Below, one piece after another: positions 1 to 46,351 of a DNA stretch of 46,351 nt. The stretch's first letter is position 1. Each line of letters starts with the position of its first letter. The notes beneath the pieces are model-generated. The model was given only the letters and a program-made list of their open reading frames with translations. It searched no databases and was not told the DNA's origin. Source of the DNA: Lachnospiraceae bacterium A4 (lineage in GTDB: Bacteria > Bacillota > Clostridia > Lachnospirales > Lachnospiraceae); assembly GCA_000403215.2 (NCBI GenBank), contig KE159549.1:414797-461147 (forward strand), given 5' to 3'. A program made the position numbers and the translations under genes.

Positions 1-110
1 AGCAGCCTTGCGGGAAAAACAGGATTCAAAGTGGCATAAAACATTTTCAATAAAATTCATCATAATCGTATAGTTAACCACTGGAAAGTATGGTAAACTC
101 ATACATGAAA

Positions 111-190
111 TAACTCTTTCAGTGGTTTATATCTTTCTTAAGTGTTGCAACTTAAAGATACCATAAATCCATACGAAAGGGTTATTTTTT
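111..190 (+). terminator. Long hairpin with T-run, likely terminator of a gene off the left edge
   Basis: A long imperfect inverted repeat (arms about 111-150 and 154-184, starting TAACTCTTTC and closing with GAAAGGGTTA) is followed at once by a run of T. This is the form of a rho-independent terminator on the plus strand. No gene is visible between it and the left edge, so its gene probably lies outside the window. Confidence 0.55.
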
Positions 191-259
191 TATTGAGAAC
201 TTTCAACTCATAAGTATCATTACAAAAGTATATGTTTATAAATTTTATAAAATTAACCT

Positions 260-517
260 GTTGTGCTAGTTAAATTCCAAAAGTCACATCAATATATTGC
301 ACCATCTAATTAGAGAAAATACTAAATATAGATTTTGTGACTATTATTAAACTATATTATTCATTCGTTTGGAATAAAGGCTATCGTCACATTATGACTC
401 AAACAATCTAAAATTTGAGTTATGAACTACTATTAACATATTTAATCAATATATGGCGTTTAAATTCAAAAAATATACAATATATTGATTGTGACCTGAC
501 AAATTAACTAGCACAAC
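260..517. repeat. 258-bp AT-rich segment bounded by 40-bp inverted repeats
   Basis: The left end (260-299) reads GTTGTGCTAGTTAA, ten variable bases, then GTCACATCAATATATTG. The right end (478-517) is its reverse complement with one extra base in the inner block. The 178 bp between them are AT-rich and hold no gene. GTCAC or GTGAC recurs inside, near 335 and 386. The form fits a MITE-like non-autonomous element, or an invertible segment placed 28 bp before the next start codon. I see no clear target duplication, so the nature of the element is open. Confidence 0.6.
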
Positions 518-545
518 GAGTAAAATTAAGTAAGGAGAACAACTT

Positions 546-857
546 ATGTTTTACATTATATTTGATTTAGTTATCTCATTTATTTTTTTTATATTAGGTT
601 TCTGGTTTTATAAATCAAATGGAAAAGCAACTGAATGTTTAAGTGGATACTCTAAGACTATTAAATCAAAAGATTATGAAACTTATTTATGTAAAAGATA
701 TGGAAAGAGAATGATTATATGGGGCATAATATTTGTTATAGGTACTTGTATAGATGTATTTGCTCCAGGTATTGGATGCTTGTTAGCATGGATAATATGG
801 TTTATTCTTTTTATTGTACATCTAATAGATCGAACCAGAAAAGAACAACAAGACTAA
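546..857 (+). CDS. Small two-segment membrane protein, unknown function
   Basis: This 103-residue protein has an N-terminal hydrophobic segment (about residues 3-22), a polar, lysine- and tyrosine-rich middle with a Gly-Tyr-Ser and a Cys-Lys-Arg-Tyr-Gly-Lys stretch, and a long hydrophobic C-terminal region (about 52-95) that could span the membrane once or twice. A GGAG ribosome site lies about ten bases before the ATG. The pattern of a glycine-tyrosine loop between membrane segments recalls small DUF3784-type proteins of Firmicutes, but I cannot confirm that. It stands alone, just downstream of the inverted-repeat element and upstream of a wrecked ABC exporter gene, so an accessory or immunity role is conceivable. 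No function can be assigned. Confidence 0.65.
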   Translation: MFYIIFDLVISFIFFILGFWFYKSNGKATECLSGYSKTIKSKDYETYLCKRYGKRMIIWGIIFVIGTCIDVFAPGIGCLLAWIIWFILFIVHLIDRTRKEQQD

Positions 858-920
858 TTGCAAAAAGAAATTTATAATCGTATATCTTGTATTAGAAATG
901 AATTACTCCCAAAAGCTAAA

Positions 921-946
921 AATACTTGAAAAGAAAAAGTATTTTT
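921..946 (+). terminator. Hairpin terminator after the small membrane protein gene
   Basis: AATACTT (921-927) pairs with AAGTATT (937-943) across a nine-base loop and is followed by T residues. It sits about 65 bases after the stop at 857 and probably ends that transcript. Confidence 0.5.
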
Positions 947-954
947 AAGTAAAC

Positions 955-997
955 AAAAGGGCTTGCTGTCTGCGAAAAACGGGTGGTAAGCTTTTTT
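955..997 (+). terminator. Second hairpin with T-run
   Basis: AAAAGGGCTTGC (955-966) can pair with GTAAGCTTTTTT (about 986-997). The T-run follows directly on the plus strand. It is either a second terminator or the end of an old insertion element, because the bases that follow (GGCTCTATGTCAATAG) resemble ISL3-type ends. That resemblance is from memory and weak. Confidence 0.4.
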
Positions 998-1136
998 GGC
1001 TCTATGTCAATAGTTAGGGTGGATTGTTTTTACAATGTGCTCCTCTTCTGTATTTGAGGGGAGATTTTTTAATAGTTCCTTCTTTTTTTATTTTTAGACA
1101 TGACAAAAAGCCCTTCGCCCTTCACCGTATTGATAC

Positions 1137-2211
1137 TAACTCAAACTTCGCACATAAATTATAGTTATGTTCCTTGAAACTTCAATATCTGGCAGTCATT
1201 CAATTGTTCAAATTTTTGACCTATGCTGCTTGTAGGCGTGATTTCAATACCATCGGAAGTGTGTTCATAAATGTATCTACCAGCTCATCTGTCTTTTCTT
1301 CAGTTAGTTCTGTATTGTCTGCAAGTATGGTGCGGAACATTTCAAGCAGCATTTGAAATGCCCATATCCATGTGATATCAGCCATTTCATCTGTAAAGTA
1401 TAACAGTATCTCCCCCATGGAACGCTGGTCATTTGCTTCCCTGCTTTCATGCGACAGCATCATGTATCTGGTAAATACAACCGCAGTATGTGCACTCATT
1501 GCATCATAGGAGAGGGAATTACACTCCCTGCTCAGTTTCAGATAGCTTTTACAGACCTTGAAAAATACCTCGGTATCCCAGCGCTTTCCATAAATACGGA
1601 TGATCTCCTCCTCGCGCAGGGAAATATCCGTCGAGATCAGACACAGGTAATCTTTCTTTTTATTTCTGTTCCGCACATACACCACTTTTGCCGGAATGCC
1701 GGCGTTTTTTGCGGTTTTTAGGAGTTCCAGCATTGCAGTTGTCCCTTTTTCCATGGAAAGCTGACGACGCTTATAACCGACGCTCCTTTTATCAACACTG
1801 GCAGCATCGTTAATGCGGTTTTTCCTGTTTTCCGAAGACAGCAGGACATTGTTGACCGGGATAAAGGTGCTCCCGTCTGTCCAGCCGAGTGTAAGCATGC
1901 GGAACCCAAATTTGTATGCATGCTTTGCGTGGTCATATACTTTTGCAAGCAGTTCCACTTTCTTTGAACGGCAGCGTTCAAACATGGAGTCATCAATTGT
2001 CAGGACGTTGACGCGTTCTTCAGAATCCAGGGGGACTATGGCGTTTTTTATAATGCGTGCTGCAAGTATTGTTGTAAAACGTATCCAGTTAATCTGAACC
2101 AACTTCATAAAACGGTATATGGTATCCTTCGCAAAAGAAGGTGCATTTTTGCCAGAAATTATTGGATTTTCAAGGTACACAAGCACTCATTTAAGTGCGA
2201 AGTTTGAGTTA
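1137..2211. mobile_element. IS4-like insertion sequence, 1075 bp, defective
   Basis: Terminal inverted repeats of 23 bp with one mismatch bound the element (1137-1159 and 2189-2211; outer part TAACTCAAACTTCGCAC). The single internal gene is an IS4-type DDE transposase on the minus strand that is truncated and internally deleted. I see no convincing target duplication. The right boundary joins the middle of an ABC exporter reading frame (from 2216), so the insertion or a later deletion removed the exporter's 5' part. Confidence 0.8.
1221..2186 (-). pseudogene. IS4-family transposase, N-terminally truncated and internally deleted
   Basis: The 321-residue frame matches the IS4 transposase pattern. 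The first catalytic Asp lies in a TIDDSMFERCRSKK stretch near residue 66, and the C-terminal Y-x2-R-x3-E-x6-K signature is seen as IYGKRWDTEVFFKVCKSYL. In full-length relatives of about 430-450 residues, the segment after NAGIPA carries the second catalytic Asp (in a form like FDSWF). Here NAGIPA is joined directly to a KVVYVRNRNKKKD stretch that normally comes roughly 70-100 residues later. The N-terminal region of about 100 residues is also missing. The protein therefore lacks one of the three catalytic acids and should be inactive. It could move only if a related transposase acts in trans. Confidence 0.8.
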
Positions 2212-2215
2212 TTAA

Positions 2216-2495
2216 TTTAATTTCTGTTTTTTTACAGCAATTATTTTATATAGAATTTCGTTCATGTTGGATTTAGTTTACTATATAAATATTCCCATTT
2301 TGTTTTTAGTGATCAGATACTTTGGAAAAATAATCAAACAGAAAGAAAAACTAATAGCCGATAGCCGGGATAATATGAATAGCTTTGTGTTTGGAATGCT
2401 ACAGGGGATAAGAGAGATCAGAGCATTAGGAGGTGTGAATAATGTTTTAAACGAGTTTTCTGCTATTCATAAAGAATATGTTGATAAATTATATT
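2216..2495 (+). pseudogene. ABC exporter membrane-domain fragment (middle of gene)
   Basis: The open frame runs from the end of the first IS to the start of the second; conventional prediction would start at the ATG at 2264. It encodes hydrophobic segments followed by a stretch containing MLQGIREIRALGG, the usual intracellular loop of ABC exporter membrane domains (the motif often reads E-S-L-x-G-I-x-x-I-K). Its N-terminal part is missing at the first IS and it is cut by the second IS inverted repeat. The matching ATPase half lies at 3886-4428. It is a remnant of a broken half- or full-size exporter, possibly of a peptide or bacteriocin system. Confidence 0.7.
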
Positions 2496-3885
2496 ATAAA
2501 CACCAGTTTACAACTTTTGTACTTTTTTGACCCCTGATAAAACGTAGCCCTCTATTATTTTAATAAATGACTGCGCTTTTTTTACAGTTTCGAGAGATTC
2601 CACGAAACTGCTAAATATTATACTTGCCTGTATCTGCTGTCCAAAGCCAAACTTGGTTTCCTGTGCGCTTACTGACTGGTAGCATGAGAAAGTTTCATCA
2701 CTGTAAGGGAGCAGTGTCATGGCACTGTATGCTATACACTCCAGGTTTATCAGGCGTTCAATGCCCTTACGGCTTCGCACACGGTATTCTTCCAATGACC
2801 AGAAAGTTTTGCTTTCGTAGTATGATATTTCAATATTTCAGCGTGTCGAATAACAGGCAAGCGGCAGGAACTGTTTGTTTTCTTCCCCATATTCGCGTAT
2901 GGTGTCATCCTCACACCTGCCGTAGTCCAGATTGATGCTTTCCGGATTTTTTGTGCAGAAGAAAAGTCTGCGGCTTCCGTTCCCGCTTTTTGGGGATTCA
3001 AGCACGAAATCCTCCGGCGACAGGCGTTCACCGAATTTCTTTGGACGGCCCCGTTTCCCTGTGCGTTCCGGCGGAAGGTCGTACATAACTGTATCTATTC
3101 TGGCATTGCATATGATGTCAAGGTTTTCATATTCGTCCACAAGGCCTGCAACGCATCCTTTCGGATACCAGCTGTCGCAGAGCAGGAACACCTGCCTGTC
3201 TGAACCAATGCTGTCCACAGCATGACGCACCATTTCGGCAGCAATTTCCAGCTTTGTCTGTTTTTTGTCCCAGAGGCGGTATCCAAGAGGGACAGATATA
3301 TAACGTATAGAACCGTCCGCCAAAACAGGAAATGACAGCAGGATGCTTACCATACAGTGCCCGTTCAGATAATTGGATCCGTTGTGTGCCGCATGGTCAA
3401 AAAGCTTTGAGCGGAGTTCGAATTTTTCACCTTCCTTTTCTACCATCGTATCATCAATGGAAAGGAACAGGGGCTGTACAGCCAGCTGTTTGGGCACAAC
3501 CTTTAATGCTTTTGATAATGTCACATCCCTCGAGGATTGATGATCCAGCTTGTCAGTTTTAAGCGCATAGTAATACGCATTCAGCGATGTGTCTGAAAGT
3601 TTTGAAAGCACATGCCTGTGGGCGAAGCGTACCGAACGGAAAATGTCCAGCGCCAGTATGGAAACAACGATAAGGAACAGATTCCTTGCAGTTGGTTTCG
3701 TTGCATCCGAAAAATATTCATTAAAATAATTTTTCAGTCTGTCCATGACAGAATTTTTCATGTATAATAAGCGGTAGATACAAACTCATCTTCTTTCGTA
3801 TTTTTTTGTTTGGACGCTTAAATTATACAATGAAAAGATGGGTTTGTATTTTTATTTTTGTAAAAAGTTGTAAACTGGTGTTTAT
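2496..3885. mobile_element. IS4/IS701-like insertion sequence, 1390 bp
   Basis: Perfect 23-bp inverted repeats end the element (2496-2518 and 3863-3885, reading ATAAACACCAGTTTACAACT plus TTT). The inside holds one minus-strand DDE transposase gene broken by an in-frame stop. The element lies between the membrane-domain and ATPase halves of an ABC exporter. About 130-150 residues of exporter, including Walker A, are missing between the two halves, so a deletion came with or after the insertion. Confidence 0.8.
2508..3761 (-). pseudogene. DDE transposase with an internal TGA stop
   Basis: Read from 3761, the frame gives 307 residues, stops at TGA (2838-2840), and then continues in the same frame to 2508 for a total of about 417 codons. 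Two acidic residues of the DDE triad lie before the stop, in LFLSIDDTMVEK and LLCDSWYPKG. The C-terminal Glu region lies after it (YYESKTFWSLEEYRVRSRKG, then IERL), so the break separates the catalytic core. The bases around the stop could also come from two compensating single-base indels. The family is the IS4/IS701-like group of DDE transposases, by motif only. Confidence 0.75.
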
Positions 3886-4428
3886 TTTCTCAAATTGCAT
3901 ATATTCGTCAGAACCCCTTTTTTCAATAGATCTATAGTTGAAAATATGAGCATGATTGACAAGGGAATTTCAATAGAAAAAATTAAAAAAGTATGTGACA
4001 TGGTGGGAATGAATGAGTATATAGAACAGCTTCCAAACGGATATGATACAATAATGGGAGAATCAGGAAGCCGTTTCTTTGGTGGTCAAATTCATAGATT
4101 GGCGTTAGCCAGAAGTTTAATACGAAACGAAAATGTGTATATTATTGATGAATTAACTGCTGATTTGGATGGAGAAAATGAGAAGATTATAATGAATATA
4201 TTAGCGCAGCTTGTAAGATCTGGAAAGTTAGTAATTATGGTATCTCACAGGCTTTCTACTATTGTGAAAGCGAATGAGATTATTGTAATGGACAATGGTA
4301 ATATTGTTGCGAGCGGAACACATGAAGTATTGATAAAAGAATGTGATGTATATCAAAAATTATATGGTAGTGAATGGGAAAGTTATTGTAATCTGATTCA
4401 TTATACTTCTGATGATGATATCAACTAA
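3886..4428 (+). pseudogene. ABC exporter ATPase C-terminal fragment
   Basis: The frame starts inside the nucleotide-binding domain after Walker A. It shows the Q-loop-like stretch FVRTPFFNRSIVENM, a signature motif weakened to FFGGQ (normally LSGGQ), Walker B with YIIDELTADLD, and an H-loop in MVSHRLSTIVKANE. It is the downstream half of the same exporter gene as 2216-2495. With no Walker A and no membrane anchor it cannot work alone. Conventional prediction would call it from the TTG at 3895. The very AT-rich codon use matches the 5' fragment and differs from the richer genes after 4550. Confidence 0.75.
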
Positions 4429-4509
4429 AGTCGTAGAAAATTGTAGACCCCAATACGTTGTTTTATGAGAGCATCAATCTAAAAATATAAAGAAGTACTG
4501 CCATAATGG

Positions 4510-4538
4510 TTGACACACTGCCTGGCATGGACTATGAT
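4510..4538 (+). promoter_or_regulatory. Sigma-A promoter for the coiled-coil protein gene
   Basis: TTGACA (4510-4515) and TATGAT (4533-4538) are 17 bp apart. Transcription should begin near 4545, just before the first possible ATG at 4550. This supports the downstream ATG at 4580 as the real start. Confidence 0.7.
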
Positions 4539-4579
4539 AAAAAAAGGAAATGGATCGTTTATATAAGGGGGAAAACATC

Positions 4580-5797
4580 ATGATAAGGGTACAAACACCG
4601 TACAAATGGACACAAAGCTATGCAGAACAATGCAAAATGAAACAAGACACGTTTGCGGTAGCAGATTATGGTTTGCAACAGGAGGAGGCTGCGATCGTCG
4701 AGATCTCACCGGAGGGCATGGCATCTGCGCGCAGGACTGCCGCTGCGCAGTCAGAAGAACAGACACAGGCAGAGGCGCAAGCGCCAATTGAGAGAACGGG
4801 AGAGGGAACGACGGTGACAACGCGGTCGATTGAGAAGCTGGTAGAGACCGTTCTTGGCGGCGGGGAAGTGAGCGCAGAGGAGGAGCAGCGTCTGAATGAA
4901 GAGCTGCCGAATTTGATTCAGAGACGCTATGCTGAGATGCGTCATTTTCGTTTACAGGACGAGCGGAACGAATCAGAGAGCGAAAAGCAGCAGAAACGGC
5001 TGGAAGAGGAAATGAAAAATAATATGCTCATGCATCAGAACGCATTGAAGGATATGAAGCAGGCAATAGAGAAGAAGCAGCAGGAGGAGGCTGCCAGACA
5101 GGATGCAGAGGATGCGCAGAATGCGGACACTGTGGCAAACAAAGCCGCTGAGGCGGAGATGATCGAGGACAGTTTGGACAGTTATCAGCAGGAGATCAGC
5201 GAAGAGACGCAGGAGCAGGAGCTTGTCAAAGGGAACGTGTCAGACGGCACGGAGGAGGCTGTAGTTCCCGATGAACAAAAAGCTGCTGCGCGGAGCAAGG
5301 TGCTGCGGTACGATGCCAAAAATAAAGGAAACTTAGATGAGATTGACAGTCAGCGGCTTGATGAATCCGATGAGCAGAGGGATTACAGCCGGATGCTGGA
5401 CGATAGCTACCAGCAGACCATGCTGGTGTTTGAACATGATGATTTTGATCTTCGCGAGCGGGTCGGAGCATATCAGAATTTTATAGAGGAATCCAAAGAA
5501 CTTGCGGTGAACAGGGAAATCGCAGAGTACCAGAAGATGTATGATTTCCGCGCGGTGACAGACTTACAGATCAAGGCGCTGTCCGATACCGGGGTGCAGA
5601 CGGCGGCAAAGGTTTCTGAGAAAGGGCAGAATCAGAGGCAGAATCAAGCTGCCGTGCAGGACTATATGAGAGGCATGGGACGGGCAATCGTGGAGCAGGC
5701 AGCCAAAAAGAAAATAAAGACTGTGACAGATGATGCAAAGCGAACCGTCAAATTAGAGCAAACACAGGAAGAATGCGTATTGAATGAAACCCCTTGA
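4580..5797 (+). CDS. Glu/Gln-rich coiled-coil protein, unknown function
   Basis: This cytoplasmic-looking protein of 405 residues has no signal peptide or membrane segment. The ATG at 4580 is preferred over 4550 because AAGGGGG (4565-4571) is well spaced before it and the promoter start point is near 4545. The N-terminus (MIRVQTPYKWTQSYAEQ) is followed by a low-complexity Ala/Gln/Glu linker, then long heptad-like Glu/Lys/Gln/Ala helices (about residues 100-240), a charged middle with many Asp-Glu-Gln repeats, and a Lys-rich tail. I do not recognise the family. The gene stands alone, in codon use typical of the G+C-richer genes after it. A scaffold or structural role would fit the composition, but nothing shows it directly. 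Confidence 0.75.
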   Translation: MIRVQTPYKWTQSYAEQCKMKQDTFAVADYGLQQEEAAIVEISPEGMASARRTAAAQSEEQTQAEAQAPIERTGEGTTVTTRSIEKLVETVLGGGEVSAEEEQRLNEELPNLIQRRYAEMRHFRLQDERNESESEKQQKRLEEEMKNNMLMHQNALKDMKQAIEKKQQEEAARQDAEDAQNADTVANKAAEAEMIEDSLDSYQQEISEETQEQELVKGNVSDGTEEAVVPDEQKAAARSKVLRYDAKNKGNLDEIDSQRLDESDEQRDYSRMLDDSYQQTMLVFEHDDFDLRERVGAYQNFIEESKELAVNREIAEYQKMYDFRAVTDLQIKALSDTGVQTAAKVSEKGQNQRQNQAAVQDYMRGMGRAIVEQAAKKKIKTVTDDAKRTVKLEQTQEECVLNETP

Positions 5798-5915
5798 TAA
5801 AATTTAAGAAATATATTATAGTAATTGTGGTAACAGCGAATAAATTACCGAATTTCAGGCACAATAAGAAAAAAGTGTCAGGTATAAACAAAGGACATGA
5901 CAGGAGGAAATCAGA

Positions 5916-6110
5916 ATGGCAGAGATCACGAAGGATATGACAATTGGTGAGATCTTGAGGACAAAGCCGGAGGTGGCGCCAGTGCTCATGGAGGCTGGTA
6001 TGCACTGTCTGGGCTGCCCGTCCGCACAGGGCGAGTCCTTAGAGGAGGCGGCAATGGTTCACGGTATGGACATTGATGCGCTGATGGACAAGATTGCAGC
6101 GCTCGCATAA
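5916..6110 (+). CDS. DUF1858 redox-disulfide domain protein
   Basis: This 64-residue protein is almost entirely one DUF1858 domain, the family also called the hybrid-cluster-protein-associated redox disulfide domain and found at the N-terminus of ScdA/RIC iron-sulfur repair proteins. The features are MTIGEIL near the start, the [13 protein letters not shown] stretch, and the CLGCP motif, whose two Cys (near 30 and 33) could form a disulfide or bind metal. GGAGG lies ahead of the ATG. It is a free-standing gene with its own shared terminator at 6123-6165. The exact biochemical role of the family is not settled; redox sensing or metal handling is likely. Confidence 0.85.
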
Positions 6111-6122
6111 GAGGTGCACAGG

Positions 6123-6165
6123 CATCAAAAAAAGTCTGCGACGAAGGTCGTGGACTTTTTTGATG
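6123..6165. terminator. Bidirectional terminator between convergent genes
   Basis: CATCAAAAAAAGTC pairs with GACTTTTTTGATG, with TGCGAC/GTCGTG extending the stem to a GAAG loop. A-runs and T-runs on the two sides let it stop transcription both from the DUF1858 gene and from mecA, which converge here. Confidence 0.8.
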
Positions 6166-6181
6166 TCTCATGCCGTATTGG

Positions 6182-6967
6182 TTATACAAGGGACAATGCC
6201 TGAACTGCTTTGTCCTTGATGACAGGTTCGAAATGTTCTTCCATATAGGCTTCGTTCGCTGAGGCAAGTTTCTCTGGATTTCCATACTCGGAGAGCATGT
6301 TGCAGATCTTGTTGAACTCCTCTGGGGTGTGGTCTGACTGTGTGACAACCAGCAGATAGCCAGAGGATTTTTCATTTTTGTAGAGTGAGTTCTTGCCATT
6401 GTAGTGCTGTGCTAAGATATGGGCAAGGCGTGTCACCTGATTCAGTGACTCAAAACCGTAAATGCGTGTCAGATCAATGCCAGCTGCCTGTTTTGCAGTG
6501 GCGGGGGACTTGAGTTTTGACTTCTCAGCGCCGTTTAACGTCTCAGCAGTCGCTTCTGCGAGGTGGCCGTCATGAATCTTCTTAAAGAGGTCAAGCACAT
6601 CATCAGCGCCTTCAGAGAGGCTCTGAAGCATACTGTCAAGCGTGTTTCCAAGGTCCTCCTCCTCGTATTCGTCATGAACGGAGGGTGCGAACTTTGAGAA
6701 GCGGGTGTCAAGCTCCTCTGGGTCCTCGACTTTGGTGATCACTAAAACAATACATTCCGAATTGAGTGGTATTGCTTCTATCATAAGTGGAATATCATCA
6801 GCATCAAATCCAAATTCATAGGAAGCCTGCTGCATCATGTCGCGGAAGAGGTTCTTTGCCTTTTCAGTGCCATAGGCAAGCTCGCTGATCTTGAGCTCGC
6901 GGTCAGCCAAATCTGCTTTCGTCAGGGTGCAGCGAATTTGATGGTCATTAACTTTTTCGATTTTCAT
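6182..6967 (-). CDS. mecA: MecA-like adaptor protein for ClpC
   Basis: The 261-residue protein begins with a MecA-type N-terminal domain: MKIEKVNDHQIRCTLTKADL, then an EL-rich helix and DADDIPLMIEAIPL. An acidic linker (about 100-115) leads to a C-terminal domain with repeated hydrophobic strands (RIYGFESLNQVTRLAHIL). MecA proteins bind ClpC and hand over target proteins such as ComK for degradation, so the role is regulated proteolysis in the cytoplasm. The size is slightly above the Bacillus protein (about 220). A GAGG site lies before the ATG. The gene follows an unusual G+C-rich leader (7003-7120). Confidence 0.85.
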   Translation of the reverse strand: MKIEKVNDHQIRCTLTKADLADRELKISELAYGTEKAKNLFRDMMQQASYEFGFDADDIPLMIEAIPLNSECIVLVITKVEDPEELDTRFSKFAPSVHDEYEEEDLGNTLDSMLQSLSEGADDVLDLFKKIHDGHLAEATAETLNGAEKSKLKSPATAKQAAGIDLTRIYGFESLNQVTRLAHILAQHYNGKNSLYKNEKSSGYLLVVTQSDHTPEEFNKICNMLSEYGNPEKLASANEAYMEEHFEPVIKDKAVQALSLV

Positions 6968-7002
6968 ATTTTCACATCCTCACTATTTAATAATACCTTG
7001 TG

Positions 7003-7120
7003 TTCAAAACCCGCCTGGGCGGGCTTTGGCGCGGGACAGACAAATCCCTGCACTTTTCCATAGTGTCCGCGTATTGTCTAAATCGGTCTGCCAAGTTCTT
7101 GCCGGGCCACAGACCTTCTC
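7003..7120 (-). ncRNA. Candidate structured RNA or leader upstream of mecA
   Basis: A G+C-rich block lies inside an otherwise very AT-rich intergenic region. On the minus strand a promoter-like pair, TTGACT (7148-7153) and TATAAT (7127-7132) with a short 15-bp spacer, precedes it. The RNA could fold GGTCTG with CAGACC, CACT with AGTG, and CGCGGACA with TGTCCCGCG. It ends with a CCCGCC/GGCGGG hairpin followed by TTTT (7004-7024), like a weak terminator. I do not recognise a known family (not SRP RNA, 6S or a common riboswitch by eye). It may be a small RNA or an attenuating leader for mecA. Confidence 0.4.
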
Positions 7121-7159
7121 ACATATATTATAATGAAGAGATACTTTAGTCAATAGGGG

Positions 7160-7771
7160 AGGACAACAGTTTTTAAAAAATTTATTTTATATTATAAAAT
7201 ATATTTAGAACCATAAAAATGCAGAAACGTGAACTTATTCTTTATATCGTCTGAAAAGTGAAAATAACAGATGTTTTTGTGAAAAACTTGTATTAATTTT
7301 TACATTTCGGACGAATTTTTACATTTCAATTTGCATAATTTTTTGAAATGTGTTAATAATGCTTGTATAAAGTGTGTTGAGAACAAATTTCAAACAGAAG
7401 GGAGGCCCTGTTAAATCTTCTCATTGTCTTATTAGCTTGTGCTGATAACGCAAAAATATTTTTCCAATCTTTTCACAATACAATCCGATATTGTGTACAT
7501 AATGTTCTGGCAGCTTTATAAGTTTATATATCACAAATAAAACTTTTGGTCTTTTGCATGTATGTGGTAAACGCTGTCAGTCTGGTCTGTGGCGGCTTGA
7601 TGAACGGACCCCTCTGTGCACGCCGCACAGACTGTCTCAGCACATGCCTTTTTGGCAGAAATGGCATTGCTAACAAGACAATTATAGTTTATCATATGCA
7701 GCACAAAAATGATAGGGACTTTTTTTGGAAGTATATTGAATTTTTTTGTGTACTTCATGTCAAAATTTTGT
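7160..7771. other. AT-rich intergenic stretch without a supported gene
   Basis: About 600 bp between the mecA leader and the GH18 promoter carry only short frames that lack ribosome sites or overlap the next promoter. A TTGTATAAAG stretch near 7365 followed by GGGAGG near 7390 could start a short transcript, but no start codon fits. Nothing else is identified. Confidence 0.4.
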
Positions 7772-7793
7772 TATAATGAGAACGATTGGGAGG
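7772..7793 (+). promoter_or_regulatory. -10 box and ribosome site of the GH18 gene
   Basis: TATAAT (7772-7777) lies 24 bp before the ATG at 7801, with GGGAGG (7788-7793) between them. The mRNA would have a very short leader. The -35 region is weak. This spacing rules out the upstream TTG at 7786 as start. Confidence 0.55.
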
Positions 7794-7800
7794 TATCCGT

Positions 7801-9519
7801 ATGAAAAAACGCATAATGACGGTGCTCGTGCCGATTGTTCTCATTTTTCTTGTGATTGCAGCGGCACTTGCAAGCCAGCTCTTTGAACGGTTTTCTTATT
7901 CAAAGAATCAGGCAGATTTAACTGAATATTTTCACCTTGCGCAGCCGGACGAGGTGGCGATGGTGGTGCAGGACACGCTTGCCGAGGAGAAGGCGCTTCT
8001 TCGGGATGGCGTCGTTTATTTTGCGCTCTCAACGGTCGAGAAGTACTTTACAGACCGTTTTTATGTCAATACGATCGAGCAGGTGCTGCTGTTTACGACA
8101 GACACTGATGTCATACAGATTCACATTGGGGCGGACAGCAATGTGATGTATGTGTCCGATGCGGGGCAGGCGCTTGACTATCAGGCAGCGTTCTATGAGG
8201 GCGACACGCTCTATATCGCTGCGGACTATGTGAAGAAGTACGCCAATTTTGACTATCTGGTGTACGATGAGCCGCTGCACATGCAGGTCTATACGGAGTG
8301 GGGTGCTTACACGGAGGCAGCGGTCTCCAAAAAGACGGCGCTGCGCTATCAGGGCGGCATCAAGAGTGATATTTTGGTGCATCTGGCAGCAGGCGATCTG
8401 GTGACGGTGCTTGAGAAGATGGAAAACTGGTCGAAGGTCAAGACAGCGGATGCCTATATCGGCTATGTGGAAAATAAATTTTTGAAGGGTGAAAAGCAGG
8501 CTGAGCGGACATGCAATACGGGATTTCAAGAGCTTGTGTACAACAATGTTCAGAAGGAGGGCATGATCAACCTCACGTTTCATCAGGTGTTTGAGGAAAT
8601 CGGGGGTGAGTATCTTGCCAAGGCGCTCAGCGTAACCAAGGGGGTCAATGTCGTGTCCCCGACATGGTTTCGTCTGAACAACAACAGCGGAGATTTTGCC
8701 AGCCTTGCCAATGCGTCCTATGTGTCGAAGGCGCATGAGCTTGGCATTGAGGTCTGGGCTCTGGTGACAGATGTGGACAGCATGGACCAGTTCGGGGTGG
8801 AAATCGACTTTGTCGAGCTGCTCTCATCATCTGCCAACCGCAGGCATTTGATCGAAGGGCTGATGGCACAGGTGGACAGTTACGGACTCGACGGCATCAA
8901 CATTGACTTTGAGAAGGTGCGCAGTGACTCTGGCATTCACTTTGTACAGTTTTTGCGCGAGCTCTCGGTTGAGACCAGAAAGCGCGGCGTGGTTCTCTCG
9001 GTGGACAACTATGTCCCGTCGGAGTACACGGCACATTACAACCGCAAGGAACAGGGCATCATTGCAGACTACATTATTATTATGGGCTATGATGAGCACT
9101 ATGTGGGCGGCGGGGCGGCAGGATCCAACGCGTCGATTACGTTTGTCGAGGACGGTATCGTCAACACCAAACAGGTGGTGCCCGCGGAGAAAATCATCAA
9201 TGCCATTCCGTTCTATACAAGGGTGTGGGAGTCTGGGCCGAATGGGCTCAAGGCGTCAACGCTCACGATGAATGCCCAAGCGGACTGGATTGCTAGAAAT
9301 GGCGTAACGCCGTCATGGGTGGAGGAAAGCTGCCAGAATTACGCAGAGTATCAGGTGAACGATACCTTGTACCAGTGCTGGCTGGAGGATGTGGAGTCTA
9401 TCCGCGTGAAGCTGCAAGTGATGCAGAATCAGGGTATCAAGGGTGTGGCAAGCTGGAAACTGGGGCTGGAGACACCGGCGGTTTGGGATGCGATCGCAGA
9501 ATATATGGGACAGGCGTAG
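7801..9519 (+). CDS. Membrane-anchored glycosyl hydrolase family 18 with SH3-like domain
   Basis: The protein is 572 residues. It has an N-terminal hydrophobic segment (about 6-24) acting as a signal or anchor, an N-terminal extracytoplasmic domain (about 35-175), a bacterial SH3-like domain (about 180-228), and a C-terminal GH18 barrel. The GH18 signature DGINIDFE ends in the catalytic Glu371, and later barrel strands include IIMGYDEHY and GVASWKLG. GH18 enzymes cleave beta-1,4 linkages of N-acetylglucosamine polymers. The layout resembles Bacillus YaaH/YdhD-type spore or cell-wall hydrolases, so peptidoglycan or cortex hydrolysis outside the membrane is the likely job. A terminator follows directly. 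Confidence 0.85.
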   Translation: MKKRIMTVLVPIVLIFLVIAAALASQLFERFSYSKNQADLTEYFHLAQPDEVAMVVQDTLAEEKALLRDGVVYFALSTVEKYFTDRFYVNTIEQVLLFTTDTDVIQIHIGADSNVMYVSDAGQALDYQAAFYEGDTLYIAADYVKKYANFDYLVYDEPLHMQVYTEWGAYTEAAVSKKTALRYQGGIKSDILVHLAAGDLVTVLEKMENWSKVKTADAYIGYVENKFLKGEKQAERTCNTGFQELVYNNVQKEGMINLTFHQVFEEIGGEYLAKALSVTKGVNVVSPTWFRLNNNSGDFASLANASYVSKAHELGIEVWALVTDVDSMDQFGVEIDFVELLSSSANRRHLIEGLMAQVDSYGLDGINIDFEKVRSDSGIHFVQFLRELSVETRKRGVVLSVDNYVPSEYTAHYNRKEQGIIADYIIIMGYDEHYVGGGAAGSNASITFVEDGIVNTKQVVPAEKIINAIPFYTRVWESGPNGLKASTLTMNAQADWIARNGVTPSWVEESCQNYAEYQVNDTLYQCWLEDVESIRVKLQVMQNQGIKGVASWKLGLETPAVWDAIAEYMGQA

Positions 9520-9540
9520 GAGAAAAACGGGTCTGTGCAT

Positions 9541-9572
9541 AAAAAAGGCTGTCTGGAATAGGCAGCTTTTTT
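9541..9572 (+). terminator. Terminator of the GH18 gene
   Basis: A-run, GGCTGTCT, five-base loop, AGGCAGC and T-run (9541-9572) form a compact stem with pairing A and T runs. It separates the GH18 gene from the zinc operon promoter. Confidence 0.8.
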
Positions 9573-9596
9573 GTGTACTTGTGGCAAAAATCTCCC

Positions 9597-9625
9597 TTGA
9601 CAACTTAAACGCAAGCAGATATAAT
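9597..9625 (+). promoter_or_regulatory. Consensus sigma-A promoter of the zinc uptake operon
   Basis: TTGACA (9597-9602) and TATAAT (9620-9625) are separated by exactly 17 bp, a perfect consensus promoter. Such a strong promoter for a metal importer implies tight repression, and an operator-like palindrome lies just downstream. Confidence 0.85.
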
Positions 9626-9632
9626 TGAAAAA

Positions 9633-9653
9633 TGCAAATGATTTGCAAATCAT
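9633..9653 (+). promoter_or_regulatory. Fur/Zur-like operator (7-1-7 palindrome)
   Basis: TGCAAATGATTTGCA (9633-9647) is a perfect 7-1-7 inverted repeat, the geometry of Fur-family operators (Fur, Zur, PerR). It overlaps a second perfect 16-bp palindrome, ATGATTTGCAAATCAT (9638-9653). Both lie at or just after the expected transcription start of the znuACB operon. By context it should bind a zinc-sensing Zur. The exact bases differ from the Bacillus Zur box, so this is inferred from geometry and position. Confidence 0.65.
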
Positions 9654-9714
9654 AAAAATGTATTCAGAGAATATAGTTAGAGAATATATTGAATTAAGAT
9701 ATTTGGAGAGGGTT

Positions 9715-10740
9715 ATGAAGCCTAGAGAGAATATGATCAATAAGTTTTTGGCAGCAGTTGTGACACTGGTTTTGTGTACAGGGCTTCTGTCTGGTTGCGC
9801 GGACGGCGCCATGCCGGACACGGAGGACGGCCGTCTGCATATCGTGTGCACGACTTTTCCACAGTATGACTGGGTGTCCGCGCTGATTCAGGGCAATGAG
9901 GCGCAGTTCTCCCTGACGCTGCTGATGGACAAAGGCGGCGACTTGCACAACTTCCAGCCATCGGCGCTGGATATCGCGCGGGTATCGGCATGTGATCTGT
10001 TTATCTACGTGGGCGGCGAGTCGGACGTCTGGGTAGAAGATGCCTTGAAGGAGGCCGTCAATCCAGCGCTGCGCGCCCTGAATATGATGGAAGCCATTTC
10101 GGGGCGGCTTGTCGAGGAGGAACATATAGAGAACGACTATATAAAGGAGAATCTTATAGAGGAAGAACCTGTAAAGGAGACAGATGCGCATGACCATGAA
10201 CAGGCGTATGACGAGCATGTCTGGCTGTCACTGCGGAATGCTGAGTACATTGTGGAGAAGATTTCCGCAGAGCTGGCAGCGCTGGACAGTCCCAATGCCG
10301 CATTATATCAACGAAACTGCGCGCGTTATACCGCTGCGCTGCGCGCGCTCGACGTTCAGTTCGAACAGGCGGTGCGCGCTGGAACAAAGGATACGCTACT
10401 CTTTGCAGACCGTTTTCCATTCCGGTATTTTGTCGAGGATTATGGCTTAAAGTACTATGCAGCCTTTGACGGATGCAGCGCAGAGACAGAGGCAGGGTTT
10501 GGCACGGTGGCGTACTTGATTCATAAGCTGGAGGCGTTAGAGCTTGGCGCGGTCGTGGTGCTGGACGGGTCAGATGACCGGCTGGCGCGGGTGGTGATTG
10601 AAAATACGCGGTCTGGGAAGCAGCAGATCTATGTGCTAAATTCCATGCAGTCTGTCACGCGCAGGGAGTTGAGAGCGGGCTTTAGCTATCTGAATGCGAT
10701 GGAGGAAAATCTAAAGGTGTTAAGAAGGCTGCTGGCATGA
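9715..10740 (+). CDS. znuA: Zinc-type ABC transporter substrate-binding lipoprotein
   Basis: The 341-residue protein belongs to the ZnuA/AdcA (cluster A-I) family that captures Zn or Mn outside the cell. The start at 9715 has GGAGAGG before it, while the upstream ATG at 9625 sits in the promoter -10 and is impossible. A signal sequence ends in the lipobox LLSGC with Cys28 for lipid attachment. Metal-binding stretches are visible: GGDLHNFQPS (usual HxYEP-type His), a short acidic-His loop (DAHDHEQAYDEHVW) with the second His, and ADRFPFRYFVEDYG. The first gene of a three-gene operon; znuC follows after 15 bases. Confidence 0.88.
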   Translation: MKPRENMINKFLAAVVTLVLCTGLLSGCADGAMPDTEDGRLHIVCTTFPQYDWVSALIQGNEAQFSLTLLMDKGGDLHNFQPSALDIARVSACDLFIYVGGESDVWVEDALKEAVNPALRALNMMEAISGRLVEEEHIENDYIKENLIEEEPVKETDAHDHEQAYDEHVWLSLRNAEYIVEKISAELAALDSPNAALYQRNCARYTAALRALDVQFEQAVRAGTKDTLLFADRFPFRYFVEDYGLKYYAAFDGCSAETEAGFGTVAYLIHKLEALELGAVVVLDGSDDRLARVVIENTRSGKQQIYVLNSMQSVTRRELRAGFSYLNAMEENLKVLRRLLA

Positions 10741-10755
10741 GGGGAGGACTCAAAG

Positions 10756-11457
10756 ATGGCATATATTCAATGTGAAAATCTGGTATTAGGCTATGAGGGG
10801 ACACCCGTTGCAGAGCATATCAGCTTTTCGGTCGAGAAAGGGGATTACCTGTGCATCGTAGGCGAAAATGGCGCGGGCAAGAGCACGCTGATGAAAACGC
10901 TGCTTGGACTGACGCCGCTGATGGGCGGGCGGATTGTATATGAGGACGGGCTGGAGAGACATGCGGTGGGATACCTGCCCCAGCAGACTTTTGTGCAGAA
11001 GGATTTTCCGGCGTCTGTGTGGGAGATTGTGCTGTCTGGCACACTTTCACAGTGCGGGCGCAGACCCTTTTTTCAGAGGGCGCAAAAACAGCTTGCCGAG
11101 GAAAACATGCGGCGTATGGATATCTGGGATTTGAAAAAGGAGTGCTACCGCAATCTCTCAGGAGGCCAGCAGCAGCGCGTACTGCTGGCAAGGGCGCTCT
11201 GCGCCTCCTCGAAGCTTTTGGTGCTTGATGAGCCGGTGACAGGGCTGGACCCCAGAGTGACGGTGGAGTTCTACCAACTGATCAGAACGCTGAATCAGGA
11301 GGGGCTGACGATCATTATGGTGTCGCATGACATTCAGGCTGCGGTCAAGTACGCCAGCCATATTCTGCATATGGAGAAGGAGAAATCTTTTATCGGCACG
11401 ACTGCAAAATACAGGAAAAGTGAATTTTGGAGAGAATTGGGAGGGGAAGGCGTGTGA
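10756..11457 (+). CDS. znuC: Zinc ABC transporter ATP-binding protein
   Basis: The 233-residue ATPase powers metal import. It has Walker A GENGAGKST (about 37-45), Q-loop LPQQTF, signature LSGGQQQR, Walker B LLVLDEPVTGLD and an H-loop in MVSHD. GGGGAGGA lies ahead of the ATG. Its stop TGA overlaps the GTG start of znuB in a GTGA junction, so the two are translationally coupled. The length is normal for the ZnuC/AdcC family. The metal could be Zn or Mn; the Zur-like operator and the His loop in the binding protein favour Zn. Confidence 0.9.
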   Translation: MAYIQCENLVLGYEGTPVAEHISFSVEKGDYLCIVGENGAGKSTLMKTLLGLTPLMGGRIVYEDGLERHAVGYLPQQTFVQKDFPASVWEIVLSGTLSQCGRRPFFQRAQKQLAEENMRRMDIWDLKKECYRNLSGGQQQRVLLARALCASSKLLVLDEPVTGLDPRVTVEFYQLIRTLNQEGLTIIMVSHDIQAAVKYASHILHMEKEKSFIGTTAKYRKSEFWRELGGEGV

Positions 11458-12305
11458 AGGAAGCAATGGGAATCCTAGAGACACTGCAATTTTATCTGGC
11501 GTATCCGTTTGTGCGGTATGCGCTCATTGTCGGGACGCTGATCGCACTCTGCGCGGCGCTGCTGGGCGTGACGCTGGTGCTCAAGCGGTTTTCTTATATA
11601 GGAGATGGCCTGTCCCACGTGGCATTTGGTGCGCTTGCGGTGGCGACAGTTTTTGATCTGGGCAGCACTTCTGTCGTGGTGATGCCGGTGACGGTGCTTG
11701 CGGCAGTCCTGATTCTTCGGACGGGGCAGAATCCAAAGCTTCACGGCGACGCGGCGATTGCCATGCTCTCAGTCGGCTCGCTTGCAGTCGGCTATCTGGT
11801 GATGAACCTGTTTTCCACGTCAGCGAATATCTCCGGCGATGTGTGCAGCACGCTGTTTGGCTCGACCTCGATTCTGACACTGACCAAAGCGGAGGTGTGG
11901 CTGTGCGTGGTGATGTCTGTGGTTGTGGTGGCAGTGTTTATCTTTTTGTACAACCGTATTTTTGCAGTGACGTTTGATGAGAATTTTGCGCGGGCGACGG
12001 GGCTCAGGGCGGGGTTCTACAATAATTTAATCGCGGTGATTACGGCGGTGATTATCGTGCTTGCGATGAATCTGGTGGGCTCGCTTTTGATTTCAGCGCT
12101 GGTTATTTTTCCGGCATTGTCTGCGATGCGCGTGCTTCAGAATTTTAAGGGAGTAGTAGTCTATGCCGCCGTATTGTCCATAGGGTGTGCGCTGGCAGGA
12201 ATTGTGCTGTCCATTCTTTTCTCAACCCCTGTCGGCGCAACCATTGTGGCGGCACAGATCGTTGTCTTTTTTGCCAACTGTCTGATTGGAAAGCTGGCAA
12301 GATAG
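11454..12305 (+). CDS. znuB: Zinc ABC transporter permease
   Basis: A hydrophobic permease of the ABC-3 family (ZnuB/AdcB/MntB), about 283 residues with eight or more membrane segments, among them LGVTLVLKRFSYIGDGLSH, the typical cytoplasmic coupling stretch. The GTG at 11454 is chosen because GGGAGGGG (11439-11446) sits before it and it overlaps the znuC stop in GTGA. ATG 11466 is an alternative. The gene ends 18 bp before the convergent chemotaxis receptor gene, with no clear terminator between them. Confidence 0.88.
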   Translation: MKEAMGILETLQFYLAYPFVRYALIVGTLIALCAALLGVTLVLKRFSYIGDGLSHVAFGALAVATVFDLGSTSVVVMPVTVLAAVLILRTGQNPKLHGDAAIAMLSVGSLAVGYLVMNLFSTSANISGDVCSTLFGSTSILTLTKAEVWLCVVMSVVVVAVFIFLYNRIFAVTFDENFARATGLRAGFYNNLIAVITAVIIVLAMNLVGSLLISALVIFPALSAMRVLQNFKGVVVYAAVLSIGCALAGIVLSILFSTPVGATIVAAQIVVFFANCLIGKLAR

Positions 12306-12323
12306 GATTTTAAGAGCAGAAGA

Positions 12324-13787
12324 TTACTGGTCGTTGAGCACGGAGGAGAGCTGGCTGATGCCGCTGTTGACATCTTCCATATATTTAAGGATATTTTCGA
12401 CGCCTGCTGCCTGCTCCTCGGTGGAGGCGCTGATGTCTGTTGTGTTCTGCACAGATTCCTGTGAGATGTCCTCCACGCTCTGCATTGCCTGCTGCAAGCG
12501 GTCTTTGATGGTGATAATGTTTTCAAGCTCTTGTCTTAAAAGGTCGGTGACGGCAATCACTTCCTCGGAGGAGGTCAGCATATTCCTAAAGATTTCAATG
12601 GTATGATCGAGCTTCTCATTGGATTCCATGGCAATGACCGTGTTGTTGTCAATGACCTTGTTGATCTCTGCCACGCTCGAAATGACGTCCTTTAGGATGG
12701 TGTCAATCTTGTGGGTAGCTGATGCGGATTCTGAGGACAGGGAGTTGATCTCGTCTGCCACCACCGCAAACCCTTTGCCGGCTTCACCGGCTCTTGCTGC
12801 CTCGATGGCTGCATTGAGGGCAAGAAGATTTGTTTGTTTGGCAATCTGGCCGATGCTCTCGATAATCTCTACGATTGAGCTGGATTTCTGCGCCAGCAGT
12901 GTCACGCCCTCAGACGCTGTCTTCGTGGAGGAGATATTTTCCTCAAACTTCTTGGAGAGCTCACGGATGGCATTGATGCCTTCATCATTCTTTTCTTTTA
13001 ATTGTTTGATATTCTCCATGGTCTGTACGACGCGGTCCTCAGAGTTGACAATCTTGTCGTTCAGATCATTAAATATCTCAAGGCTGCCCTTTACTTGGTC
13101 GATCTGAAGGTTTGCGCTGGTAGAAATCTCTGCGGTGGAGGCGGCGATGCCCGAGGTACTCTGCTCAAAATCATGCAGTGCATCATAGATTCTGGTGGAG
13201 GACTGCTGCAGCTCGCCCACTGCCGTTTTGACATTCTGCAACAAGGATTGCTCTTCCGTTTCTTTTTTCTCCACAGCGGAGAACAGTGCATGTGCCCGCA
13301 CGACGATAAACACAGCGACAACGATCGCGAGCGCATAGACCATCCAGATAAAAATCCAGATAGAAAGCGTGTACATGGCAAAATATGCCTTGGGGAACAA
13401 AATCATTGCAAGTATATTGGCGATGAGGGTGGAGGCGGCACATACTTTGATGACCGACAGATCATAATACGGCACCGCCATAAATAAAATCAGAAAATAG
13501 GCCTCCACCATCGCACCGAATACGGCAGGTGTGCCGACAACGATGGTCGCGGCGCCCAAGATGGGCAGAATGGAAATATAGAGGTATTTGGCGTATTTGC
13601 CAAGTACCTTCTCAAATAACTTGATGAGCAGGCTGCACCCGATCATGGACAGGGCAAAGGCATCGCGCGCCTGCCCGCCGTTAAATAACAGCACATACAC
13701 AAAAGCGACAACTGGTATGATGTCCATAAATATGAACATGATGAGGTTCATCTGTTTTTCCTCATTTTTTAATACTGCTAGATTCAT
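12324..13787 (-). CDS. Methyl-accepting chemotaxis protein with multi-pass membrane sensor
   Basis: The 487-residue receptor starts at ATG 13787, preceded by AGAGAGGTG; the upstream start at 13838 lacks this. Residues about 12-170 form roughly six hydrophobic segments with short loops and no large periplasmic domain, so it probably senses from within the membrane or through it. A coiled coil then leads to the MCP signalling domain, whose hairpin tip is clear ([19 protein letters not shown] followed by [10 protein letters not shown]). This tip binds CheA and CheW. The absence of a HAMP-like spacer and of a ligand-binding domain is notable. It is monocistronic and convergent with znuB. The signal it senses is unknown. 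Confidence 0.88.
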
Positions 13788-13922
13788 ATAAACACCTCTC
13801 TCTAAAAAATATGTACAATCAAGCGGGGAAAAAAGCATTTCCCGAAACTAGTGGCAAGTGCACTGGCTGTAACATATTGATGACATTACTATAATACCTT
13901 TTTTACCTTATTTGTCAATTTC

Positions 13923-13952
13923 TTCTTAATATAGTGACATTTTTTGTATAAT
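13923..13952 (+). promoter_or_regulatory. Putative antisense promoter pointing into the small toxin gene
   Basis: TATAAT (13947-13952) with a weak TTCTTA (13923-13928, 18-bp spacer) lies on the plus strand. A transcript from about 13959 would run into the 3' end of the minus-strand 30-residue peptide gene, as antitoxin RNAs do in convergent type I systems such as txpA/RatA. Confidence 0.45.
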
Positions 13953-13968
13953 ATCGTAATTAATGCAC

Positions 13969-13998
13969 AAAAAAATCAGCGACTATAACCGTCGCTGA
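13969..13998 (-). terminator. Terminator of the small toxin-like gene
   Basis: TCAGCGAC (13976-13983) pairs with GTCGCTGA (13991-13998) across a seven-base loop. On the minus strand the stem is followed by seven T. It ends the transcript of the 30-residue peptide gene. Confidence 0.8.
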
Positions 13999-14003
13999 CC
14001 AAA

Positions 14004-14096
14004 TTATTTCTTTTTATTTTTGATAATCTTGAAAATACTAAAGCCGGCCACTATGACAAAGGCAATAGTGAGGATTAAGTCAAGAGCTTCGTACAT
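14004..14096 (-). CDS. 30-residue hydrophobic peptide, type I toxin (holin-like) candidate
   Basis: The peptide reads MYEALDLILTIAFVIVAGFS followed by a basic tail rich in Lys and Ile. The pattern (YEAL near the N-terminus, one hydrophobic helix, Lys-rich C-terminus) matches the putative holin-like/TxpA-type toxins of type I toxin-antitoxin systems, which depolarise the membrane. GGAGG (14106-14110) stands nine bases before the ATG. A promoter (14132-14160) precedes it and a strong terminator (13969-13998) follows within six bases of the stop, so it is a complete minimal gene. A promoter on the opposite strand near 13947 could make the antisense antitoxin RNA. It is too short for normal gene calling. 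Confidence 0.7.
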   Translation of the reverse strand: MYEALDLILTIAFVIVAGFSIFKIIKNKKK

Positions 14097-14131
14097 TTCT
14101 TTATACCTCCAATCTGTATTCTGTTGACATT

Positions 14132-14160
14132 ATTTTAGCATATTTGCGCAAATATTACAA
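14132..14160 (-). promoter_or_regulatory. Promoter with central palindrome for the toxin-like gene
   Basis: On the minus strand TTGTAA (14155-14160) and TAAAAT (14132-14137) are 17 bp apart, with a TG extension before the -10. The spacer holds a perfect 16-bp palindrome, ATATTTGCGCAAATAT (14140-14155), in the right place for a repressor operator. Confidence 0.6.
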
Positions 14161-14351
14161 CATTTATTATGAAATAAGCTCCCAGTATTTTCTGTAAATA
14201 TATTACGATTCGAATTTTTGGTGATTTACATACAATTTTGTTTATTTTTGTTCGTAAATATTTGAGATTTACATTTAAAAAGAAGAAGGAGTCATGGAAA
14301 AATTACTTTTGACATAATATTTATAGAGTCCTATCTATGTGGAGAGAAGCT

Positions 14352-14993
14352 ATGAATGCGAAATATGGGAATGTCACGACAAAAATCCTGACAGTTCTGC
14401 TGGTGCTGGCAATGGTCATGGTGGCAAGGGAATCGGCGCAGTTTGTGAGTACGCTGGAGGAGAATGCGAGAAGAACATTTCACAAAAACGGTGAGGAGAT
14501 CACAATTGTGGTGGACGCTGGGCATGGTGGTATCGATCCCGGAAAGATTGGCGTAAACAATGCGCTCGAAAAGGATATCAATCTGGCAATTGCCTTGAAG
14601 CTTGAGCGCAATCTCAAGGAAAATGGAATCCGCGTCGTGATGACCAGAACAGATGACAATGGTTTGTACAAGGCAAACGACAGCAACAAGAAGGTGCGCG
14701 ACATGAAAAACCGTCTGGAAATTATCGAGGAGGCAAAGCCGGCGCTGGCGGTCAGCATTCATCAAAACAGTTATCCAGACCCCTCCGTGAGCGGTGTTCA
14801 GGTATTTTATTATAAGGATTCTGTCAAGAGCAAAGAGGCGGCGGAGACCATGCAGGCGCAGATGATTCAGACGCTCAAGCCGTCGAAGGAGCGCGTGGCA
14901 AAGGAGAATGGGAGTTATTACCTGCTCAAAAAGACATCGGTGCCGATTGTGATCGTGGAGTATTGTGTTTCAGACAGACAAACCAGTTTATAG
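14352..14993 (+). pseudogene. cwlD: CwlD-like N-acetylmuramoyl-L-alanine amidase, C-terminus cut off
   Basis: An amidase_3 family protein with an N-terminal membrane anchor (about 11-25). The zinc site and catalytic residues are all visible: His58 in VVDAGHGG, Glu73 in ALEKDIN, His137 in SIHQNS and Glu203 in PIVIVE. CwlD helps make muramic-delta-lactam in the spore cortex, needed for germination. The start at 14352 has GGAGAG before it. After Glu203 the normal C-G-F-L-S-N continuation is replaced by ten unrelated residues and a stop, giving 213 residues instead of roughly 235-245. The change occurs about 80 bp from the serine recombinase genes, so the gene was split by element integration. 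A CATAATAT at 14313-14320 resembles sporulation sigma -10 boxes. Confidence 0.75.
14955..14980. other. Probable integration junction (att site) inside cwlD
   Basis: Homology to CwlD stops right after the Glu codon at 14958-14960; the following bases no longer code for the conserved C-terminus. The nearest gene on the other side is a large serine recombinase, which usually lies at the end of its element. The crossover bases cannot be defined without the other end or an empty site. Confidence 0.5.
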
Positions 14994-15024
14994 TTACAAT
15001 CTTTTGTATATCATTCATTTTTCG

Positions 15025-15054
15025 ATAGGAATGCTGATTTTTAGGCATTCCTAT
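15025..15054. terminator. Hairpin between cwlD remnant and recombinase operon
   Basis: ATAGGAATGC (15025-15034) and GCATTCCTAT (15045-15054) form a perfect 10-bp stem with a ten-base loop. It overlaps the stop codon of the last recombinase gene (15041-15043) and may end transcription from both sides, although T-runs are short. Confidence 0.5.
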
Positions 15055-16672
15055 TGTAAATTTCATCAAATAAATCCTTTGACTTCCAAGTGATTTCAAT
15101 GGAATCCGGGGAATTTACAACGACTTTACTTACAAATAGATCAACAGCATTCTGAGTTAGGGTTTTTAGTCTGGTTATTTCCAGAAGCGACTCTGACTCA
15201 GTTTTTTTCTGTGCGGATTCTATGGTGTATAATTTTTCTTCTATTTCACCCCTTTCCGAGTCAAGCTCATTGTTTGCAGATGATATAGCATCTTTTTGTT
15301 TGACAAATTGTTCCCGGCTTATGTTCCCCGTTCTGAATTCCTCGTAGAGGCGGGGAACTTTCCCCTTATTCTGTTCCAGCAGCCGTGAAATTGCCCGCAG
15401 TCTGCTCTGAAGCTTTTCTTTGTCAGACTTTGGGAGAGGCATCTGTTTGTCCAAAATAAGCTGAACCTGAACCTGCAGCGGGCGAAGCACCTGTTCTTTT
15501 AGTAATTCGTCCTTTATGGAATGTAAGCTGCATGTACCGCCGCCTGAAGGTCTTGCATGGGGACAATAATAAATCGCATCAATACGGGAATGACGTGTAT
15601 GTACTTCATGTTTCAGCCTGCAACCACAATGACCGCAGTAAATCTTCTGGTAAAACAGGTTTTCATTCTTTTGCCGGTTGTCAGTGCGTACAGTCTTGCG
15701 ATTGCGGATAATATCAGCTGCCTGAAGGAATGTATCCCTGTCAATAATAGCTTCATGGGTATCCCTGACAATCACATGGTATTCCGTTTTCTGCCGCTTG
15801 AACTTTCTACTGCCCACTCCTTTTACCTGAACGCGGTTATTGACGGTCGCTCCCGTCATGGTCTCATCCTGAAGGATTTTTGTGACCTGTCCTGGCTTCC
15901 AAAATTGAGACCTCAGTTGGTATTCTGTGAAACCGCCGCATTGAAAGCCGTAAAGTTTGTGCAACCTCTGTGCAGGGGTAGGAATAAGAAGTTCATTTAA
16001 CCATTGTGCAATCTTAACTGGCTTCCATCCAGAAAGCGTCAGGCGAAATATGTCTTTTACAACTTCTGCAGATTCAGGATCAACCTCCAGCTTGTGCCGG
16101 TCACAGTGCCGGCCATCGCCGCCACGGGAAATAATATATCCGTATGGCGGTTTTGCTGCTACAAAGTCCCCGCGTTTCTGTTGTATCTTCTTGATGCTCT
16201 TTACTTTGGATGACAGATCCTTGCTGTAATAGTCATAAATTACATTTTTGAACGCCATTTCAAGTCCGGGTGTATTACCAATATACTCTGAGCTGTCAAA
16301 GGAATCATTGATGGCTATGAAGCGTATTCCTATTAAAGGAAAAACCTGTTCAATATAACAGCCAGTTTCGATATAGTTCCGTCCAAACCGTGACATGTCC
16401 TTTACAATAATGCCACCTATCCTGCCCTCGGACACCAGTTGAAAAATTTCCTGAATTGCAGGCCGTTCAAAATTTGTACCGGAATAACCGTCATCCAGAA
16501 ATTCCCTTATGTTCATCTGCCTCAGCTCAGGCTTTGATTCAATATAGCTGTGTATCAGCCGCCGCTGGGCACTGATGCTGGTGCTTTCATCCTTCAGGAC
16601 ATTCTGCTTCAAGTCAAAATCTTCATCGGATACCCTCAGATAGCAGGCAAGGATGTTGTCATTGCTTTTCAT
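15041..16672 (-). CDS. Large serine recombinase, third gene of the triple operon
   Basis: The 543-residue site-specific recombinase has an N-terminal resolvase domain with catalytic Ser15 in CYLRVS and the conserved KDMSRFGRNYIE stretch. A recombinase domain follows (PGQVTKILQDETMTG), then a zinc ribbon with CGHCGC plus CPH...C residues (about 350-385) and a C-terminal coiled coil. Large serine recombinases integrate and excise elements through a covalent Ser-DNA intermediate. The start ATG overlaps the stop of the upstream recombinase in an ATGA junction, so the two are coupled. It lies next to the broken cwlD gene and probably takes part in that integration. Confidence 0.92.
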   Translation of the reverse strand: MKSNDNILACYLRVSDEDFDLKQNVLKDESTSISAQRRLIHSYIESKPELRQMNIREFLDDGYSGTNFERPAIQEIFQLVSEGRIGGIIVKDMSRFGRNYIETGCYIEQVFPLIGIRFIAINDSFDSSEYIGNTPGLEMAFKNVIYDYYSKDLSSKVKSIKKIQQKRGDFVAAKPPYGYIISRGGDGRHCDRHKLEVDPESAEVVKDIFRLTLSGWKPVKIAQWLNELLIPTPAQRLHKLYGFQCGGFTEYQLRSQFWKPGQVTKILQDETMTGATVNNRVQVKGVGSRKFKRQKTEYHVIVRDTHEAIIDRDTFLQAADIIRNRKTVRTDNRQKNENLFYQKIYCGHCGCRLKHEVHTRHSRIDAIYYCPHARPSGGGTCSLHSIKDELLKEQVLRPLQVQVQLILDKQMPLPKSDKEKLQSRLRAISRLLEQNKGKVPRLYEEFRTGNISREQFVKQKDAISSANNELDSERGEIEEKLYTIESAQKKTESESLLEITRLKTLTQNAVDLFVSKVVVNSPDSIEITWKSKDLFDEIYNRNA

Positions 16673-18138
16673 TGTAACACCCCGCTTTCCCGGAACTTGA
16701 GTATAGGTTCTATTTCATCCCGATATTTGAAGACAACTTCAAGTGTTTTGGAATCGTAGACATAAATTTTGTCAACTAACCTATGTAAAAGATCCTTTGA
16801 CAAGAAATCGCCTTCGTAGAATTCCAATAGAAGCCGGATGTATGGGTTATGTGGGGAAAAGCGCACTTTCAAGCGTTCAAGGGTGGATTTCAGTTCTAAT
16901 GCCAATTCCATCTGCTTTTTCAGAAGGCAGACAAGAGTTTCCTGTATTTGTTCCTCTTTGATGCTGATGATTGAACATTTTGAGTAGTCCGCATCCCTTT
17001 GTGAAATAGTGGTATAACGATATTTCATGCCATGCTTTTCATAATAGTTCCGTGTGCGGTACATCTTGAGTCCTGTGTTCCCGCTGTAAACCAATCCGGC
17101 AAAAATATCATCCGGCGAATCAATATCTGAATGACAGTAACGGCTTGCCCTGTTTTTTTCCAGCTCCTGCATACAAATACGCTGGACCTCAAAGAATATT
17201 TCACGGCTTATGATGGCCTCATGGGTATTTTCCGTTATTATCCAGTCCTCATAAGGGATATTCTTGATTTTGGTAAGGTTTTTAGAGAGGTTTTTCCTCT
17301 TTTTCCCCATTGCCAGATCCCCGGTATAAGTGCGGTTGCTTAGGATGACTTTAACGGTAACGCCCTGCCAGATGCTGTTTTCGTAACGCGGAGCTTTTAC
17401 AGCGCCTGCCAGAAACTGATAACGCATTGGTGCTGCAATATTGCTTTCATTCAAGAGCCGGGCAATTTGAAAATTTCCCATACCTTCAAGTTTCCATTGA
17501 AAAATCTGCCGTACTGTAGGTGCTGTTTCCTGATTGACAATCAGGTGGTGTGGGTCAGCCGGATCTTTGCAGTAGCCATAAGGTGGCACATTCCCGTAAT
17601 ATAGTCCGTTTTTCCGTTGGATTTCTTTTGCAGTAAATATCTTGCGGGAGATGTCTTTTGCATAGGCTTCATTCACGATGCCTTTGATCATGGTGTCTAA
17701 CGGCTGAAGGGCACTGCTTTCCAACTGTTCTGAGTCATAGTTGTCATTGACCGCTATAAAGCGGACTTTTAAGACAGGAAACACCATTTCAAGGTAATTT
17801 CCGGTTTCTATATAGTTCCTTCCAAAACGTGACAAGTCTTTTACCACAATACATGAGATACGTTTCTTTTTTACATCCTCCATCAAACGGTTCCATTCAG
17901 GACGGTCAAAATTCGTTCCGGTTTCTCCGTTATCAGAGTAAATATCCACAATTTTTAATTCTGTTTTAGTTTTTACAAAGCTTAACAGCAAGTCCCTTTG
18001 GTTATTCAGTTTTTCTCCCTTTGCAGCTTCCTCCCCTGATATGCGCAGGTATAATCCGGTTGGGTAAACATCAGGAGCAGTACCAAAAGCGTTCATGGCG
18101 GCTGTATCAGCAATTCTGCCTGTTCTTTTATGCGGCAT
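16669..18138 (-). CDS. Large serine recombinase with degenerate zinc ribbon, middle gene
   Basis: This 489-residue recombinase carries catalytic Ser34 in LYLRIS and VVKDLSRFGRNYIE. Where a zinc ribbon usually reads G-x-x-x-C-x-x-C-G, this protein reads GLVYSGNTGLKM, so the first Cys pair is lost. The protein is also 50-60 residues shorter than its neighbours. A loss of the ribbon could change att-site choice or make the protein a helper that works only with its neighbours. GGAGGTG in the end of the upstream gene is its ribosome site (start nine bases later). Confidence 0.9.
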   Translation of the reverse strand: MPHKRTGRIADTAAMNAFGTAPDVYPTGLYLRISGEEAAKGEKLNNQRDLLLSFVKTKTELKIVDIYSDNGETGTNFDRPEWNRLMEDVKKKRISCIVVKDLSRFGRNYIETGNYLEMVFPVLKVRFIAVNDNYDSEQLESSALQPLDTMIKGIVNEAYAKDISRKIFTAKEIQRKNGLYYGNVPPYGYCKDPADPHHLIVNQETAPTVRQIFQWKLEGMGNFQIARLLNESNIAAPMRYQFLAGAVKAPRYENSIWQGVTVKVILSNRTYTGDLAMGKKRKNLSKNLTKIKNIPYEDWIITENTHEAIISREIFFEVQRICMQELEKNRASRYCHSDIDSPDDIFAGLVYSGNTGLKMYRTRNYYEKHGMKYRYTTISQRDADYSKCSIISIKEEQIQETLVCLLKKQMELALELKSTLERLKVRFSPHNPYIRLLLEFYEGDFLSKDLLHRLVDKIYVYDSKTLEVVFKYRDEIEPILKFRESGVLQ

Positions 18139-18142
18139 CCGT

Positions 18143-19798
18143 CTACACCTCCCTTGCTATGAGCTTATCGGAAACAGCGTCTGGCAGGAAATGCAGCAGC
18201 TTTTCAAACTCATCTGGGAACCGAAAAACAATGTGTATGCGGTTTTTGGGATAAATGTATATCTTTTTTACCATAGATATCAGCATTTTGCGGTTGAGGA
18301 CGGGAGATTCCATATATTTTCGGAACTCGTCTATATGGGATGTATCTGCCTTGAATGCGGCAGTCAGTCCATCCTGCTGTGTGGTCATGTTGTCCAATGC
18401 CGCTGACAGTTCATTTACCTGCTCCTGATATGATTCCTTTAAGTCCAGGTATTCATCCTTGTTTAGCAAGCCTTCATGGTAATCCTCATAAAGGGAGGAA
18501 AGGAGCTGCTGGTATTTTTGCAAAGAGACTTCCGCATGTTGGATTTCCTGTGTCAATGTCTTTACTTCGGCCTGCTGGATGGGAATGTTTTCCAGGTGGG
18601 AAAGCATCTGCTCCATATCAGTCAGGTCATTTATGTATTGACGTAACGTGCTTAACACAGTCTGTTCCAGATAGGACTCATTGATACAGAATCCTTTGCA
18701 GCATGTAGTATGGTTGGAAAGATAGCAGCCATAATAGAAATAGCTTTTGTTTTTCTTTACCGTCTGCTTGCGGTTGCAGCTCTGATGGCAGTTGCCGCAG
18801 TATACAATGCCCGAGAAGGGATAAATCGTTTCCTGTCCGGCGGACTGGTGCGTATCTGTATCCAGTATGTTGTGAACCAGATCAAAATCATTTCGGCTGA
18901 TAATAGCTTCGTGAGTACCTTCCTTGCGGAACCAGTCTTTCTGCGGTCTTGCGACAGGTTTTCGGATCTTGTAATTGGGCCGGTAGGTCTTTCCCTGAAC
19001 CATCGTACCAGTATATATTTCATTTTCAAGGATACGCCTTACTGTAGTACCATACCACTTCGGTGTGCTGTAGACCTGGAAAGCAGTTTTTGCGTGGCTG
19101 CCGCTTTCCTGTTTGTACCTGATGGGTGTGGGCACCTTCATCTGGTTTAATAAAGCTGCAATCTGCTGGTTGCTCTGACCTTCAATTCTTTTTGCAAAAA
19201 TGAGCCTGACAATATTGGCGGCAGGCTCATCTATGGCAAGCTTATTTTTGTCCGTTTCCAAACGCTTGTACCCATAGGGGACAGAGGGGCTTACAAAATC
19301 ACCCTGCCTGCGCTTTACATCCAGATTGGAGCGCACCTTTACTGATATATCCCGGCTATAAGCATCATTGATTAAATTCTTGAACGGCAGAAGGAGCTGG
19401 TCAGAAGATGAGTTGTTGTAAAGACTGTCATAATTATCATTGATTGCAATGAAACGGATGCCAAGAGTCGGGAAGATTCGTTCTATATAACGTCCGACCT
19501 CTATGTAATTGCGTCCGAATCGTGACAGGTCTTTAACAATGATACAGTTGATTTGTCCTTCTTTGATACCTTCAAGCATATTCTGAAAACCAGGCCGGTT
19601 AAAATTTACCCCTGTATACCCGTCATCGGAATAGTGCCTTACCAGGCATAATTCAGGGTGGCTTTCGGTATAGTGCTGAATCAAAGCCTTTTGGTTATTG
19701 ATGCTGTCGCTTTCTTCTTTATCACCATCCTCCTTTGAAAGGCGGGTGTAATCTGCCGCCATCCATTCTTTTAGTTCGTCATTTACATTCATGATCAT
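18143..19798 (-). CDS. Large serine recombinase, first gene of the triple operon
   Basis: The 551-residue protein has catalytic Ser21 in YTRLS, IVKDLSRFGRNYIE, a recombinase domain (GTTVRRILENEIYTG), an intact zinc ribbon (VYCGNCHQSC with later paired Cys around GCYLSNHTTCC) and a coiled coil near 420-480. It is the promoter-proximal gene. The ATG at 19798 is close to the GGAAAGG site; ATG 19792, two codons on, has better spacing and may be the true start. With the two genes after it, it forms a triple-recombinase operon of the kind seen in Clostridia mobile elements. Confidence 0.92.
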   Translation of the reverse strand: MIMNVNDELKEWMAADYTRLSKEDGDKEESDSINNQKALIQHYTESHPELCLVRHYSDDGYTGVNFNRPGFQNMLEGIKEGQINCIIVKDLSRFGRNYIEVGRYIERIFPTLGIRFIAINDNYDSLYNNSSSDQLLLPFKNLINDAYSRDISVKVRSNLDVKRRQGDFVSPSVPYGYKRLETDKNKLAIDEPAANIVRLIFAKRIEGQSNQQIAALLNQMKVPTPIRYKQESGSHAKTAFQVYSTPKWYGTTVRRILENEIYTGTMVQGKTYRPNYKIRKPVARPQKDWFRKEGTHEAIISRNDFDLVHNILDTDTHQSAGQETIYPFSGIVYCGNCHQSCNRKQTVKKNKSYFYYGCYLSNHTTCCKGFCINESYLEQTVLSTLRQYINDLTDMEQMLSHLENIPIQQAEVKTLTQEIQHAEVSLQKYQQLLSSLYEDYHEGLLNKDEYLDLKESYQEQVNELSAALDNMTTQQDGLTAAFKADTSHIDEFRKYMESPVLNRKMLISMVKKIYIYPKNRIHIVFRFPDEFEKLLHFLPDAVSDKLIAREV

Positions 19799-19861
19799 TC
19801 ATCCTTTCCAAAAACAAATTCAGAATAACCTAAAAATATAAATGCACATTGCTTCCCCTCT

Positions 19862-19890
19862 ATCATATATAATAAAAGGCGCAAAAGCAA
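19862..19890 (-). promoter_or_regulatory. Promoter of the recombinase operon
   Basis: On the minus strand TTGCTT (19885-19890) and TATGAT (19862-19867) have a 17-bp spacer. It lies just after the stop of the preceding small gene, so the recombinases can be expressed apart from it. Confidence 0.6.
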
Positions 19891-19900
19891 GGATTTCAGA

Positions 19901-20161
19901 TTATTCGCAATGAGACAGGGTACTAAAATAATCCTGAAGCAGTTCCTGAAAAGATCCGCCTTCGCTGCAAAAAGAAACCTTCACAACAGTATTTTTGCAT
20001 CGGAAACAATAAGGATTTTTAATATCTCTGATAAAATTTTGTATTCTGTCCGTCTTTTTCATAGTGGTGTCTATTTTGACATCGCTGATGTCAACCAGAT
20101 TTTGGATGTCAACTGTCTGAATGTCAGTCTGGCATAATAGATTGGTCTGCTGATTGTCCAT
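19901..20161 (-). CDS. Small mobile-element protein (DUF6870-like)
   Basis: The start at 20161 (MDNQQTNLLC) is preferred because GGAGG lies four bases before it; a longer frame from 20242 lacks this. The 86-residue protein carries DIQTVDIQNLVDISDVKID, a basic R/K stretch, then NPYCFRCKNTVVKVSF, with a Cys-x2-Cys pair. Very similar short proteins are common next to recombinases in Lachnospiraceae elements; DUF6870 is my best family match from memory. Its role is unknown. It may act with the recombinases, since it is encoded on the same strand immediately upstream. Confidence 0.65.
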   Translation of the reverse strand: MDNQQTNLLCQTDIQTVDIQNLVDISDVKIDTTMKKTDRIQNFIRDIKNPYCFRCKNTVVKVSFCSEGGSFQELLQDYFSTLSHCE

Positions 20162-20358
20162 ATTTCCTCCATCTGTATATTCTATACAATCTATGCTTGT
20201 TAATAGTTGTCCTATTCTAAATCTACACATACCTCCCATCACCGTCTCCTGCGCCCTCCCCGGCCGCGTTGCCTGGCTGCACTGAATTGATTTTACCGAA
20301 ATGGAGTGATAATATACTTCTAAAGATGAAGTGCAGTAAAACAGGGGGAGAGATATTT

Positions 20359-20415
20359 ATGGAAATGGGGAATACTGGATACAGAAAGATATGGCAAAGG
20401 AGATTTTTATTATGA
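20359..20415 (+). CDS. 18-residue leader peptide coupled to the next gene
   Basis: GGGGGAG (20344-20350) precedes an ATG at 20359 that opens an 18-codon frame (MEMGNTGYRK, then a basic-hydrophobic end). Its TGA stop overlaps the next gene's ATG as ATGA. The ribosome site of that next gene lies inside this frame. This is the layout of translational coupling. The peptide itself may have no function. Confidence 0.4.
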   Translation: MEMGNTGYRKIWQRRFLL

Positions 20416-20756
20416 GTGATGTATGGTTAAAGGTTTCACAGTTTTTAGGCAGCTTAAATGGAGAAAATATAAACAGGGAAAGCTATGTGCGCACCCCGGA
20501 ATATGTTAAAGCGCTGGAAGCATGGAAGGAAACCGAGCAGGAATGGGAGGCATTTCTGGAAACTTTATCTGAAGGACAGCGGGAAAAAGCGGAAGAAATG
20601 AAGGAGTGCCTGGAGGACTTTGCATCCGCCCAGGAGAAGCGTGCTTATATCCAAGGATACGCAGACTGCGTACAGGTGCTGTACCATATGGGAATTCTGA
20701 AAGAGAATGGTGAACTAGTCTTGTGTATGAAAAATATAAGTGCGAAACATGAATAA
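20412..20756 (+). CDS. Helical mobile-element protein (DUF6809-like)
   Basis: The 114-residue protein is strongly helical and acidic: a segment with YVRTPEYVKALEAWKETEQE, then a Glu/Lys-rich helix and a C-terminal helix with YIQGYADCVQVLYHMG. The ATG at 20412 is chosen over 20391 because AAAGGAG (20396-20402) is well spaced only for the former. Similar short helical proteins of the DUF6809 type occur in Lachnospiraceae mobile elements; the match is from overall pattern only. It is divergent from the recombinase operon and closed by a strong hairpin at 20761-20791. Confidence 0.6.
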   Translation: MSDVWLKVSQFLGSLNGENINRESYVRTPEYVKALEAWKETEQEWEAFLETLSEGQREKAEEMKECLEDFASAQEKRAYIQGYADCVQVLYHMGILKENGELVLCMKNISAKHE

Positions 20757-20760
20757 AGAT

Positions 20761-20791
20761 TGTGAGCCAGAAGTGATAACTCTGGCTCACA
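20761..20791. terminator. Hairpin between convergent genes
   Basis: TGTGAGCCAGA (20761-20771) and TCTGGCTCACA (20781-20791) form a perfect 11-bp stem with a nine-base loop, right after the stop at 20756 and ahead of the convergent FUSC gene. T-runs are weak, so it may act mainly as an mRNA 3' end. Confidence 0.6.
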
Positions 20792-20848
20792 GAAGTAATT
20801 TTGATTCTGATTGCTTCTGGCATCGACATGAAATATCAAGTAGCAGTA

Positions 20849-22132
20849 TTAAATGTGGCGTTGCCATATCAGTGGTTCGTAGCGCCTTTTTAGCAGTTTT
20901 ACGACATCGTCTGCCGGAAGCCGCTCTACCGATTCATCATATATGCCAGGAATGGTACCGAAGGTGTAGGTCTTTTGAAAATCTGTCATGGTTTTCAGAT
21001 GTTTCAGCGCTTTTGTTTTAGTTGCGTCTTTGTGGTAGATTTTAAGGTAGGTATAGCCAGGGTAGTCTTGGGAGGAATAGCACAGGAACTTATACTGTGT
21101 AGCATCCTTTCGGACTGTCAGTGTTTGATAGGCGGCCTCTATTTTTTCTGTCAGATCCACAGCCATGATGTAGACTACGGGTTCCCCTTCAGGCAGGGGA
21201 TGATGGATATAATTTCTATAAGGGGAACGGCGCAGTTGTTCATAAATTTGGCATGCTCCTGGATTGTTTAGCTGTTGAAAATAGATAAAAACATTATCAT
21301 TATCAACAACGTTCTGAAAACTTTCCAACCCTATGGATTGCAACGCATGCACGATTTCTGATGCCTGTCCATAGGACATTTCACATTTATAAGGATAACT
21401 GTTTTTTAAGGGATCGTAAATAACGGCTCCGTCCATCAGGATCACTGGGAACCTCAGACGAATGCCCTGTGTAGCCTCTAAAAAGGAGGCAGGTGTGCGC
21501 ATAGTCATAATAGTGAAAGGGAGTCCTTCTTCTAACATTCTGTTTAACTCTACCCGGCTGAAATCTGATAGATGAGAGTCTCGTGTTAGAAGTACTTCAT
21601 CCAGCCCTGTCACGAAAAGAGTATCCTTTTGTCTATGACGGGGCAACTGAAAATTGTTGACCAGCATACCAATGCCAACTCCCAGTAGAGTGTCCACCAC
21701 ACGATTTACTACAAACAGGCAAGGATTTTCGTCTCCGATATGTACCATGGTGATGCTGAGGTACACCACACAGGAAAAATAAGCCGCACTTTGCAATTTT
21801 AATACTACAGCCGTATACAGGGAAGCCATAACGCATAGTGCCACAACGGCGCAATAACAGGCATAGGGGAGTTGCAGTGGCAATAGAAATTTATACTGCA
21901 GTAAGATCGTCAGCAGACCATATAGGGCACCGATAAAAGTACCGCAGATTCGCTGTTTTGCTATAGATTTACTGCTGATGCGGTCCGGCTGCATACATTG
22001 CAGTGCCGCCAGTGCTATATAGAATAGAATACCACTGCGGCAATTGATTTGGTAAATCAGAAAGCAGAGTAGAACAGCCACGCCGGATTTAATGATGCGT
22101 GCGCCTATCTTGGGAAGGTATATTTTTCTCAT
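20849..22132 (-). CDS. FUSC-type membrane protein fused to a degenerate HAD domain
   Basis: The 427-residue protein starts at ATG 22132, behind AGGGGAA. Residues about 10-155 form several membrane segments of the FUSC/aromatic acid exporter type. From about 168 it continues as a HAD-like (Cof-type) hydrolase domain: LFVTGLDEVLLT in place of the usual D-x-D-G-T-L-L, then FTIMTMRT, and LMDGAVIYDP. The nucleophile Asp is Gly, the following D-G-T is D-E-V, and the C-terminal metal motif G-D-x-x-N-D is FGTIPGIYDES. The HAD part therefore looks catalytically dead and may bind a ligand or regulate the channel. The gene follows carB on the same strand with a 74-bp gap and may be co-transcribed. Confidence 0.75.
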   Translation of the reverse strand: MRKIYLPKIGARIIKSGVAVLLCFLIYQINCRSGILFYIALAALQCMQPDRISSKSIAKQRICGTFIGALYGLLTILLQYKFLLPLQLPYACYCAVVALCVMASLYTAVVLKLQSAAYFSCVVYLSITMVHIGDENPCLFVVNRVVDTLLGVGIGMLVNNFQLPRHRQKDTLFVTGLDEVLLTRDSHLSDFSRVELNRMLEEGLPFTIMTMRTPASFLEATQGIRLRFPVILMDGAVIYDPLKNSYPYKCEMSYGQASEIVHALQSIGLESFQNVVDNDNVFIYFQQLNNPGACQIYEQLRRSPYRNYIHHPLPEGEPVVYIMAVDLTEKIEAAYQTLTVRKDATQYKFLCYSSQDYPGYTYLKIYHKDATKTKALKHLKTMTDFQKTYTFGTIPGIYDESVERLPADDVVKLLKRRYEPLIWQRHI

Positions 22133-22206
22133 AGGTAAGTTCCCCTTTAAGCCTGTTATTATATTTGCATTTCTAATCAAACAGACTCTATTTACATGAT
22201 GTCCTC

Positions 22207-25200
22207 TTACAACTGCGCCACATCTACCAGCGTGAGCCTTTTACTTGCGTTCTCCAGACTTGTGACCAGCGCCTTCGCCGTGTCCATGGCTGTGATACAG
22301 TTGACCCCGGTCTCAATGGCGATACGGCGGATCAGGAAACCGTCCCTGCTCTTGTCCCGCCCCTGGGTGGGGGTATCAATGACCAGATCGATTTTGTGTC
22401 CTAGTATCAGATCCATAACCGTGGGGGACTCCTGGGAAATTTTGTTCACTTTCCTGGCTTTCACGCCCGCCTCGTTTAATGCCGCAGCTGTGCTCTTGGT
22501 GGCATAGATGGTATAGCCCAACTTCTCAAAGCGCCTGCCGATTTCAATGACCTCATGCTTGTCCGCATCTTTTACTGTGATGATTATGTTCTTGTGTTTG
22601 GGAAGGTTCACTCCCGCACCCAAAAACGCCTTGTAGAGAGCCTCATTGAAATCCTTTGCAATCCCCAGACATTCCCCGGTGGACTTCATCTCCGGTCCCA
22701 GGCTAATCTCCGCACCTCGTATCTTCTCAAAGGAGAACACTGGCATTTTGACGGCATAATACTCCGCCTCTGGCTGTAGACCTGGAATGTACCCCAGTTC
22801 TCTTATGGTTCTGCCGATGATGACCTCCGTGGCCAGATCCACAATGGGAATCCCTGTCACCTTGCTGATATAGGGCACCGTTCTGGAGGAGCGAGGATTG
22901 ACCTCGATGACATACACCTCTTCGCCGATGGCGATAAACTGAATATTGATCAATCCCTTTACATGCAGGGCCCTGGCCAGTCTCGCAGTGTAATCCGCAA
23001 TCTTTTCTTTCACGGCGTCCCCGATGGTAGGAGCGGGATACACGGAAATACTGTCCCCGGAGTGAACTCCCGTCCGCTCAATATGCTCCATAATACCGGG
23101 AATCAAAATATCCGTGCCGTCACATACGGCGTCCACCTCAACCTCCTTGCCCATCAGATATTTGTCCACCAGAATGGGGTGATCCTGGGCAATGCGGTTG
23201 ATAATCTCCATGAACTCCTCAATCTCGGCGTCGGAGATGGCAATCTGCATCCCCTGACCGCCCAGCACATAGGAAGGGCGCACCAGCACCGGATATCCCA
23301 GTCTGTTGGCAACCTCCTTCGCCTCCTCGGCGGTATAGACCGTGCCGCCCGCCGCACGGGGAATCTTCGTCTGCTCCAGTATCCTGTCAAACAGCTCCCT
23401 GTCCTCCGCAGCATCCACATCCTCCGCCTTGGTGCCAAGAATCGGCACACCCATCTTCATCAGGCTCTCGGTCAGCTTGATAGCCGTCTGCCCGCCGAAT
23501 TGCACCACCGCTCCGTCGGGATGTTCAATATTTACAATTGACTCCACATCCTCCGGCGTCAGCGGCTCAAAATATAACTTGTCCGCAATGTCAAAGTCCG
23601 TGCTCACCGTCTCGGGATTGTTGTTGATGATAATCGTCTCATAGCCCGCCTTGGAAAACGCCCATGTGGCGTGCACGGAACAGTAATCGAACTCGATGCC
23701 CTGGCCGATGCGGATGGGGCCGGAACCCAGCACCAGCACCTTTTTCCGCCCTTCTGTCCTGCGGGCTTCACACTCACCGCCGAACACAGAGTAATAATAG
23801 GGCGTGGAAGCGGCAAACTCCGCCGCACAGGTATCCACCATCTTGTAGACCGCAACAATACCGTTGTCGTAACGCAGCTTTTTGATCTCCTCCTCCGGCA
23901 CGCCCGTGAGCCTGGAAATCACATTGTCCGGGAATTCAATCCGCTTTGCCTCCCGCAGAAGCTCCACTGTGAGAGGACCTTCCTTAAGAGCCTGCTCCAT
24001 CTCCACCAAAATGGCAATCTTGTCAATGAACCAAACATCTATCTGGGTGAGTTCGTGTATGGTATCGTAATCCATACCCTTGCGGATGGCCTCCGCAATC
24101 ACGTAAATCCGCTGGTCATCCACTTTTTTCAGGCGCTCCTTCAGCTCATCCACGGACAGGGCGCTGAAATCGTAACTGAGCAGGCAGTCCACATGCTGCT
24201 CCAGAGAACGGATCGCCTTCATCAGCGCGCCCTCAAAATTATTACAAATGCTCATCACTTCGCCCGTGGCCTTCATCTGGGTGGTCAGCGTGCGCTTTGC
24301 CGTGATAAATTTATCGAAAGGAAGTCTCGGTATCTTTACCACACAATAATCCAGCGTGGGCTCAAAGCTTGCATAGGTTTTGTGGGTGATGGCGTTTTTG
24401 ATTTCATCCAGGGTAAATCCCAGCGCAATCTTGGCCGCCACCTTGGCAATGGGATATCCGGTGGCCTTGGATGCAAGCGCGGAGGAGCGGCTCACACGGG
24501 GATTCACCTCAATCACACAATATTCAAAGCTGGTAGGATGCAGCGCAAACTGCACATTGCACCCTCCGGTAATCTGCAGTTCGTTAATAATCTTGAGGGC
24601 GGAGGTTCGAAGCATCTGATACTCCTTGTCGCTCAAGGTCTGGGAAGGCGCTACCACGATACTGTCCCCGGTATGCACACCCACAGGGTCAATATTCTCC
24701 ATATTACATACGGTGATGCAGTTGCCCATGCTGTCCCGCATAACCTCATACTCGATTTCTTTCCAGCCCGCGATACAGCGCTCCACCAACACCTGTCCTA
24801 CGCGGGACAGACGCAGCCCGTTCTCCAGAATCTCCTCCAGCTCCGCCTGGTTGTGAGCAATGCCGCCGCCGGAGCCGCCCAGAGTGTACGCTGGACGAAG
24901 CACCACGGGATAGCCGATGGTGTTAGTAAACGCAACGCCGTCCTCCACACTCTCTACCACCAGGGACGCCGCACAGGGCTCACCGATGCGCTCCATCAAA
25001 TCCTTAAACTCCTGGCGTCCCTCCGCGTTGCGGATGGTCTGGGCAGTGGTTCCCAACAGTGTTACATTGTGCGCCTTCAAGAAACCGGACTCCTCCAGCT
25101 CCATTCCCAGATTCAGCCCCGCCTGTCCTCCCAGCGTGGGAAGAATGCTGTCGGGCTTCTCCTTCTCAATAATCTGCTCCAGCACCCTGACAGTCAGCGG

Positions 25201-25401
25201 CTCCACATACACCTTGTCCGCAATATCCTTGTCCGTCATGATCGTTGCAGGATTGGAGTTCACCAGAATGACCTCCACGCCTTCTTCCTTTAAGGAGCGG
25301 CACGCCTGTGTGCCTGCATAGTCAAACTCAGCCGCCTGCCCGATGACGATGGGGCCGGAGCCGATTACCATAACGCGCTTTACATTTGGATTCTTAGGCA
25401 T
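22207..25401 (-). CDS. carB: Carbamoyl-phosphate synthase large subunit
   Basis: At 1064 residues this is full length. It has the duplicated ATP-grasp layout: first half with VMVIGSGPIVIGQAAEFDYA and LGGSGGG loop, second half with VLVLGSGPIRIGQGIEFDYC and LGGQGMQI, then a C-terminal allosteric (MGS-like) domain ending near DTPTQGRDKSRDGFLIRR. The enzyme makes carbamoyl phosphate from ammonia (delivered by CarA), bicarbonate and two ATP, for pyrimidines and arginine. The start overlaps the carA stop by eight bases. Its G+C-rich codon use differs clearly from the FUSC gene beyond it. The long plus-strand open frame opposite is a composition shadow. Confidence 0.97.
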   Translation of the reverse strand: MPKNPNVKRVMVIGSGPIVIGQAAEFDYAGTQACRSLKEEGVEVILVNSNPATIMTDKDIADKVYVEPLTVRVLEQIIEKEKPDSILPTLGGQAGLNLGMELEESGFLKAHNVTLLGTTAQTIRNAEGRQEFKDLMERIGEPCAASLVVESVEDGVAFTNTIGYPVVLRPAYTLGGSGGGIAHNQAELEEILENGLRLSRVGQVLVERCIAGWKEIEYEVMRDSMGNCITVCNMENIDPVGVHTGDSIVVAPSQTLSDKEYQMLRTSALKIINELQITGGCNVQFALHPTSFEYCVIEVNPRVSRSSALASKATGYPIAKVAAKIALGFTLDEIKNAITHKTYASFEPTLDYCVVKIPRLPFDKFITAKRTLTTQMKATGEVMSICNNFEGALMKAIRSLEQHVDCLLSYDFSALSVDELKERLKKVDDQRIYVIAEAIRKGMDYDTIHELTQIDVWFIDKIAILVEMEQALKEGPLTVELLREAKRIEFPDNVISRLTGVPEEEIKKLRYDNGIVAVYKMVDTCAAEFAASTPYYYSVFGGECEARRTEGRKKVLVLGSGPIRIGQGIEFDYCSVHATWAFSKAGYETIIINNNPETVSTDFDIADKLYFEPLTPEDVESIVNIEHPDGAVVQFGGQTAIKLTESLMKMGVPILGTKAEDVDAAEDRELFDRILEQTKIPRAAGGTVYTAEEAKEVANRLGYPVLVRPSYVLGGQGMQIAISDAEIEEFMEIINRIAQDHPILVDKYLMGKEVEVDAVCDGTDILIPGIMEHIERTGVHSGDSISVYPAPTIGDAVKEKIADYTARLARALHVKGLINIQFIAIGEEVYVIEVNPRSSRTVPYISKVTGIPIVDLATEVIIGRTIRELGYIPGLQPEAEYYAVKMPVFSFEKIRGAEISLGPEMKSTGECLGIAKDFNEALYKAFLGAGVNLPKHKNIIITVKDADKHEVIEIGRRFEKLGYTIYATKSTAAALNEAGVKARKVNKISQESPTVMDLILGHKIDLVIDTPTQGRDKSRDGFLIRRIAIETGVNCITAMDTAKALVTSLENASKRLTLVDVAQL

Positions 25402-26581
25402 TTTCGTTCTCTCCTTTCATCATATCAATGAATCTGTCAAACAAATAACCGGAATCCTGCGGCCCGGAGCAAGCCTCCGGGTGAAACTGAACAGTGAAAA
25501 TATTCTTGCCTGTATAGGAAAGACCCTCGTTGGTGCCGTCGTTTACATTGACAAAGGCTGGAACTGCAACGGACGGATCCAGCTTGTCAGTATCAACCAC
25601 ATAGCCGTGATTCTGCGAGGAAATATACACCCTGCCGGTGGATAAATCCTTTACCGGATGATTGCCGCCCCGGTGTCCGTATTTCATCTTGTAAGTGTCG
25701 GCTCCGGTGGCAAGGGCCATAAGCTGATGCCCCAGGCAGATTGCAAAAATGGGAATCTCGGTGTCATACAGCTTTTTGATCTCCGCTATGACGGAGGCGC
25801 ACTCCTTGGGGTCTCCGGGGCCGTTGCTCAACATAATGCCGTCGGGGGCGTCCGCAATGATTTCGGAAGCGGGCGTCAGGGCAGAGTACACCGTAACCTC
25901 ACAGCCTCTCTCGGACAGGGAGCGGGAAATATTGGATTTTGCTCCCAGATCCAAAAGCGCCACCTTGAGACCGATTCCGTTCAACGATTTTACCAAAGCG
26001 GGCCGCTTTTCCCGCTCGTAGGCCGCCCTGTCAAATCTGGCTGCGCCGGAGAGGGGACCATTCTGTTCCAAGGCGGTGGTCGGCGCTATGGTATATTTTG
26101 TGGGACAGGTTGCCTTCTCCACCACCTTGCCCGTGGTGTATTTCATTAATCTGGGAAGGATATCTTCTAGGCAGTAATCTTCGTTCGTAGTGATCATTCC
26201 GTTCATGGTGCCCTTTTCCCGCAGAATTCGGGTGAGAGCCCTTGTGTCGATACCCGCGATGCCAGGGACGCCGTTCTCATCCAGAAACTGTTGTATAGTC
26301 ATATCACTTCGGAAATTGCTGGGAACGCGGGAGAGCTCCCGCACGATAAAGCCGTCCGGCCAGGACTTAAAAGATTCCATATCGTCTCTGCAGATGCCGT
26401 AATTACCGATCAGGGGGTAGGTCATGCAGACAGCCTGCCCTGCGTAGGAGGGGTCGGTCAATATCTCCAGATACCCTGCCATAGATGTATTAAATACAAT
26501 TTCACTGATTATTTCCTTGCTGGCACCTATGTGAGTACCCTCAAACACAGTGCCGTCTTCCAATATCAAAAAAGCTTTCAT
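25394..26581 (-). CDS. carA: Carbamoyl-phosphate synthase small subunit
   Basis: The 395-residue glutamine amidotransferase subunit has the CarA N-terminal domain (LILEDGTVFEG, NTSMAGYLEILTDPSY) and a class I amidotransferase domain with the nucleophile Cys in AICLGHQLMAL and the His-Glu pair in QFHPEA. It releases ammonia from glutamine and passes it to CarB. It is a little longer than usual (about 360-380). GAGG lies before the ATG. Its end overlaps carB by eight bases, a normal coupled pair. Confidence 0.96.
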   Translation of the reverse strand: MKAFLILEDGTVFEGTHIGASKEIISEIVFNTSMAGYLEILTDPSYAGQAVCMTYPLIGNYGICRDDMESFKSWPDGFIVRELSRVPSNFRSDMTIQQFLDENGVPGIAGIDTRALTRILREKGTMNGMITTNEDYCLEDILPRLMKYTTGKVVEKATCPTKYTIAPTTALEQNGPLSGAARFDRAAYEREKRPALVKSLNGIGLKVALLDLGAKSNISRSLSERGCEVTVYSALTPASEIIADAPDGIMLSNGPGDPKECASVIAEIKKLYDTEIPIFAICLGHQLMALATGADTYKMKYGHRGGNHPVKDLSTGRVYISSQNHGYVVDTDKLDPSVAVPAFVNVNDGTNEGLSYTGKNIFTVQFHPEACSGPQDSGYLFDRFIDMMKGENENA

Positions 26582-26729
26582 TTGTTGTTTGCCTCATTTA
26601 AAAAATGCGATTTGTTTGAAATATTTGCGTCCATGTTTGTCGAATATGATTGCAACCAGTTGGCAGATTTCGGTAAGCACTACGGTTGATCAAACGGCTG
26701 GTAGATGGCATTTGGATCATGTTGTCAAT

Positions 26730-28160
26730 TTATAATGCAACTGTTTCCTTTTTTGAAAGCTTCTGCTCAAACCTGTTCTTTCTTGTGTCGGTGGGAATTT
26801 CCGTGGGATACTCCCCATCAAAGCAGGCGCTACAGTATCCGGTATTTCCAATCAAAGATCCAAGCTCCGACACTGGAAGATATCCTAGGCTGTCTGCTCC
26901 TATGATCTGCGCCGTCTCTGATACACTGTGATGACATGCGATTAGATTTTCCTCGGAATCAATGTCCGTACCATAATAACAGGGATGCAAAAAGGGTGGA
27001 GATGAAATTCGCATATGGATTTCTTTGGCTCCTGCTTCCCGTAACAACTTTACGATACGGCCGCTGGTGGTTCCCCTCACAATGGAATCATCAATCAGTA
27101 CCACCCTTTTTCCTCTGACGCTTTCTTCAATGGCACTCAGCTTGATTTTCACCTGATCCAGCCGTTCGTTCTGCCCCGGGGAAATAAATGTTCTGCCAAT
27201 ATACTTATTCTTAATAAGGCCGATTCCGTATGGAATCCCCGATTCCATGCTGAATCCCAGAGCCGCATCCAGACCGGAATCAGGCACTCCCATGACTATG
27301 TCCGCCGGTATGGGATGCTTTCTGGCCAGAATTCTTCCCGCCCGTATTCTGGATTCGTGAACAGATACTTTGTCAATAGTAGAATCCGGTCTGGCAAAAT
27401 AGATATATTCAAAAATGCAGAGCTTTTTCTTCTGCCTGTCACAGTGTTCCCTGCGGGAAACAATTCCCTCCGGACCAAATACCAGAATTTCCCCCGGCTC
27501 CAGATCTCTCACAAATTCGGCTCCCACTGCTTTCAAAGCACAGCTTTCGGAGGCGGCTATGTACATTCCATCCTGTGTCCTGCCGTAACAGAGAGGGCGG
27601 AATCCATAGGGATCCCTAGCACAGATCAGCTTTTGCGGTGACATCAGAACAAGAGAGTAAGCTCCGTCAAGCGAATTCATGGCGGCACTTAAGGCATCTT
27701 CAATGGACGGAGTCCTCAGACGCTCTTTTGTGACAATATAAGCAATGGTCTCCGTATCGCTGGTAGTATGAAAAATTGCGCCGGATAATTCAAGTTCATT
27801 GCGGAGTATGGCGGCATTGCTGAGATTTCCGTTATGAGCAAGTGCCATTCTTCCTTTTTGATGATTGACTTCGATAGGCTGACAATTACTGCGTCTATTG
27901 CCTCCCGTGGTTCCGTACCGGACATGCCCCACCGCCATATTTCCTTTTGGCAGACGCGACAAGGTTTCTGTAGTAAACACCTCACTGACTAGCCCCAAAT
28001 CTTTATGAGAGGAAAACACTCCGTCATCATTTACCACAATACCGCAGCTTTCCTGTCCTCTATGCTGTAATGCATACAGACCGTAATATGCAGTCCCTGC
28101 CACATCGGCAGTCACCGGACTGATGATTCCAAAAACACCACATTCTTCATGTAAAACCAT
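26730..28160 (-). CDS. purF: Amidophosphoribosyltransferase
   Basis: The 476-residue PurF makes phosphoribosylamine from PRPP and glutamine, the first step of purine synthesis. The start MVLHEECGVFGI includes a short propeptide; the Cys7 after it would become the Ntn nucleophile after processing, as in the Bacillus-type enzyme. The PRPP site is VVLIDDSIVRGTTSGRIV. Cys residues that could hold the 4Fe-4S cluster are seen around HPCYYGTD, LIACHHS and YCSACFDG. AGGGGG lies seven bases before the ATG. It sits 148 bp upstream of carA on the same strand, separated from the usual pur genes, which are absent here. Confidence 0.95.
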   Translation of the reverse strand: MVLHEECGVFGIISPVTADVAGTAYYGLYALQHRGQESCGIVVNDDGVFSSHKDLGLVSEVFTTETLSRLPKGNMAVGHVRYGTTGGNRRSNCQPIEVNHQKGRMALAHNGNLSNAAILRNELELSGAIFHTTSDTETIAYIVTKERLRTPSIEDALSAAMNSLDGAYSLVLMSPQKLICARDPYGFRPLCYGRTQDGMYIAASESCALKAVGAEFVRDLEPGEILVFGPEGIVSRREHCDRQKKKLCIFEYIYFARPDSTIDKVSVHESRIRAGRILARKHPIPADIVMGVPDSGLDAALGFSMESGIPYGIGLIKNKYIGRTFISPGQNERLDQVKIKLSAIEESVRGKRVVLIDDSIVRGTTSGRIVKLLREAGAKEIHMRISSPPFLHPCYYGTDIDSEENLIACHHSVSETAQIIGADSLGYLPVSELGSLIGNTGYCSACFDGEYPTEIPTDTRKNRFEQKLSKKETVAL

Positions 28161-28182
28161 GTATATACCCCCTGCGTCAAGC

Positions 28183-28370
28183 TTAATCTAATGCATACTC
28201 CTTGGCAACTCCCACAAATCCCATAAATAGAGGGTGGGGATGATTGGGGGACTCTTAAATTCAGGATGATACTGTACCCTACATAAAAAGGGCGGTCTCC
28301 CAGTTCAACCGTCTCTCCCAGTCTGCCGTCTGGAGAGGCTCGAGATAATCCACCATGGAAGGCAATGACG
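28183..28370 (-). pseudogene. pyrG: CTP synthase (pyrG) C-terminal remnant with frameshift
   Basis: Only the last 60 or so residues of a CTP synthase glutaminase domain can be read. One frame gives SRASPDGRLGETVELGDRPF and the next gives QYHPEFKSP, then a further shift to HPHPLFMGFVGVAKEYALD before TAA at 28183-28185. These match the conserved S-P-D-G-x-L-V-E, F-H-P-E-F-K and P-H-P-L-F-x-G-F-V motifs of PyrG. The rest of the gene is missing, replaced upstream by AT-rich sequence. It is a dead remnant just upstream of purF on the same strand. Confidence 0.75.
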
Positions 28371-28424
28371 CCCTTGTTCTATTATATGCATGTTCTGCTT
28401 CACAAAAAATCTCATAACAAAAGA

Positions 28425-28460
28425 AAAGCGCCTTCGAGTATTTAACTCAAAGACGCCTTT
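28425..28460 (-). terminator. Hairpin terminator on the minus strand before the pyrG remnant
   Basis: On the minus strand AAAGGCGTCTTTGAGT (28445-28460) pairs with ACTCGAAGGCGCTTT (28425-28439) over a five-base loop, and is followed by a T-rich tail. It may be a leftover terminator or a leader attenuator of the lost pyrG gene. Confidence 0.5.
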
Positions 28461-28701
28461 GCCTTTTGACTCTACATTATAACCATTAAAGGTAATTTGT
28501 CAAGATGTTTCTCAAAAGTTACTTTGTCAAATGGGAAGAAAAACGATGGTAATATGATAAAGTATAAATGATAAAACGATAATATTTGCTTGGAAAAAAT
28601 TAGGAATGCTGGAGGGAAAATTATGAGATTTCACCTATGAATGGGGTATCTGAACTGTTACCAGTTTATTCAAAAAAGTATTCAAAAATAAAATTTTCTT
28701 G

Positions 28702-28730
28702 TTGACAAATATTGTATCATAGTATACAAT
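28702..28730 (+). promoter_or_regulatory. Strong promoter with operator-like inverted repeat for the 11-gene operon
   Basis: TTGACA (28702-28707) and TACAAT (28725-28730) are 17 bp apart. ATTGTAT-N6-ATACAAT (28711-28730), a perfect 7-6-7 inverted repeat, covers the spacer and -10 box, a good position for a repressor. GntR-type operators can have similar TTGTAT arms, but the regulator is not in view. Confidence 0.75.
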
Positions 28731-28761
28731 CTCAACCATATAACATAAAAGCAATTTTTTA

Positions 28762-28799
28762 AACGAGCAATGGGGCTGATTACCAGGCTCGTTTTTTTT
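28762..28799 (+). terminator. Intrinsic terminator in the operon leader (attenuator candidate)
   Basis: AACGAGC (28762-28768) pairs with GCTCGTT (28787-28793), with CTG/CAG inside, followed by a run of T to 28799. It lies about 25 bp after the expected start of transcription and before the first gene, so most transcripts would stop unless it is bypassed. No known riboswitch is recognised in the short leader. Confidence 0.7.
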
Positions 28800-28847
28800 G
28801 TGTATATGAAAGGCGATTAAGGAGTTCATAACAGGAGGGCAAAAGCA

Positions 28848-29576
28848 ATGGCAATGATCAAGTTGGAACATGTTAATAAATATTTTGGAGATTTACATGT
28901 ACTAAAAGATATAAATCTTGAGGTGGCAGAGGGAGAAAAACTGGTCATTATTGGTCCTTCTGGTTCTGGCAAATCCACCACAGTACGTTGCATGAACTTT
29001 CTGGAGGAACCCTCCAGCGGCAAAGTCTATTTGGACGGTAAGGAACTGAACCATAAGAATAAGGTGCACTTGATCCGGGAGACTACCTCCATGGTATTCC
29101 AACAGTTTAACCTGTATCCTCATATGACGGTGCTGCGGAATCTGACATTGGCCCCTACAAAGCTATACCATAAGAGTAAGACGGAGGCGGAGAAACTGGC
29201 CTACCATTATCTGGATGTAGTAGGGCTGCGTGATAAGGCTCATGTATACCCTACAACACTGTCCGGCGGACAACAGCAGCGTATTGCTATTGCCAGAGCG
29301 TTATGTGCCCAGACCAAGATCATCCTGTTTGATGAGCCTACCTCGGCACTGGATCCAGAAACGATCCAAGAGGTGTTGGATGTGATGATCCGACTGGCTA
29401 AAGAAAATATAACCATGGTAGTGGTTACACATGAGATGGGATTTGCCCGTCAGGTAGCAGACCGAATTGTATTTATGGCGGATGGACAGATTGTGGAGGA
29501 AGGAACTCCGGAGCATTTCTTTGAAAATCCAGAGAATGAGCGTGTGAAACAGTTTTTAGGGAAAATTATCCGGTAA
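28848..29576 (+). CDS. Polar amino acid ABC transporter ATP-binding protein
   Basis: The 242-residue ATPase of the GlnQ/HisP family has Walker A GPSGSGKST, signature LSGGQQQR, Walker B IILFDEPTSALD and the H-loop VVTHEMGFAR. Its length is typical (about 240). AGGAGGG (28831-28837) precedes the ATG. It powers import of an amino acid, likely glutamine, glutamate or a related polar compound. It is the first gene of a plus-strand run of eleven genes to 38263. Confidence 0.9.
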   Translation: MAMIKLEHVNKYFGDLHVLKDINLEVAEGEKLVIIGPSGSGKSTTVRCMNFLEEPSSGKVYLDGKELNHKNKVHLIRETTSMVFQQFNLYPHMTVLRNLTLAPTKLYHKSKTEAEKLAYHYLDVVGLRDKAHVYPTTLSGGQQQRIAIARALCAQTKIILFDEPTSALDPETIQEVLDVMIRLAKENITMVVVTHEMGFARQVADRIVFMADGQIVEEGTPEHFFENPENERVKQFLGKIIR

Positions 29577-29654
29577 ATATTTTATTTGCTTGAAACATCG
29601 CAGCAGTGTTTATACATGGAGTATATCCTTCTGCCGCATGTTTTCAGATATATT

Positions 29655-29687
29655 CCGACATATGGGTGTTCTGCTTACATATGTCGG
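29655..29687 (+). other. Intergenic mRNA hairpin between transporter ATPase and binding-protein genes
   Basis: CCGACATATG (29655-29664) and CATATGTCGG (29678-29687) form a perfect 10-bp stem with a 13-base loop and no T-run after it. Such hairpins inside operons can stabilise the mRNA or raise the level of the binding-protein segment. Confidence 0.55.
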
Positions 29688-29724
29688 GCATTACCAAATA
29701 AGCAGGCAGAAAAGAGGAGATGTT

Positions 29725-30624
29725 ATGAAAAAGAAACTGGCGTTACTATTGGCATGTTTGATGGCTGTGACCATGTTGGCAGGTTGCGGTAAGGAGCAGG
29801 AATCTACAGCAGGCATGGGAACCTCTGAAAAGAGCAACAATGTGGAATCTGCAGAAGGACCAACGGGTTCTTTTGGAGTAGATACCCAGGCTATAATTGA
29901 CAGAGGCGTACTGCGGGTAGGGGTGAAAAATGCAGTGCCCGGATTTGGACTCCAGGATACTCTGACAGGGGAGTACTCTGGCATGGAAATTGATATTGCA
30001 ACAAAGCTGGCAGAATACCTGGGTGTGGAAGTGGAGTTTACCACTGTGACGGCAGCAACCCGTACCGAATTGCTGGATTCCGGGGATATTGATTGTGTGC
30101 TTGCCACCTTTACTATCACGGATGAAAGAAAGGAAAGCTGGGATTTTTCCACACCTTACTATACGGATGCAGTGACTGTGTTGGTGGAGAATGCATCCGG
30201 TATAACCTCCCTTGAAGGACTCGTGGACAAGAAAGTAGGTGTTTCTTCCGGATCTACATCTGCAAGGGCGCTGACGGCAGCCATGGTGGAAGCCGGTCTG
30301 ATTGATGGAACTGGATTTGAACCGGATACTTTTGACCCGGCAATTTGGACCACTGGCATTTCTTATCAGCAATATGAGGATTATCCGGCAATCTCCACGG
30401 CATTGAGCGCGGGAGAAGTGGATGCGTTCTGTGTTGATAAGTCTATTCTGGCGATATACAAGACAGAGGACCGTTCCTATATTGAAGAGAAGTTTTCTCC
30501 TCAGGAATATGGTATTGCCACCAAAAAAGGTTCTGACTTTTCCGTGCTGTGTGATGAATTGGTGAATACCTGGTTGAACGATGGCACCATAAGCAGTTTT
30601 ATGGATAACTATGGTCTTGAATAG
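29725..30624 (+). CDS. Amino acid ABC transporter substrate-binding lipoprotein (family 3)
   Basis: The start at 29725 follows AGAGGAG; the longer frame from 29590 crosses the upstream hairpin and lacks a signal peptide. The signal sequence ends in LAGC with lipidated Cys near residue 21. The body shows family 3 solute-binding motifs: GVLRVGVK, GLQDTLTGEYSGMEIDIA, and CVLATFTITDERKESWDFSTPYY. Length is about 299 residues. It binds a polar amino acid outside the membrane and gives it to the two permeases that follow. The exact ligand cannot be read from the sequence. Confidence 0.9.
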   Translation: MKKKLALLLACLMAVTMLAGCGKEQESTAGMGTSEKSNNVESAEGPTGSFGVDTQAIIDRGVLRVGVKNAVPGFGLQDTLTGEYSGMEIDIATKLAEYLGVEVEFTTVTAATRTELLDSGDIDCVLATFTITDERKESWDFSTPYYTDAVTVLVENASGITSLEGLVDKKVGVSSGSTSARALTAAMVEAGLIDGTGFEPDTFDPAIWTTGISYQQYEDYPAISTALSAGEVDAFCVDKSILAIYKTEDRSYIEEKFSPQEYGIATKKGSDFSVLCDELVNTWLNDGTISSFMDNYGLE

Positions 30625-30690
30625 AGTTGATGTGAACTTCCGGAAGTGCCCCGCCTGATGGCGGGACACCTGGAAGGGAAAGGAAATGGT

Positions 30691-31398
30691 ATGGCAGTTT
30701 TTTTTTCGGTAGATGCATGGCAAAAGGTATGGGTTTTTCGCAGTACTTTTCTGCATGGATTGGGAAATACGGTAAAAACATCGGTTTTTGCACTGCTCAT
30801 TGCATTGTTTTTGGGGATTGTCGTAGGTTTGATGGCAACCAGTGGGAAAAAGGTACTGACTGTTCTGGCTAGGGTTTATGTGGAGTTTATTCAGAATACG
30901 CCGGTATTGCTGCAAATGTGTTTTTTATATTATGCGCTGGCTTTTTCTGGACACAGCATTGGTATTGTTCCCACGGGTATTCTGGCGCTGGGCATTTATA
31001 CAGGGGCCTATATGGCGGAAGTAATCAGGGCCGGTATAGAGTCTGTTCCCAGAGGGCAGTTTGAGGCGGCTCAGGCTCAGGGATTTGGATATATCCAACG
31101 GATGTACTATATCATCTTTCCCCAGAGTATCAAAATTATTCTGCCACCTATGGTCAATCAGGTTGTGAACCTAATCAAGAATACCTCCTGCCTATACATT
31201 GTGGGAGGTACAGATTTGATTTCAGTGACATATAACTTTGTGACAGGGGTTAATACAGGCGGAGCGTATGCTCCTGCTTATCTTATAAGCGGAGTGCTGT
31301 TTTTCATTGTGTGCTTTCCACTGTCCACACTGGCCAGCACATGGGAGAATTCCCTGAAAAAACGGGATGCCAAGGTGAATGTGGCAACGAAAGTTTAA
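30691..31398 (+). CDS. Amino acid ABC transporter permease 1
   Basis: The start is taken at 30691 (MAVFFSVDAW) with AAAGGA before it; the frame opens at 30646. About 235 residues hold the HisM/GlnP-type permease pattern: FIQNTPVLLQMCFLYY after the first helices, and the EAA loop ARGRSVPRGQFEAAQAQGFG-like stretch (seen here as ESVPRGQFEAAQAQGFG). Five or so membrane segments are expected. It pairs with the next permease to form the channel. Confidence 0.9.
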   Translation: MAVFFSVDAWQKVWVFRSTFLHGLGNTVKTSVFALLIALFLGIVVGLMATSGKKVLTVLARVYVEFIQNTPVLLQMCFLYYALAFSGHSIGIVPTGILALGIYTGAYMAEVIRAGIESVPRGQFEAAQAQGFGYIQRMYYIIFPQSIKIILPPMVNQVVNLIKNTSCLYIVGGTDLISVTYNFVTGVNTGGAYAPAYLISGVLFFIVCFPLSTLASTWENSLKKRDAKVNVATKV

Positions 31399-31408
31399 GG
31401 ACGGAGAA

Positions 31409-32182
31409 ATGAAAATGAGAGAATTAGAGGGAAGCCTGAAAATTATATCAAACGCGGGTGTGTTGCAATATATTTGTAAGGGCATTGCATTTACATTGGT
31501 TATTGCGGTGACTGCGGTGGTATTAGGGATAATGATAGGGTCTATATTGGCGTTAGCCAGAAATTACTGCAATGGGAAGATAAGCCGGATTTTCAAATGG
31601 TTGGCGATTGCCTACATAGAAGTATTTCGGAATACACCGTTGCTATTATGGATTTTTGTCTGCGTGGTGTTCTGTCCTTGCCCGAAGTTTCTAAATCATA
31701 AAATGTTCGGAATTTCCACAGTGGAGGTACGGATGTTGTTCAAGGCTGCGGTGGCATTGGTTCTGTTTACCTCATCAGTCCTTGCAGAGATCATCCGGGG
31801 CGGGTTGAATTCTGTGGCTCAAGGACAATTTGAAGCAGGTCAGTCTCAGGGTTTTCATATGGTGCAGATTATGCTGTACATCGTGTTGCCTCAGGCATAC
31901 AGAAACATAGTGCCTACATTGCTGAGTCAAGTGGTGACCACAGTGAAAGATTCTTCCTATCTGGCTAACGTGGCGGTCATTGAGTTAATGGCCAGGGTGA
32001 GGCAGATTATGAATGGCGCCTATCAATACAATGGGCTCGGCACTACCAATGTTTCGGATGTCTTTGTGCTGTTCGGCTTTGCCGCATTAATTTATTTTGT
32101 CATAAATTTTACACTGTCCTGCATTGTGCGTTCCCTGCAGAAACGGCATAAGCGCCCTGCAGTGCAGTTAACCAGAGCATAG
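31409..32182 (+). CDS. Amino acid ABC transporter permease 2
   Basis: A second permease of the same family, about 257 residues, starts at 31409 or 31415, with GGACGGAG just before. It shows the first-loop motif YIEVFRNTPLLLWIF and the EAA loop NSVAQGQFEAGQSQGFH. It follows permease 1 by ten bases, so the two are co-translated. Together with the ATPase and lipoprotein they make a complete importer. The tail is basic, which fits an inside C-terminus. Confidence 0.9.
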   Translation: MKMRELEGSLKIISNAGVLQYICKGIAFTLVIAVTAVVLGIMIGSILALARNYCNGKISRIFKWLAIAYIEVFRNTPLLLWIFVCVVFCPCPKFLNHKMFGISTVEVRMLFKAAVALVLFTSSVLAEIIRGGLNSVAQGQFEAGQSQGFHMVQIMLYIVLPQAYRNIVPTLLSQVVTTVKDSSYLANVAVIELMARVRQIMNGAYQYNGLGTTNVSDVFVLFGFAALIYFVINFTLSCIVRSLQKRHKRPAVQLTRA

Positions 32183-32201
32183 AGCGAGGGGTGAGCGAAT
32201 A

Positions 32202-32801
32202 ATGGAAAAATATGTAATTACCATATCCAGACAGTTTGCCAGCATGGGACGATGTATTGCGCAGAGTCTGTCTGAGGAACTGGGAATTCCCTTTTATGAT
32301 AGGGATATTGTGGAGCAGACAGCCAAACGTATGGAATTACCCATATCCACAATCAGCCAGGAAGAAGAGAATGTCCGCTCTGTTTATTTCAAGCGGCAAT
32401 ATCCTCTGGGCATGGGGATACAGAGCATGCAGGATGAAATCTATATGGTTCAACAGAACATTATTCGTGATCTGGCGGAAAGGGAATCCTGTATTTTTGT
32501 GGGAAGGTGCAGTGACAGTATTCTGGCCGACCATCCCCGCCGCCTTAGTGTTTTTATTTATGCCCCTTACAGGGTGCGCTATGAAAACTGTATTAAGCGG
32601 CTGGGCATGATGCCGTCTGTCGCGGAGAAGATGATAAAGAATGTGGATAAATCCCGAATACAATATCACCGGCGCTATTGTAAGGGCTATCAGGATGAAC
32701 TCACAGGCAAGGATTTGGCCATTGACAGTGGCAGATTCGGAATTGAGGGCGCGGCACAGATCATAAAATCTGTCATGTGGGCAAAGGGTATAATAGGATG
32801 A
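32202..32801 (+). CDS. Cytidylate kinase-like protein
   Basis: This 199-residue protein belongs to the cytidylate kinase-like P-loop family (MEKYVITISRQFASMGRCIA at the start). In true kinases and most relatives the P-loop reads G-S-G-G or G-x-G-x-G-K-S/T; here it reads SRQFASMGRCIA, so the glycine-rich loop is altered. Later parts (IFVGRCSDSIL, then a lid-like basic stretch with RIQYHRRYCKGY) match the family. It lies between the importer and the ATP-grasp gene, with 46 bases to the next start. Its substrate is unknown and it may not be a CMP kinase. Confidence 0.8.
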   Translation: MEKYVITISRQFASMGRCIAQSLSEELGIPFYDRDIVEQTAKRMELPISTISQEEENVRSVYFKRQYPLGMGIQSMQDEIYMVQQNIIRDLAERESCIFVGRCSDSILADHPRRLSVFIYAPYRVRYENCIKRLGMMPSVAEKMIKNVDKSRIQYHRRYCKGYQDELTGKDLAIDSGRFGIEGAAQIIKSVMWAKGIIG

Positions 32802-32847
32802 TAGGAGTATTGTGGACATCCAGAAAGTATTTAGAGGAGGAATGGGC

Positions 32848-34167
32848 ATGCAGCAAATAGAGTTATTAAAACACACAGATAAAATTAATGAACTGTTGGC
32901 GCGTTATGGAGTGAAATTTGGTATTTATAAGAATAATGTATTCAAAGAACAGCTGTTTCCTTTTGACTCTATACCAAGAATTATTGAACATGATGAATTC
33001 ATTTTTTTGGAAAAGGGACTGAAACAGCGTGTTATGGCTTTGAATTTATTTTTAAAAGATATTTATGGCAAGAAACAGATCGTGAAAGATGGAATTATTC
33101 CGGACGATTTCATTTATGCCTCCAGCGGATATATGGCGGAATGTGAAGGAGCAGTTCCTCCAAAGGGGATTTATTCCCACATATCCGGAATTGACTTGGT
33201 AAAAGGAAAGGATGAGAACTGGTACATACTGGAGGACAATTTAAGAGTGCCTTCCGGAGCATCGTATCCTATGATTGCTAGGGATTTATGTAGGAGGAGT
33301 TCTCCGGATACATTTCACAGTTACAGACTGGAGGACAACCGGAATTATGCGGATTTACTGCGGAGAGCAATGGATTATGTGAACCCCGGAGGACATACGG
33401 TAATTCTGACGCCGGGAAGGTATAATGCCGCTTATTTTGAACATTCCTATCTGGCAGAAAAGACGGGAGCACATCTTGTAACCGGAGCAGAGCTGATGGT
33501 TGAAAAGGATGTATTGTATTACATTGCTTCTGACGGAACCAAGGAAAGGGTGGGAGCCGTATATCGCAGAATATCAGATGAGTATCTGGATCCGATGAAT
33601 TTTAATCCGGAATCCCTGATTGGCATCCCGCATATTTATGAGGTGTTCCGAAAGGGAAATGTGGCGCTGCTCAATGCGCCGGGAAACGGCGTAGCGGACG
33701 ATAAAGGAATTTACTATTTTGTTCCTAAAATGATTCGTTATTATTTGGATGAGGAACCGGTTCTTGGTAATGCACCGACATATCTACCATTTTATGAGGA
33801 AGATATGAAGTATGTTCTGGAACATTTTGATAAGCTGGTATTAAAGGATGTAGCAGAAGCAGGAGGGTATGGTGTTGTATTCGGAAGTTCTATGACAAAG
33901 CAGCAGAAACAGGATTTTATAGCCTTGTTAAAGAGGGAGCCAAGGAGGTTCATCGCACAGGAAGTAATTGACTTTCAGGATCTGGATATTGTGGATAATG
34001 GTGAGATTGTACCAAGAAAGGCAGACCTCAGGGCATTTGTGCTGATGGCAGAGGAACCCATGGTCTGGAAGAGCGGACTGACAAGGTTTTCCAGAAATAA
34101 AGATTCGTTTATTGTGAATTCATCACAGGGAGGAGGTTTTAAAGACACATGGGTATTATATCAGTAG
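32848..34167 (+). CDS. Circularly permuted ATP-grasp type 2 protein (DUF404/DUF407)
   Basis: The start at 32848 follows GAGGAGGA by seven bases; a longer frame from 32812 is less likely. The 439-residue protein belongs to the circularly permuted ATP-grasp family (COG2308). Visible stretches include KGIYSHISGIDLVKGKDENW followed by YILEDNLRVPSGASYPM, AVYRRISDEYLDP, NAPGNGVADDKGIYYFVP and VLKDVAEAGGYGVVFG. ATP-grasp enzymes join a carboxylate to an amine using ATP. The family usually travels with alpha-E and transglutaminase-like genes, as it does here. It probably makes an amide or peptide bond on an unknown substrate. Confidence 0.88.
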   Translation: MQQIELLKHTDKINELLARYGVKFGIYKNNVFKEQLFPFDSIPRIIEHDEFIFLEKGLKQRVMALNLFLKDIYGKKQIVKDGIIPDDFIYASSGYMAECEGAVPPKGIYSHISGIDLVKGKDENWYILEDNLRVPSGASYPMIARDLCRRSSPDTFHSYRLEDNRNYADLLRRAMDYVNPGGHTVILTPGRYNAAYFEHSYLAEKTGAHLVTGAELMVEKDVLYYIASDGTKERVGAVYRRISDEYLDPMNFNPESLIGIPHIYEVFRKGNVALLNAPGNGVADDKGIYYFVPKMIRYYLDEEPVLGNAPTYLPFYEEDMKYVLEHFDKLVLKDVAEAGGYGVVFGSSMTKQQKQDFIALLKREPRRFIAQEVIDFQDLDIVDNGEIVPRKADLRAFVLMAEEPMVWKSGLTRFSRNKDSFIVNSSQGGGFKDTWVLYQ

Positions 34168-34811
34168 AACAGGCAGATCGTTTATATTGGTTGGGAAGAT
34201 ACACAGAGCGTGTGTATACAACACTTCGTTTCTATTTTCCGAGATTTGACAACATGATTGACGAGGTGGTTGACAGTTATCAGGCATTCTGTGAATCCAT
34301 TGATATTCCGAACATTTATTCATCAAAGGAGGATTTTCTCAGGCGTTATCCTTTTGATGCAGATAATCCGGATTCTATCATCAGTAATCTTAATCGGGCA
34401 TATGACAATGCCATTGTACTCAGGGAGAGCATCGGTTCGGAAGCATTTTCTTATATTCAGCTTGCTGTCTATGATATGAATAAGGCAGCGATGAGCAAGT
34501 CGCCGTTAATAGAACTGCAGTATCTTATAGATCATATTTTATCATTTTGGGGGATTGCAGATGACCAGATTGATTCTGAACAGGTGCGGAACATGATCAA
34601 GGCAGGAAAACGGATTGAGCGTATTGATATGTTTGCGCGGCTTAAGGTGTCACAAAAGGAACTGATAAGAGAGGTACACCGCATGATCCCGAGAGTGGAA
34701 AGAAGCGGGCTGCAGTTTGATAAAGCGAGGCTGGAACAGATGAAAATCCTTGTGGAAAGTCCTGATTTGGATTACTATAAAATTGTATCAAATGTTGAGG
34801 CAATTTTATAG
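34149..34811 (+). CDS. Alpha-E domain protein (DUF403)
   Basis: The 220-residue all-helical protein starts with MGIISVEQADRLYWLGRYTE, the hallmark of the alpha-E family (COG2307). Its ATG overlaps the ATP-grasp gene by 19 bases, with GGGAGGAGG inside that gene as ribosome site. Alpha-E proteins are nearly always encoded with the permuted ATP-grasp and a transglutaminase-like protein, and are thought to be a partner in the same reaction. The biochemical role is unknown. The length is shorter than many family members (about 300), which may mean a compact form. Confidence 0.85.
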   Translation: MGIISVEQADRLYWLGRYTERVYTTLRFYFPRFDNMIDEVVDSYQAFCESIDIPNIYSSKEDFLRRYPFDADNPDSIISNLNRAYDNAIVLRESIGSEAFSYIQLAVYDMNKAAMSKSPLIELQYLIDHILSFWGIADDQIDSEQVRNMIKAGKRIERIDMFARLKVSQKELIREVHRMIPRVERSGLQFDKARLEQMKILVESPDLDYYKIVSNVEAIL

Positions 34812-34837
34812 TAATATGGCAGGTTGGGAGTGATTTT

Positions 34838-35632
34838 GTGTCAGTACTGCACTTTGAGTATAAGATGGAGATAAACTATGAGGAATATATCAGCCGATGT
34901 TTTTTTACGATCAAGTGTATCCCGAGGGAGGATGCAAGGCAGCATTTGCTGGGAATAGAACTTTCCGTATTGCCTGAGACTGAGTATTCCATGGGAGAGG
35001 ACTCATTTGGAAACAGGCAGATATATGGTTCTGAGACAGAGCCTCATAATCAGTTTCTATTTCAGTCAATCGGTGATGTAGAGATTATTCAGACAGATTA
35101 TGAGGAGATCAGTGATGAGACGGCAGGAATTTTCAGGATTCCTCATGGCAAATGTATACCAGGGTCTAGGCTTTCGGAATATTATCAATCTCATGATTTT
35201 TCAAAATGTAAGAGCCCTTATGAAATCTGTATGGCATGGATGCACAAGTTGCATCGGGATTTTTCATATGTGCCGGGAGCTACACAGTTTCATACCGGAG
35301 CGGAAGAAGCATGGGGCATGGGAAGAGGAGTCTGCCAGGATTATGCGCATATTTATGTTACATTGCTTCGCATGGCAGGGATTCCCGCTCGCTATGTATG
35401 CGGAATGATCATCGGCGAAGGCGCAAGCCATGCGTGGGCAGAGGCACTTTGCGGTGACAAGTGGGTGGCATTTGACCCTACGAATGATTGTCTGGTATCA
35501 GACCAGCATATAAAGATTGGCCATGGCAGAGATGCAGCAGACTGTGCAATTAACCGTGGGCTTATATGGAATAATGGAGTGCAGCTGCAAAAGATAGCTG
35601 TTCTGGTGGAAAAAAGAGAAAAGGATGGATAA
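34838..35632 (+). CDS. Transglutaminase-like cysteine protein
   Basis: The 264-residue protein belongs to the transglutaminase-like/COG1305 family. The GTG at 34838 is taken as start, after TTGGGAG. The catalytic triad is complete: Cys166 in GVCQDYAH, His198 in SHAWAE, Asp213 in FDPTND. The N-terminal half is the beta-rich region common to this COG. No signal peptide is seen, so it works in the cytoplasm. Such enzymes can act as peptidases or amidases or transfer acyl groups. It completes the ATP-grasp/alpha-E/transglutaminase trio. Its stop is one base from the next start. Confidence 0.88.
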   Translation: MSVLHFEYKMEINYEEYISRCFFTIKCIPREDARQHLLGIELSVLPETEYSMGEDSFGNRQIYGSETEPHNQFLFQSIGDVEIIQTDYEEISDETAGIFRIPHGKCIPGSRLSEYYQSHDFSKCKSPYEICMAWMHKLHRDFSYVPGATQFHTGAEEAWGMGRGVCQDYAHIYVTLLRMAGIPARYVCGMIIGEGASHAWAEALCGDKWVAFDPTNDCLVSDQHIKIGHGRDAADCAINRGLIWNNGVQLQKIAVLVEKREKDG

Positions 35633-35633
35633 C

Positions 35634-36584
35634 ATGATAAAGACAATAGCAGCGGTGGGGTTGCCCGTGGATGAAGTGCTGGAAATAAAAAGAAACCGTA
35701 TTCTGCCGGAGACACCCATGGACAGTATGAAACGTATCAGTATTGTTACGGGCATTCATGGGGATGAACTGGAGGGACAGTATGTATGTTTTGAATTGCA
35801 GCGCCGCATAGAACAGAACAAAGAATGTCTTACCGGGATCGTTGATATTTATCCGGCAATGAATCCGCTGGGGATTGACTCAATTACCAGAGGAATCCCG
35901 GCTTTTGACCTGGATATGAACCGGTTGTTTCCCGGAGATATTGATGGTAGCATGCTGGAGTATGTGGTTGCCAGGATCATGGAGGATGTGGCGGGTTCCG
36001 ACTGCGTGTTGGATATCCATGCCAGCAATATTTATCTGACAGAAATACCGCAGATACGCATCAATGAGCTGCATCAGGATATTCTTGTGCCGATGGCGGA
36101 GGCCGCCAATGTTGATTTTATATGGATACATGGGGCCAGCACGGTGCTGGAATCTACCTTTGCATACAGTCTGAATCACATTGGAACGCCGGTGCTGGTA
36201 GTGGAAATGGGCGTGGGAATGCGAATCACGCGCACATATGGGGATCAGATGGTAGATGGGATTTTCCATTTGATGAAAAAGATGGGAATCTGGAATGGCG
36301 AGGTAAAATCGGTAAGAAAACCAATCATTTCGCGAAAACCGGAAGATGTCTGTTACTTAAATGCCAGTGTTGGCGGGGTATTCATTCCAAATGTGGAGCA
36401 TGGCACAAAACTGAAAAAAGATGAAATAATAGGGCAGATTGTGGATCCGCTATGCGGAAAGGTATTGGACGAGGTAAGGACGCCGGAAGACGGTATGTTG
36501 TTTACCATAAGGGATTATCCTGTTGTCGTTGAGGGGTCTCTCATGGGACGGCTGCTGAAAAAGGAAGTGTGTGGCTATGAATAA
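35634..36584 (+). CDS. AstE/AspA-type M14 zinc deacylase, intact active site
   Basis: The 316-residue protein is of the succinylglutamate desuccinylase/aspartoacylase family in the M14 carboxypeptidase clan. Zinc ligands are seen: His42 and Glu45 in TGIHGDELEG, His129 in LDIHASN. Glu191 in VVEMGVG is the catalytic base candidate. The C-terminal barrel-like region (about 225-316) is typical of the family. It likely removes an acyl or amino-acyl group from an amide bond. ATG 35634 has AAGGA eight bases before it; the transglutaminase gene ends one base before. Confidence 0.87.
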   Translation: MIKTIAAVGLPVDEVLEIKRNRILPETPMDSMKRISIVTGIHGDELEGQYVCFELQRRIEQNKECLTGIVDIYPAMNPLGIDSITRGIPAFDLDMNRLFPGDIDGSMLEYVVARIMEDVAGSDCVLDIHASNIYLTEIPQIRINELHQDILVPMAEAANVDFIWIHGASTVLESTFAYSLNHIGTPVLVVEMGVGMRITRTYGDQMVDGIFHLMKKMGIWNGEVKSVRKPIISRKPEDVCYLNASVGGVFIPNVEHGTKLKKDEIIGQIVDPLCGKVLDEVRTPEDGMLFTIRDYPVVVEGSLMGRLLKKEVCGYE

Positions 36585-37506
36585 AAGAATTATTTATGAA
36601 CTCAAGGGGATATATCGGGATACTTTTCGTGTGACTGGATATGAATTTGGAGCGGGAGAAAAATCAGTCTGTATCGTAGGTAGTTCAAGGGGGAATGAAG
36701 TACAGCAGATTTACTGCTGTTCCCAGCTGGTGAAGAAAATGAAACAATTGGAGGATGAGGGAAGGATTTCGGAAGGGCACAAAATTTTGATCATTCCTTC
36801 TATCAATCCATATTCTATGAACATACAGAAGAGGTTCTGGTCAACGGATAATACGGATATTAACAGGATGTTCCCGGGATATGATATGGGAGAAACTACC
36901 CAGAGAATTGCGGACGGCGTATTCAGGGAAATTTCAGAGTATCAGTTTGGAGTTCAGTTCACGTCTTTTTATATGCCGGGGGATTTTGTCCCGCATGTGC
37001 GGCTGATGGATGAGGGATTCAGTGATCCTGAAACAGCGAAACAGTTTGGTCTCCCTTATGTCATCATACGCAGAGTAAGACCATATGATACGGCAACTTT
37101 GAACTATAACTGGCAGGTATGGAATACGCAGGCTTTTTCCCTGTATACTTCCACTACAGCTAGGCTCGACCGGAATAGTGCAGGCCAGGCGGTTCTGGCA
37201 GTAATGAATTTCATGTCCAAACAGGGAATGTTGAAATACAGTATACCTGACGGATTACATTCAAAAATCGTACATGATGAGGATATGATTTTGATAAAAA
37301 CGGCGAAATCCGGTATTTTTGAACCTATGGTAAAGGCAGGAGAGGAAGTAAGAACCGGACAACCTTTGGCAAATATTCTGAATCCGTATGAAGGCAATGT
37401 ACTTGAAACACTCTATGCACCTTTTGACAGGGTTGTGTTTTTTGTGCATAATGAACCGCTGACCTACGCTAATACGGCGGTAATAAAGTTGATAGAGAAA
37501 TATTGA
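36577..37506 (+). CDS. AstE/AspA-type M14 paralogue lacking zinc ligands
   Basis: The 309-residue protein is a diverged paralogue of the previous one, with the same overall order and a similar C-terminal region (GIFEPMVKAGEEVRTGQPLA). The zinc motif G-x-H-G-x-E is GSSRGNEV here: the His is Arg38, while Glu41 is kept. The second His site (D-I-H) reads QFTSFYM. It should not bind catalytic zinc in the normal way. ATG 36577 lies inside the previous gene's last codons, after AAGGAAG. It may form a heterodimer with, or regulate, the active paralogue. Confidence 0.85.
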   Translation: MNKRIIYELKGIYRDTFRVTGYEFGAGEKSVCIVGSSRGNEVQQIYCCSQLVKKMKQLEDEGRISEGHKILIIPSINPYSMNIQKRFWSTDNTDINRMFPGYDMGETTQRIADGVFREISEYQFGVQFTSFYMPGDFVPHVRLMDEGFSDPETAKQFGLPYVIIRRVRPYDTATLNYNWQVWNTQAFSLYTSTTARLDRNSAGQAVLAVMNFMSKQGMLKYSIPDGLHSKIVHDEDMILIKTAKSGIFEPMVKAGEEVRTGQPLANILNPYEGNVLETLYAPFDRVVFFVHNEPLTYANTAVIKLIEKY

Positions 37507-37552
37507 AACTGATGAAACCTGAGAACGAAAATGACTGTTTAGGAGGAGGGCT

Positions 37553-38263
37553 ATGAGAAAACCGATTATAGGGCTCATTCCGCTTGTGGATGTAGAAAGG
37601 GAGAGTTACTGGATGCACCCGGGATACATGAAGGGAGTAGAACAAGCTGGAGGGATTCCGGTTATGTTGCCATTAACCTCAGATGAAGAAGAATTGCAGG
37701 ATGTATCGAAGGAGATAGATGGATTTCTATTTACTGGCGGACAGGACATTTCTCCAAACCTATATGCACAGGATTATTCACCTATGTGTGGAAAATGTTG
37801 TAAAGAACGGGATGAAATGGAGGCAGTATTATTCCGTATGGTATATGAATTGGATAAACCGGTACTGGGAATATGCAGAGGAATACAGTATATTAACGTA
37901 GTAATGGGAGGAACATTATATCAGGATCTGCCGTCGGAGCATCCATCCAATATAGAACACCATCAGATGCCGCCATATGAAGTGCCAGTGCATTCGGTAA
38001 GAATATTAGAGGAAAGTCCATTATATAAAATATTGAAAAAAGAAAAAATAATGGTCAACAGTTATCATCACCAGGCAATCCGAATACTTGCCCCAAAACT
38101 ATCAGTCATGGCGATTTCACAGGATGATTTGGTTGAAGCAGTGTGTGTACCAGAAAAAAGATTTGTATGGGGGGTACAGTGGCATCCGGAGTTTTCTTAC
38201 TTAACGGATGAAGACAGCAGAAAAATTTTTTCGGAGTTTATAATAAAGGCAGCAGACAATTAA
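37553..38263 (+). CDS. Class I amidotransferase-type gamma-glutamyl hydrolase (peptidase C26)
   Basis: The 236-residue protein belongs to the gamma-glutamyl-GABA hydrolase/peptidase C26 family (PuuD-like). The triad is Cys108 in LGICRGIQ, His211 and Glu213 in QWHPEF. The oxyanion region reads FLFTGGQDISPNLY. Enzymes of this type cleave gamma-glutamyl amides, releasing glutamate. GGAGGAGGG lies before the ATG. It is the last gene of the run from 28848, 46 bases after the M14 paralogue, and suggests that a gamma-glutamyl or glutamine-like compound is processed. Confidence 0.9.
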   Translation: MRKPIIGLIPLVDVERESYWMHPGYMKGVEQAGGIPVMLPLTSDEEELQDVSKEIDGFLFTGGQDISPNLYAQDYSPMCGKCCKERDEMEAVLFRMVYELDKPVLGICRGIQYINVVMGGTLYQDLPSEHPSNIEHHQMPPYEVPVHSVRILEESPLYKILKKEKIMVNSYHHQAIRILAPKLSVMAISQDDLVEAVCVPEKRFVWGVQWHPEFSYLTDEDSRKIFSEFIIKAADN

Positions 38264-38291
38264 TAACGTGGATGTGAATATTCCGAAATAG

Positions 38292-38528
38292 GATGAACCG
38301 AAGAAAATACCACTTATGGGAGTGATGGGGGCATTTGTGTTTTCGGCGCAGATGATCAATTTTACAATTCCGGGAACTGGTGCCAGCGGTCATTTATGTG
38401 GAGGAATGTTGCTGACAGCTTTGTTGGGACCTTATGAAGCATTTTTAACAATGATTGGAGTGTTATTGATTCAATGTCTGATGTTTGCAGATGGTGGTTT
38501 TTTGGCATTAGGGTTATCCTATAAATAA
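38292..38528 (+). pseudogene. cbiM: CbiM internal fragment
   Basis: The frame after a TAG at 38289 reads DEPKKIPLMGVMGAFVFSAQ, then a stretch with IPGTGASGHLCGG and GPYEAFLTMIGV plus FADGGFLALG, all highly typical of CbiM, the substrate-binding membrane subunit of nickel/cobalt ECF importers. The N-terminal region with the metal-binding MHIADG start and the C-terminal two thirds are missing, as are CbiN and CbiQ. Only about 78 codons remain and the frame ends in TAA before cbiO. The fragment cannot transport metal. Confidence 0.75.
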
Positions 38529-38579
38529 CTTCAACAATTATGATGATGAATATAGGCTTATAAAAAAGAAGGGAAGTAT

Positions 38580-39332
38580 ATGAACTCGGCATATATCAGT
38601 GTGGAAAATGTTAATTATAGTTATGAAAAATCTCATCCAATATTAAAGGATATCACATTTACAGTATATGAACATGACTGTATTGGATTGATTGGAGCTA
38701 ATGGTGTAGGAAAATCTACACTATTGAAACTTATGGTGGGTTTGGATTTAGGTTATGAAGGAAATATCTGCATAGGAGGGCTTCCAGTGGTGAAAAAAAG
38801 CCTTTCTAAAATTCGGGAGAAGCTAGGATATGTCTTTCAGGATGCTGATAGTCAGTTATTCATGTCCCATGTGTATGAAGATTTGGCGTTTGCTCCCAGA
38901 AATTATGGATTATCGGAATCAGAGGTGGAAAAGCGGGTACAGAAAGCTCTTGAAATGGTTCATATTGAACATTTGAAGGATAAGCAAATCTATAAAATGT
39001 CAGGTGGCGAGAAAAAGCTGGTATCTATTGCAACTATACTTGCCATGATGCCAGATGCCATTTTAATGGATGAACCGTCAGTTGCGTTAGATCCGAAAAA
39101 CAGGAGAAATCTAATCCATGTATTAAATGGATTTAAGCAACTGAAAATCATTGCATCTCATGACTTGGATATGATTTTGGATACCTGCAGTCGTGTCATC
39201 TTAATGTCAGATGGGAGAATTATCCGAGATGGCGACGCAAGGGAAATATTATCCGACAGGGAATTGCTTGAGGCGAATGGATTGGAACTGCCTTTTTGTT
39301 TGCAGGGAGTGTTTTCCAAAAAAATTTCTTGA
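38580..39332 (+). CDS. cbiO: CbiO-like ATPase of a nickel/cobalt ECF transporter
   Basis: The 250-residue ATPase has Walker A GANGVGKST, signature MSGGEKKLVSIA, Walker B AILMDEPSVALD and the H-loop IASHDLDMI. The signature with EKK fits ECF-type ATPases. AAGGGAAG lies before the ATG. The gene is intact, while cbiM upstream is a fragment and cbiQ is absent, so it would need partners encoded elsewhere. The position before the urease operon points to nickel supply. Its stop codon overlaps the -35 box of the urease promoter. Confidence 0.82.
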   Translation: MNSAYISVENVNYSYEKSHPILKDITFTVYEHDCIGLIGANGVGKSTLLKLMVGLDLGYEGNICIGGLPVVKKSLSKIREKLGYVFQDADSQLFMSHVYEDLAFAPRNYGLSESEVEKRVQKALEMVHIEHLKDKQIYKMSGGEKKLVSIATILAMMPDAILMDEPSVALDPKNRRNLIHVLNGFKQLKIIASHDLDMILDTCSRVILMSDGRIIRDGDAREILSDRELLEANGLELPFCLQGVFSKKIS

Positions 39333-39357
39333 CAATTTTTTAGTCTTGAATTATAAT
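39329..39357 (+). promoter_or_regulatory. Consensus sigma-A promoter of the urease operon
   Basis: TTGACA (39329-39334) and TATAAT (39352-39357) are spaced 17 bp. The -35 box overlaps the TGA of cbiO (39330-39332). Transcription should start near 39364. Confidence 0.85.
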
Positions 39358-39389
39358 TCGTATTAAAATGGGGTTATTTGCTTTGCCCT

Positions 39390-39449
39390 GTTTATATTGT
39401 GAAATGTGATAGACGAAGAGGTCTTTCCGAAAGGAGGGGTCTCTTTTTT
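39390..39449 (+). terminator. Urease leader with hairpin and intrinsic terminator (attenuator candidate)
   Basis: GTTTAT (39390-39395) can pair with ATAGAC to about 39414, and then AAGAG-GTCTTTCC, a GAAA tetraloop, and GGAGGGGT-CTCTT (39416-39445) form a strong stem followed by six T or so. The terminator lies about 50 bases after the start of transcription and before ureA. It would block most transcription unless bypassed by a regulator, nickel or urea signal. No known riboswitch class is recognised. Confidence 0.65.
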
Positions 39450-39487
39450 CGCATATGCACAAAATATCTTAAGAAAGGAAAAATATT

Positions 39488-39790
39488 ATGCGATTGAATC
39501 CAAAAGAACAAGAAAAACTAATGCTTCATATGGCAGGAGAACTGGCGAAGCAGAGAAAAGACAGAGGGCTAAAGCTGAATTATGTGGAAGCTATAGCCTT
39601 TATTAGCTCCGAACTGTTAGAACGAGCCAGAGATGGTAAGACGGTTGCAGAGTTAATGTCATTAGGTACAAAGCTTTTATCAAAAGACGATGTTATGGAG
39701 GGTGTGGCTGGCATGGTACATGAGGTTCAGATTGAGGCAACATTTCCAGATGGTACAAAGCTGGTAACCGTACATAATCCAATTCAGTAG
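39488..39790 (+). CDS. ureA: Urease gamma subunit
   Basis: The 100-residue protein is a full-length Ure[21 protein letters not shown] at the start, then [21 protein letters not shown] and a C-terminal [18 protein letters not shown]-like end. It is the smallest structural subunit of urease. AAAGGAA lies before the ATG. It is first in the operon after the leader. Confidence 0.96.
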
Positions 39791-39803
39791 GGAGGAATGA
39801 ATA

Positions 39804-40163
39804 ATGAAAATAGGCGAAATAATTCCGAAAAATGGAGAAATTGTTATAAATGAGGGAAAGGAAACGATTACTGTTATTGTAAAACATACCGGCGACAGAC
39901 CAGTACAGGTTGGTTCTCACTTTCATTTTTTTGAGGTAAACCGACAGTTAGAATTTGACCGTCAATTGGCTTATGGATACCATTTGGATATTCCGTCCGG
40001 TACATCCGTGCGTTTTGAGCCAGGTGAGGAAAAAGAGGTGCAGTTAACAGCAATGGGTGGAGCAAAGCGCATATATGGTCTGAATGACTTGACCTGTGCG
40101 CAAGCTTCAGAAGCCACAAAAGCGGCCGCCATTCAAATAGCAACAGTAAAAGGCTTTATGTAG
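39804..40163 (+). CDS. ureB: Urease beta subunit
   Basis: The 119-residue UreB (about 100-120 is normal) shows [18 protein letters not shown], then [20 protein letters not shown] and the [18 protein letters not shown]-like region (here [20 protein letters not shown]). It packs on the active-site subunit. GGGAGGA lies before the ATG. It follows ureA by 13 bases. Confidence 0.96.
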
Positions 40164-40185
40164 ACAGCGCAGAGGAGGTAAAAGA

Positions 40186-41907
40186 ATGAGTAATAAAATT
40201 TCCAGAGAAAAATATGCAATGATGTATGGTCCAACTGTGGGCGATAAAGTGCGCTTGGCAGATACCAACCTTGTGATAGAGGTGGAAAAGGATTACACAA
40301 CCTATGGAGATGAAGTGAAATTTGGCGGTGGAAAGACTATCCGGGATGGTATGGGACAGTCTGTGAAAGCGTGCAGTAAAGACGGAGTGTTGGATCTGGT
40401 CATCACAAACTGTCTGATCCTTGATTATACTGGTATCATCAAAGCAGATATCGGTATCAAGGATGGTAAAATTGTTGGAATAGGAAAAGCGGGGAATCCA
40501 GATTTGATGGATGGTGTAACGCCTGGAATGACAATCGGTGCTTCAACGGAGGCTCTGGCGGGAGAAAATCTAATTGTGACTGCGGGCGGTATTGACAGCC
40601 ATATTCATTTTATTGCTCCACAGCAGATACCATGTTCCCTGTATTCAGGTGTAACCACAATGATTGGTGGTGGAACAGGACCGGCAGATGGCACAAATGC
40701 CACAACCTGTACACCGGGACCATGGAATATCCGGATGATGTTAAAAGCAGCGGAAGAATATCCAATGAATCTTGGATTCTATGGAAAAGGAAACTGTTCA
40801 GATGAAAAACCGCTTATTGAGCAGTTGGAGGCCGGTGCGATGGGAATGAAAATCCATGAAGATTTTGGATCCACTCCGGCAGCAATTAATCATTGTCTGA
40901 ATGTGGCTGACGAATATGATGTTCAGGTTGCTATCCATACAGATACGCTAAATGAGGCAGGCTGTGTGGAGGACACACTGGATGCCATTGGTGGACGTAC
41001 CATACATACATTCCATACCGAGGGCGCAGGTGGTGGACATGCACCGGATATAATTCGTGCAGCGGGTAGTCAGAATGTGTTGCCATCCTCTACAAATCCA
41101 ACTATGCCTTTTACCGTAAATACTATAGATGAGCATTTGGACATGCTGATGGTTTGCCATCATTTAGATAAAAATATCCCGGAAGATGTGGCTTTTGCAG
41201 ACTCCCGAATCCGTCCGGAGACAATTGCGGCGGAAGACGTATTGCATGACATGGGTGTATTTTCTATGATGAGTTCCGATTCTCAGGCAATGGGGCGTCC
41301 GGGCGAAGTGATTACCCGTACATGGCAGACAGCACATAAAATGAAAGAAGAACGTGGGCCATTGGGAGTGGATAAGGAAAATGGTAATGATAACTTCCGG
41401 GCAAAACGTTATGTTGCAAAATACACGATAAATCCGGCTATTACAAATGGTATTGCAGATTATGTTGGATCTGTTGAAGTAGGAAAATTTGCGGATTTAG
41501 TGCTTTGGAATCCGGCGTTTTTTGGCGCAAAGCCTGATATTATCATCAAAGGTGGCATGATTATTGCTTCCAAAATGGGTGATGCCAATGCATCAATTCC
41601 TACCACACAGCCAGTATTATATCAGCCAATGTTTGCGGCACATGGAGATGCAAAATATGAGAGTTGTCTGACATTTGTTTCCAAGGCTGCTATGGATCAG
41701 AACATAAAAGAAAAATATGGTTTGAAAAAGACGGTAGTGCCGGTATGTGGCTGCAGAAATATTGGTAAAAAAGATATGAAATTAAATGATGCAACACCTA
41801 AAATTACTGTAAATCCGGAGACGTATGAGGTATGTGCGGATGGTGTAAAACTGGAATCAAAGCCTGCAGAAACACTGCCTTTGACACAGCTTTACAGCTT
41901 ATTCTAA
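40186..41907 (+). CDS. ureC: Urease alpha subunit (catalytic)
   Basis: The 573-residue catalytic subunit has all active-site residues: His139 and His141 (HIHF), Lys222 for carbamylation (GMKIHED), His251 (AIHTDTLNE), His277 ([11 protein letters not shown]) and Asp365 (SSDSQAMGR). The flap with the conserved Cys-His pair is MVCHHLD. It hydrolyses urea to ammonia and carbamate with two Ni ions. AGAGGAGG lies ahead of the ATG. Length and motifs are normal. Confidence 0.97.
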
Positions 41908-41933
41908 TCTGATATGTTTGGAGGTATCTGTTT

Positions 41934-42440
41934 ATGTTAGGAGTCTGTTTACTTTTTGTGGGAATTGTTTTAATAAACAATGGCGTTTGTTCTTTGGCAA
42001 AGGTGGATAAGAAATCTGCGGCAGTCATGAATATTCTGACTGGCGGACTTTCATTGTTTATCAATTTTGTTAATCTGGTACAGGGAAATTATTATGCGGC
42101 TGGAACAGGGCTTCTGTTTTGTTTTACCTATCTGTTTGTAGCAGTGATGAACATTTTTGATTTGAATCCGCTCCCTTTTGCATGGTTCTCCAGCTTTGTT
42201 GCTGTCAATGCAGTTGTATTTGGCATTGTTGAGGGTGTGACTGGAAGTGAGGCGCTTGGTATTGCTCCAGATTGGAGATGGGCCGCAATCTGGTGGCTGT
42301 GGGCAATCCTGTGGGGAACCTCTTTTGTTACCGATATCATGGGGAAAAAGTTGGGTAGATTTGTGCCCTGCCTGCAGGTGTTTGAAGGGATTGTCACAGC
42401 TTGGATTCCTGGTGTGTTGCTGTTGCTTGGCGTTTGGTAA
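41934..42440 (+). CDS. ureI: Urea channel (UreI/AmiS family)
   Basis: The 168-residue membrane protein shows six hydrophobic segments and the family stretches GIVLINNGVC, FTYLFVAVMNIF and WRWAAIWWLWAILWG near the end. UreI of Helicobacter and AmiS of amide users form hexameric channels for urea or short amides. In this operon, between ureC and ureE, urea is the likely substrate. Loop His residues that gate the Helicobacter channel by pH are not evident, so it may be ungated. TTTGGAGG lies before the ATG. Confidence 0.85.
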   Translation: MLGVCLLFVGIVLINNGVCSLAKVDKKSAAVMNILTGGLSLFINFVNLVQGNYYAAGTGLLFCFTYLFVAVMNIFDLNPLPFAWFSSFVAVNAVVFGIVEGVTGSEALGIAPDWRWAAIWWLWAILWGTSFVTDIMGKKLGRFVPCLQVFEGIVTAWIPGVLLLLGVW

Positions 42441-42456
42441 ATGGGAGGGAATCATA

Positions 42457-42936
42457 ATGTTGTGCGAAGAAGTTTTAGGAACACTTTCGGATGAAAAATT
42501 TTCCGGTCTCAGGGTAGATTATGTGGATATTGAATGGTATGAGGCATTTTCACGTCTGCACCGGAAGACTTCAACAGAGGGCGAAGATATTGGTATCCGC
42601 ATGGGAGACGATGTGCTGAACAAAGGGCTGAATCAGGATGATGTCCTTTATGTAGATGAGCATAAGGTGATTGCAGTTAATATTCCGCCCTGTGAAGCGA
42701 TCAAGATGGTTGTGCGACAGGATCATCCCAAGCAGATTGCAAAACTCTGTTATGAGGTGGGGAATACTCATACGACAATGTTCCGTGGAGAGGATGATTT
42801 TACCTTTTATACACCTTATCATGAATCTCTGATGGATAAAGTAAAACATATTCATGGTGTATCGGCAGAAAAGGTAGAAATTAAATTTGATTTCAGCCAA
42901 GCGCTTTCATCCTCTATTAACAACCATCATCATTGA
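42457..42936 (+). CDS. ureE: Urease accessory protein UreE (nickel metallochaperone)
   Basis: The start at 42457 has GGGAGGG before it; the longer frame from 42247 overlaps the urea channel gene and is wrong. The 159-residue protein has a UreE N-terminal peptide-binding domain and a metal-binding domain with CYEVGNTHTTMF. It ends in Asn-Asn-His-His-His, a short His tail that may bind Ni. UreE carries Ni to the UreG/UreF/UreD complex. Confidence 0.9.
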   Translation: MLCEEVLGTLSDEKFSGLRVDYVDIEWYEAFSRLHRKTSTEGEDIGIRMGDDVLNKGLNQDDVLYVDEHKVIAVNIPPCEAIKMVVRQDHPKQIAKLCYEVGNTHTTMFRGEDDFTFYTPYHESLMDKVKHIHGVSAEKVEIKFDFSQALSSSINNHHH

Positions 42937-43000
42937 GATATATGCCAGAGCAGTTCTGTAAAGATTTTGGAATGTGTTCTGACAGAATTTGGAGGGAAAT

Positions 43001-43702
43001 ATGGATTTACAAGAATGGAGAAAAAAATTTCTTCTGCTCCAAGTGAATGATGCATTATTCCCAATTGGTGCATATTCCCATTCCTATGGTCTTGAGACTT
43101 ATATTCAGAAAAATTTGCTTACATCTTTGGATGATGTATGGGAATTCTTATACCATCGTATGTGTTACAGTTTTTGTTATAATGAATTTCTGTCTGTCCG
43201 GCTGGCTTATGAATATGCAGCAGCTGGACAGATACAGAAAATTGAAACATTGGACGATTTGCTGGAAGCCAGCCGTGTAGCCAAAGAGACACGGGAAGCC
43301 GGGCATAAGCTTGGTTCACGTTTTGCCAAAACTGTGATGGGAATGGATATCCCTTATGAATCAGACATTTTTCGTGTCTATTGCGGACAGCGCAAGGACA
43401 GACCAATGACTCATAGTATTGTGTATGGTGTATTTTGTGCCGCTGTAGGAATTTCCTATGAAGATGTCATGGAGCATTATCTTTATGCCCAGACTTCGTC
43501 CATGGTTACAAATTGTGTAAAAACTATACCTTTGAGCCAGACGGATGGGCAGCATCTGCTTTACAAAAGCCAGGAACTGTTTCCGAAGCTATTGAACCTA
43601 TTGAAGAACTTAACGGAAGATGATCTGTGTCTGTCAGCACCTGGGATTGATATCCGCTGTATGCAGCATGAGGGACTTTATTCCAGAATTTATATGTCAT
43701 AA
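43001..43702 (+). CDS. ureF: Urease accessory protein UreF
   Basis: The 233-residue helical protein starts at 43001 behind TTTGGAGGG and shows the UreF patterns [20 protein letters not shown] near the N-terminus and a basic [22 protein letters not shown]-like helix stretch later (given here in short as [12 protein letters not shown]). UreF bridges UreD and UreG and acts in GTP-dependent activation of urease. The length is normal. Confidence 0.93.
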
Positions 43703-43725
43703 TAAATAGAAAGGTGGATTTAACA

Positions 43726-44337
43726 ATGTCTTATGTGAAAATTGGCGTTGCAGGGCCTGTAGGTTCCGGCAAGACAGCCTTAATTGAATGTCTGACTCGT
43801 GAGATGGCAGATGACTATAGTATTGCTGTAATTACGAATGATATTTACACAAAAGAAGATGCAGAGTTTTTATGTAAGAACAGCGTATTGCCAATGGAAC
43901 GCATTATCGGTGTAGAGACAGGAGGATGTCCCCATACGGCAATCCGTGAGGATGCTTCCATGAATCTTGAGGCTGTAGATGAGATGCTGAAACGGTTTCC
44001 TGATATAGAAATTCTCTTTATTGAGAGTGGTGGGGACAATCTTTCTGCCACATTTAGTCCGGAATTAGTGGATGCAACCATTTTTGTTATTGATGTGTCT
44101 GAAGGCGATAAAATTCCACGTAAAGGTGGGCCGGGAATTACCCGTTCCGATCTGTTGATTATCAATAAAATGGATCTTGCCCCATATGTTGGCGCAGATT
44201 TAGGGGTGATGGATCGGGATTCAAAAAAAATGCGTGGAGACAGACCGTTTATGTTTACAAATATCCGAAACAGGGAGGGAATAGCCCCTGTTATTGACTG
44301 GATTAAAAGAAATGTATTGTTAGAAGGATGTCGGTAA
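43726..44337 (+). CDS. ureG: Urease accessory GTPase UreG
   Basis: The 203-residue SIMIBI GTPase has the P-loop GPVGSGKT (residues about 9-16), the Ni-site stretch [12 protein letters not shown] with the C-P-H motif, the switch [15 protein letters not shown] and the base-recognition motif [10 protein letters not shown]. It drives delivery of Ni to urease. The start at 43726 follows AAAGGTGG. The length is normal for UreG. Confidence 0.96.
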
Positions 44338-44339
44338 TT

Positions 44340-45122
44340 ATGAATAATCAATTCGGAAAACTTTCAAAGCTGCATCTTACAACAGCATACAGAGAAGGAA
44401 AAACGATTGTGGAAGATGCCTCGTTTACCGCTCCTTTTAAGATTATGCACCCCTTTTATGAGAAAAAGGATTTTATGACAGTTATGCTTTTAATGGCTTC
44501 AGCTGGAGTCATGGCGGGTGACAGGCAGGAAATTGATATCTGTGTCAAGGAATGTTCTAACGTGGAATTTGTTTCTCAGGCATATGAAAAAATCCATCAA
44601 ATGGAAGGGGACTGTGCCAAAAGGCATGTTCATCTCACAGTGAGTGATCATGCCTGTTTGCATTATATGCCCCTGCCAGCTATTCCATTTGCAGGTTCCG
44701 ATTATCGGTGTACGGTAGATGTGGAATTGGAGAATGAAACTTCGCAGTTTGTTTTCAGTGAAATCTTAAGCTGTGGACGCGTTGCACATGGTGAAGAATT
44801 TCAGTATCGTAGATTTCAGAATATAATATGTATTTACCAGGGTGGACGGATTGTATACAGGGATAATGCCTGTTATGAGCCGGAACGAATGGATATGAGG
44901 AGCTTTGGAATGTATGAAGGCTTCACTCATTTGGCAAGTCTGGTAATCTGTAATAAGCCAAAATCGGAGAATTGGGTGCTGCAGGTGCGTAAACTACTTG
45001 ATGAATCCAAAGATATGGAAGGTGGGGTTACAAGAACGTCTGTTGGATATATTGTTGTGCGTATTCTTGGCAGAAATGCCCATAAATTAACAGAGATAAC
45101 AGAGAAGATTTTAACATTATAA
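44340..45122 (+). CDS. ureD: Urease accessory protein UreD (UreH)
   Basis: The protein is about 260 residues and shows UreD features: LHLTTAYREGKTIVEDASFT, MLLMASAGVMAGDRQEIDI and EILSCGRVAHGEEFQYRRF. It binds urease apoprotein and forms the activation complex with UreF and UreG. The ATG at 44340 lies two bases after the ureG stop; AAGGA lies 12 bases upstream. It ends the urease set proper. Confidence 0.92.
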   Translation: MNNQFGKLSKLHLTTAYREGKTIVEDASFTAPFKIMHPFYEKKDFMTVMLLMASAGVMAGDRQEIDICVKECSNVEFVSQAYEKIHQMEGDCAKRHVHLTVSDHACLHYMPLPAIPFAGSDYRCTVDVELENETSQFVFSEILSCGRVAHGEEFQYRRFQNIICIYQGGRIVYRDNACYEPERMDMRSFGMYEGFTHLASLVICNKPKSENWVLQVRKLLDESKDMEGGVTRTSVGYIVVRILGRNAHKLTEITEKILTL

Positions 45123-45196
45123 TAAATTTGTGTATCGCAGTTTTGTATTTTAGTTATATGATCTTGATATGCAGGAAGTAACGGGAGATTTAAGTA

Positions 45197-45526
45197 ATGG
45201 AGGAAGAGTTGTACGGACAGGAAGTGCATCTAAAAGAGCATGAAGATGACCATATACACAATCATCCGCATCCGAATGTAAAAGCAGTTTCCAATCGTCT
45301 TGCGAAAGCGATTGGCCACTTGGAGAAAGTGAAACGTATGGTGGATAATGGTGAAGATTGTTCACAGGTTCTCATACAACTTGCTGCAGTAAGGTCAGCA
45401 ATAAATAATGCTGGTAAAGTGATATTGTCGGAGCATATTAATCATTGTATTATTGATGCAGTTCAGGAAAATGATTTTCGGAAAATTGATGAATTAAATG
45501 AAGCGATTCGTCAATTTGTTAAGTGA
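45197..45526 (+). CDS. CsoR/RcnR-family metal-sensing repressor, nickel-sensor-like ligands
   Basis: The 109-residue protein is a DUF156 helical repressor with a His-rich N-terminus (His at 11, 15, 19, 21, 23, 25). Candidate ligands are His23, Cys55 (GEDCSQ), His80 (SEHI) and Cys84 (NHC). The spacing His-32-Cys-25-His-4-Cys equals that of the nickel sensor InrS (His21, Cys53, His78, Cys82, from memory), whereas the copper sensor CsoR uses only Cys-His-Cys and RcnR uses His-Cys-His-His. It lies 74 bp after ureD, so it may control the urease or cbiO genes in response to Ni. GGGAG lies before the ATG. Confidence 0.82.
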   Translation: MEEELYGQEVHLKEHEDDHIHNHPHPNVKAVSNRLAKAIGHLEKVKRMVDNGEDCSQVLIQLAAVRSAINNAGKVILSEHINHCIIDAVQENDFRKIDELNEAIRQFVK

Positions 45527-45798
45527 TATTAGAATTTTGTAGATCCAGTTAGTGAAACATTAAGGTAAGAAATATACAGCAGAAAAAAGATTTATACTGT
45601 CTGTTATGTAAAAGGGTTGGAGAGCAGAATTTTAAGAAGGGTTTATCTTTTAAATATAGTGGAATGGAGTTTTATAGGAGGTAGATTAAAATAGACGGAT
45701 GGAGGATAAACATAGAAAATAGCGATAACTGTCTTGAGTTTGGCAAAATCCGTATTTTTCCTGTAAGGAGGACAGTTTATGTAGATAGTGTAGAAGTT

Positions 45799-46026
45799 GT
45801 GTTGACCAGAATGGAATTTGATGTACTGCTTTTTCTGGTTTCCAACCCGAATATTGCTTTTACAAAAGAGCAGATTTATGAGGCAGTCAGCAGAGATACA
45901 TATTCAGAAGCTTCCTATGTGATCAAAGATGTGGTGTACCGTCTTAGGAATAAATTAGAGCTGCAATGCATCCAAACCTTGCATGGTTATGGATATAAGT
46001 TCAGTACAGATAAGAGCGCTGTCTAA
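45799..46026 (+). CDS. OmpR-type winged-helix DNA-binding domain, start unclear
   Basis: From the GTG at 45799 it reads 75 residues with LTRMEFDVLLFL, TKEQIYEAVS, YVIKDVVYRLRNKLE and LHGYGYKF, the OmpR/PhoB effector domain. The same frame is open back to 45685 and the extra residues (EFGKIRIFPVRRTVYVDSVE) are the normal beginning of that domain, but this extension has no ATG, GTG or TTG in phase. GGAGG lies at 45677-45681. Either an unusual start (such as ATA or ATT) is used, or it is a response-regulator fragment whose receiver is lost. No receiver domain is present. The target is unknown. Confidence 0.6.
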   Translation: MLTRMEFDVLLFLVSNPNIAFTKEQIYEAVSRDTYSEASYVIKDVVYRLRNKLELQCIQTLHGYGYKFSTDKSAV

Positions 46027-46126
46027 AAAGGGCAAATTTTGTCGAACAAAAAGACAATTCATATACTTTTATAAGACTGGAAGTAAGGGACTCTTTATTA
46101 TACTTGAGAGTAAAAAGTTTGCACTA

Positions 46127-46351
46127 TTAAGAAGCCAGTGAATCCTCATAGGTTCCTGACGTATCTTGTTGGTTCCGAATTATTTGTGTTATTTGTAGTT
46201 CCGGATGTTTTTCCGTAAACAGGAAAAAATATTTTCTCATGTAGGCCATAAGTGCAGCCTCCGATACCCTTCCTTTGGAAGGTGTCCGTTGGTAACGGAA
46301 CTGGCCGGGTGAAAATTCCCCTGACATGAGAATGGAAAGACTCTGCAGGAT
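46127..46351 (-). CDS. Unknown partial protein at the right edge
   Basis: A frame open from the window edge to a stop at 46127 (ATG at 46327, but it is open upstream of that too) reads GEFSPGQFRYQRTPSKGRVS, then AALMAYMRKYFFLFTEKHPE and a polar end. I do not recognise it. It is basic in the first half and looks like the C-terminus of a longer protein. It is probably cut by the window boundary, so its role cannot be judged. Confidence 0.4.
   Translation of the reverse strand: MLQSLSILMSGEFSPGQFRYQRTPSKGRVSEAALMAYMRKYFFLFTEKHPELQITQIIRNQQDTSGTYEDSLAS

Follow-up and report, generated by a model that had tools for sequence, protein, structure and literature searches.

A conserved five-gene ATP-grasp, alpha-E, transglutaminase-like and M14 cassette in gut Clostridia, and a predicted attenuator common to the cassette and nitrogen genes

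Layout of the operon in Lachnospiraceae bacterium A4

The window, a 46,351-nucleotide stretch of contig KE159549.1, carries eleven co-directional genes at 28848-38263. Profile searches bear out the domains that a sequence-only reading had assigned to them, as well as the short gaps and overlaps it described (spacing of 19 to 148 bases, with overlap between four neighbours). The genes and the signals around them are as follows.

28418..28464, minus strand: hexaloop attenuator in the purF leader; purF is the divergent neighbour (fold z -7.6; follows the hexaloop rule)
28702..28730, plus strand: promoter-like site TTGACA-17-TACAAT (11 of 12 positions matched)
28712..28729, plus strand: operator-like palindrome TTGTAT-N6-ATACAA over the promoter's -10, recurring in relatives' leaders
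about 28764..28801, plus strand: atypical terminator/attenuator hairpin in the leader 5' of abcA (fold z -4.1; departs from the hexaloop rule)
28848..29576, plus strand: ABC importer ATPase of amino-acid type, abcA (profile match)
29725..30624, plus strand: solute-binding lipoprotein, SBP family 3, ATG at 29725 (profile match)
30646..31398, plus strand: importer permease 1 (profile match)
31379..32182, plus strand: importer permease 2 (profile match)
32202..32801, plus strand: cytidylate-kinase-like protein (profile match, Cytidylate_kin2)
32839..34167, plus strand: circularly permuted ATP-grasp, core gene 1 (CP_ATPgrasp, 447.6 bits)
34149..34811, plus strand: alpha-E protein, short form, core gene 2 (Alpha-E, 84.5 bits)
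34838..35632, plus strand: transglutaminase-like cysteine enzyme, core gene 3 (Transglut_core and Bact_transglu_N; C166/H198/D213)
35625..36584, plus strand: M14a, predicted AstE/AspA-type metallo-deacylase, core gene 4 (AstE_AspA_cat, 87.5 bits; H45, E48, H132, E194)
36577..37506, plus strand: M14b, predicted AstE/AspA-type pseudo-enzyme, core gene 5 (AstE_AspA_cat, 38.6 bits; R40, T131, Y192)
37553..38263, plus strand: Peptidase C26 protein, PuuD-like (Peptidase_C26, 222.5 bits; below the PuuD cut-off)
39412..39453, plus strand: hexaloop attenuator in the ureA leader, at the downstream urease operon (fold; follows a looser rule)

The promoter, operator-like repeat and attenuator claimed ahead of abcA are thus present, though promoter-type sites and terminators taken by number alone are at chance level in the region (29 found against 29.0 expected, and 10 against 8.3, respectively). 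Among relatives, 13 of 112 leaders have the palindrome, compared with 2 of 480 random stretches.

A five-gene core with optional modules

The conserved unit is five genes in a fixed order: ATP-grasp, alpha-E, transglutaminase-like, M14a and M14b. Approached from the ATP-grasp, all five were found in 30 of the 35 relatives having enough contig; approached from M14b, 62 of 64 named loci, from several families, had all five in the same order. Many gut Clostridia possess the cassette, including the cultured gnotobiotic-mouse species Eubacterium plexicaudatum ASF492 (locus L078). The 28 cassette ATP-grasps form one clade (support 100/100), separate from six other trio rows, and at locus L068 decay has hit at least four of the five core genes together. 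The flanks of the core differ between loci, and no sixth conserved gene was found among the neighbour clusters beyond the five core families. Counting against a single unit are M14 pairs lacking the ATP-grasp, alpha-E and transglutaminase-like trio (G560, G655 and G321), so the two halves of the cassette can part; at locus L178, a GABA transaminase and a PucR-type regulator lie ahead of such a pair. On these observations, the view that the trio and the M14 pair act as one system is supported. The sequence-only reading had extended it to all eleven genes, which fails because three genomes carry the importer without the ATP-grasp, the very pattern which that reading had named as telling against itself. 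Eleven genes as one conserved unit were accordingly dropped in favour of the five-gene core plus optional modules.

The importer, the kinase-like gene and the C26 gene are recurrent but optional modules. An importer orthologue occurs in 11 of 299 family genomes; eight of these 11 have the ATP-grasp, and in four of the eight the two adjoin. Among the other importer genomes the ATP-grasp is present in 7 of 10, against 58 of 396 (hypergeometric, 9e-5). The orthologous importer type is joined to the cassette in 10 of 80 loci, and a different importer type lies beside it in L050, L088, L094, L100 and L126, yet most cassette loci have none; the proposed link to uptake therefore stands in that amino-acid importers join the core repeatedly, but not as part of the conserved unit. 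The solute-binding protein best matches NF008885, an Asp/Glu binder, below the cut-off (176.9 bits against 373), and the cytidylate-kinase-like gene accompanies the importer in relatives. The C26 gene, proposed earlier as a peptidase replacing Anbu, is found in 11 of 80 M14b-side loci and was set aside in that role since it is optional; its best NCBIfam match, the gamma-glutamyl-GABA hydrolase PuuD, lies well under the equivalog cut-off (110.3 bits against 266).

Residue conservation in the core proteins was high. The window's ATP-grasp matches structure 3n6x (E 4e-112), retains E132, D133, K289 and K336 in 96 of 96 loci and is the best conserved cassette protein, with a mean identity of 78%. 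The adjoining alpha-E protein gave a profile match spanning positions 6-164 of 294 and a confident predicted structure (pLDDT 92.6), for which a Foldseek comparison with solved structures found no relative (best E 0.8). The Cys/His/Asp triad of the transglutaminase-like protein is intact in 96 of 96 loci.

The M14 proteins had both been read as deacylases, an assignment that M14a retains and M14b loses. M14a matches 3cdx, 3na6, 2qj8 and DoeB (6twm) in sequence and keeps H45, E48, H132 and E194 in 95, 96, 95 and 95 of 96 loci, with the zinc-ligand and catalytic residues present in 32 of 32 sequences of a smaller alignment. M14b lacks zinc-ligand and catalytic residues in 95 of 96 loci, though its sequence is well conserved: R40, T131 and Y192 sit where M14a has H, H and E, and the conserved residues are R40 (95 of 96), E43 (96 of 96), N98/R99 (96 of 96) and Y192 (94 of 96, plus one F), with R40 in 34 of 34 and Y or F at the M14a E194 position in 34 of 34 in the smaller alignment. 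The reading of both as deacylases was abandoned; judged from these replacements, M14b is a predicted dedicated, conserved pseudo-enzyme, which leaves M14a as the one apparently active deacylase of the pair. Such a tandem of predicted active and inactive proteins sets the cassette apart from the AstE/AspA M14 deacylases. Fold matches to CphZ, a cyanophycin-dipeptide hydrolase (8ein, 8eip), came with the predicted M14b model only.

A predicted hexaloop attenuator common to the cassette and nitrogen genes

The feature that the sequence-only reading missed is an attenuator common to the cassette and nitrogen genes. A hexaloop hairpin mutually exclusive with a terminator was found in 86 of 112 cassette and importer leaders and in 7 of 360 random stretches, an easy control in that these are mostly coding; the other 26 leaders depart from the rule, which was itself built from ATP-grasp and importer leaders, so that the counts lean towards these two classes. 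The neighbourhood DNA, 2.28 Mb in all, contains 68 elements, against one in two shuffled copies: 45 precede an ATP-grasp gene, 15 an importer, two a C26 gene and six lie elsewhere. The two exclusive structures pair at 90.8% and 98.3%, and in both the covariation exceeds all 500 shuffles. In the aligned leaders, loop position 4 is G in 30 of 30 (G4 being required by the search pattern) and position 1 is A in 26 of 30.

In the A4 genome the element precedes purF, ureA and an Amt-PII fusion (ammonium transporter). The hairpin overlapping a terminator is found in relatives and before purF and ureA but not in the window's abcA leader, and no element was seen directly upstream of the window's ATP-grasp. 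A strict pattern combined with model R1 returned purF (a member of that model's training set), amt and one match inside an integrase-like frame, with ureA left unscored by R1; 150 of 1929 candidates were scored, so this own-genome regulon is incomplete. A citrate synthase gene also carries the element; this frame, like glnA (except in L034), isocitrate dehydrogenase, GOGAT and cbiM/cbiQ-like frames, was identified by eye from sequence.

The element resembles the leaders targeted by ANTAR proteins (EutV, NasR, AmiR; PMC3369931) in its 4-bp stem and hexaloop overlapping an intrinsic terminator and in its association with nitrogen genes, but it has one hairpin, close behind the promoter, where the classical site has two. 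An upstream first ANTAR hairpin (P1) occurs in 4 of 68 elements against 2.9 expected, that is, at chance, and a classical two-hairpin site was rejected on this basis. ANTAR proteins were found in all 27 genomes searched, with or without the cassette, and their presence therefore proves nothing; in six of seven genomes examined, the neighbour of glnA encodes one. Membership of an Rfam family was likewise dropped, as no match in the window reached the gathering score and a 501-base stretch of L078 gave sub-threshold matches only (best P11, 23.9 bits against 70).

Proposed function and relation to the Anbu operon

The first three cassette genes (ATP-grasp COG2308, alpha-E COG2307 and transglutaminase-like COG1305) have the same order in the Anbu operon, and in both the position behind the transglutaminase-like gene is taken by a hydrolase, there Anbu and here the M14 pair. 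The cassette differs in having M14a with a pseudo-M14b and no Anbu, in its short alpha-E protein (220 aa, compared with 336 aa in L189) and in the separate clade of its ATP-grasps. The claim that Anbu is absent from the system holds across 64 cassette genomes: PF00227 scored above cut-off in one, on another contig and in an HslV-sized 184-aa frame, although a divergent Anbu could be missed because a known Anbu passes narrowly (24.9 against 22.4 bits). The association of the trio with Anbu elsewhere was seen in part, Anbu being the next gene in L193, one of five non-cassette trio loci (L189-L193). In two Pseudomonadota, Burkholderia and Pseudomonas, published data place the ATP-grasp operon under nitrogen control, and the cassette has an attenuator in place of NtrC: a Burkholderia ntrC mutant shows the ATP-grasp, alpha-E and two transglutaminase-like genes down 8.2-, 9.4-, 9.4- and 6.0-fold (PMC5491218), and in P. 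putida on nitrate versus ammonium the ATP-grasp is up by log2 3.99 and Anbu by log2 4.44 (PMC8050072). The open-access literature yielded no account of the cassette with its M14 genes, and a 2009 amidoligase survey (PMC3268129) may mention one.

Our best explanation of the whole, to which we give roughly an even chance, is that the cassette is a nitrogen-responsive system making and cutting an amide. The permuted ATP-grasp ligase would activate a carboxylate and couple it to an amine, the transglutaminase-like enzyme may move or cut the amide between ligation and the M14 step, and M14a, probably in a heteromer with its inactive partner M14b, would take the amino acid or acyl group off again, so that ligation and hydrolysis would act on the same amide. 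Expression would be attenuated by a leader folding either as the small hexaloop hairpin or as the terminator. The same leader precedes the importer, some C26 genes, purF, urease and the ammonium transporter, so the cassette would be made when nitrogen is needed, and we infer nitrogen as the signal. In the window, the importer-plus-kinase module and the C26 hydrolase would have joined the cassette as one operon. The earlier interpretation survives here in the trio/M14 unit, the lack of Anbu and the recurrent importers, but not in two deacylases, a C26 peptidase or an obligatory importer.

Peptide or protein tagging, in which the ATP-grasp and alpha-E proteins add amino acids that the transglutaminase-like protein and M14a/M14b trim, seems to us unlikely. 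It is the hypothesis published for the trio of the Anbu operon (PMC6376114 and PMC5666114, the former also reporting for YbAnbu neither peptidase activity nor interaction with operon partners), and AstE/AspA-like M14 trimming enzymes would take over Anbu's slot; however, the neighbours common to 41 loci include no conserved small protein or target gene, and regulation in common with the importer, purF, urease and amt speaks rather for the supply of small-molecule nitrogen. Pure scavenging, in which N-acyl or gamma-glutamyl amino acids from outside the cell are taken up and hydrolysed and the ATP-grasp has a side role (re-sealing or activation), is suggested by the independent joining of two importer types, the C26 hydrolase in the operon and the genes preceding the trio-less pair in L178. 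We consider it equally doubtful, because a ligase that is the best conserved protein, with residues intact, is odd for a side role and most cassette loci lack an importer.

We likewise think it improbable that the attenuator senses something other than nitrogen (growth rate, nucleotides or an amino acid), the nitrogen theme being coincidental. The element does precede purF and citrate synthase, the ubiquity of ANTAR proteins removes them as proof and the first ANTAR hairpin is at chance, but amt-PII, ureA and the importer fall in the same element set, the glnA-linked ANTAR protein recurs and the trio is nitrogen-controlled in the two Pseudomonadota described above. That the eleven genes are unrelated and adjacent by chance is very improbable indeed: importer, kinase and C26 genes are separable and the core flanks vary, but the recurrence of the five-gene order across families refutes it for the core.

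The job of the Anbu operon is unsettled in the literature, as far as the sources at hand go, and the cassette shows that ligase trio with another set of partners, independent of the first. That question is narrowed by the predicted association with nitrogen genes in a different phylum, which suggests that the role of the Anbu operon also concerns nitrogen; what both operons share would have to be an amide related to nitrogen and produced by the ATP-grasp, with the hydrolase exchangeable. More tentatively, and as a possibility we regard with considerable doubt, gut Clostridia may build and draw on a so far undescribed nitrogen reserve of isopeptide or N-acyl amino acids through the trio and an obligate active/inactive M14 pair in Anbu's place, by a cyanophycin-like logic and under a one-hairpin nitrogen attenuator; in Pseudomonadota, the Anbu operon would then represent this nitrogen system with a different hydrolase.

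The five-gene cassette and its conservation

Features in and around the operon
28848-38263, + strand: eleven genes (window gene calls); upstream are a terminator-like hairpin and a promoter-like site whose -10 is overlain by a palindrome
38280-38530: short remnant, by eye like the start of a CbiM-like frame
40339-40636, - strand: Rfam 5' ureB sRNA match antisense to the ureC start (95 bits, gathering 40)

Domain searches bore out the family names that the sequence-only reading had assigned to the eleven genes. Their divergent neighbours are purF and carAB; on the 3' side lie the remnant of a cobalt/nickel-type transporter, an ABC ATPase and urease. Since longer CbiM-like and CbiQ-like frames lie between C26 and cbiO in E. 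plexicaudatum ASF492 (locus L078, 12008-13623), the transporter beside the urease looks decayed in the window. The sRNA match may just reflect a conserved gene, the family being antisense by nature.

The ATP-grasp gene occurred in 59 of 397 same-family genomes (own genome and fragments counted). Among 40 neighbourhoods taken for the 58 other genomes, the whole cassette (permuted ATP-grasp, alpha-E and transglutaminase-like genes, the trio, then M14a and M14b) was found in 30 of the 35 that extend 3.9 kb or more past ATP-grasp, and still in three of the five with less room. Incomplete forms are listed here, L-numbers denoting loci and G-numbers relatives' genomes.

Incomplete cassettes
L044: ATP-grasp truncated at the contig end; remaining four core genes present
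L047: trio present, M14 genes absent
L067: ATP-grasp plus a partial alpha-E
L068: ATP-grasp, transglutaminase-like, M14a and M14b genes disrupted or short
L073: ATP-grasp only
G560, G655, G321: M14a-M14b pair without the trio

Named genomes were also scanned from the M14b side, and among the best 80 of 582 confirmed loci the five genes stood in order at 62 of the 64 that had 4.5 kb or more of upstream sequence, the two deviating loci having ATP-grasp pieces with M14a-M14b, or transglutaminase-M14a-M14b; the other 16 were cut by contig ends. At class level, M14b was present in 15 of 391 genomes with M14a adjoining each time, and 13 inspected genomes showed the trio (nine), a contig edge (one) or the trio-less pair (three). 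The phylum sample had ATP-grasp in 6 of 299 genomes, and G1016, outside the class, carried the whole cassette. In a tree of 34 rows, the 28 cassette ATP-grasps all fell into one clade (100/100) that excluded the six ATP-grasps from other trios. For the five proteins, inter-locus distances were concordant (Mantel r 0.64 to 0.93, 0/500 permutations, 96 distinct loci), as expected under joint inheritance, although common descent alone would give the same.

In 16 cluster members (L175 11629-12936 and relatives), a FUSC/ArAE-type membrane protein with a HAD domain is the neighbour of the cassette or importer. The alpha-E model (window 34149-34808) is all-helical and confident (pLDDT 92.6), and a Foldseek search with it returned no solved relative (best E 0.8).

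The M14 pair and the Anbu position

M14a residues H45, E48, H132 and E194 were present in 32/32 sequences and in 95, 96, 95 and 95 of 96 in a larger set; two residues and a Glu of M14a we take to be zinc ligands and catalytic base, as in the M14 AstE/AspA family. The M14b residues at those four positions are R, E, T/A/S and Y, with R40 in 34/34 and 95/96 and Y192 in 33/34 and 94/96 (plus one F in each set). The lone exceptions in the M14a and M14b sets mirror one another, probably through one swapped assignment. M14b retains E43, N98 and R99 together with numerous invariant W, Y, T and R residues and is thus under selection; its predicted model (pLDDT 84.2, loop 81-105 poor) fold-matches 3cdx, DoeB and CphZ. 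In the one-contig genome G560, the trio-less pair (L178, 3925-9242) is preceded by a PucR-type regulator and by a GABA transaminase (match above the cut-off), and another amino-acid importer also lies upstream, surroundings that hint at the pair's substrate.

Of 64 genomes carrying these genes, one had a match to the proteasome profile PF00227 above the cut-off. The set comprised 12 class-level M14b genomes and 52 of the 59 ATP-grasp genomes, the seven with nothing but short fragments being omitted; the control of this search was positive in 10 of 14 genomes. The match, in G397, is a 184-aa frame on another contig and has the size of HslV; six further genomes gave sub-threshold matches. The Anbu-type locus L193 carries ATP-grasp, alpha-E, transglutaminase-like and Anbu genes, with Anbu where the cassette has M14a-M14b, an order described as predominant in PMC6376114; trio genes at L189, L190, L191 and L192 had no recognisable Anbu adjoining.

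Optional modules and a shared leader element

Among the 40 ATP-grasp-side neighbourhoods, the orthologous importer lay 5' of the cassette with the kinase-like gene in L035 and L051 and without it in L043. Among the best 80 of 582 named loci, it was beside the cassette in ten, nine upstream and one downstream (L136), and C26 relatives were near 11. L050, L088, L094, L100 and L126 have another, non-orthologous importer of that family joined to the cassette. Of 299 family genomes, 11 had an orthologue of the importer's solute-binding lipoprotein; ATP-grasp was present in eight of these and adjacent in four, and in G142 L-serine dehydratase genes follow the lipoprotein gene. With the own genome excluded, 7/10 importer genomes had ATP-grasp versus 58/396 family genomes (hypergeometric 9e-5), the two samples overlapping without being identical.

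Of 117 distinct leaders of ATP-grasp or importer genes, 75 contain a hexaloop hairpin of strict pattern RRC-AAAGGC-GYY with a terminator. Across 30 aligned leaders, its stem showed 21 double changes and was paired in 90.8% of cells (covariation 0.501 versus 0.288 in shuffles) and the terminator in 98.3% (0.683 versus 0.286), none of 500 shuffles reaching either value; the two share bases and are mutually exclusive. A looser rule found 86/112 leaders versus 7/360 random stretches, and a stricter one found 68 elements in 2.28 Mb of neighbourhood DNA, against one in two shuffled copies. These precede ATP-grasp (45), the importer (15), C26 (2) or lie elsewhere (6, including one before an amt and one before a citrate-synthase gene). 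The element also marks cassette-remote importers (L157, L158, L162, L163) and, in the own genome, lies 5' of ureA, an Amt-PII fusion gene and purF, whose leader was part of the training set. Promoters of 9 of 12 or better accompany 56/68 elements versus 47/600 random stretches; the element is predicted to form at the start of the transcript, since its median distance to the -10 of such promoters is 14 nt.

The loop agrees with the rule for ANTAR targets in PMC3369931, but the first hairpin required there is at chance level here. An ANTAR protein was present in 27/27 genomes, cassette present or not, and after glnA in six of seven inspected, glnA identity being model-confirmed for L034 only.

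A TTGTATACAA-type palindrome near the promoter, which we guess to be a GntR-like operator, occurs in 13/112 leaders versus 2/480 random stretches (L040, L076, L077, L105, L120, L124 and L129 among them). The purF leader (window about 28190-28464, - strand) has a second GGGCG...CGCCC terminator-like stretch after the first attenuator, possibly a tandem.

Predicted chemistry and a proposed nitrogen link

The predicted chemistry rests on families: an ATP-grasp ligase, a Cys-His-Asp enzyme and an M14 deacylase. We favour, at about an even chance, a small-molecule amide that would be made and cut; the direction may be reserve, scavenging or tagging. In Burkholderia cenocepacia, the ATP-grasp gene, the alpha-E gene and two transglutaminase-like genes rank with urease, glnA and amino-acid importers among the genes that depend most strongly on NtrC (PMC5491218). 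P. putida raises ATP-grasp and Anbu on nitrate versus ammonium (PMC8050072) and Anbu under nitrogen limitation (PMC5666114), and the domains of the trio group with urea metabolism in marine metagenomes (PMC3597751). Together with the leader, these data support a nitrogen-responsive role in two phyla.
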